Source of the DNA: Branchiostoma floridae
Taxonomy: Eukaryota > Chordata > Leptocardii > Amphioxiformes > Branchiostomatidae
NCBI RefSeq assembly: GCF_000003815.2
Contig: NC_049982.1
Coordinates: forward strand, 17,619,548-17,683,547
Length of the DNA stretch: 64,000 bases
Direction of reading: 5' to 3'
Position 1 is the stretch's first letter. Every line of letters starts with the position of its first letter. The notes under the pieces were generated by a model. That model was not told the DNA's origin. It was given only the letters and a program-made list of their open reading frames with translations, and did not search any database. Positions 1 through 64,000 of the stretch are shown piece by piece. A program made the position numbers and the translations under genes.

Positions 1-577
1 AAGCCCGACGGAGAGTTTGTTGTGGAGGCCGTTATGAGCGAGGGGAAAGTCGTCGGTGAGATGAGTCTTACCTACAGTTTGCCGCGCCGCAGATCAGTCC
101 GAGCGAGGAAGCACACAGACATCTTTGCTCTGAACAGAAGGGTAAAAACGGCTCGATGAAATTCTTGATTATCAAAAGCTGTTGCTAACTTTTAACAATT
201 GATTATGCCATTTACGACCGATGAAAGTAACATCTGAATCCTAAGTTTGGACAGGTCATTGCGGTAGACCAAAGGCAAAGTCGAATTCGACAGCCTTCTT
301 GTCTTGACCATGCTCGCAATTTACATTCCAGGATCTCATGGATCTATTGGAAGATTTCCCAACGGTAAAACGAGAGATCGAACAACGCTCCATCATCATG
401 TTCGGACACCTGGGTGCTCCACGTCTTAAAGATAAGGAGCGTCGCTCTAGCGGCTCCCTCTCAGCACGCAAGTCGTCTGGTCTGATGCCGGTAAACTCTA
501 GCGCGCAAGCGATCAACCGAGCAAGATCTCCAGGGGCGAATGCTAAACACACCCTGGACATGGCGCTAGGAATGTAA
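1..577 (+). CDS. 3' end of a cyclic-nucleotide-binding-domain ion-channel-like gene (partial, two exons)
   Basis: Two exons join in frame: 1..141 (cut by the window edge, donor GT at 142) and 332..577 (acceptor CAG ending at 331, stop TAA 575-577); the junction is phase 0. The joined protein begins with KPDGEFVVEAVMSEGKVVGE, then MSLTYSLPRRRSVRARKHTD, IFALNRRDLMDLLEDFP and a basic Ser-rich tail ending MALGM. The order GE-[IM]-SL, RR..SVRA, D-[IL]-F-x-L, DL...L.[ED][FY]P is the C-terminal half of the cyclic-nucleotide-binding domain of CNG/HCN/CNGK channels, where cAMP or cGMP binding in the cytosol modulates a membrane pore. The pore lies upstream of the window and is not seen, so another CNBD protein remains possible. 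Family assignment is from motif recognition; the splice joining is inference but is in frame with reasonable splice sites. Confidence 0.7.
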
Positions 578-1033
578 ATATTAGGAACGAGACTGTTCAA
601 ATGGCATAGAATGTCATGCTAATATAATTGACACCGTGGTCTGTTTTGCATTGATGGTACAGGGGACACGCGTTGCTCCTTGATTGTGTGTAATGTGTTC
701 ATTCAGAAGTCAACTTAGCCTATCTCAAACAACCCAATATTTAGACTCAACGTTTGGCATCCTAACTTTTCGTCGACTCTGTATCGTATTCTTATCTATT
801 TTGATCTCAAAGGAAAGCATAAAAGTTCTGAATTTCGGTGTTAACATGCCTCATGAGGATATGTCAGACTATACTCAAGATAACGTTGTACATCATTTGA
901 CAAAGTGTTTGTATAGTACATTTTTTGCCTGATGACACAGTTCAATACAGTCGACTTCCCGTAATTACAAGAGTCTGTTGCGCGTATGCAGTCAGCACGA
1001 TTGCCAATTACGGTCTCATGTCTTGTCCATCTA
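578..1033. other. Non-coding stretch downstream of the CNBD gene
   Basis: AT-rich sequence with only short ORFs lacking domain similarity. It probably includes the 3' UTR of the CNBD gene. No poly(A) signal is obvious close to the stop; an AATAAA lies further down at 1276-1281, just after the GT-rich repeat. Confidence 0.4.
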
Positions 1034-1176
1034 GCCAAGGTACCATCCGAGTACGTAGTAGTTCGCTCCTATGTTCGTTTATGAGAAGCAACTGTATATA
1101 GTGTATAGGAAATGTACATGTCAGAGCGGGAAGCGGCTAATGCCGGAGCGAACTACTTACCGGATGGTACCCAGGC
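1034..1176. mobile_element. 143-bp TA-flanked MITE-like foldback element
   Basis: The left end GCCAAGGTACCATCCG and the right end CGGATGGTACCCAGGC are inverted copies. The inverted match continues inward through GTAGTTCGCTCC / GGAGCGAACTAC, giving roughly 30-bp terminal inverted repeats. Both outer edges are flanked by TA, the target duplication typical of Tc1/mariner-type elements. There is no coding capacity. The 8376-8473 element has related ends (TAGCC...GGTACCA type), suggesting one family. Confidence 0.65.
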
Positions 1177-1216
1177 TATTATTATCCATCGAGATGGCGG
1201 TCGCCATCAGAGTTGA

Positions 1217-1275
1217 AACGTGTGCGTGCGTGAGTGCGTGCGTGTGTGCGCGTGTGTGTTTGTGCGTGTGTGTGT
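1217..1275. repeat. Imperfect GT/CG-rich microsatellite
   Basis: Alternating purine-pyrimidine run of GTGTGC, GTGCGT and GTGT units. ORFs over it read as Cys-Val or His-Thr strings and are artefacts. Alternating GT/GC of this kind can adopt Z-DNA. Confidence 0.8.
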
Positions 1276-1276
1276 A

Positions 1277-3330
1277 ATAAACTGAAATTCTGTCTGTGCA
1301 TTGGACACAGGCAGACAGGGCTTCATTTACATTTATGACATATATCGCATCTTCGACACTAGACTTCTGGTGCGGAAGGCACCTTCCGGACTGGACACCG
1401 AGTGCTGAGAGAGGAACCCGTGACTTCGGTATAGTTTGGTCGAAAAATAAATTGGCTTTATTTTCAGTGAAAACTATGTGGTTGTTAAGGAAAATTCCTC
1501 TTTTAACCATAGCCAAAAATGGCAAGATATTATTTTCGGTCCCATTGGTAATGCATTACAGGGCAGGTTACAACAGAGTCTTTACCCTGTTTTCTTCGAA
1601 AGGACTCACCTTATTGACTACAACATTTGGGTATAAGTGGACGTCCCTAGGAACATTTAAAATGTGGGCAGCTTTTTTACACCAGGTCAAATAGAAAGCT
1701 TAGACAGCATCGAACAATGGTAACGTTTGTTACAGTCAATTCTGTACAACATTTTGTTAAGCAAGGTGGGATACAAATGACAGTCAACAGCTCTTTCTTG
1801 TTTCTTTAGAAAGCCAGAAAAACTGTACATCGTCGCAAAAAACGTCATTTCTAGTCTTAAAGGGACTTAAAATGATCTGAACTTGAAACTCTCCATTCAT
1901 ATTGACATTTGCAACTTATTTCTAACTTATCTGCGTCATTTTATCACATTTCATGGCTGCAATTTACAAAAGCCTCTCCTATACTGCATTTCCTCAGGTA
2001 GCACAGCTAGCAGGTAGCATACGCCCAACTCTCAACTTGAATGTTATTCCACAGTCGGATGCAGTAAATTAGGAATGTGCAATGGGTCTTGTCCTTGAAA
2101 TGACTGTCTATTTAGAAACGTTCTAAATTTCAGCCAGACTGTTCGTGTCAACTTTTAAGTGTTACAGCTAGCTATGAGGTACAAAAGAGAAAGACAGCAG
2201 TTTGAACACACCCAAACGCACAACACCCAGATACCCCGACATTGATGAGGTAATCAGGTTTGAGATTCGCGCGCCTCGGGAAGGTCACGCCAGGTCATTG
2301 CGCCGTGCGCCCGAGTGAATCGTCGGGATCTGCTGATTTGTCAGGAAGGAAAAGTTGGAAATCTGGTCAGCGCTGGGAGTTGCAGGTACTGTATCTTTAC
2401 TGCTGTATCCTTTAAATATTGCTGCTACTCGGGAGAAATATTCAAACGCGGGAAAATGAACGTTTGCAAACCGGCTGGCACGAACCTCTTTGTCAGACAA
2501 TGGACTGGGTGGGGAGGGGGGCTTAGAAATATTTTATCTGACTTGGACTTTTGCTGACTCCTTGCCTGTTTGGAACAGGAACTAAGCTAGTCTTTTACCT
2601 TTGGGTTCGTGTTTTTGTCGCGAAACCAGTACCAGGCATCGCTTGGCACTAGCAAATATTAGTTTGTGGCTCAATATTCAGTCCACGTGAAAACTTCGAA
2701 GAGATTAAAAAATTTCCAAGGCAAATCATGGTAGCCATCGGCCATCCACTGCCAGGTTGAGCTACACTTCGTACGTGTTTGATCAGGCACATGTGTCGGT
2801 TGAGGACATTTCCTACAGTTGTCTAAAAATCAGATGAGTCGGACATCGTGAAGATTTGGACAGATTTTTTCCACGGTAAGCAACATTTCCAGCTAACATC
2901 AGATTCAGAATGCTACAGTATGATTTAGTGGATGGTACATGTGGACTGAACCAACCAAAGCCACTCCTGCAGGTCGTGCTAAATAAACATGTAGCACATT
3001 AACAGGCTTCAAGCCACAGGTCTTTACCTAATGCATACATGTACATGTTATGAGATAGCTACAAGTAAGTGATGTGTTTAATCAAATTCAAAGCGTAAAA
3101 CTGCCAAGAAGATTGTGGATGAGGCACATGTATAGATAGAGTTTTTAATGCTAAAATAACACTTCAGATAACGTTACATCATTTGAATAATTTGCAGTTG
3201 GAAATAAACTAAAACCAGGTGATTTGATGCTGTGGTTTTGAACATCTTTTGCTTGTACATGTAAGTTTGAGCATTAGGTTGTACTTGCTACATGTTATTA
3301 TGGGTTAGTGACTTAGTGTTCCATTGCTCA
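1277..3330. other. Non-coding region with a GC-rich, promoter-like patch near 2.26-2.39 kb
   Basis: No coding region is supported. The patch at about 2260-2340 is locally rich in CG dinucleotides and is followed by a good donor (GTTGCAG|GTACTG, exon end near 2385). A second donor-like site (CCACG|GTAAGC) is near 2876. These could be 5' untranslated first exons of the plus-strand zinc-finger gene far downstream, but nothing in the sequence proves that link. Confidence 0.3.
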
Positions 3331-3352
3331 TTTGCTGTGCACCTCGTTTGTC

Positions 3353-3418
3353 TCACCTGGGCGGGATGCCCCTGAAGGGGGCTTTGCCCAGTAAAGTATA
3401 GATGTAGATGTAGATTGA
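3353..3418 (+). mobile_element. LINE-type (CR1/L2-like) 3' terminus
   Basis: A GC-rich hairpin segment (GCCCCTGAAGGGGGC, then CTTTGCCCAGTAAAG) is followed directly by a short tandem tail of GATGTA units ending near 3417. Hairpin plus short tandem tail is characteristic of CR1/L2-like non-LTR retrotransposon 3' ends. No reverse-transcriptase reading frame is attached, so this is a severely 5'-truncated copy. Confidence 0.5.
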
Positions 3419-3569
3419 CATCAATGCTGACCACAGCTAACCATAAAAGAGTTTGTATTTTATGGTAATGATATGCAGGTGTACCAGTCCAGATTACTGT
3501 GCTGTCACTGTCAGTGGAATCAGCTGGCAGTGGCTGGGAGTGGGTCAGGATTGTTGTTGTTCATCACCT

Positions 3570-3865
3570 TGAAGTTTATTGTATTTATAGTGCCTAGTGA
3601 CATATATTGCTGTTTTTGTAGCAGGATTGGTTTTTTACAGGGAGGGGTTGCTAGCTTTTCCCTTTAATCATTTAATGTGCTTGAGGCACCTTCTCGAACA
3701 CTGGCTGGACCCCATTTTAAGTCCCTTCCGAGAGAATATTACTGGTGCAGACCCAACTAAGATGCCATTCCTATGATGAATATACATTGTAGCATCAAAT
3801 GCCACTGGTGAATCCTTAATTATGAAGTAGAGCTGTTGGCAGGGCACTGACTTAGGGTCAGACAT
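3570..3865 (-). mobile_element. SINE copy, same family as the one near 15.7-15.98 kb
   Basis: Read on the minus strand, 3570-3780 contains blocks also found in 15,780-15,970: GGGACTTAA-ATGGGGTCC, TTAAAGGGAAAA-GCTAGC, AACCCCTCCCTGTA and CACTAGGCACTA, in the same order. The plus-strand copy has a tRNA-like head; here the head region (towards 3865) is diverged. Boundaries are approximate. Confidence 0.6.
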
Positions 3866-4110
3866 ATGGTTCTATGCCATCAAAGTGGAGAACATATACC
3901 AGTATGTGCATGTTATGCAGTATCAATTGCACATTACACACCAGCATTTAGATTAGTCACACATCAATGTCAGTCACTCACTATCCTAGTAACATAAATT
4001 TTTCCCAAGTCTCTACTTCATTTATGTTTATCAACTCTACCTGCTTGTTATTGGCCTTTGGGTGTGAGCTTGAAAAAGATTTGTTATGTATATTATTAAT
4101 GCATACAAAA

Positions 4111-5513
4111 CTAGAAAGGCCGACATTTGCTTGAGAGCAAATACAGCATATTTCAGCCATCTCCCTCCTCATGTAACAATAGACTGTTCCAAAATCACCT
4201 ATGTGCAAAAATGGAACACTTCTGCTTAAAATATCTTCTAACTACTAATCACACTTATGAGCAAAAATGAATCTTACAAAAACCCCTTCAAGAATGGACT
4301 CTTCTAGTGCACCCCATGTAGAAAGGTAAAATAGACGACTCCAAAAACACTTCCGCTAAGAAATGGAATTTTGAATCATCAGCCATCCAAAACCATATTT
4401 AAAAAAACCCTCTGTGCAAGAATCGACTCTTCCTGTTATACCCCTATGTAAAGTGGAGCGATCCAAAAATACATCAGCTAAAATAGGACATGGACATAAT
4501 CACCAAAGTCCACAAAATGAATTTAAAAAAATACCCCCTTCATCGAAGAATGGAATCTCCCAGCACACCCTGTTTAAAATTGCACAATAGACAAGTCCAG
4601 ACATACTCACAATACATGGCCTTTTGTATAATAAGCAACCCAGTTCAAAACTGAATTTTAATAAAGTTCCCCGTGCATGAATGGACTCTTCCAGATAACA
4701 CCAGGCTTGCTGATTGGCTGCCGAATCCTCCTCATGTGTAGTCTTCAGGTGGGGGTCAACTTCCATTCAACAAATGGAATTCAGAATCATCACCCATGTC
4801 CAAAACTGAATTTTTTTAAAATCCCCCCTATGTGCAAAAATGGACTGTCCCAGTAGTAGTCATATGTCAAGTGGTTCAATGCAAAAACACTTCCGCTAAA
4901 AAGAGCATTGGCATTATCACCAAAGTCTAAAAGTAAATTTTAAAAAACACCCCCTGTCCAACAATGGACTCTTCCAACACAATCAGCTCGCTCATTGGCT
5001 GGTCATTAATTGGATTTACCTTGTCCCCCAACCACCTGGATGTCTATGGACTAGGAAGGTAGGTAGATAATTGGATCTACCTGGCACACCTGTGGCCCTG
5101 ACAAACCAGAATGACCTAGAGGTCGTTGACCTCGGCACTTCAACCTCACATATCCAAAACTCTCCCACAAAAACCTCCTTATAGAGCCATTTTGAAGTGC
5201 TTTATACCAAATATGTCATGGATCCTTTGAATAAGTATCTAGGGCACCTCTATCCCAAATTTCAGGTCATTTGGATGTAATACCATGGTACAGGGGGCAA
5301 AATTATACAGTTTTGGTCCAAAAGTTGCAATAAAACCTTAATAAAATCATTTAAGGAGCAGATATGAAAAAAATGAAAAAAACACATTTGGGTATTGGCC
5401 CACTCTACCCTTGTGCCAAATTTCAGGTCATTCGGTGCAAGAATGGCGGAGATGAATCACTTTGAAGATTTGACAGGAGAAAGAAAGAAAGAAAGAAAGA
5501 AACATTACGAATA
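4111..5513. repeat. Tandem 1.4-kb repeat unit, copy A
   Basis: The unit starts CTAGAAAGGCCGACATTTGC and ends in a (GAAA)n run followed by CATTACGAATA. The same sequence restarts at 5514, an offset of 1403 bp, with high identity. The unit contains degenerate internal sub-repeats built on an AATGGACTCTTCC-type motif followed by CCAAAAACACTTCCGCTAA-type text. No ORF inside shows a conserved domain; the short ORFs here occur in both copies only because the DNA is duplicated. Confidence 0.85.
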
Positions 5514-6887
5514 CTAGAAAGGCCGACATTTGCTTGAGAGCAAATACAGCATATTTCAGCCATCTCCCTCCTCATGTAACAATAGACTGTTCCAAAATCA
5601 CTCATGTGCAAAAATGGAACACTTCTGCTTAAAATGACTTCTAACTACTAATCACACTTATGAGCAAAAATGAATCTTACAAAAACCCCTTCAAGAATGG
5701 ACTCAAAAAAATAGACGACTCCAAAAACACTTCCGCTAAGAAATGGAATTTGGAATCATCAGCCGTCCAAAACCATATTTGCAAAAAATCCCCCCTCTGT
5801 GCAAGAATCGACTCTTCCTGTTATACTCCTATGTAAAGTGGAGCGATCCAAAAATATATCAGCTAAAATAGTCAGCGAAGTCCACAAAATGAATTTTAAA
5901 AAAATGCCCCCTTCGTCGAAGAATGGAATCTCCCAGCTCACCCTGTTTGAAATTGCACAATAGACAAGTCCAGAAATACTCACAGTACATGGCCTTTGTA
6001 TAAGAAGCAACCCAGTCCAAAACTGAATTTAAAAAAAAGTCCCCCGTGCATGAATGGGCTCTTCCAGATAAAACAAGGCTTGCTGATTGGCTGCCGAATC
6101 CTCCTCATGTACAGTCTTCAGGTGGGGGTAAACTTCCATTTAACAAATGGAATTCGGAATCATCACCCATGTCCAAAACTGATTTTTTTTTAAATCCCCC
6201 CCTATGTGCAAAAATGGACTGTCCCAGTAGTAGTCTTATGTCAAGTGGATCAGTGCGAAAACACTTCCGCTAAAAAAAACATTGGCATTATCACCAAAGT
6301 CTAAAAGTAAATTTCAAAACACACCCCCTGTCCAACAATGGACTCTTCTAGCAAAATAAGCTCGCTCATTGGCTGGCCATTAATTGGATTTACCTTGGTC
6401 CACCAACCACCTGGATGTCTATGGACTAGGTAGGTAGGTAGATAATTGGATCTACCTGGCACACCTGTGGCCTTGACACACCAGAATGACCTAGAGGTCG
6501 TTGACCTCGGCACTCCAACCTTACCTATCCTAAACTCTCCCACAAAAACCTCCTTAAGGAGCCATTTTGAAGTGATTTATACTACATATTATACATGGAT
6601 CCTTTGAATAAGTATCTAGGGCACCTCTGTGCCAAATTTCAGGTCATTTGGATGTAATACCATGGTACAGGGGGCCAAAATATACAGTCTTGGTCCAAAA
6701 GTTGCAATAAAACCTCAATAAAATCATTTAAGGAGCAGATATGAAAAAAATTTAAAAAACACATTTGGGTATTAGCCCACTCTACCCTTGTGCCAAATTT
6801 CAAGTCATTTGGTCCAGAAACGGCGGAGATGAATCGCTTTGAAAATTTGACAGGAGAAAGAAAGAAAGAAAGAAACATTACGAATAC
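5514..6887. repeat. Tandem 1.4-kb repeat unit, copy B
   Basis: Direct copy of 4111-5513, slightly shorter (about 1374 bp). One visible difference is the loss of a roughly 20-bp block around 5703 relative to 4300-4330 in copy A. Substitutions are scattered, so the duplication is not brand new. It also ends in (GAAA)n and CATTACGAATA, after which two palindromes follow. Confidence 0.85.
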
Positions 6888-6888
6888 A

Positions 6889-6963
6889 ATATATTTCACC
6901 ATACCTATGGTATGGCTGAAATATAACAATATATTTCACCATACTATGTATGGCTGAAATATA
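6889..6963. repeat. Two adjacent imperfect palindromes
   Basis: At 6889-6926 and again at about 6928-6963 the text is a near-palindrome of the form ATATTTCACCATA...TATGGCTGAAATAT. They sit exactly at the end of the tandem 1.4-kb repeat, so they are likely the terminal foldback part of the same repeat family. Confidence 0.6.
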
Positions 6964-8375
6964 AAAAGGAAAATAGACACTATGGCAATGGGCTAACTTG
7001 AGAGCAATGAAACCACCATGCATCCACTTTACATTCAAAGTCAATGGAAACTGGATGTTTATGAGTTTCAAATCTGTGTCCATCCCAATGCTGTGTACCA
7101 TTTGCAATATTAGGATGCTTCTGGCAAATTTCAACAATATCAACAGAGGTAAAATCAATTTTGCAATCCTGGTGATGGTACGTGTAGTACCTGGTATGTC
7201 CATAATGTATGCAGCATTACAACAGAATAACATTATTGAGACAAAAGTTTGAACATTGGACATCATCATCACATTATGTTTTATAATCAATTGTATGCCT
7301 GGCGGCACCAATGTAATGAGATATTGTTTGGTTGCTGGGTATGCATCTGCACACAAGATTCAGATCAGTAATCACGGATCCCAGTCACCTACATGGATGT
7401 GAACGTTACTCTTTATCAGTTTATGGGTAAGCTGTGTTGCAGTCAGAACCTTCTATAAATCTAAACAAAGATGCTTTTCGAAACAGTCAACAGTTGATTT
7501 GTAGCTTGGATCTGAGCTGAACATGTATCATGTTCCTGAGTGTAGTATTCAATTGCCCCTTGTGAAGTTAGGTTTCCAACTGTGAGATTTGGTAAGAAAT
7601 GTCTTCTACATTTTTAGATTTTGTAGATTAGGCCTGCAATCAGCTACAGTCTGAGGCTCAATCAATGAATAACCCAGGGCTTTTCCAGGACCAGATCAAT
7701 AGCCCTTTTGTTTAGTGCCCATGCCACATGTTATTTTGTTGAGCTGCTGTGCAGCTCAGGCGTTCTCATTCACCATGATTTCTCTGAGAAAAACTTATGT
7801 TGATGCCAGACATCAGTATTCACAAGCTACCAGAGAATCGAGTCATTTTCTTGTGTACATTTTACATGTTAGTAATTTTAAGTGGAATTGTCTTATCTTG
7901 CTAATTCATCACAAAAAGTCATGACACATGCAGGTTCCCATGGCCATGCCAGACTCTGAGAGTGTTGGGCTTTTGTTATCTGGTTGATAGCCATAACAGC
8001 CTCCAGTCTGTTTAGCTTGTTTTCTTCCAAATGGCAAAGTGCAGCTTGTACCTGATATTGATAAAACTGTTTCTGCCTGGTGTTGTCCTTCCCTATGGCA
8101 GGCATAGTGATTTTCTGACAAGCTGTTACATATTTTCCAAACATATCTATTCAGATCTCATTCTTCAAGTGCTTTGATGTCACTGGTGAAACAAACCACT
8201 GTTACCAGTTATAGTGTAAAGGTCACCAGTGATTTCTTTGCCTGGTGCACACATACAATGTAGCTAATGATCTTGATGTAATGAGCATATTCTTTGCTAA
8301 ATGGAGACTGAACAATAGCATTCACTGAAGCTTCTGGTCAATGCAATCAAGATACAATTGATGTAGTGACTGGTT
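6964..8375. other. Non-coding, no recognised feature
   Basis: AT-rich sequence without a supported exon, RNA gene or recognised repeat. ORFs up to 183 codons on the minus strand (about 6805-7356) run into the tandem repeat and have no domain character. Confidence 0.4.
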
Positions 8376-8473
8376 TAGCCAGGATACCAGACCCCAGCCT
8401 GATCTCAAAAATATGTACATGGTTATTGATGGTAGATATTTTTGAGACGGACTGAGGTCTGGTATTGAGGCTA
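8376..8473. mobile_element. 98-bp TA-flanked foldback element
   Basis: The left arm TAGCCAGGATACCAGACC is mirrored by a right arm whose reverse complement begins TAGCCTCAATACCAGACC. Pairing resumes with CTCAAAAATAT / ATATTTTTGAG, leaving only a short loop, so almost the whole element can fold. Ends resemble those of the 1034-1176 element. Confidence 0.6.
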
Positions 8474-8900
8474 TGCCTAGTTGTGTATCATTTTACATTG
8501 TTGTATTACCCATACAGTCCTGACAATATGAGCATTTGCCCTTAGTTTAACAACATTCGTAATATACATTGATGTTTTCATGCACATCTGAATTTAGCAC
8601 TGCTCTCATTCAATATTCACATGCAGATGCCTTACTTGACAACTATTCAGTCTATTGAATTAAAAATACATGTAGAAAACTTGCATATATGCTTATCAGC
8701 TAAAAAAGTCTGTTACAAAAACATGTCCAGACCTTACACCCTGTTAGGTTGAAATTTTGATCATGTACTTTTGGTGGAGAATATACATGTATCTGAGCAA
8801 ACATGGTAGATTTGATAATGTTGATAATCATTTTATACATACACAAAAAAATCATAACAAAATTATTCATTATCAAAGTGAATGTAGCCAAGAATTTTTG

Positions 8901-9000
8901 NNNNNNNNNNNNNNNNNNNNNNNNNNNNNNNNNNNNNNNNNNNNNNNNNNNNNNNNNNNNNNNNNNNNNNNNNNNNNNNNNNNNNNNNNNNNNNNNNNNN
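8901..9000. other. Assembly gap (100 N)
   Basis: Exactly 100 N, the conventional placeholder for a gap of unknown length. ORFs reading across it are artefacts. Confidence 0.99.
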
Positions 9001-9148
9001 TGCCACCTGTTGCATTGCTAAGTCAGTGTTTTGTCTTTATCTCATGTGAATATCTAATTCTTGCTTGTGATATGATATGATTCACACAAAGTTGTCTTTT
9101 ATTTGTTAGAAAATATTTAAGTGTTTTCTTGTATGTCAAATATGCTGT

Positions 9149-9621
9149 TAGATGCCACGGTGTACCGCTACAAATTAAACCGTTTTTTTCTTGCTGGACC
9201 GGTCCGGAAAAGGGGACCTGAAAAAAGCAGTAGACCGATTAGAAAATAACAGATTATACCGACAGGCGTTCTCATGTTTTGGGGGCTTACCGGCACATGA
9301 AAATAACAAGAGCAAAGTAGAGGAGAGTTGATAGTCATTTACACCAAGTTTCTACAGTCAAACGTGGTCTAAGTTAACAGATGCATTAGTGTTGTTTACA
9401 TGAAGGTAGGGCTTAAAACGCCAAGTCAGATAGTGAGATACTCCATCAAACAGATTCCTTTGTAGCAAAATGGACCATTGTTTTGAATCTTGCCCATTCA
9501 CAACAATTCACAGATAATTATGTCCAGGTTCAGGACCCGATCTGGACCTGGTCTTCGGGACCTGGACCATACCTGTACCTGCACCTGTACCTGAATTTTC
9601 TGTACCGGTACACACCCCCTA
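9149..9621. mobile_element. hAT-like non-autonomous element, diverged copy
   Basis: Shares with 38612-39015 a series of ordered blocks: the GGACC-GGTCC-GGAAAA start region, AACAGATTAT, CATGTTTTGG-G-CTT, GAAAATAACAA, ACCAAGTTT and CTGAATTTTC-GTACCGGTAC at the end. The right end reads GTACCGGTACACACCCCCTA. The left end is degraded, and I see no convincing 8-bp target duplication. An extra GGACCTGG-rich block near 9530-9570 is absent from the other copy. Confidence 0.6.
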
Positions 9622-12600
9622 ATACAGGCAGTTTTACATGGAAGAAAGAGTCTAGATAATACCAAAATGTATTTGTAATAGGTGCAGAAAACAGACTTTC
9701 AACTTGGTATCTTGCATGGGTGAGATGATTGATTTCAATATTATTTTATAGTGTCACTGTTGTTCTTTTTTTTTCTGATGTTAGTTTACTAGTAACATCA
9801 ACCCTATATTCCCCCTCCCCACTAGAAGACAATTGCTGAGCAACAATACAGCCACCAAAATTGGATTTGTATGACCATTAATTCCATAATTGAAATATGA
9901 TCCAAGATATAAAACTATGTTTTTTAAAAGTTTTACTTCTTTGGGTTAAAAAATGTTTAATCAAAAATCATGTTATCGGGTATAAATCCAATTGGCCAAT
10001 TAGTAGCTGTAAAAGAGGAACCATTGAGAGTCGGAAATGAAAATTATGTAACCTATAAACACATTTGTTATTATACATGTGTAATCTCAACTTCCCACAG
10101 TTGTTTTAAGTGCCCAAGAGTCCAGCCTTGTTCACTTTGGTCTGCTCCAGAAGGTCGCTACCCCACAGGGAGTGGACCAAAGCAAAGGCTAAATTGTAAG
10201 TGCAGTACAGTAGCTAGAGGAACTGATTATCTAACAAAGTAGAAGGGTGTGGTCATCTTTAAATCAACTCAATCACTCATAAAATGATGAACAGTATATC
10301 TTGATATTTCAATCTCAAAAGGATATATGCCTTTACCTTTGTGCCAAAATTCAGCTCATTCAATTAAAAAATGAGCCTGTTATAAAATCCCTTGCATTAC
10401 TTTTTAAATCACCCTCATACATGTATGTTGTTAATCACCAAGATTTACCTGGTAAGGTATGTAAGTGTACAATCTGATAATGTGATATGGTCTTCATGCC
10501 CTTTGCAGTAAGCATCTGGTGCTGTTTAGTGTTTAACAGCTTATGAAGGTTGATAACATGACAAGAAGCAAGCTATTCCTTTTCTGGAATTTTTCTCATC
10601 AGTATGTCAGCAGTCAATGTCATGATGTTCATTGTACTGGTGGTAGTCAAGTTACAGGTTCTGCTAGAAGTTACTTGTCTAGATTGGTAGAAGTATAATT
10701 GGCAGTCAAGGTTTTGCATGTACATCTAGTCTTAAGACGTCAGTTGACAACTGTTGTCATTTATGTATCAGGAAGCCTCAGCCTCAAACTAGTCCAAGAA
10801 AGTCTTTCAACCAGAAAACTCTGTACAGATAAGGTGAATTGATATATGGTGGGTATAATGTAACATTACTCTTTCTTTTAGTTTTTGTGTTTTTATTCCA
10901 TGTAATACTTGGCACACCCTGATGATAGAACATCCTGGTGTTTCTTACCAGAAGCAAACCAAAAGGTTGGAGAGTGTTCTGTGTATAGAAAACAGCTGTC
11001 TGTCTGGTCAAATCAAGTACACAAGCACCCAGACTGTGTCAAAGGTCATGCCAGTTGTAAGGCAGATAAATGATAGATTACAGAATGGTTGGTTATTTGC
11101 AAAGTACATTATCACCTTTGATTTTCCTGTTGCTGAAGCTACATGATCTTTAGATCAGTTGTGGGAGGAGATTCAGTAACCTCTGACCTTCAGTGGGGTC
11201 AATCATATGCAAATAGGCATCCTTGGAAGCAGCTTGAGTGGTGTTGGTGGTACCTTCCATGTTGGCCCTGGATTGTAGCATTTCAGAGCAGGTTTAGGTT
11301 TCCTTGCCTCTTCCTGTATGGACTCCAGTGTCTAATTGGGTAAGTATGTAATATTTAGGAGGCCAAATGTGGTGAATGTGCAGCACTGTACTCCGTAAAC
11401 ATGCCTCAATCATCAGTCAATGCCTGTCCTGAGCTGTCCAGCCAGACAATGGAGAGGAGAGGATATGGAATCTGCAGGACAGCCTCTGTTAGTGCTTCAG
11501 ATTGTAGAAGGCACGTGGTGCCTCCATTGTGTAAACGTAGATTGCCTCTTGCCCGTGACATGCACAACTGGTTGTTAATGTGCAGCATTGTTCCTGCCAA
11601 AGTGCTGGCAATCCTGTCCAAGGCCCTGATCTTTACTTCTTTTGCTGGTTGTGATTTGATTTACAATGTAAAAACCAGAGGGAAGGCTGTTGTTCTGCTT
11701 TCACCAGGAACAGACCCTTGTGGTAAGAGCTTCATACATGTACATGGCAAATGGTGGTTGTTTCTACTGTTACAATTTACATGGCAATCTTTATAGAGTA
11801 GGCAGCTGTACAGCTGTGTTCATAATGGACCTGGACAAGTTCTGGTTAATGACTGATTGGAAACATCTTTGCAGTAATAGCAGGCCAGAATAGATTATTC
11901 CCCATGTATGCACATATGTTACATAAGTCACATCAGTATGATAAAAGTGTTTATCAGCTGCTACATGTAGCTCACAGGCTTTGGGCTGGAAACAAAATGG
12001 CTGTCAGTTGAGATGCCATGGCTAGAGCCTAGCTAGAGGTCACGCCTGGTGGTCTAATGACACTCCATTGTGTTGTTTGCTCAAAGTCTGAAATGTTCTG
12101 ATGGCTCATTCAGAAGGTTTGTGAGGAGTGAAGCACATTACTCAGTGCCTCTTTGTTGAAGCATTATTTGCCTTTTGGTTTTGTTTTGATAAAGTTAGTG
12201 CAAATGTTATACATGGTTTAGACATCCTTGGTTCAGACAGTTTCTGTTTGTTGAATAGAACCAAGAATGTTCTTAGTTCATGGAATACTTGGTACATGCA
12301 GCTTGCTTTGTGACAAACGGTAGACTGAAAAGGTATTGAGTGACATGGTTGCTATGTTGCTAACATCAAATTCAAAATTATACATTGTATTTTAGAATCT
12401 GTTCAGAGAATCATCTTATTCCAAATACACTTTCAATTTCAAGTGTAACAGGTACCCTGATAACCTTTCAGCTGCTTTTTTTTTGCTTTTTACAATGTTG
12501 GCTAATGTATCCCTGAAAATCTTCTCTCCTGTAGTTTTGGTTGAAGACAATTACAAATGTATGGGTCAATGCATTTTGGAACAGAACTGGTGTGGAACTT

Positions 12601-14775
12601 GCTTGGTAAACCCTGATGATAGTTTCCTTTGTCTTACATGTCACCGTGCCAAGGTAACAGATCCATCCAGAGTGGCAGGTTTTGAAACCCTACATTATTT
12701 AAAAAATTGTTGCTACAGTAGAGCATGTATGGACTTTGACTGATTTCTATTGTGGTGTAGGCCTTACATTTAGAATGACTGGCAGGCTTTTCCAATCAAG
12801 GAGACAGTAGATCTTTCCAAGCTACTATAGTTTATCCCTCTCCCTACCAAGGGCCTATTCACACACCTGCTCATGTTGTGTCCTGTTGTGGTATTGGTTA
12901 CAGTAGAAGTCAGAAGGGGTTTGGTTCTTACTGGCACCAAGCATCACCCAGACTCCAGCTTCTACAGCCTGTACAATGTACAAGCCCTGTTGTGTCATGA
13001 TTACTGACCCTGGGATGTGATATGATCAACAGGATCCTTTGAGTTTGAATTCCATCCCTGCCTACATATCCTCATGCCTCCATGCCCACTGCTTGATGTT
13101 AAGCATCAGTCAATCTGGGTGACTTCAATCTTGAAGTTTTGAGTAATAATTGATATGACATGGAGGAAAGTAGTGCAGTATACATTGATTTGGGTCCAGA
13201 ATAAATTCTAACAGATACCCTTTTTTCTAATGTTCATAATCATACTCACATGTACTTGACCGTCCTTGGTTACAGTCACACCAATTCGTCATTGGCACTA
13301 CTCATTAAGCCTTAAGGTTTGACTACATGTAGTTGACCTTTCTAAGTTAACCAAAGGTCAGGAAAGCAAGATGAACACCCCCCATTGTTTGTGTGCATGT
13401 GAACTGGCAGGTTCTCATGGGTGTGTCCTGGGCAAATGACATGAACATTCCTGGAGTATTTCTCTTTGGCTGCAGATCATCCAGGTTTTACAAAAGTGGA
13501 ATACCAATGAAAGACATAGAATAGAAATTTGTCTTTTTGACAGTAAAAGCTTCTATTAACATGCATATGTTAGCTGACTTTTTAGTCATGTAGTTTAGCC
13601 TTTCAGGTTCTAGACATTTGCATTGGACTTCAGCCAACACATCTGAAGGTTCTGACTGCAGCAGTTCTCTTCAGGGATATATGTGGTGTCAAACATCTCC
13701 TAGTGACCAAGTCTGCACAACAGCTACCTGCACATCCTGGCCACTTTTTGGTAACCCCTTAGATCTAGCGGCCTTGATATGGCATAGGCAGACTGTTTGT
13801 CAGGGTTTACCAAAAAGTGACCAGGTAGCCCTATGTCTATGTTGCATTGTTCCAGATATGAATTGTGGACTAAGCTTTGGGTCTGCATATTTCTATATAG
13901 AGTTTCTACGGCTGACATTTCATCTCAATATGGATGATGTGATGTCACTGGCAGCATTTCTGAGATAATTGTCTGGCTGTTGCTATGACCACGAAGCAAC
14001 AGCTGTTTCTTCTTTTGAAATCGTGTACAAAGCCTGTGGGGAATTTGTGTGAAACAAAGTCTGATGCAAGAACAGGTCTGTACTTTCATGTACATAGGGA
14101 GAAGAATGTCAGGAGATTGAAACTTGGTTGGAAACAGGATGTGTCAGCTTGTCATTAATATGACTGTTTTTGTTGTCCATTACATAGAGGGCAATCACAG
14201 ATACACTTTTCTAGAATATCATTGTAATAACGTACCAGTGTTATGTTCATTTTTGTGCAAATATTATCAGTTTCAACATGCCCATCCAGTAATTGTCAGC
14301 ATAGATCAAACATCATTGTGCAGATAGCCTTATATAGCTATATGTTTGAACTTGCATTCTCAACAACATTGTACATGTATGATGGAAACATGCCAATGAA
14401 GACTTGTGTTGATGGTCTTCCTGCTTGTGAACTACAATGTATGTGACATAAAATGTGTTAATGTCTGGGGTTGAGTTTGCAATCTGGTAGAATAGTGATC
14501 CTGCCAGTAGAGGTCCCAATCAAATTTCAGGTTTTTTCTCTGTATGTGGATATTTAGTGAAAGAACAGTTTTAACCACGATTGATGTCACTTAAAACTCA
14601 GGTTAAGGGTTTATACATGTTCAATTTGAATGGGAGACACTCCCAGTGTCCTGATTGTAACCTACAAAATGTATGTAGCATAGTAGAAACTCTTTGCAAT
14701 GATTGAAATTTCATCATTCATGTACAGTACATGACTGATGATGTCTTTGTACCCCTCCCCACTAGGGGTTTGCAG
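9622..14775. other. Long non-coding stretch, probably intron or 5' flank of the zinc-finger gene
   Basis: About 5 kb of AT-rich DNA. ORFs of up to 131 codons (for example 11401-11796) have random-looking composition, no splice framing and no domain. No RNA gene or repeat family was recognised with confidence. Confidence 0.35.
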
Positions 14776-14852
14776 AGGACCTCTTTGACCTATAGAGGTT
14801 GAGACATCTGCTGAGCTACCACCAGACTAAGGAAGGGCAACTTACCAATCAG
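14776..14852 (+). other. Candidate 5' untranslated exon of the zinc-finger gene
   Basis: A 77-nt segment bounded by GTTTGCAG at its 5' side and CAG|GTAAGA at its 3' side, upstream of a better-supported UTR exon. It has no long reading frame. Predicted from splice signals only. Confidence 0.3.
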
Positions 14853-15430
14853 GTAAGAGGTACAAAAGGTTTGCAGATTTCTGCCATGCATGCCCTTACT
14901 TAGACAATAGACATTAATGTAGTTTGTGTTCCAGTACCAGACAGACATATTATTTGTTTTTGGAAGCTAGTCATATAGTATTGTTTGAGTTAACCATGCA
15001 GTTCATGTTTCAAAATTTAGATTTGAAAAAGAAAAAGTATCATGATTTGAATGATAAAGTTAACAGAGCTCATCTGGATAGAATATACACGTGTATTATG
15101 AACTTTTTATTCCTTTGATATCTTCTAAGAAAGATATATATATTTTAATGATTAAAAGAAATTGTATGTTCCACAGTGATGCATATCAATTTGTGTGACA
15201 AATGTTTTTAAAAGTGCACATAATTTTCTCATTAGCAATGATAAAACATTATTGTAACCCCCTCTGTAATTTTGTAGATTTTAACATTGGTTACTTATTG
15301 GTGCATGTATCTTGTATCATTATGTGTTTATTGTGTACAAAGTAGAAAACATAATTTATTACATGTATACTTGTTAGCTAGAGGAACATGGCTTTTACTG
15401 GAGCTTACTTTATTTCCTTGTTTGTTTCAG

Positions 15431-15508
15431 GTAGAGATTCAGACTGCGAGAGTGTCCATGAGAAATGTCCTAGAACCCATGCCTACAACTGATCTGCTAC
15501 ATGTGTCG
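15431..15508 (+). other. Probable 5' UTR exon of the zinc-finger gene, with uORF start
   Basis: Bounded by a strong acceptor (TTGTTTGTTTCAG) and a consensus donor (TCG|GTAAGT), 78 nt. Spliced to the acceptor at 16073, the frame of the main protein meets a TGA inside this exon, so the main start must be downstream. An ATG at 15458 opens a 27-codon uORF that crosses the junction and stops at 16104-16106, 14 nt before the main ATG. Confidence 0.6.
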
Positions 15509-15684
15509 GTAAGTAACCTGACATAGTGTTGTAATGGAACCTATACAACTTAGTTGGTAATTCCTTCCACACATGTAATGCCTTTATTGTATTGTACATA
15601 TCAAAGAGCTTTGCGATTAAGAAGGGTCATTGTAGAGTTTAGGAAAACTCAAGCATTACCATGTAGGCCAATATTCTTCCACAG

Positions 15685-15975
15685 GGAGGTCCCTGTAGCT
15701 CAAGTTGTCTCACAGTTGAGCTCCTGGTTCCAATTTTGTGGTGAATGGGAGACCCCAGTTCAAGTAGGGCGTCTTGCTGGGGGTTGCATACGTCTTTCAG
15801 AGGGGACTTAAGATGGGGTCCCATGTTCAAGCCCATGTTTGAGGAGGTTCTGCAAGCATGTTAAAGGGAAAATGCTAGCAACCCCTCCCTGTAGAAATAT
15901 ACCCTGCTATTGACACAGCAGGGAAACTTGCTGCCTTATAATTATATGGCACTAGGCACTACATTTGTACAAGTG
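15685..15975 (+). mobile_element. tRNA-derived SINE
   Basis: The 5' part is tRNA-like: a box A match TAGCTCAAGTTG at 15696-15707 and a box B match AGTTCAAGTAG at 15757-15767, spaced as in a tRNA gene. The body contains GGGACTTAAGATGGGGTCC and AACCCCTCCCTGTAG, shared with the minus-strand copy at 3570-3865. It lies in the intron just upstream of the large coding exon. Confidence 0.65.
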
Positions 15976-16120
15976 CATGAACGAATGAAAAATTATTCCT
16001 TCATAACTGACTCAGTACATATGATAGTATGATATATGTTGTATGTAAAGAGCACTTTTCTATTTTTACTCAGGCTGTAGTTCCTGTTGGTGCCTGGTGT
16101 TGCTGACACATGAACAGGAG

Positions 16121-19100
16121 ATGTCCTCCCCGATCAGCAAACCTGACAAAGTCAGGTATGTCTGTGATGAGTGCCAGATGACATGCATTTCAGAGTACCA
16201 CCTCAACAAGCACAAGAGTTCGCACTATGACTGGAAACAGTGCTACGAGTGTAACCTCTGCAACTACTCCACTTTGTCCCTAAACCAGATCAAGATACAT
16301 GCCCTGAAACATGTCAAGTCAGAACAACACACCAACGAGGGGGATAGAGACACGCCAGCTTGCAATGGCACACAGGAGGTAGGAGATGGGCATAACAGCA
16401 AGATGTCAACACAAAGTAACACTTCTGGCCAGCAAATGGACTATAATGCTCCAGATGTTTTCCCAGTAAACAATGACAAAGAAGTAGGGGTTGATTTAGG
16501 TTCAAATTGTAACTCGCCATGTTTACCAAATGGAGCAATGGTAGAAAGCAGCAGGCAGGTAAATATGGATGGTTTTGGTTCAGATGTGGAGATCCTCTCT
16601 GTCCAAGGCAGTGAGGCAGATCCCGCAATCCCAGTGATTGTCTTAGAGTCTGACACAGATGAAGAATCCAGTACACTGCCAGAACACGCTGGGCAAACAA
16701 ATGAAGAGAAACCCATTTCAGATGGTGTCAGAAGTGAGATGACTGAAAATGACGAGCAGGTGACAGAGGACCAAGAAGAGAAACCATCAGAAGAAACCCA
16801 AGATACAGTGTTTAGCTGCTCCAATTGTTCGTTCACTACCCCAGAACTTAACCTACTGCTGAAACACCGGGAAATACACTTGAACAACAAATGCTACAGA
16901 TGTGACAAGTGCAGCTTCATTGCAGTTCAAGAAAAGTACTTGCTCATCCACCAGCAAAAACAGCATGCAGCTGCAGGTAGCAGTAAAGATCAGTGTGACC
17001 ACTGCCCCTTTTCAACAAAGGACCCAGAAGCAATGAAGAAGCATGGGAAGTTCCATGGTGCAAATCTGCCACTGAAGTGCCCTTTGTGTACATTTGCCTG
17101 CTCATCACATTTACAGCTTAGTTTGCACCTCAAGCTGCACGTGAAGATTGAAACTTTGCCTGTGGCAAACTGCCACACTGCTGCTCCTACCAGTGGTAGA
17201 GACTCTGATATTTCTGTCGCTCCAAGCAGTAGCATTGGAAATGCAAGTGACAACGATAGAGAGTTGCCCATGTCAAGCAATTGTGAGACAGCAAAGGAAA
17301 CTGCCACTTCACTTGACGTTAGTGACCTGGCAATGGAGGAACAGGCGAAAGACCAAAGTACCCCTTCAACTCCAAGCCAGTCAGCGGAGAAAAGAACATT
17401 TAATTGTGAAGAATGTGGGTTCAGTACTTACCGCAGGGAGACCTTGCGAACCCATATGAGAATCCACAGTGGCGAGAAGCCATACGCCTGCAGTTTCTGT
17501 CCCTACAGAGCCAGGCAGAAGCCAAACCTAAACACACACATGCAGTTTCACAAGGTTAGGTCCAAGTTCACCTGCAAATACTGCTCATATTCCACTAGCA
17601 ATAAGGCAAGCACACGTTTACATGAAACCTTGCATGAAAGCCTAAAATATGAAAATAAAAATCTAGGTACTCCTGAAAAAGAAGATTACAGTGAGCACTC
17701 TGATAGCCCAGAGAAGAGCCCTCGGAGCAAGGTAACGAGGGATAGAAAAGGGCTGTTCCGGTGTAAGCACTGCTCGTTTCACACCAGGCATTCCACCAGC
17801 ATTCAGCGTCACCTCAAGATCCATGAGGGCAGTAAACCCTTCAAATGTAAGCGCTGCTCCTACAGGGCTATCACCCTCTTCCAGATCCAGGGGCATGAGA
17901 AACACCATGACGAGACACTTCCCTTTAAGTGCAGGTGGTGCCACTACTTTGCTGAGACCCAGGCTGGTGTGGGCATCCATGAGCAACGTGTGCATGAGGA
18001 GTATCTGCAGGTGATCCCAAAGAAACAGAAAAATCTACCTTTGGATCTTTCAATGAAGAGCCCTGAGAAAAGCATGTCTCTGAACTCATCAAGTTCATCG
18101 GAAGTGGAGGAACTTCCTGTCAAGATAGAGACGATAGAGGCTGCTATTGAAGAGGTTGATGAAAATGGCAAGGCCAGATACAAGTGCAAAAGCTGCTCTT
18201 TTAAGACTGCTTGGAGGGAGAACTACTATCGACACTGTAGGATCCATACTGGAGAGAAGCCCTTCCACTGCCGACATTGTCCGTACCAGGCCAGGGGAAA
18301 CATGGCATGGTACAGGCACATGAAGCATCACACTGCCAACTACCCTTTCAAGTGCCCTTTGTGTACCTACACAAGCCTCAGTCAGGCAGCAGTCACTTCT
18401 CATCAAAATAAGGTGCATGACTGTAAGATTGACAACAAGAGTAACAAGTCATCATCTCAGAAAGTTGCTGGCAGCAAGGTCTCTGGCCAGCCATTGAAGG
18501 TGCCCGGAAGGCTGCGTTGTCCATTGTGCCAGTTCACCACTGCCAGTGAGACACTCTTAAAGCTGCACAAGGCCAAGCACATGTCCTCGGGGAAGACATA
18601 CAAGTGTAAAGATTGCAAATACACCACCCATCTTCTGCCCAGCCTTCTGAAGCATGCTGCTATCCACACCTCAGGAAAGTCATACCAGTGCAGGTACTGC
18701 CCATATGTAACCATGTACAAGGCTCATCTAGACAGACACGAGGAACACCATACTAAGAGCACTCCATCTAAGTTTAGGTGTGAACAGTGCACATACTCAG
18801 CAGGGAATCTGCTGGGCTTGTCTGAGCACCTCAAATGGCATGGGGGACCACAGCAAGTCAAGCATCCCGATGGAGTGGTGGACATTGGCATGGAGCAAAC
18901 AGACTACCTTGAAGAGGAAGAACATACTGAGATGATGGAGTTCCCAGAGGCCAGTTCAACGTCAAAACATTCTGTTGACCGAGACCAGGATCCCGTGAGT
19001 AGGGGTAGTCCAGCAAAGATGTATGAGTGTCACAGCTGTGATTACCAGTCCAAGGACTTGTGTGCCCTGAAGAGGCATTTACGCACACATACAGGGGAGA

Positions 19101-22100
19101 GGCCTTTCCAGTGCCAGCACTGTCCATACAGTGCCAGGCAAGTCACCAACATGAACCGGCATACCTACCAGCATTTTGCAAATCTTCCCCACAAATGCCC
19201 ACATTGCTCTTACTCTGTCCGAAACACATCAGCTCTTGCAAAGCATATTAAATGGCATTTGCCTGACACACAGGACGGTCTAGTCCCAGGACGTGATGAA
19301 AAAGGGGCCAGTTCTGCACCATCTGGCAGTCATATCTCACCAAGAATAAAGATCGAGAGGAGCCCCTCTGGTTCTGGGAGGAAGAGGAACCTTAACCGCA
19401 TTCACCGGTGCAAATGGTGCCCCTACACGACATGCTACCTCCACAACCTGCATCGGCACAAGACCCACCACGGGGCTGGCTTCCTGTACAAGTGTGATCT
19501 CTGCAGCTACTCTGCCAGGAACACCACTGGGCTCCAGAACCACGTAGAGCTCCACCAGAGGGCAGCTAACGGCCCCTCCATCTCAGAGCAGCATGCAATT
19601 TATCAGGGCAGCAATGGAGGAGAAGGTGGAGGCATCCCAGAAAGCCTGCATGCCAATAATCCGAACTGGACAGAAGGAGCCAGTGCTCAGGCAGCCAACA
19701 ACAGTGACGATATTAACATGAATGCCCAACAACGTTCACACTTTGAATGTGGCACATGTGGATACATGACCACTAGTCAGGAAAGGCTGTCAAAGCACAT
19801 GATCACCCACACAAGTCGCAGAACTCAATCCTGTGACATATGCCCATACAAGACCCGTCAGTCCAGAACATTATGGAAGCACATGAAACACCACACAGTA
19901 CAGCATGCTCTGAAGTGCAGTTTCTGCTCCTATAGCTCTGACTTTCCCCGAGCCATTACCAACCACGAGAGGGTGCACATGAGATATGCAGCAGAGATGG
20001 ACAACATGGCTATACAGCCCCACTCCGGAGAAGGCCTGACCTGTGATGACTGTCCGTTCCGTAGCCTTACTCTTAGTGGCCTTATGAAGCATAAGACGCA
20101 TCACACAGCAAACCTGGCATTTAAGTGCAAATCCTGCACATACACTGCCTCCTCCCCACGAATCATCTCCTACCACCAAAAAGTGCACCTGGAGAAGGTG
20201 GAAAAGCCATTTGAATGCGACATGTGCCCCTTCAAGTCGGCCTTCTCCAAGTGTCTTTTGAAGCACATGCAGCATCACAGTGCCAAGCTTCCCCTGAAGT
20301 GCAGATACTGTACCTACACCTCATCCTGCAACAGGGCCATTACTCTACATGAGAAAGTCCATGACCTAGGCCCAGACAAGGCTCTACCCTCTAGTAGTCT
20401 TGGCAACAGGCTGTGTGGGATTTGTGGGTATATTGCCTGCAGCCGAGCAAGGCTGGTTAAGCACATCCGGAAGCATACAGGTGAGAAACCTTTCAAGTGT
20501 GCCCACTGCCCATTCAAGACAAGTCTGGAGGATACCTTAGCCAAACACAACAAGCATCATGAGAGTAATGGTGCAGTCAAGTGCAGATACTGTAGCTATA
20601 GTTCCGATGTGACCAGGGTGGTCACAAACCATGAAAAACTGCACGAAGAGGGGACTGACGGCACTCAACAGTCTGCTACTCTGCCTAGTGGAAGCAAGAT
20701 GAACTCCAGCGTCTCTAGTAGTGAAGAAACAATGAAGAAAGCCAAGCCAGAAAACATGTACTCATGTCAGATGGACTATAAATGTGAACTGTGTAGTTAC
20801 ACTGCTCACTGCAAGAAGCGCATGGATGAACACATGTGTACCCACACAGGCTTCAAGCCATATGGCTGTGACATGTGCCCATACAGAACGCCTTTGAGGG
20901 AAACTCTCATGAGGCACAAAAAGCACCACACTGGGAATTTTGCCTTCAAGTGTAGTTTCTGTTCATACTCGGCTAAACGGGACTTTCATGTCAAAGAACA
21001 CGAGAAAGTCCACACCATGAAGCAGCCTCAGTACAAGATAATAACGACACCTACGGGTAACCACACTCATCTAGCTGAGCCTCTGGTTGTGAAGAAACGT
21101 TACGAGTGTCAGATTTGTGATTACACATCAGAAGACAAAAGCAGGCTAGTGAAGCATCAGAGAACCCACACCGGGGAGAAGCCTTATTCATGTAGGTTTT
21201 GCCCCTATAAAACAGCATTAAATGAAAGCCTGTGGAAACACATGAAACACCATAAAATTAAAGCCCCAATGCAGTGTCAGAAGTGTAGCTACTCAACTAC
21301 CACAATGCAGTCATTGTTGCTTCACAACAAGCTACATGGAGAAACAGATGATATCATAGTAGAGGCCAAACCAAAGGTTAACCAAGCTGGTTCAGATGAT
21401 GGACTAAAACCCAAGGCCACAGACTTCCAGTGCAACATGTGTGGCTACATGGCTCTTGATAGGAGTAAACTCATCAAGCATCTTCAGTCACATTCCTTAG
21501 AAAAGGCCTTCTCCTGCCCATCGTGTCCCTACAGGTCTTCCTCAAAGGAGAATGTGAAGAGGCACCAGAAGCACCACAGGAGTAAGTTCCCATTCCGCTG
21601 TCAGTTCTGCTCCTACAGCGCAAACAACAGCTCGGTGGTGAGAACACACGAGAAGCTTCACCAGGGGCAGTCATATCCTTGCCACAAAAAAATGCCATCA
21701 ATCCACTTCCAGTGCTTGACATGTGGGCTTCCACACGCAAGCCAGACAGACCTGGATGACCACAGGAGGGAAAATCACCCGTCTGAAAAATGTTTCCAGT
21801 GTCCAGAGTGTCCCTTTGTCAGCCAGTGGGAAAAGGCACTAAAGAAGCATCGGTACAGTCACATTGCCAACTTCCCCAACAAGTGTAGGTTGTGCTCCTT
21901 TACCTCCCCTAAAAAGTATGTTATCAGGGCCCATGAGCAGACCCACAAGAATGCCCCACATCTGATGGAAGAACAGAAGATTGAGAAGCTGACTGACAGA
22001 GAATGTCGGAAGATCTATACTTGTAACTTGTGTCCATTCAGAGCCAGGCAGCAGAGGGAGTATGAGAACCACATGTCTGGTCACAATGCTGCACATCCCT

Positions 22101-23332
22101 TCCAGTGTCCACAGTGTAGCTTCTCTGCTAAGGAAAACAGGGGTCTGTCCAGCCATCTGCGGGTGCATGACAGGCAGAAACAGCGCATCCTGAGATGTAG
22201 CACTTGTGGCTTTTCAACTGCCATAGCCAGCCTGATGAAGCTACATGAAGTCAAGCATAAGATCCACCCCAAAGACGGAAGGGTGGGAAACTCCCTTCGA
22301 ACGACAGACAAGCAGAGGAGGCTTCACTATTGCGGGCATTGCAGTTTCAGCACGCATCACCACAGGGCGTACAAGATCCATCTTATGCACCACGGAGCCA
22401 AACTGCCCTTCAAGTGCACCCACTGCACTTTTGCATGTCAACTCCGACGCCATCTCACCAGACACATCAACAACCAGCACAGGAACAATGAAGAGGACAT
22501 GACACTTGAGCAGCAGAATGGACCAAAGTACAAGGCTCCTGACAAAGTACAGATGACAAAGGCAGACAGGTTGTACCAACACTATGTGGAACCTTCCAGT
22601 GTGCCGTTCAAGTGTCCAAGCTGCAAGTTCACCACTAAGAAGAAGTACCTGTGGTTAATCCACAAGGGAAGACATTCAGAAGATAAGATTTTCCGCTGTG
22701 ATGAGTGTGACTTCACCACTAAGTGTGCAGGATCAGTTCTACCTCATATTCAGTGGAAGCATATGGGCCAGTGGCCACGTTACCTTCAGTGTAAGGAGTG
22801 CCCATACGAGACTTCTGACACCAGGTGCCTGAATAATCACATGAAACACCACACAGAGAACTATGCTATAAAATGTACCAAGTGCTCATACTCCACTGAC
22901 CTCCAGCACCTTTTGGAGAAGCACCTTAAAGTCCACAGTGCCAAGCACAGATCCAAAGTACCTCGTGCAAGTCAGCGTGGGTTTACAAGTCATGCCGAGT
23001 CACTCCCACAGTCAGAACTGTATGTGGAGGAAGAATCCATGGACTCCAAAAGTTCCGATCCCACCACAGATGATGTGGCAGTCAGCGGCCGTCCCCAGAA
23101 AATCGCTCCACGACAGTGCAACTTCTGCGGTCGTAGGTTCTTCCGGAAGGCGGAATGGAAGCGCCACACAAAGCGGCACAAACAGGCTCCGAGTGGTCCG
23201 CAGGCGCATGTGGTTGCCCATGGTGACCCTGTGACAGGCATGCTGGTCTACACATTTGTGTGCTGGTTCTGTGGGAGGAGGTTTAATGGACAGGAGGAAT
23301 GGTACAGGCACATGCAGCATCACAGGTTCTGA
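16121..23332 (+). CDS. Giant polyzinc-finger protein (2,403 aa, 57 C2H2 fingers), single coding exon
   Basis: Start ATG 16121 is chosen because the exon begins at 16074 after a TTTTTACTCAG acceptor and the frame is closed by a TGA in the upstream UTR exon. I count 57 C2H2 fingers. Two at the N-terminus are followed by an acidic, Ser-rich stretch (about residues 64-230). The array then runs largely as three-finger modules: a first finger of CxxC[GSD][FY] type, a TGEKP-like linker, a CPY/CPF finger, a short HH...FKC linker, then a CSY/CTY finger. Two distinct CGRRF-type fingers form the C-terminus. Residues 640-644 are PLDLS, the CtBP co-repressor docking motif. A nuclear DNA-binding, probably repressive, regulator is inferred. 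It recalls the large ZNF462- and REST-like finger proteins in style, but I cannot assign an orthologue. No frameshift is visible across the 7.2 kb. Confidence 0.95.
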   Translation: MSSPISKPDKVRYVCDECQMTCISEYHLNKHKSSHYDWKQCYECNLCNYSTLSLNQIKIHALKHVKSEQHTNEGDRDTPACNGTQEVGDGHNSKMSTQSNTSGQQMDYNAPDVFPVNNDKEVGVDLGSNCNSPCLPNGAMVESSRQVNMDGFGSDVEILSVQGSEADPAIPVIVLESDTDEESSTLPEHAGQTNEEKPISDGVRSEMTENDEQVTEDQEEKPSEETQDTVFSCSNCSFTTPELNLLLKHREIHLNNKCYRCDKCSFIAVQEKYLLIHQQKQHAAAGSSKDQCDHCPFSTKDPEAMKKHGKFHGANLPLKCPLCTFACSSHLQLSLHLKLHVKIETLPVANCHTAAPTSGRDSDISVAPSSSIGNASDNDRELPMSSNCETAKETATSLDVSDLAMEEQAKDQSTPSTPSQSAEKRTFNCEECGFSTYRRETLRTHMRIHSGEKPYACSFCPYRARQKPNLNTHMQFHKVRSKFTCKYCSYSTSNKASTRLHETLHESLKYENKNLGTPEKEDYSEHSDSPEKSPRSKVTRDRKGLFRCKHCSFHTRHSTSIQRHLKIHEGSKPFKCKRCSYRAITLFQIQGHEKHHDETLPFKCRWCHYFAETQAGVGIHEQRVHEEYLQVIPKKQKNLPLDLSMKSPEKSMSLNSSSSSEVEELPVKIETIEAAIEEVDENGKARYKCKSCSFKTAWRENYYRHCRIHTGEKPFHCRHCPYQARGNMAWYRHMKHHTANYPFKCPLCTYTSLSQAAVTSHQNKVHDCKIDNKSNKSSSQKVAGSKVSGQPLKVPGRLRCPLCQFTTASETLLKLHKAKHMSSGKTYKCKDCKYTTHLLPSLLKHAAIHTSGKSYQCRYCPYVTMYKAHLDRHEEHHTKSTPSKFRCEQCTYSAGNLLGLSEHLKWHGGPQQVKHPDGVVDIGMEQTDYLEEEEHTEMMEFPEASSTSKHSVDRDQDPVSRGSPAKMYECHSCDYQSKDLCALKRHLRTHTGERPFQCQHCPYSARQVTNMNRHTYQHFANLPHKCPHCSYSVRNTSALAKHIKWHLPDTQDGLVPGRDEKGASSAPSGSHISPRIKIERSPSGSGRKRNLNRIHRCKWCPYTTCYLHNLHRHKTHHGAGFLYKCDLCSYSARNTTGLQNHVELHQRAANGPSISEQHAIYQGSNGGEGGGIPESLHANNPNWTEGASAQAANNSDDINMNAQQRSHFECGTCGYMTTSQERLSKHMITHTSRRTQSCDICPYKTRQSRTLWKHMKHHTVQHALKCSFCSYSSDFPRAITNHERVHMRYAAEMDNMAIQPHSGEGLTCDDCPFRSLTLSGLMKHKTHHTANLAFKCKSCTYTASSPRIISYHQKVHLEKVEKPFECDMCPFKSAFSKCLLKHMQHHSAKLPLKCRYCTYTSSCNRAITLHEKVHDLGPDKALPSSSLGNRLCGICGYIACSRARLVKHIRKHTGEKPFKCAHCPFKTSLEDTLAKHNKHHESNGAVKCRYCSYSSDVTRVVTNHEKLHEEGTDGTQQSATLPSGSKMNSSVSSSEETMKKAKPENMYSCQMDYKCELCSYTAHCKKRMDEHMCTHTGFKPYGCDMCPYRTPLRETLMRHKKHHTGNFAFKCSFCSYSAKRDFHVKEHEKVHTMKQPQYKIITTPTGNHTHLAEPLVVKKRYECQICDYTSEDKSRLVKHQRTHTGEKPYSCRFCPYKTALNESLWKHMKHHKIKAPMQCQKCSYSTTTMQSLLLHNKLHGETDDIIVEAKPKVNQAGSDDGLKPKATDFQCNMCGYMALDRSKLIKHLQSHSLEKAFSCPSCPYRSSSKENVKRHQKHHRSKFPFRCQFCSYSANNSSVVRTHEKLHQGQSYPCHKKMPSIHFQCLTCGLPHASQTDLDDHRRENHPSEKCFQCPECPFVSQWEKALKKHRYSHIANFPNKCRLCSFTSPKKYVIRAHEQTHKNAPHLMEEQKIEKLTDRECRKIYTCNLCPFRARQQREYENHMSGHNAAHPFQCPQCSFSAKENRGLSSHLRVHDRQKQRILRCSTCGFSTAIASLMKLHEVKHKIHPKDGRVGNSLRTTDKQRRLHYCGHCSFSTHHHRAYKIHLMHHGAKLPFKCTHCTFACQLRRHLTRHINNQHRNNEEDMTLEQQNGPKYKAPDKVQMTKADRLYQHYVEPSSVPFKCPSCKFTTKKKYLWLIHKGRHSEDKIFRCDECDFTTKCAGSVLPHIQWKHMGQWPRYLQCKECPYETSDTRCLNNHMKHHTENYAIKCTKCSYSTDLQHLLEKHLKVHSAKHRSKVPRASQRGFTSHAESLPQSELYVEEESMDSKSSDPTTDDVAVSGRPQKIAPRQCNFCGRRFFRKAEWKRHTKRHKQAPSGPQAHVVAHGDPVTGMLVYTFVCWFCGRRFNGQEEWYRHMQHHRF

Positions 23333-24688
23333 AGATACTGCTGACATGCCGATTAGTTTGACCCACTGCCTTACCCTGTAGCCGATACAAATAAGGTGCC
23401 AAAAGGTTACCTTAGGAGGAAGAAGGTGAACTTGCTGCTTTCGTCATATAAACTTTAGTACATATACATAGATTTCTACATTCTTTTAGCTTCATGTATT
23501 GTTTGTGACTTGTCAGGTATGACTGTGCCATTTGTACTGTGGTCCCCAATGGTTTTCTAGTTATTTCAGAAAAACAGGTCATTGTCAAGAGAAATATACT
23601 AGTACAGTGTTTGTGCAACTTTGAGAAACTGTGCAACAAAGGATGTTGTAGTCTGAGAAACCATGGCAGACATTCTGATTGATTTAGATACCCATTCTGT
23701 CAAGATAATGATGGGTTACACAATATTTAATCTTAACCTCTCTAACTTACCAGTGAACAAGGACCTTTTTTCTTTAGAAGGCTAACTTTGTTTTAATGAG
23801 TCACTCCCTTTATATGTTGTCAGTTATTTTTGTGGTATGAAATGAACAAGTATAAATATTGAAAGTGGACTACTTTATCTGCTGAAGAGGGATGTCTCCA
23901 GGTTTTGACATCGCTTGCTGCAATCCCTACACACAGTGGGAGAAGAAGAATTGTGACAGGCCATGTAGTAGTCATATGAGGTCAGATGATAGTGTTCGAA
24001 TTGTAGCAGTTTTTTGTGTTATCTACTCTAATTAATGAAATGTTTTCAGATTTTGTTTTGTCAGATGAAGAAAGTTGATAAGGGTACTTGAGATTCTAAA
24101 TGGCACTCTTGACCTTTCAGGGTAAGGATCTCGAATGACAAGATGCAATTTACACCACTATAACGTTCCCTTGTGTAGATATGACTCACACGTATTGCTG
24201 TTAGGTACCCAGGGTTGATCTGAGAATATTTGTATATTGTGGCAATTTATAGATGATGTGTAATTAGTAGTGAAGATTCAAAAAAGGATACAAACTTGTC
24301 ATCATAGATCTGTCTTTATCCAAATTTAGTGTCACATTTATATGTTGCAGCTTTTGTATAGAAGTGAGATGTTCAGGCCCATGTTTGCACACACCCAGAC
24401 AGAAACAATTTTGTGTTTTACAAACAAACTTCTACAGCAATGGAATAACTGTTGTGTCCAATCAATATTGTTCCCCAACTTCTTTAAAGCACTGTGTTTT
24501 TATTGACAGTGATGTCACAATAGGGTTTTCTAAGCATAACGTCTGATAGAATTGAATGCCACTGGAGACCTTTAGTTATGACGCTTTGAAAGAAATTTCC
24601 CCCCATTTTGTGTAATTCTTTGTACATGCTTTTTGATGTTTCCTTGTTGAAAAAGAACTGTGAATTAAGAAATTTTAGAAGAAATAAA
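23333..24688 (+). other. 3' UTR of the zinc-finger gene with poly(A) signal
   Basis: AT-rich sequence following the TGA. The first canonical AATAAA I found downstream is at 24683-24688, followed by T/GT-rich text (TTGTTTCATTTCTGTATGTC). A second AATAAA is at 25179-25184. A UTR of about 1.35 kb is therefore plausible. Confidence 0.5.
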
Positions 24689-24699
24689 TTTGTTTCATT

Positions 24700-27600
24700 T
24701 CTGTATGTCACTTTTTATTTGATTTGCCCCATTGATGTGACACAAACTCAAATCCCAGGTTAAAAAAAAAACTGTTCTTAAGCCCAATCCAGATAGCAAT
24801 CCCTGTTACAGTCAGAATTGTTGAACGTTTTAGCAAAGGTCCCGAAGTAATGAACATAAGGTACACCTGTATCTACTTTGTATCACTACATAGCTCACGT
24901 GTCAAATGCGGAAAAGTACTAACATTAGTTACTACTAGTATGAACGCTTACATTGTGTCCTGGAAGGGCACCTGAGAATCCCAGGAATATTTTTGTGAAA
25001 GTGAAAAGACACCCTTTTGTGCCATATTGATTTTAGAATTTCCTGCAGTAGTTTACAGAAGTGTATTGCTTTATTGCAAAATTGATTTATTCAGACTTAG
25101 CCATCTTGTGTATAAAATAGCGTTAGCTATTAACAGATGTTATAGCATTCTCAGGAGTCATGATTTTGAACCTGACCAAATAAAATGTCACTAAAAACAC
25201 TTTGGAAGAATTGACTTTTATGTTGAGATTTTGTGATGTGTTACATTTAGAGACTGACAAGTAACGTTCATTATCAAAATTGAAGGCTACCCCACAATAG
25301 CCTGATCCTCGTAAACATGTTACTGCTCGCCCGTCTGATATTTAGTAGTGCATCCTATGGTGTATCTATTACAGTAAGCACTGTCCCAGAATGCAATGTG
25401 CCCAGGTGCGTGGGACCCTGGGCGATCAGACTGGCTTGTGAATTGTTTGTATCGACCTCATACCTTCGGGAAACCATGTTGACCTTTTCGAATGATGATT
25501 TGTACATGTAAATGTTTCTCGATCATTATGCAACAAAGGTTCTCATTGGTAAAATTATATAGTTGATTCCCTCTTCCCAGAAAACACAATATGTTAAAAG
25601 TATGAAAACCTTTTCTTAGCAAAGAATGTTATTGTAGCATTTTGTCATAAATCATGTAAATGAGACCCTAATTTGCATGATTTATGTCCAATGTTCACTT
25701 TTACCCAGATTCCAAATGCCACAAGAGTGAAATTCCAACCATTTTCCACTATGGTATTGTGGTATTTCTAATTTGCATAATTAATGTATACATCGATATT
25801 TGCTTTCAGTCACATACAAATGTGTGTCACGTGTTTGAGAGTCATAATGAAATGCAGCAGACAACTAAAATTCCGTATTGATTATGCAAATCAGTTCATG
25901 ATTTGCATAATATTATCTAAGTATGTTAAGCATCATTCAAGCTATCTACATACCAAAACTCACCACGATCCGTCGACCCGTTCTCGTCGGGTTATGGTAG
26001 TCCAAATATCAAAACAGACATGCCTGCTGCAGTTAAACAAATGGCTAGGAGGCCCAAATTTACACAACTTACTATCTGCTGCAACAGTTATTTACCACAC
26101 AAAAATCAAAAGCGTAGCAGTTGCAGAAAATTTGACCTCCAACTTTGAACCTCCGCTGTTATATCGTACTTGGGCTTGGAGCTCCATTATGGAACATGAC
26201 CTTCTTATTTGCGACTCCTACCCATCCACCAATTATGATGCAGAACTATCCACAGCTTCTCGGGTTATGTACCAAGGATGCTACACATATTTTAGCCATT
26301 GACCAACGTGGTGCCTCAATTGTAAGGACGTATCGGGCATGTGCAGCAGTTATTGTCTTGTAGTTACAATGGAATTCATCACATTTTGTTGGATGTTTGG
26401 TCAACGTGGCATAAAGACTCTGTCCGTTGAACGGATACGATTACCTTTTCCGACTATACTTGCGTGGAAGCTGCATGTGTTATACAGGAGTGGTTAAGTC
26501 GCATAAAAAGCAATTCAAAACTGTCTTTTCTTAACAAATCGAAAAAGGGTTATGAACAAGACGCATACCTTCATGATATAAACTCAGCACAAAAAGTTCG
26601 GAATATCAACTTCAGTTGATCATATTTTCGTTGTTTCTGCATCAAAGCACACGCCGGATAATTGCACAAAATTCGCTGGCAAATTACATATCATTAGAAA
26701 ACATGTGTAATTTTCTTTCCGATGGTATTCAACTCATTATCATTGTAAACTCATGAAACGAGCACCAGGCCTGCTTACGTTAGTGGGTCACCAAAAAAAA
26801 GTGCCCAAATTTCCCTACTTCTGTTCAACACTGTATCGTCCAGTTGTTATGGCCGGTGCCGCGGGTGACAATGATTTACTCAACCTTTTTTTACGTAAAT
26901 TTTGGTATGCAGAACATCCAACTTTATTTTTAGCACATCTGAGTAGAGTATTTTATGATTGTGAATTCATGGAATGAGCCGCACCAGGCCTGCTTACGTA
27001 CAGGGGGTCACAAAGATAACTTGCGGAAATTACCGGTATACCCAACCAAAGTTCAGCTCATTTTCATCCGTTGGTATTGACTTGTGAATTTGAATAAACA
27101 GGACATGTCAATCAAACTCACTGTTACTCAAGCAAACAATTTGAACCAAGAGGTATTCAATCGAGTACTAGTGCTAGCCATACGCCGTAGGAAGGCTATT
27201 CTATCCTAAGACTGTACTCCAACATCGCATCCTGGAGGTAGTCTGCAATGGTCAAAAAGGAAATGTGATTCTTATTTGTCACCTACATCTGTTGGTTAGG
27301 GAGATTAATTTCTGAAAGTCCCGGTTCTGAATACATATCCCTGACATATCCATGCGAGGTTGTCGGCTCACAGATAAGGCCACAGCAAGTAAATTTTATG
27401 GATGACATCCTCTGCAGACTGCAAAAATAATGAGATAGGGCGAAAAAAAACAAGATGGGCAAAAAAAAAAAACAAGATGGCAAATTTTCAAAATAGATGT
27501 TTTAACGAGACTTGAAGTGACAAAATATGTCATCACAGCCAACAAGGCATTAATTCCTGTATTTAAGAAGTGCACCAATGTAGTTAAAATGACACTAGTA

Positions 27601-29130
27601 TGGTAGACTAGTATCATTACCCATGTTGGCAACTACACTCATAACTTCCATAGTTGTGCCACTTTTACAACTATCATCATACTATCTATCAAGTTACACC
27701 TCTGCAACTACAGTCAATGCTTACAGAGTCTCTAGTGTCTACATTCAATGATTAGGTTACAACACAACCTTTACCCATTCTCGTCTATCCGGCCTTCCCT
27801 TAAGAAGAAAAAAATTCTTCTTTTTTTTTCTGAAATCAGGCGAAAATTAATGAGCGCGCGGATGTCATCCATAAAATTTACTTGCTGTGGCCTAATCAGG
27901 ACATACTGTAGAGAGATGCCTAACTGAGAATCATAGTAAATATAATTGTTCACACATTCCTCTAGAGAATCGGAATCATGAAAAAAAGCAGGAGTTGATA
28001 TGCGACAAGCAGTCACTTTGCATAAATAGTCGCAATGTTGAAAATTTCATGACTATCGAGGAGTGAGGTTTCGGCACATATATATGATTTCACCCTACTG
28101 TTAGCAAAGACTGCACCGCTGTAGTGAGTCAGAAAACGGATGCCACGTCAGCCCAGGATAAGTGCCGTGATGGCTTCAATGATCCGAAGAGAATTTGCTA
28201 TGCCGTTCCAGTAGAATGACATAATTATCACAACAACGTCTTAAAATTGAAACAACTTTGTTTTGCATGTCAATATAACCATGTCCATGTACGTGTACCC
28301 AATCTGAGGATGTTTGTCATCACTAAATATATACGGTATTGTGACCTTGGTCAGTGAAATGGGGGTTGCAGACACGCTATGTATGACGATGTCTTCCCTT
28401 TGGTTTGCTTTATGTTTATCAAATGACCCAATTTTCTTTGTGGTAATTACGATAATGATGCCTGATAGCCCTGTACATAACCGTACAAGTACTTAAGTCG
28501 TGGCATGATAGATCGAAACATCAAGCGGATGTCAAAGATGCTCTATTTCACGTCTAATTTCCTCTGAATTGGTCCATAAACCGTTAAATACGGCTGAGCT
28601 GACGAGGACGCTCATACCGCAGTGCTTCTCCTGTACAGTTCGTGTCGCTGTTGCTGCACCCAGTTCTGTCTTTCCACCCGACTCCGTGAGTATCACTATC
28701 ACTAGTATCAGCTGCGTGACTATGTTTCTTACTTGCACTGCATGTAACCAAGGAGGTTAAATTTGATGTAACAATATCATGCTAAGATATTTTCTTCGTG
28801 ATCAGCTTTGACAACATTGATTTGAGGCAATCCGACACAAGGAATTCTGAAGTTAGGACTTCTATTTCCCATTGAGCCATTCTATTCTGATACTGTATAT
28901 TTTCTTGCACAGTGGACTTGCTCTTAGAGATGCTGAAAGTCGGTGTAGAACACGGTATGAATGTTGAATAAAGCAGTTTATTGGCATTTGAGGATATTGG
29001 AAAGACAAAGCAAGGACACAAAGAAACTGTAGAAAACATTCATTGATATGTGCTAAAGAAAGGGATGGGTTGAAAGAATATTGTGAACCAGGAAAATTCA
29101 TTTCATTTGGCGCTGGTTGGGGAGACTTAC
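24700..29130. other. Intergenic region between zinc-finger and neuropeptide genes
   Basis: No supported coding region. It contains four octamer motifs at 25671-25908, two diverged copies of a block with CACCAGGCCTGCTTACGT (near 26765 and 26986), and a foldback element at 27377-27893. Short ORFs, including 28532-28738 on the minus strand, lack an ATG or domain support. Confidence 0.45.
27377..27893. mobile_element. Foldback/MITE-like element with perfect 34-bp inverted repeats
   Basis: 27377-27410 (AGGCCACAGCAAGTAAATTT and onward to GACATCC) is the exact reverse complement of 27860-27893. The interior has poly-A/T tracts and no coding capacity. A related terminal motif occurs singly at 35550-35580, and a related pair bounds 60,769-61,162. 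Confidence 0.6.
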
Positions 29131-29200
29131 GTAAATCATCCTCTTTGATGGCGCCCCACTCCTCTGTGTATGCGGCTAGCTTCTCTTGGAAATTGTTCAT
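29131..29200 (-). CDS. Candidate first coding exon of an unidentified minus-strand gene
   Basis: On the minus strand an ATG at 29200 opens MNNFQEKLAAYTEEWGAIKE and then DDL, ending at a consensus donor C|GTAAGT in phase 1. The composition (acidic, amphipathic, no stop) looks protein-like. I do not recognise a family and found no convincing next exon, so this may be chance. It lies about 190 bp from the start of the plus-strand neuropeptide gene. Confidence 0.25.
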
Positions 29201-29215
29201 TTACCTTTTTTTGTC

Positions 29216-29260
29216 AATTCTTACTATTCCTATTTGGCTACTGAAGGAATAGTAAGAATT
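29216..29260. repeat. Perfect 16-bp inverted repeat (hairpin)
   Basis: AATTCTTACTATTCCT at 29216-29231 and its exact reverse complement at 29245-29260, with a 13-base loop. It lies between the neuropeptide gene start and the candidate minus-strand exon. Confidence 0.8.
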
Positions 29261-29391
29261 AGCCAAAAATAACTGTAGTACAAAGTGCCCAAATACATCG
29301 ATCAGATCTATGTTGTCTACGTGGCTAAGAAACTGTTTGAATGTTCTCCTATCCCCGGTTTCTTCCTGCTCTCCAAAGTTGTGGGGACGCC

Positions 29392-30664
29392 ATGGAACTC
29401 CGTCTCTTCATAACCACCTTCCTGCTGATGCTGGTCGCTTTCCACGTATGTGCGGAGGATGAGAAGAAAGAGGTCAGATCTTTAAACCTATCGCGAAACG
29501 GTCATCTTCAATGACTCCTACAAAGTTAACTCATCAGTAACTGGACTGACATTATGTCAGCTAATGACAGGGAATACAAACGTTCTATGTGCCTGCATGG
29601 GTTGTTGATTGCCGGAAATGTCCATTTGAATACACAACAGTATAACGATAATATGTTTGCTGAAACAATACCTTATGTTTATTTACCATACACTGTAAAC
29701 CCATTTCACTAAAGCATGTATGATCGCAGATCAGGCAATGAGGTTAACGGTTGTAGTGAAAAGACACATTGTCCCAGAGTTTAGTCACGCTGCCTTGTTG
29801 GCTTTAGGTGGAACGGGAAGTAGAAAAGAGAATGGACCCCGCCTTGCTCGGGAAGAGGATGTCCGACCCTAGTGCCTTTGGGAAGCGACTGCTGGATAGA
29901 GGAGGGAAACGGCAGGACACGGCTTGGATGGGGAAGAGGCAGGATAGAGGCGGGAAACGGCAGGACATGGCTTGGATGGGGAAGAGGCAGGATAGAGGCG
30001 GGAAACGGCAGGACACGGCTTGGATGGGGAAGAGGCAGGATAGAGGCGGGAAACGGCAGGACATGGCTTGGATGGGGAAGCGTGACGGTACGTTCGCACT
30101 TAGTCTTTCTGATGCCTTAAAGGTCTGGATTACCGTCTTGTTTATCTTCTGGTTTATCTTCACACCATTTCGTTTATGTAACGTTAACTTTTCGACATAA
30201 AAACTGCCCCCGACTTCGTTCTTTGAGAAACAAACACAACGATCGATGCCGTTGTATGCTACTAGTATACGTTTAGTCGACAAATAGACCTGATGTTGAC
30301 ATGATGTACACACACAATTATTTCCACACATTCAAGAAGTCATGTATACTTTGTTGGTCATCTTTTTGGTGGTTTCGTCCGCCGTATGCGGCCACGGTCT
30401 GTATGTAAATTTGTACTTAGGTCTTGTCGCGGATCTATATATGTAGGATCATGAAAAGCACAGGTCTCACCAGAGAAACTGATATAAAAAACGAGCACAT
30501 GTGTATACATCGTGGTTGACAAGGGTTCTACTTACCAAAGCTATTTTCGTCCACACGGAATGATTGATTTCATTTTATTTGGCCTTGCATGCGCAGACCC
30601 CCGCACGTCGTGCCGGACCCAGTACGACCCGACCACCGGCAAGTGGATGTATGTGTGTTGGTGA
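29392..30664 (+). CDS. Neuropeptide precursor with repeated amidated peptides and a C-terminal two-Cys peptide
   Basis: Three exons: 29392..29472, 29808..30087 and 30597..30664 (phases 0 and 1), 142 residues. Exon 1 encodes a signal peptide (MELRLFITTFLLMLVAFHVC, then AEDEKKE). Exon 2 is a chain of Gly-Lys-Arg sites, the signal for cleavage and C-terminal amidation: MDPALL-G, MSDPSAF-G, LLDRG-G, QDTAWM-G, QDRG-G, QDMAWM-G, QDRG-G, QDTAWM-G, QDRG-G, QDMAWM-G. The Gln-start peptides could become pyroglutamyl. After the last KR, exon 3 completes DDPRTSCRTQYDPTTGKWMY followed by VCW and stop, a terminal peptide whose two cysteines could form a ring. Secretion and receptor signalling are inferred. 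The two-Cys, C-terminal position recalls MCH, somatostatin and urotensin II precursors, but loop length and sequence differ, so no name is given. The stop codon overlaps a good donor (TTG|GTGAGT), so further splicing is possible. Confidence 0.85.
29913..30080 (+). repeat. 48-bp coding tandem repeat in the neuropeptide gene
   Basis: The unit encodes QDxAWMGKRQDRGGKR and starts at 29913, 29961, 30009 and 30057 (the last unit stops after GKR). Position x alternates Thr, Met, Thr, Met through ACG/ATG, pointing to duplication of a 96-bp double unit. The unit lies wholly within exon 2. Confidence 0.95.
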
Positions 30665-30772
30665 GTTGTCTTCGGATCAGGGAGACTCTCCCACATTATC
30701 GTTATTCTGTTAAAAAAAATCAGGACATGCAATGTGCATACACCACAAGAAGTGTGTTATAGATGGCAGTGA

Positions 30773-31138
30773 NNNNNNNNNNNNNNNNNNNNNNNNNNNN
30801 NNNNNNNNNNNNNNNNNNNNNNNNNNNNNNNNNNNNNNNNNNNNNNNNNNNNNNNNNNNNNNNNNNNNNNNNNNNNNNNNNNNNNNNNNNNNNNNNNNNN
30901 NNNNNNNNNNNNNNNNNNNNNNNNNNNNNNNNNNNNNNNNNNNNNNNNNNNNNNNNNNNNNNNNNNNNNNNNNNNNNNNNNNNNNNNNNNNNNNNNNNNN
31001 NNNNNNNNNNNNNNNNNNNNNNNNNNNNNNNNNNNNNNNNNNNNNNNNNNNNNNNNNNNNNNNNNNNNNNNNNNNNNNNNNNNNNNNNNNNNNNNNNNNN
31101 NNNNNNNNNNNNNNNNNNNNNNNNNNNNNNNNNNNNNN
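30773..31138. other. Assembly gap (366 N)
   Basis: A run of N immediately 3' of the last neuropeptide exon. It could hide further exons or the 3' UTR. An AATAAA at 31438-31443 beyond it could serve as the poly(A) signal of that gene. Confidence 0.99.
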
Positions 31139-31776
31139 TATAGTTAAGGGGTCGTCTCCGTCTGCGATAGATGTAGTCTGACTATCTTACAGCGTAAAAT
31201 AGATTTATGTGCCGGTTACATTTTGTAGCGTCTGTGTTTCGTTACAAGGTCTCTTGCCTTACGATGCCAAGCTTGTGCCTATCAGTTGTCAGTGGTGTAA
31301 GCATGTAAAGTTATTCTTAAACTAGAATGGACGAAGAATGTATGGTGTTGTATCATGTATATTTTATCGCGTTTTTCTAGAGAAGGTAGACGTGGGAAAG
31401 GCATGTTGGTTCAATATGTACCAAAGGAGTCACTGAAAATAAACATAATCTATAAAAAATGCTACTTTCTCCTGTCACTGGGTTTACTCAGTAAGGGTCG
31501 TCAATGGGTAGCGTGAGCAAGCAAGATAAGTGCTTACTATCTAAGGCCGGCCGGCCAAGTCACGTGCGTATGAAATATTCTACGACAAAAAAAAGGTAAA
31601 ATACAAAATCCAATTCAACCGATCCGATGAGTGTTATTAAAAATAAGTAAAGAAATAAGATCCAAAACTCAGTACATTTCGATGGAGATTAATTTTGTTC
31701 TCATCAACTTTCGGGGTTCAAGTAAGCCTCATTTTGGAAGGCGCACGAACTTTCGAAAGATTGCAAATTCTATAAT

Positions 31777-32880
31777 AATGACAATGACAATGACAATGAC
31801 AATGATGTTTATTGCATGTTCATGCCCCAATGGGGCTAAATGCATTAAGTTTGATATAAAGTTAATGACAACAAATAAACAATGATATATCCTAATAATA
31901 ACTATTTTCTACAAGCTTCGTCCCTCCTCTTAAAACAAGAGTAAACGAACTTACACAGTTCTTCCAATATGTCATAGTTAGTTGATGACATCAGATATTT
32001 AAACATGTCTACCTTTGTTATGTTTGTATATTTCTCTTTAACACGTTTAACATTAACAAGGCTATAACGCATATCATTGTACAGAGAACACTCTAGTACA
32101 AAGTGCATTTCATTTTCTATACATCTGACATTCTTATTACAAAACATGCATATTCTATCGTCAGGAGGAGTTCGGGTGTATCTGCCAGCTTCAATTTGCA
32201 GTGGGTGATCGCTGATCCTTAATTTAGTCATGGCTCGGCGATAACTAAAATTTGTTATCTCTAGGTACTTTTCTCTTTCATAAGTAAGCTTGAATTTTCT
32301 GTAGGTTCTTAACTTATTACCTTGGTTTTCCTTCATGCCAGGAGAATTCATTTCGGAGTAAAAATTTTGAACAAAGTTGTCTTTCAGTCTTTGGTTTACT
32401 TCGGACTGAGCGAAAGATGTGTTGCGATCACTGTTAATCAAAAGATAGGCAAAACCAGACTCCTCCAGGATTTTACTAACATTGGAAAACCAGCATGGTA
32501 TGTTGCGACTGTGTAAGTCCTGCTGTACAAGAAAAGCTTCAAATTGTAGACTATTTCTTGGCACTTCTTTAACTAATCTTTTGTAGTATGAATACAATCT
32601 AGTATATACTTCGATCCACAGAGGATACCTGCCTAGTTCTGCCCTTGTTGCAAGATTACTTGAGTTTTTTCTTACGCCTAATAACGACTTACAAAACTTC
32701 AGATGAACTTGTTCAATGGGTGACTTATCATTTAATCCCATTTTGCCCCATACCTCTGCACCATAAGTCAATATTGGGACAACGCAGGCATCAAATAATT
32801 TACAATATACTGAAATTGAAGGATTGGTTTCACCTAGTGTTGTTTTAATACTGAACAAAGCTCTTAGCGCCTTCTAGCCT
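31777..32880 (-). mobile_element. 5'-truncated LINE (non-LTR retrotransposon) with reverse-transcriptase C-terminal region
   Basis: The minus-strand frame 32858..31902 is open for 318 codons. It begins ALFSIKTTLGE and continues through FDACVVPILTYGAEVWG, the typical region just after the polymerase domain in LINE ORF2. Near the end is a Cys/His knuckle: CMFC, then ExHFVLEC-type residues. The frame enters from a stop and has no endonuclease or catalytic YxDD part, so the copy is 5'-truncated. Downstream on the minus strand come a GCCCCATTGGGGC hairpin and a tail of about four ATTGTC units (plus-strand AATGAC, 31777-31806), a CR1/L2-like 3' end. It probably cannot move by itself. Confidence 0.85.
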
Positions 32881-33039
32881 TGTATGGCGCCTTCTTCTTC
32901 TCTTAGCGCTAATGTTTGAAATAATCGAACAAGCATGTCGTTAAGATTGGAGTTCTTATATTCCGTTCTATCTGCATAATGGAAACAAACAATAAACGAA
33001 TAATAACAAGAGACACTTCGGTACACGATCCACGAAGGC

Positions 33040-33045
33040 TTTATT
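33040..33045 (-). terminator. Poly(A) signal of the protamine-like gene
   Basis: TTTATT on the plus strand is AATAAA on the minus strand, about 250 nt past the stop codon of the protamine-like gene. Confidence 0.55.
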
Positions 33046-33294
33046 CATGAAAACTACTTCACTACACAATCAGCTGTAAAAAGATCACATAGACAAATCA
33101 GCGATTCACGTTTTAAAATTCATTTCAAAATTCAATTCATTTAAAAAGAGTTACTGTTGCACGCCACGTGGTCATGTAGTCTACTCATTCACTACGACAT
33201 TTATATATACACGCCGCATTGTCATATACTGGTAGCCGAAGGTGGTGTCATCGCTGCACTACGCCTAGCGGCCGTCAGATAACGCTGCGGGACT

Positions 33295-34559
33295 TCACTT
33301 CTTGGCCGCGGCCTTGCGGCTCCTGCTCCTCTTGCGCCTCTTCCCTCCCTTCTTGGCCTTCTTGGCAGGCTTCTTGGCAGACTTGGATCGGGAGCGGGAC
33401 TTCCTCCTCTTGCCTCCCTTCTTGGCGGCCTTGCGGCTACGGCTGCGGCTGCGGGACTTCCTCCCCTTGCGGCTTGCCTTGCGTGCGCTCCTCTTGCGCT
33501 TCTTGGGTGCCTACAAAATGAATATGGTGAGCATACGTAAATAAGAATGAATACGAGAAAGTGTCTTATACAAACGCGGATATATATGAAAAAGAACATC
33601 TACGAAGTGCCATGAGACGATGATTTGAAAAAAAAAAGCCGATCCGTAAAAAGACACCATCAATTCAACAAATTCCAGACACGCAAGAATCACTGAAATT
33701 CATTGACATGTTAACAGGTGTCGCTGTAAAGTCATGTTGAAAGCGAGTGAAGGAAGCGCAGACTTACCGGAGCTGCGACGGCAGGGGCGGCGGCAGGGGC
33801 GGCAGCGGCCTTCTTTGCACGGCTTCGGCTACGTCCGCGGCTCCTGGAGCCTGGAAAATCAGAAAGGCAAGAAAATAAGTCACGAACTGTAGCTTGGTTC
33901 AATACAATCTACATGAAGTACAATGTAGCTATTTTCAAACTTGTTTACGTTCGTGCAGAATAAATCCGTTAGAGTGTGTTCGAAACGTTCTTTACCGTTC
34001 GGGATCCGTTCTAAAGAAGTTAAAAAGAATGTTTGTGTTTTTTCTAGCCACAACGGTCACGTTCGAACGCCAGTTTTACCGTTATTTTTTTGGATGAAGA
34101 AATCTCAACCACTGAATTTGAAAGAAACGTGGAAACACTAAAACCAACTTTTTTTTGAAAAGCTAAAATTTACAAAGTCTTGAAAAGTTAAGGCAATCCA
34201 TGCATATAAAAGTTCCCATCAAGATGACGTACTGAAACACCATTGGAATGTCTTCGCCTGAGTGTCTAAGTTGCATTTCAAAAAATCTGAAGTCGAACTC
34301 TGTTTGCTTTACTCTAATGTGAGAACGTTTTGAACGACCATAAGAGAATAGAAATGAATGTTTGGATAAATGATGCTTACTGTTCTTTCTCATCTCATAG
34401 GATGGTGTACATGATAAAAAGAATTCGCATCGCTAAAGTTACACCATAAAGATTCAATTCTGCATCAGCAAAAAAAGATTAGATTCTTAAAAATGACTAA
34501 AGCAGAAAAATGTTCAACTCACGCTTCTTGGATGCACTGCGGCTACGTGAACGGGGCAT
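33295..34559 (-). CDS. Arg/Lys/Ser-rich protamine-like (sperm-type nuclear basic) protein, 111 aa
   Basis: Three minus-strand exons assembled from splice signals: 34523..34559 (ATG at 34559, donor C|GTGAGT), 33768..33850 (TTTTCCAG acceptor, CCG|GTAAG donor) and 33295..33510 (TTTGTAG acceptor, stop TGA). The phases match. The protein starts MPRSRSRSASKKRSRSRGRS, has an Ala/Pro hinge (KKAAAAPAAAPAVAAPAP) and then a KKRKR/SRSRSR/AKKPAKKAKK tail. About 54 of 111 residues are Lys or Arg; there is no Asp, Glu or Cys. SR dipeptides and AKK/PAKK repeats resemble protamine-like sperm proteins and histone H1 tails, but there is no winged-helix globular domain. The role inferred is DNA compaction, probably in sperm. 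An SR-type RNA protein is less likely because there is no RRM and Lys is so abundant. Long ORFs in other frames here are shadows. Confidence 0.85.
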
Positions 34560-34859
34560 GATTCTCAGGAATCCGACCGATGAAAGTCTCACAAGTAGAC
34601 AAAAATGCTTCAAGACGGGAGAGAAGAGGTTGCACGTCCGTTTCCGGTGAGAACCTGAGGTGAAGTGATCCAAACGGTTGAAGGAAGCGGCTCGAGAACG
34701 CGTTCGGAGATTCGGTGCATTGTTGGGAACATTTTGTTCCGGTCACCCAGGCAACCGAACGGAATATCGAACGGATGTTGCTACAACAATCACATGACAA
34801 CAATCGAAAGTGACAACGGAAAACAATCAACGTTACGCCACGTCATGTGAAAAAATGAA

Positions 34860-35990
34860 GTGGATGATTTGTTATACATCGAACGTCGTGGATAAAAAAT
34901 CCACATAAAATATATACATTGTTCAATCTAGATATGTATCCCAAAATTTCATCATCATCGGTCGGCTGCCGTGCGTAGGAGACTTTTAGTTTCTTCCAGT
35001 CCTTTTTGTAGCAAGATGAGCAAGATGTAACGGGAGGGGTCCATTTAGAGATTAACACATAGTTCGTGTTACTCAGTTTACCCCTTGGCATTCGTTCCGA
35101 CAATGCCCCATGTCTTTCTCCTCTTGTTAACGTTATAGATCTATATTCTGCAACGTTATGCTCTATACCAATTGTGCCCCCATTCAGATTATCATCCTAA
35201 GGATTACACCCCGCCTGCTCTCAGAAAAAAAGTCACCTCCCATTCGAGGCTTACGCCCCGGAACTTGCGGATTCAGAAGGTCGGTATACGCCAGCTTGAC
35301 AGCAAAACGTGCTATCAGAGTATTCACCTCGGCACAGTCATATAATATCAACGTCCTTGGAGCCATATACATTCTAGTAATGTACTTTCATCGTTCTTGT
35401 AAATAAATTTACGTTAAACATCAGTTTAGTCTAATAAGATGAAAAAGTCAACCTACAGTGGCAAGTGCCTCCTACAAATAAAGACTTGTTTCTATATGCT
35501 GTTTTTTCGTTCTCTCGCATCACTAGTAGTTTTGGGGTCTCCCGAGCATGTCATCCATAAATTTAAGTCAGTGTGGCCTAGCGTTGGATAAAACATAACC
35601 CATACTCATACAAACTCGACCTATGACTTTCGCCATTAAATGATTTATAATTTTTTAGTAAGAACTTGTAAATGTTTCTCATCTATTAGGAAAGACTTCC
35701 CTCATTTTGATAAATCATATATAAGTTGAACATCTTCTCTACCACTCAAAAATCACCACCACTATCACCAGAACACGAGATATCAGAACGCGGAAGTCTT
35801 GCTGCAGTACCTTAGAAAGCCGCTAATCATCGTATTAGTCTACAATGGCATAGCATCATTAGGTAACTTGTGACTGTGTGTCAAGCTGAACTGTAGCGCT
35901 TGTTGCTGTCGTCTTCCTTCATCATCATACCATCATACTCAAGTCAGTTAGCGCCCATCTCTGTATGCATCACACACTTTTGCAACCTCT
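34860..35990. other. Intergenic spacer between divergent protamine-like and lipase genes
   Basis: The flanking genes point away from each other, about 1.55 kb apart at their start codons. A CCACGTCA (CRE-half-like, 34838-34845) and a TATATATTTT-type run (about 34906-34915 on the minus strand) lie upstream of the protamine-like gene. A single foldback-end motif is at 35550-35580. ORFs at 35158-35406 show no known domain. Confidence 0.4.
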
Positions 35991-36000
35991 GACCTGGGTT

Positions 36001-36114
36001 GTGATTGGACAGTGAGAGCGCGAAAGAAACCCGGAAGTGATCTCTCCTTGGTACCAAGCTGTTGGTGGCCCGCTGTTGGTACCATTCTGTGTAAGAAAGT
36101 CCAAAGTAAAGACA
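36001..36114 (+). promoter_or_regulatory. Proximal promoter and 5' UTR of the monoacylglycerol lipase gene
   Basis: Upstream of the ATG at 36115 lie an inverted CCAAT box (GATTGG, about 36003-36008), a CG-containing stretch, and an ETS-type site CCGGAAGTGA at 36031-36040. This combination is common in TATA-less housekeeping promoters. The transcription start is not determined. Confidence 0.45.
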
Positions 36115-38475
36115 ATGGCGACGTCAGGAGAAGACACTGACCGCTGCACACCTCAGGGCGTGAGTTACAGCACCTTGCCTCATATGGTGAACGCAGATGG
36201 ACGGTACCTGCACTGTAAGACATGGGAACCGCCGGGGAGCAAACCGAGGTCGGTTGGAACTTGAAGTGGGGGAGGGGTGCAGCTAGGTGCAGCAACCAAA
36301 AGGACTCCTATTACTAGAATACTAAGATCGGATGGTTTTAAGAAGTCAGTTGTTAAAGGATTAAAATGTTGACACTGTGGTAAGCTAGTTAGATATCAGA
36401 TCATGCAAAATCTTTTAGCTCAGTGGAAGCCTTTAGTCTAGATTAAGATAATGCACCATTTTTCTACAATAGCTACATGCCCTGTATGGAAGGTCCCTGT
36501 AAGGGAGTGATTGTTAAATCTTGCCCTCCAGAGCTCTACTGATGATAGCCCATGGTTTGGATGAACACATCGGCTGGTATGATGACTTTGCTCAATTCCT
36601 GACAGGCCACAACATCCTGGTTTTCTCCCATGACCACAGTGAGTATATAACAGAACAGGCAATGTTCATCCACAGCTGATTCTGTGATTAAAAAAAAAGT
36701 GGTTTTGTTTATAATTCCCCCTCTCTGGAATATTTTGGAAATTTCTTTTCACTAATGAAAAATGTTTGCTCATCATCATAGTCTGTTTTCTAGTTGGCCA
36801 TGGTCAGAGTGAAGGAGAGAGGGCAGATGTGAAGGACTTCAATATTTTGGTTCGAGACACCCTGCAACATGTAGATATGATAGTGGAGAAGTATCCAGAC
36901 ACTCCTGTTTACATCTTAGGGTATTCCATGGTACGTGTCAGCAATTATGTTTTTTGCATTGTTTGATTTGTTTCTTTGGTCCTCATAAAATTTGAATACT
37001 GTACCATAAAGCTACCTTTTTGTTGGTATACCACTGAGTTAGAATTTGGTAAGAAGTTTGGACTATAAGTGAAATTTTTCTGTCCTTAGAAATTTATCAT
37101 AATGTAGATCAAAACATGTTCATTCACTAATGAGTCCACCTGTGGGGTTCCCATGAAATTTGACTAATGACATGTATGTTAATAGCAATGGCATGGTATT
37201 TTACCACAGGGAGGCCCTGTGTCCATATTAGCGGCATGTGAGCGCCCACAACAGTTTGCAGGGGTCCTGCTGATTGGACCTGCCATCAAGCCTTTTCCTG
37301 GGGAGGCTCCGGGATGGAAGGTAAGCAGGGAAGAAGATACACTTGTGAGGAAAACAGTTACATCGACTGAAGTACTTTTACGTAAAATTTAAAAAAAATA
37401 TGATAACATGCTACAGTCAGAGTGCATGTGTAGGTTTTACAAATAGCAACATACTTTCTTGTATATATAACCATGGTGCTGTTGTGACACATAGGAAAAC
37501 TAGCATCTGATTAGAGATTGAAGTTTCACACTCTTTAGTAAATCCTGCAGCCAGCCAGACAGAGACAATAAACAGGTTGTTTGATTGAGGACGTTCGTTC
37601 TTCATCATGTTGGCTGCTTTGGACATGTAGTTGACAAAATGTACTCACACACACTACCTCTTTATGACTTTGGGAACAGCCAATAGAAATACACAATGAA
37701 TTTAACTCCTGCCACCCCCAAGGAATTGTGTGACTATTGTTCTTGTTGTTGTCAGGTGTTTTTGTTAAAACTAGTTGTTCCTGTGGTGCCCTGGCTGGCA
37801 CTCACCTCTGGTGACAGGTCAGATCTGGTGGGTAAGGATGAGGAAACGGTGAGTGGAAATCCGAGATATTTCAGTCTGTGATCCCCTCATTTCCAAGTTA
37901 TCTTAAGATAATCATGATACAAATATAGCATTCATTGTGAAATAATAAGTTGCACCCCTCTTTATAATTGTATTTTTAATGGAGAAAAATAGAATTGTTG
38001 CACTTCTGGTCAATCTGATAGCTGGTGATAACATCTTCTGTTATCCACATGTAACACTTACTCACTCACTATCCAGTTTGATTATACTGCTGCTAAGATC
38101 CCTGAAGCAGGGGTTGGCAGCAGTTGGCTAGTCTTCACACAAATTAAAAATGACCTTGGCTTAATTCCTGCTACAGTACATGGGATAATCATACCTATGC
38201 CAATATGTACATTTTTAAGAAACACCTACTTGTACATTGTACTATTTTTGAGGAAAGGGGTGTCTACTGGCCAAATCTGATGTAGCTTTTGCTTACTGAC
38301 ACTTTGGCAGGCTTCAGAGTGGTTGATTCTGCCTGGGTTGTAAATAGAATAATTTATTGTTCTTATGATGTACAAAATTTTGTTCACAGAATCGGAAGAT
38401 ACAAGAGGATCCTCTCTGTTTCCATGGTGGTCTCAAGCTGCGAACTGCTGCGCAGATTCTTACAGGTACTGGGGG

Positions 38476-38536
<61 letters not shown>

Positions 38537-39771
38537 TGTATGGTGCCAAATCTGAGCTTTGACTCAATGCAATGGCTTTGAATCAATGCGAATTGCTAAA
38601 AGGGTTATCACTAGGGCTGATTATCGGTACAGCGTACCGGTACAAAACCGGTTTTTCTTATTGGACCAGTCCAGAAAAACCGGACCTGAAAAAATTAGGT
38701 GGACCGGATGTTGGACCGATGACAAAATTAACAGATTATTTTATCAGGCATTCACATGTTTTGGCGCTTGCAGGTGGAAGAAAATAACAATAGTGAAGTA
38801 GAGTAGAGTTTATAATAATTTCTACCAAGTTTTACAGCCAATCGTACAGGTGCAGTTAGTGTTGTTGGGTTTTAAAACGCCAGTGTAAGTCTAATACTCC
38901 ACCATACAGATTTCTTTGTAGTGAAATGGACCATTGGTATGAGTCATACTGCATCAGGTCCAGGTCCAAACCTGATCCTTTGGACCTGAATTTTCAGTAC
39001 CGGTACCCATCCCTAGTTACCACTTAAGTTTAAGAGTGTCTGGAACAAACACTGTTTTAAAGAAATTTTATGTCAGTGATGTTTCCATAAAACACCTACT
39101 ATTGACTTGAACACAGGGCAATTCTGCTAAATGTTTTAGGTAAAGTTTTTGCACATTTTCAGGTATGCAGAAGGTTCAGTCTCAGGTGGATGACATTGAG
39201 TGGCCATTTCTTGTGATGCACGGTGAAGACGACCAGGTCGTGAATAGTGAGGGGTCCAAGATACTGTACGAGAAGGCAAGAAGCTTGGACAAGACGATGA
39301 AGGTAGACATCTTATCTACTGATGATTGTTTCAGTAGACTTTGAAGTGTTCACAAGTCAGTGTGTTAAAACAATAAAGGTGCCTGCTATGTCACCCAGAA
39401 TGAGTGAACTTTAAACAGCAATGTTAACACATGCAGCACAGAGGCACATTCAGAAAATAAAGGGCATTGGTATCTAGGATTTTATTCTTCAGTTGATATA
39501 TTTCACAGACAGCTAGGTAAGTCTGTTTTACTTGTTCGCCTTGTTCCTTGTTGGAAAAAAAATTGTACATGTATAACTACAATTTAAGTGTAAACCTTTA
39601 GATAGTAACACACCAACGAATATATTCAGTTACATATTAATAGACTCTTTGTCTTTTGGTCAGACCTATCCAAACTGTCGCCATGGTCTTCTGAAGGAGA
39701 CAAAAGAAGATGCAGACAAAGTGAAGCAAGACATCTTGGAATGGCTGCTGGCCAGGACCGAACCAATGTAG
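36115..39771 (+). CDS. MGLL: Monoacylglycerol lipase (MGLL), eight exons, 301 aa
   Basis: Exons: 36115..36248, 36532..36638, 36794..36930, 37210..37320, 37756..37848, 38390..38465, 39163..39302, 39664..39771. All have GT-AG borders and matching phases, totalling 906 nt. The protein is an alpha/beta hydrolase that releases glycerol and a fatty acid from monoacylglycerols, including the endocannabinoid 2-arachidonoylglycerol, at membranes. Visible features: the HG oxyanion motif (AHGLDEH, about 51-57), [12 protein letters not shown], the nucleophile elbow GYSMG with Ser125, the hydrophobic cap [15 protein letters not shown], Asp243 in HGEDDQVV, and His273 in CRHGLLKE. The triad spacing matches the human enzyme (303 aa) almost exactly. 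Nothing is missing; activity is expected. A (GT)n microsatellite sits 13 nt downstream of the exon 6 donor. Confidence 0.95.
38479..38535 (+). repeat. (GT)n microsatellite next to MGLL exon 6
   Basis: About 28 uninterrupted GT dinucleotides beginning 13 nt after the exon 6 donor (38466). ORFs across it reading Cys-Val or His-Thr strings are artefacts. Confidence 0.98.
38612..39015. mobile_element. 404-bp hAT-like non-autonomous transposon in MGLL intron 6
   Basis: Ends TAGGGCTGATTATCGGTAC and, reversed, TAGGGATGGGTACCGGTAC form terminal inverted repeats. The flanks GTTATCAC (38604-38611) and GTTACCAC (39016-39023) are a 7-of-8 match, an 8-bp target duplication as made by hAT transposases. 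There is no transposase frame. A diverged relative is at 9149-9621. Confidence 0.75.
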
Positions 39772-41021
39772 TACATGTAGGATGCCACAAGTCCATGCAA
39801 TATCAATTGAGCATCCCCCATTTGAAGGTCAACAAAACTTTGTCTTAGACAACTTGAACATATCACACGGCCTACAACTGAAGAGACCTGCTTCTGAATC
39901 TAACATCTATTATCATAATACCGGTACGTTTACGACGATTTCTCTAGCCATACTGATTTGACAAATTGTCAACGCATCATTTTCTCCATTTACATGTTGC
40001 TGTTATAGGTTACCCTTGCCACTTCTTCTGTGTAACTTTTCTGTCACTCTTGTCCTGCTAAAAGCGTAATATTGTAATTGTAACACGCCGCGGAATTACA
40101 CGGCGAACGGGCGCGTGGTTGGGAGGGAGTAAAAAATACCGGTAGGAAGAAACACGGCACAATTAACTGCCGCTATGTACATTTATACATCCTCTGATGT
40201 TCCTTCCTTTTCTGTCAGTAAATGCATAAAACATAAACCTGCATGAGCATACAAAATGTCATGAGAAAACAGACGTATACTGTCAAGAATTTTCATTTAA
40301 CTTTTGTCTGTCACAACCGCTATGACGTAACACTTTACTGCTAGCGTAGATATAAAAATGGCGGGAAAATGGCTGCGTACGTTCAATTTTGCCCATTCAG
40401 TCGTAGATCCGGGCTATTATGCAACGGTTCTTCACACTTTTACATGAGTTGTAGGTCACCAACAGAAATTCAAGATTGTTGTTGAATCATGTTCGTCTTG
40501 TGCCGTGAGCATGTGTAATTATGATCTATAAATTTGGCAATGAATGTGAGAGTGTGTTCGTCCCACGACGAGCTGCCTACCCCGAAAAAGATACTGAAAA
40601 CTTTTGGCCTTGTTGTCTTCGAACGCATTGTTATCGATGCTTTGTAAATGATGTATTGGACACCTAGATGTCTGAAGTGTGCACAGCTCAGAAATAACTA
40701 TTGTTGCATGTGTAGATCTCTTTAAGTTCCAGTATTTTTAATCTACCGGTATAAGTCTTACTACCGGTATTATGCCAATGCATGTTAGATTTTGTATTTG
40801 AGAATTTAGTATCAAGAAGACACTCAGGAAGCAGCATTTTGAACATTCAAAAGTAGCATAGCAGTCCTTCTTTAAATCGTAAGGGTTGACCAAGGACTGA
40901 TCTTTCTGGTGCTTGGAATAATGACTTGAAGTAATTGATGGATTTATTGATATATACTAAATACATTTGTATTTTTTGTTTTTCGTTAGCCATTTTTATT
41001 TTTCTTGAATGTATTACAGAA

Positions 41022-41235
41022 CGCGTCAGTTACCTTCTTTCTTTATTTAGAACACTGTTTAGAACACCTCAGTAGTTACCTGTCTTGTTTACTTTAGAAC
41101 ACATTAGCCGTTACCTGTTTTGTTTATTTAGAACATAGAGTATTCTTTGTTCTGCAGATTTGTAAACTTTTTTTTTCACTGATGAAGAACGGCGACGCCG
41201 TTCAAAACGTTTAATTAAAATTTAATATATATCCA
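41022..41235 (+). repeat. Tandem TTTAGAACAC-type repeats followed by a hammerhead-like hairpin
   Basis: Three roughly 36-40 bp units end in TTTAGAACA and contain GTTACC-T-TTTGTTTA-type text (41,022-41,145). Downstream is CTGATGA (41179-41185), then a perfect 7-bp stem GAACGGC-GAC-GCCGTTC (41187-41203), then AAAACG. The layout resembles hammerhead ribozymes carried by Penelope-like elements and retrozymes, but the conserved G after stem II is an A here, so it is probably inactive. Confidence 0.4.
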
Positions 41236-41837
41236 TAAGTATGGACTGATTCATCTTCAATTTAGCATAGCAGTCTTACCATGCAATAGGTGGGCTTATG
41301 AATGAAAAAGGCAAGAGAGGTTTTCTAGTCTTCATCTTTTTTATTTATTACGTCTCAAAACAAGCTTGGTGACATCTGGTAAAACACAAAGTGATAGGGA
41401 CATCTTCTACATTTACAGATTTGAGATATGCTATGTACATGCTTCTGTATACTGATGAAGTAGACCACACCTACTGTTACTGTGCTGTTTGCATGCTTTT
41501 TGTCTTAACAGTCAAAATCTGTCCACAAGTCATGTGGTCCTCAAAATTAAAGGTACACAAAGATACAGGACTAATATAATTATAGTGTGGTCATTTGCAT
41601 ATACATATCGGTATATATTACATCTTCATTTAAGTTGATGGACCCCTTGTAGTTGTCCTTTAAATTCCCCTGCAGAGGTGTATACAAGAAAGGTTGTACA
41701 AGTTATATATGGCACACTTCTTAACAGCAAAAAGGCATAGTGTAGTACTCTCAACTTTTGTGAGTCAAGAAGACCAGCAAGCTACAGCCTTTGACCTTTT
41801 TAACATCTTCCGTTCAATGGAATAGATTATGGCAAAT

Positions 41838-41867
41838 GATTCTGGGTAGACGCACCTACCCAGAATC
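41838..41867. repeat. Perfect 12-bp inverted repeat
   Basis: GATTCTGGGTAG and CTACCCAGAATC are separated by six bases; outward pairing continues for most of another five bases (CAAAT / CTTTG). Probably a foldback remnant. Confidence 0.65.
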
Positions 41868-44800
41868 CTTTGATTTGTTCCGCTGACTTCATGTTCAACC
41901 TGTGCTTTTTTGCCATCACAAGTTTGTGGAGCCAACCTACCTTCCTTACAGAAAATAACAAAACCAACCAGGCCAGACTCTGAATGGCATGAAACATCCT
42001 AATGCACATTTCTAAGAATCTCTAGGCAAGCAGAGTATTATTCTGGTTGCATGCAAGCAACTTTATTTACCTTGAACACATGCTATTGAACACACTTGTG
42101 GCCTAACAGATTGACCTGTTCATCTGAAATACTGGATTATTATACTGACTCATTAACTGTTCACATCTAAAGAAAATATGTCATTTTGATGGGGTTTCAT
42201 CACAATTCATCCTGAGTTAAATCAGTAGATATTTTCCAATTTTATTCTATGAATCGTTCTATTCCCAACAGCATGCACTCTAGAAAAGCATGAACCTGAA
42301 ATAAAACACTACAACATTTCCTACATCTATGTTCACCAGGATATACAGGTATGGCCGCCATCATCTTTTCACACTAGGGCATCATGATCATCCAAAATTC
42401 TTCATGTAAAAATTGCCGCAGTCGCCAAGAATTCTTCGTTTTCAATTCCTTCACCAGTTTGTGCTGCATCACGTAGATACCGCAAGTTTCAGCCTGATAA
42501 AGTTTTGACCATACTTGTAATTACGTAACACTGTTTGGTCATGGCATATTTCCATATAATCACAGCTACTCCAGATATCATAACAGTAGTAATAAGTACA
42601 TCTCTGCCAAGCACTAACAGTACATCTAGTATTGTCACCTCTGTTCTCAGTAAAATTTTACAAAGATTCCCTGCTGAAAACATACGTTTCTGTTTGGCCA
42701 GCTTTATAAGAATTCTGTGAAGCAATTTCAGTCTGCCATGCATCTTTGGGGAGTAGATACAAAGCATGTAAAGTCCTGATTTTGTATCAGCTGTAGAGGA
42801 TTACAAGCAACACTCTTCCAGCTACCCAAATATCCATAAACCAATGTCACCACTACACAATGTACATGTACACCGCAGGTAAGTTAGCAAGGAGACTATT
42901 AATTCTGCTACACAGGCAGCTATGTAAGACTGTTTTACACACGCTGAATTCTCATACCAAAACACTTGTAACCTTCCTGCTGATATGGCCTTTTGGCACC
43001 AAAGCTGTATTGGTTATGGCATCAGTAAGCTGGGAGAGTGCTAATCACTTTATCACAACAATCCCCAATGACTTCCAGACAATTAGAGGTTTGTACATTT
43101 GTATGCTGTACAAACAGCAGTTACAAAAATGGGAATTTTTGGCAGCAGACAAGTTTGTTCAATGCAAACCTGTTAGACCAAAAGGCCAGTGAATTATGGT
43201 TAAAGTTATTAAGAATCGACAAATGTCTCAAAAATGATAGTAGCAGAAGGAATGCCACATGTTCACAATAATCCTTGTCTCGGTTCTCCAATTATAGCTA
43301 TTAAAATACATGTAGCATCAATTGAAAGAAGTGGTTTCTGTTAGAATCTGTATACTTCTTACGTAAACACCAGAAAGCATGACACTCACGAATGAGAGGG
43401 TGGAGATATATATCTAACTTCAACAGCTTTTCTCCCACTGGTAATCTACAAATACAGTAGCTACAGGTTTCTGGGCACATCTGATCCCTTTCATGAAATA
43501 TGAGAAATTGTATGTCAAAAGTTGACTGCTGTCATATAATCTTTGCATCATACTCTATCATGATTTTGATCTAAATATACCTGTACCCATCCCTGTCATG
43601 ATACCAGTCATTTAAATTGCATATCCTTTCCACAGGACTAATCTTAAGTCTAAGTTCTAAAGGAGAAAACAATGTAAAGTTTAGAATGGCTCTTAACTAA
43701 AGCAAATTTTGCAAGTGCTTTTTACCTTAAATGAGTGTGTGTTCATATGTTAATAGATTGTTAAAAAAAGTTCCAATCAGGTGCAGCTGAACAAATGAAC
43801 ATTATGTCAATGCCGGTCAGTTGAAATCTTGAAAGGATCCCTTGCACAGGCTGTCAGTACGGTTGACAGTTTCAATGTGGGCAGGACTAATTTGATGTAT
43901 TCATGACAACTTTCATGAGAAAAGAATAAATAAATAAAGATGCCCAGAAAATTACAATATGGCTTGCAATAGCACCTTGCGTCAGGCAAGCTCTAATGCA
44001 CAAGGTAATAATCAGACAATGGCTTCACAAATACCTCAGAAGTGACAAACGATGTGGCACATTCATATCATTGCATCAAGGGAATAAACCTCACGATCTG
44101 AAGAGAAATACTCAAGGTTGTTGAATCATACATTAGGTTGTGTTGTTGGCTTATTATTTCAAGTTAAAACTATCTGCAATTAGATCCTTCTGTTGTGAGA
44201 TAGAGTTTGTGAACTTATTGTAGAGGAATATCATCAAGTAGACTGTAGAGAACAATCTTTATGTTTTAAGATGAAAGCTAATTCCATTGTTTTCGAGACA
44301 CAGTACATGACTTTGTGTTTGATTTGTCGATTCACATGGCAGTGACTCAGTTAAAAAGATCAGGCCTTTATCACTGAAGGAAAAGAAAATTGTAGAGGTT
44401 ACCATTTTTTGTATAGAAACGACATGAGAAACAATGCTTCTGTGACACAGTATTACATGAACTTTGAAAACAGTAATAGCTAACAAAAAACAGCATCTAA
44501 TGTTTGCTGCGGAGCTACTAATCAATTCTAACGTGTGTGAAGAATGCAGCATTTTTTACCGTATATGTCATAAATTAGAAGAATTTGGTCCCGGATTAAT
44601 ACTTTACGACCTGAATTTATAGAGCACCACCATCAGATGAAAAAGAAAGCTGTCCAAAATGTACAGGAATTAAAACACTTTTAAGCAGTCGTATTTCCGT
44701 TTGGTCTCGAGCTCCAACACTCTTATTGGCACAAGTCACAATCACAATGCTGTAGAAACCCTTGACCCCGCCATGAGCTATTCTATGATCCATCTGGCTC

Positions 44801-45545
44801 TGAAAACAATCATGTCTTTATAACCACTACTTTGCTTCTTCACCCTTTCCTACAAAAGTTTGGTCACATTCCAGGGATGTTCCCAATATTTTCCTGCAAT
44901 ATTTGAACTCTGGCTTAATGTTATCATAGCTATTTATGGACATAAACATACAGAATGTGATTTTGAAAAATGGGGGATGTCCCTGTCTAATACAAACATG
45001 CACTGGCAATTGTCACTAAGTATTCAATGTAACATAACAAAAATAACCTAGTCTTGTGTAATATGTAGGTACAAACTGAAGTGTTTTAGGCAATGTTTTT
45101 CAAGCAATTTTAGTTAACTTGGCTCCAATGGACTAGTTTCCCCTTATGTTTAATCGTTTCTCACTTTCTGACCCCCAGAAATCACAATACCGGACCACAG
45201 GTTAGTTCCAGTCATTTTTACAATTTTGTGCTGAACCTCTCAACCACTGCAAAACCAATGTCACTACAATCACTTGAAAACTTTTGGACTGCTTTGTCCT
45301 ATGATAAGCAGCCTTTACTAAATTTATTTCTGTGTCCTTTTTTGTCCATGTAGCACTGCTAAGGGTATCAAAACTGATACATGTGCATACAAGAGGTACT
45401 TAAAATATGCACATTTTTCATCATTAATTTACTTTATAAATGTAGGCTTACGGGGTACTTTTAAAATGTTAGAGTTATCAATTCTCCTTATCAGTAATAC
45501 AGTGTATGTGTACTTGGGGTGTGTAATATGGAAATGTGAACAGCT

Positions 45546-45551
45546 TTTATT
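45546..45551 (-). terminator. Candidate poly(A) signal of the GRK gene
   Basis: TTTATT on plus is AATAAA on minus, about 575 nt beyond the GRK stop codon. Other candidates exist further on, such as the TTTATT near 45,324. Confidence 0.35.
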
Positions 45552-46125
45552 CATCTTAAGTTTCTTCTTGCCGTTTCCAAAGATTTTATGAAACGAGGAA
45601 ATTTTGAACCTGCAAAATTTCTTTTAACTGAGAACATTGTTTGTGAATGGGTTTGGTATGTGACCAGAATGGCTTATCTTGGGGTAGGGGTGCTCAGCTT
45701 TTATATACAAGAAGTTTTATTGCCTCAATAATTTGGAATGAAATCTGTGAGTCTTGACTTACCCATCATCTCTTAAGAGAAACTCTTCCATCTGATATAA
45801 TCATAGCCTAACTTGAATAGCATTTCATAGATCTCTGGACTGTAAAATGCATATCCTGTACATCTAACCAAGCATTATACGCAACAGACAACTGTCATGC
45901 CAGCACAATACCTTTGTTTCCCACCAACAAGAACACTCTTTGCCACCATCTGCATATGTTTAACGCCAGATGCACAGTTCATACACTACTGATAAACTAC
46001 TGCTCTGCTTGCAGCAAGTCTTCATGGGTAGGGCCCAAATGCACCATGGGAAAGCTGGGGAGACTAATCGCTGTCTGTGTTGTTCCACAATGTTGCATGT
46101 TTGACAGTCTCGTGTTTCCCTGCAG

Positions 46126-61793
<15,668 letters not shown>

Positions 61794-64000
61794 CTGAAAA
61801 TATAGAGGTTTGTGTAAATACATGTTGATACAATGTATGTATAGGCATTATCAGCAGTTCTGTATGATTTAGTACTACATGATATACATTTTGTATATAG
61901 AACAGTTGGTTGTTGTCGCTCCCAAGGTCTTGGGACAACAGCTCTTTCATAAACCAAGTTAATAGTGATTCTCTTACAAGCTTCATGCTTGTGGCTAATG
62001 GCTTCATAGTGGGGTTGTTAAACTGTTTTTGTTTTTGTTTGTTTGTTTTGCATACTGCATCATGGCATATAACACACCAGGTTTGTACAAGCTGCAAATC
62101 TGGACAGATTTTACTGCTGATCCACTCACACCAGGCAGGACCCCTACTCTTTTCAGTAAGTGTGATGGGTTCTTTAACATGCTTAAATTGTGACTCTCCT
62201 CAGACACAGGGCATCTCTGACAGAAGCTAGATACTCATTTACCCGAGTAAAGTGAGAAAAGTTGTGTGAAGTTCCTTTCCTAAGGGAACGTGTTCGGTGA
62301 CAAATCAACAGATTTGAACCTCTGGGCTACAGGCCAAACTCCCTGCCGTTAAGCCAAATGACTCCACATTTGGCTATGGTATAGTGAAATTGATAAAGCC
62401 CTACACATGTACATTATAAATGACCACTGCAGGGTTTAATCTGCAACACAATCCATGTTGCTTGTCTTTTCTTGAACATGTACATTTACTTGTAGAGATC
62501 TGGCAATCTTCTTGAGTAATTAAACAGTTATATCAATACATAGGGCATGCAAGAACCATACTTGTGTCACCTGTTAGCCAAGACAGAAGGACAATCATTC
62601 TGATGAAATGACACAAACATACACAGTCAGTAGGAGGATCTCCCGGATACATTTTGTACATACATGCACACCCACACAAGTTGTTACAACAATGCATGCA
62701 CATGTCCTACTCGTGGCCATGTTTACTGACAACAAGTTCCACATTTCAATAGCCAAAGCCTTTGATATGACTTTTATTTGACCTACATGAGCAAGTAACA
62801 AAACTGTTGTTTATCAGCAAGTGCAATGACAAGAAATTAGACTTCCATGGCTTTTAGCCCCATCCTATCTCATAGTATATGCCGATATTTGGAATGATCC
62901 ATTTAAAGTGTAACTGAAATGAAATCGTCTGTAGCATTTTCTACCAATAATGTAAAAAATTGATCTTTTCTGAAAAAGTCAATGCAAGTTTCAAATCAAT
63001 TGTCCGTCCGGAAGTCCCTCAAACAGCGACATAAAAATGTGTACTTTGAGCTCTTTGCTGGAACTAATTAGGAACACGCCGTGACGTCATTTTAGTTAGT
63101 CCCTACTAGCTGGTATGGTTGACTAGGGGAATAATGTACATTTGATAGACCCGTATCTTATAAAGGAAACATAATTCATTGACGAAACTCGGCACGACTA
63201 AAGAACACATACTTCACTTCACTTGAAGGGAATTTCGTTCGTATTCACGCCACTAAAATATATCTTAGAGGCACTTGAAGTTGATGCACGTACCAAGCGT
63301 GCGTAACGCAAGCGAAGCGGGGAGAAAGTTCATTATTGTAGCGTGTGGAATAAGCGGGGATAAACAGCCATCGCTTCTTCTATACACAAATGATAGCATG
63401 AGCTTACATTATCCTCAGTAAGGAGGCCATGCTGTACATTGATTTGAAGATGTTTTCTAGCGGAAGCGCAGAAGTTTGTGCCTCTTTGCGGTCTCCGCTT
63501 GTGCCTGCTAGCGAAACCGGGACTAAAGCTTCGGTCGCGTACAAATATACAACAGCTGAGCAACTAACTACGTACAGTTTGCCAGGATTTAAAATGAGAA
63601 GCAACCTCATTGCCACAAGAAATGCGACTCAAAATACATTCCCACTCAAAGTATGTGTTTGTTTACAAACCTGTAAGCTTTTATCGGATAGATAGTACGT
63701 CGTAGACTGACTATTTCTAGTCGTGAGCACGGCCGATAGCTAAACGCCTGCAGATTGTGACGAGTCCGTGAAACATTTTGAGAGTGACTGTTCTTTCTGT
63801 CTCATATTTGTCTGCACAACAGACAGATTTCGTAAGCTCCCAGTGATTCGAGGAAAACACACAGACTGGTGTTTCCGTGATAGAAAATTCGAAAAGTGTG
63901 GTTAAATAATAGCGCATGGCACGGGGCCGCCATTTTTTTGTGAGGAATTTTTCTTTGTTGTTGACGACGAAAAATCCAAGATTCACTCGTAACTAGGTTT
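61794..64000. other. Upstream GRK intron or flank with a SINE and a CG-richer right end
   Basis: I searched this stretch on the minus strand for the expected N-terminal GRK exons and saw none, so they probably lie beyond 64,000. A SINE occupies about 62,095-62,375. From about 63,000 CG density rises, and a minus-strand AAAAAAATGGCGGCCCC (YY1-like) occurs near 63,925-63,940, which may be promoter-associated. Short ORFs here have no recognised domain. Confidence 0.4.
62095..62375 (-). mobile_element. tRNA-derived SINE
   Basis: On the minus strand a box A match TGGCTTAACGG (62346-62356) and a box B match GGTTCAAATC (62311-62320) form a tRNA-like head. A non-tRNA body follows, containing CATGTTAAAGAACCCATCAC and AAAAGAGTAGGGGTCCTG. 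The CATGTTAAAG block resembles TTAAAGG text in the 15.7 kb SINE, so a conserved central domain may be shared. Confidence 0.6.

Follow-up and report, generated by a model that had tools for sequence, protein, structure and literature searches.

A three-exon gene on the forward strand of the lancelet Branchiostoma floridae very probably encodes a secreted, multi-copy neuropeptide precursor, for which we also propose a mechanism. The gene lies within the window, by which we mean the whole 64,000-nucleotide stretch of DNA that was analysed. This is the best explanation of the locus because a single frame combines a leader, a KR site and ten GKR sites, while the best frames of simulated sequence reach one GKR at most, and because its 48-bp repeats are in frame. 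It is further favoured because the splice sites are strong, exon GC exceeds intron GC, the gene is single copy and the thyrotropin-releasing hormone (TRH) precursor used as a positive control was found. Most likely, the product is an orphan cephalochordate neuropeptide precursor, and it is probably one that is so far unnamed, whose kind is familiar and whose products are not.

Structure of the predicted gene

When joined, the three predicted exons, all on the + strand, translate as a single unbroken frame of 142 codons followed by a stop:

29392..29472, + strand: exon 1 (coding part, 27 codons); leader MELRLFITTFLLMLVAFHVCA, phase-0 donor GAG/GTCAGA
29808..30087, + strand: exon 2; VEREVEKR, then ten GKR-flanked peptides, phase-1 donor
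30597..30664, + strand: exon 3; C-terminal 23-mer DDPRTSCRTQYDPTTGKWMYVCW, read together with the final four bases of exon 2, and TGA stop

The core of the leader is hydrophobic (mean Kyte-Doolittle value of 2.4 over residues 5-20), with cleavage likely before EDEKKE, a site judged by eye. After the leader comes a short charged stretch that ends in KR (residues 34-35) ahead of the first peptide, and the dibasic sites of the translated precursor consist of this KR and the ten GKR. The general class of multi-copy amidated neuropeptide precursors is marked by a secretory leader, seen here in the translation and the hydropathy, and by repeated peptides bounded by GKR or KR, which are also present. 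The original prediction had proposed a neuropeptide-type secreted precursor from the DNA letters; translation of the predicted exons bore out its coordinates, its reading frame, its leader and all ten of its GKR sites, and the proposal itself is well supported by this anatomy.

Splice sites were scored with consensus matrices. By these scores, the two donors are the top two within 29430-30600, that of exon 1 being the second and that of exon 2 the best; among the 3,860 GT sites of the whole window, they rank within the highest 2.8% and 1.3%. The exon 2 acceptor is the top scorer within 29480-30770 and the exon 3 acceptor ranks third there, slightly below one at 30122; in the whole window, the acceptors fall in the top 1.7% and 6.0% of 4,038 AG sites. 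The choice of exon 3 rests on a fair, not outstanding, acceptor, and AG sites ahead of a gap in the assembly offer 12 alternatives, phase-compatible continuations that are 15 residues or longer and lie before the gap or run into it.

The exons are richer in GC than the introns, with contents of 51, 60 and 63% in exons 1, 2 and 3 against 39 and 40% in the introns, and third codon positions of the frame reach 74%. The value for exon 1 is only moderately high, being reached by 12% of the window's 81-mers, and that for exon 3 is matched by no 68-mer in a sample drawn from 27-33 kb with the gene left aside.

The assembly gap is a run of N at 30773-31138 that begins 108 bases past the stop codon, so that further 3' exons are possible and the 3' end of the gene may be hidden. 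No AATAAA or ATTAAA occurs between the stop codon and the N run, and the first such signal is at 31438. A 25-nt inverted repeat (88% complementary, 13-nt loop) occupies 29207-29269, some 120 bases ahead of the start codon. Farther upstream, a 2427-codon open frame on the + strand (16049-23332) encodes many C2H2 zinc fingers, and since a 1000-residue piece of it (16133-19132) matches the Pfam model of the seventh finger of ZNF462 (E 6.4e-19), a ZNF462-like gene lies there. Downstream, a 323-residue open frame on the - strand (31902-32873), with no Pfam match at E 0.01, resembles the end of a LINE reverse transcriptase, and a local GC peak at 33300-33900 (50-55%, against 40% for the window) is perhaps a promoter or an exon of another gene.

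Predicted peptides and the tandem array

All ten peptides encoded by exon 2 are predicted amides, as judged from the GKR that follows each of them:

29832..29849, + strand: MDPALL-amide (predicted), GKR at 29850-29858; a 25-nt stretch resembles the QDTAWM-GKR stretch
29859..29879, + strand: MSDPSAF-amide (predicted), GKR at 29880-29888
29889..29903, + strand: LLDRG-amide (predicted), GKR at 29904-29912; apparent diverged first copy of the DRG peptide
29913..29930, + strand: QDTAWM-amide (predicted), copy 1
29940..29951, + strand: QDRG-amide (predicted), copy 1
29961..29978, + strand: QDMAWM-amide (predicted), copy 1
29988..29999, + strand: QDRG-amide (predicted), copy 2
30009..30026, + strand: QDTAWM-amide (predicted), copy 2
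30036..30047, + strand: QDRG-amide (predicted), copy 3
30057..30074, + strand: QDMAWM-amide (predicted), copy 2, GKR at 30075-30083

These are exactly the counts first proposed: two each of QDTAWM and QDMAWM, three of QDRG, and one each of MDPALL, MSDPSAF and LLDRG. Seven of the ten start with Gln and therefore, going by known processing, could bear a pyroglutamate besides the amide. The C-terminal 23-mer, which the original prediction did not mention, contains two cysteines with 14 residues between them and may be a disulphide-looped peptide or a tail that serves in processing.

With its ten GKR, this frame leads all others in the window, the runner-up having two. Sequences of 63 kb were simulated 15 times under a first-order Markov model, which reproduces neighbouring-base composition only and leaves tandem duplication aside, and the best frame held one GKR in 15 of 15. 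Eight of the ten GKR are not independent because they lie within or overlap a tandem array, the two outside it being those that follow MDPALL and MSDPSAF:

29894..30080, + strand: tandem array, period 48 bp, 3.9 copies, 97% matches (Tandem Repeats Finder)

One 48-bp unit corresponds to one DRG peptide and one QDxAWM peptide, both GKR included, and it is because the duplicated unit encodes both that the two peptides alternate. The strict alternation that had been singled out as unusual is thus present in the sequence, and it was over-read, being a by-product of the tandem unit. The order T, M, T, M among the QDxAWM copies suggests a later duplication of a 96-bp pair, and LLDRG is the first copy of the QDRG peptide, since diverged. 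The DNA of MDPALL-GKR and that of QDTAWM-GKR are identical at 19 of 25 nucleotides (76%), an identity that is partly due to the shared GKR. With Asp and Ala in register, MDPALL, QDTAWM and QDMAWM show hints of being a single class.

This register bears on which of the products act as signals. It is possible, if doubtful, that the only signals are those of the QDxAWM type, with QDRG and LLDRG as incidentally amidated spacers and the tail serving as an aid to folding or sorting. Because MDPALL shares with QDTAWM both the D and A register and the 19 of 25 nucleotides, the QDxAWM class may have been kept through divergence, as such a reading would have it. Each of the three QDRG copies, however, has a Gln start and a GKR to itself, LLDRG would be a fourth amidated copy, and to our knowledge plain spacers are not expected to carry amidation sites. 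For the tail, a precedent may be seen in the cysteine region of luqin precursors, for which a role in processing is put forward as one possibility in one account (PMC5940834), though a splice form without the region is taken in another to suggest that it may not be essential (PMC7041311).

Searches for relatives and alternative identities

A search of the genome (513,431,437 bases in 431 contigs, the window being C4:17619548-17683547) with the precursor returned 11 matches, three of which are this gene, and the best match of each exon was its own locus (E <1e-8). Among the other eight, which score low, four (L004, L005, L006 and L008) look like unrelated repeats on inspection, one (L007) overlaps L006, two on contig C5 overlap L008, and one on contig C16 has an E of 2.2. 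The 513-Mb genome holds one copy of the gene, with no paralogue found, and the C-terminal 23-mer searched alone in the genome matched itself only. As a DNA pattern, AWMGKR gave six genomic matches against one for the reversed control; four of the six are in this array, and the remaining two lie in frames without repeats.

No relative was found in Pfam (best E 2.6), NCBIfam (best E 3) or PDB (none up to E 10), and a scan of viral contigs, used as a negative control, gave four pattern matches and zero relatives. A text search of 5.39 million papers with the peptide strings, whose scope lay mostly outside subscription journals and supplements so that an earlier listing is possible, returned no relevant paper: one set of strings gave none, and of the six papers given by a second set, the five listed have titles on unrelated subjects. 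Within these bounds, the searches side with the original view that the WM-amide peptides are unfamiliar.

As defined in one account (PMC4772807), TRH-type peptides start with Gln or pyroglutamate, end in an amide, and are tri- or tetrapeptides whose second and third residues are aromatic or cyclic. The same source describes the echinoderm form as pyroglutamyl tetrapeptide amides, many copies of which lie between dibasic sites (pQYPG-amide in sea urchin), and gives pQSP-amide, with Ser at position 2, as the B. floridae peptide. The echinoderm form invites a reading of the present gene as a TRH-type precursor or paralogue, in which QDRG-amide would be a pyroglutamyl tetrapeptide amide like sea urchin pQYPG-amide, and we regard this as very unlikely. 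The three QDRG copies do have a Gln start, an amide and the length of a tetrapeptide by sequence, their modifications being predicted, but positions 2 and 3 are occupied by Asp and Arg, which are neither aromatic nor proline.

A lancelet TRH precursor is, moreover, already present on another contig (L017, at C5:29430500-29434500), where a genome query with QSPGKR located it; 17 QSPGKR and one QHPGKR are visible in two open frames, and part of the locus reads N. The QSPGKR copies agree with the pQSP-amide given for B. floridae, which supports a lancelet origin of the genome. The QHPGKR would give the exact vertebrate TRH sequence, pQHP-amide. The query gave 78 matches in all, from which the present gene is absent. 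Three of the 20 regions examined hold a frame with at least three GKR-like sites, one being the TRH gene and two being plain repeats by eye. Since the known TRH precursor was recovered, this style of search can find true precursors.

According to a 2019 review (PMC6880623), tachykinin-type peptides are FxGLM-amides in deuterostomes or FxGxR-amides in protostomes, and B. floridae has tachykinin-type receptors with no known precursors. The present gene could in principle supply this missing ligand in strongly altered form, with AWM-amide instead of GLM-amide, and it would suit such an idea that a pattern of FxGLMG plus two basic-like codons, run on the unspliced genome, gave nothing precursor-like: it had 12 matches against 17 for the reversed control, an intron-split motif being invisible to it, and none of the 12 resembles a precursor by eye. 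Three of these matches, on contig C9, read FxGLMGKR; at one (L044) the opposite strand is open for 82 residues and, judged by eye, resembles a coding exon, and the other two share its flanking sequence. The idea is nevertheless most improbable, for neither FxGLM-amide nor FxGxR-amide occurs among the ten peptides here, all of which lack both Phe at -5 and Gly at -3, and only the final Met-amide is common to both.

That the locus is not a gene, and is instead a GC-rich minisatellite open by chance, is scarcely credible, for although the array repeats a 48-bp unit with 97% matches, the opposite strand is likewise open across the array stretch (175 aa) and 20% of random 426-mers score as high as the frame in synonymous codon usage relative to the neighbouring zinc-finger frame, the leader, the two GKR outside the array, the strong splice sites in the right phases and the GC-rich exons 2 and 3 all concur against it.

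Proposed processing and comparison with known precursors

For the neuropeptide precursor, we propose the following course. After splicing, the leader would route the 142-residue protein to the regulated secretory pathway. Judging from the GKR sites, prohormone convertases would cut after each KR, a carboxypeptidase would strip K and R, and peptidylglycine amidation would convert the exposed Gly to an amide, while products that start with Gln would probably be cyclised to pyroglutamate. Each precursor molecule could then yield four QD(T/M)AWM-amides, three QDRG-amides, single MDPALL-, MSDPSAF- and LLDRG-amides and the C-terminal two-cysteine 23-mer, and the small doubly capped peptides would act on G-protein-coupled receptors. 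The array itself would have grown by tandem duplication of the 48-bp unit, with the 96-bp step suggested by the T/M pattern coming later. What the analysis shows is the frame, the sites, the repeats, the splice signals and the single copy; the actual splicing, secretion, cleavage, amidation, pyroglutamate formation, any disulphide of the tail and the action on receptors are steps that we infer.

Tentatively, the gene may go further and represent an undescribed chordate system, in which QD(T/M)AWM-amide and QDRG-amide, both doubly capped and unrelated to each other, would be released from one precursor in a nearly fixed ratio, possibly with a third, looped peptide from the C-terminus, to act on receptors without a known lancelet ligand. 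Lancelets branch at the base of the chordates. At least one type of neuropeptide receptor in them, the tachykinin type, had no identified ligand according to the 2019 review (PMC6880623). A precursor with exact predicted products supplies testable ligands for such receptors. Should the gene be restricted to lancelets, it would also illustrate the emergence of a new peptide signal within the chordates.

Held against the definitions taken in full, the predicted precursor belongs to none of the TRH, tachykinin, luqin and Wamide families. Wamides carry a C-terminal Trp-amide, which is found in none of the ten peptides here; the likeness to this superfamily (MIP, GLWamide) lies in short amidated peptides, four of the ten having Trp, but here the Trp is penultimate and not the amidated residue. 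One report gives Wamides as not identified in deuterostomes (PMC7270403).

Luqin/RYamide-type precursors, which encode an RW-, RF- or RY-amide peptide in the account of PMC5940834, likewise have two cysteines C-terminal of their amidated peptides. In that account, ten residues typically lie between the cysteines (eight in C. elegans), whereas the spacing here is 14, and none of the ten peptides is an RF-, RY- or RW-amide; luqin signalling is reported in two sources as lost in chordates (PMC5940834, PMC7041311). Tachykinin-type precursors are similar in having short peptides, and four of the ten here end in Met-amide, but the FxGL core is in none of them and the C-terminal two-cysteine tail is present here. 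TRH-type precursors (pQHP-amide, pQSP-amide, pQYPG-amide and echinoderm pQWYT-amide) share with the lancelet precursor the arrangement of many very short Gln-starting peptides, each followed by Gly and a dibasic site; it differs from them in having Asp-Arg at positions 2-3 and a second peptide class interleaved with the first, and in coming from a genome with a separate TRH gene.
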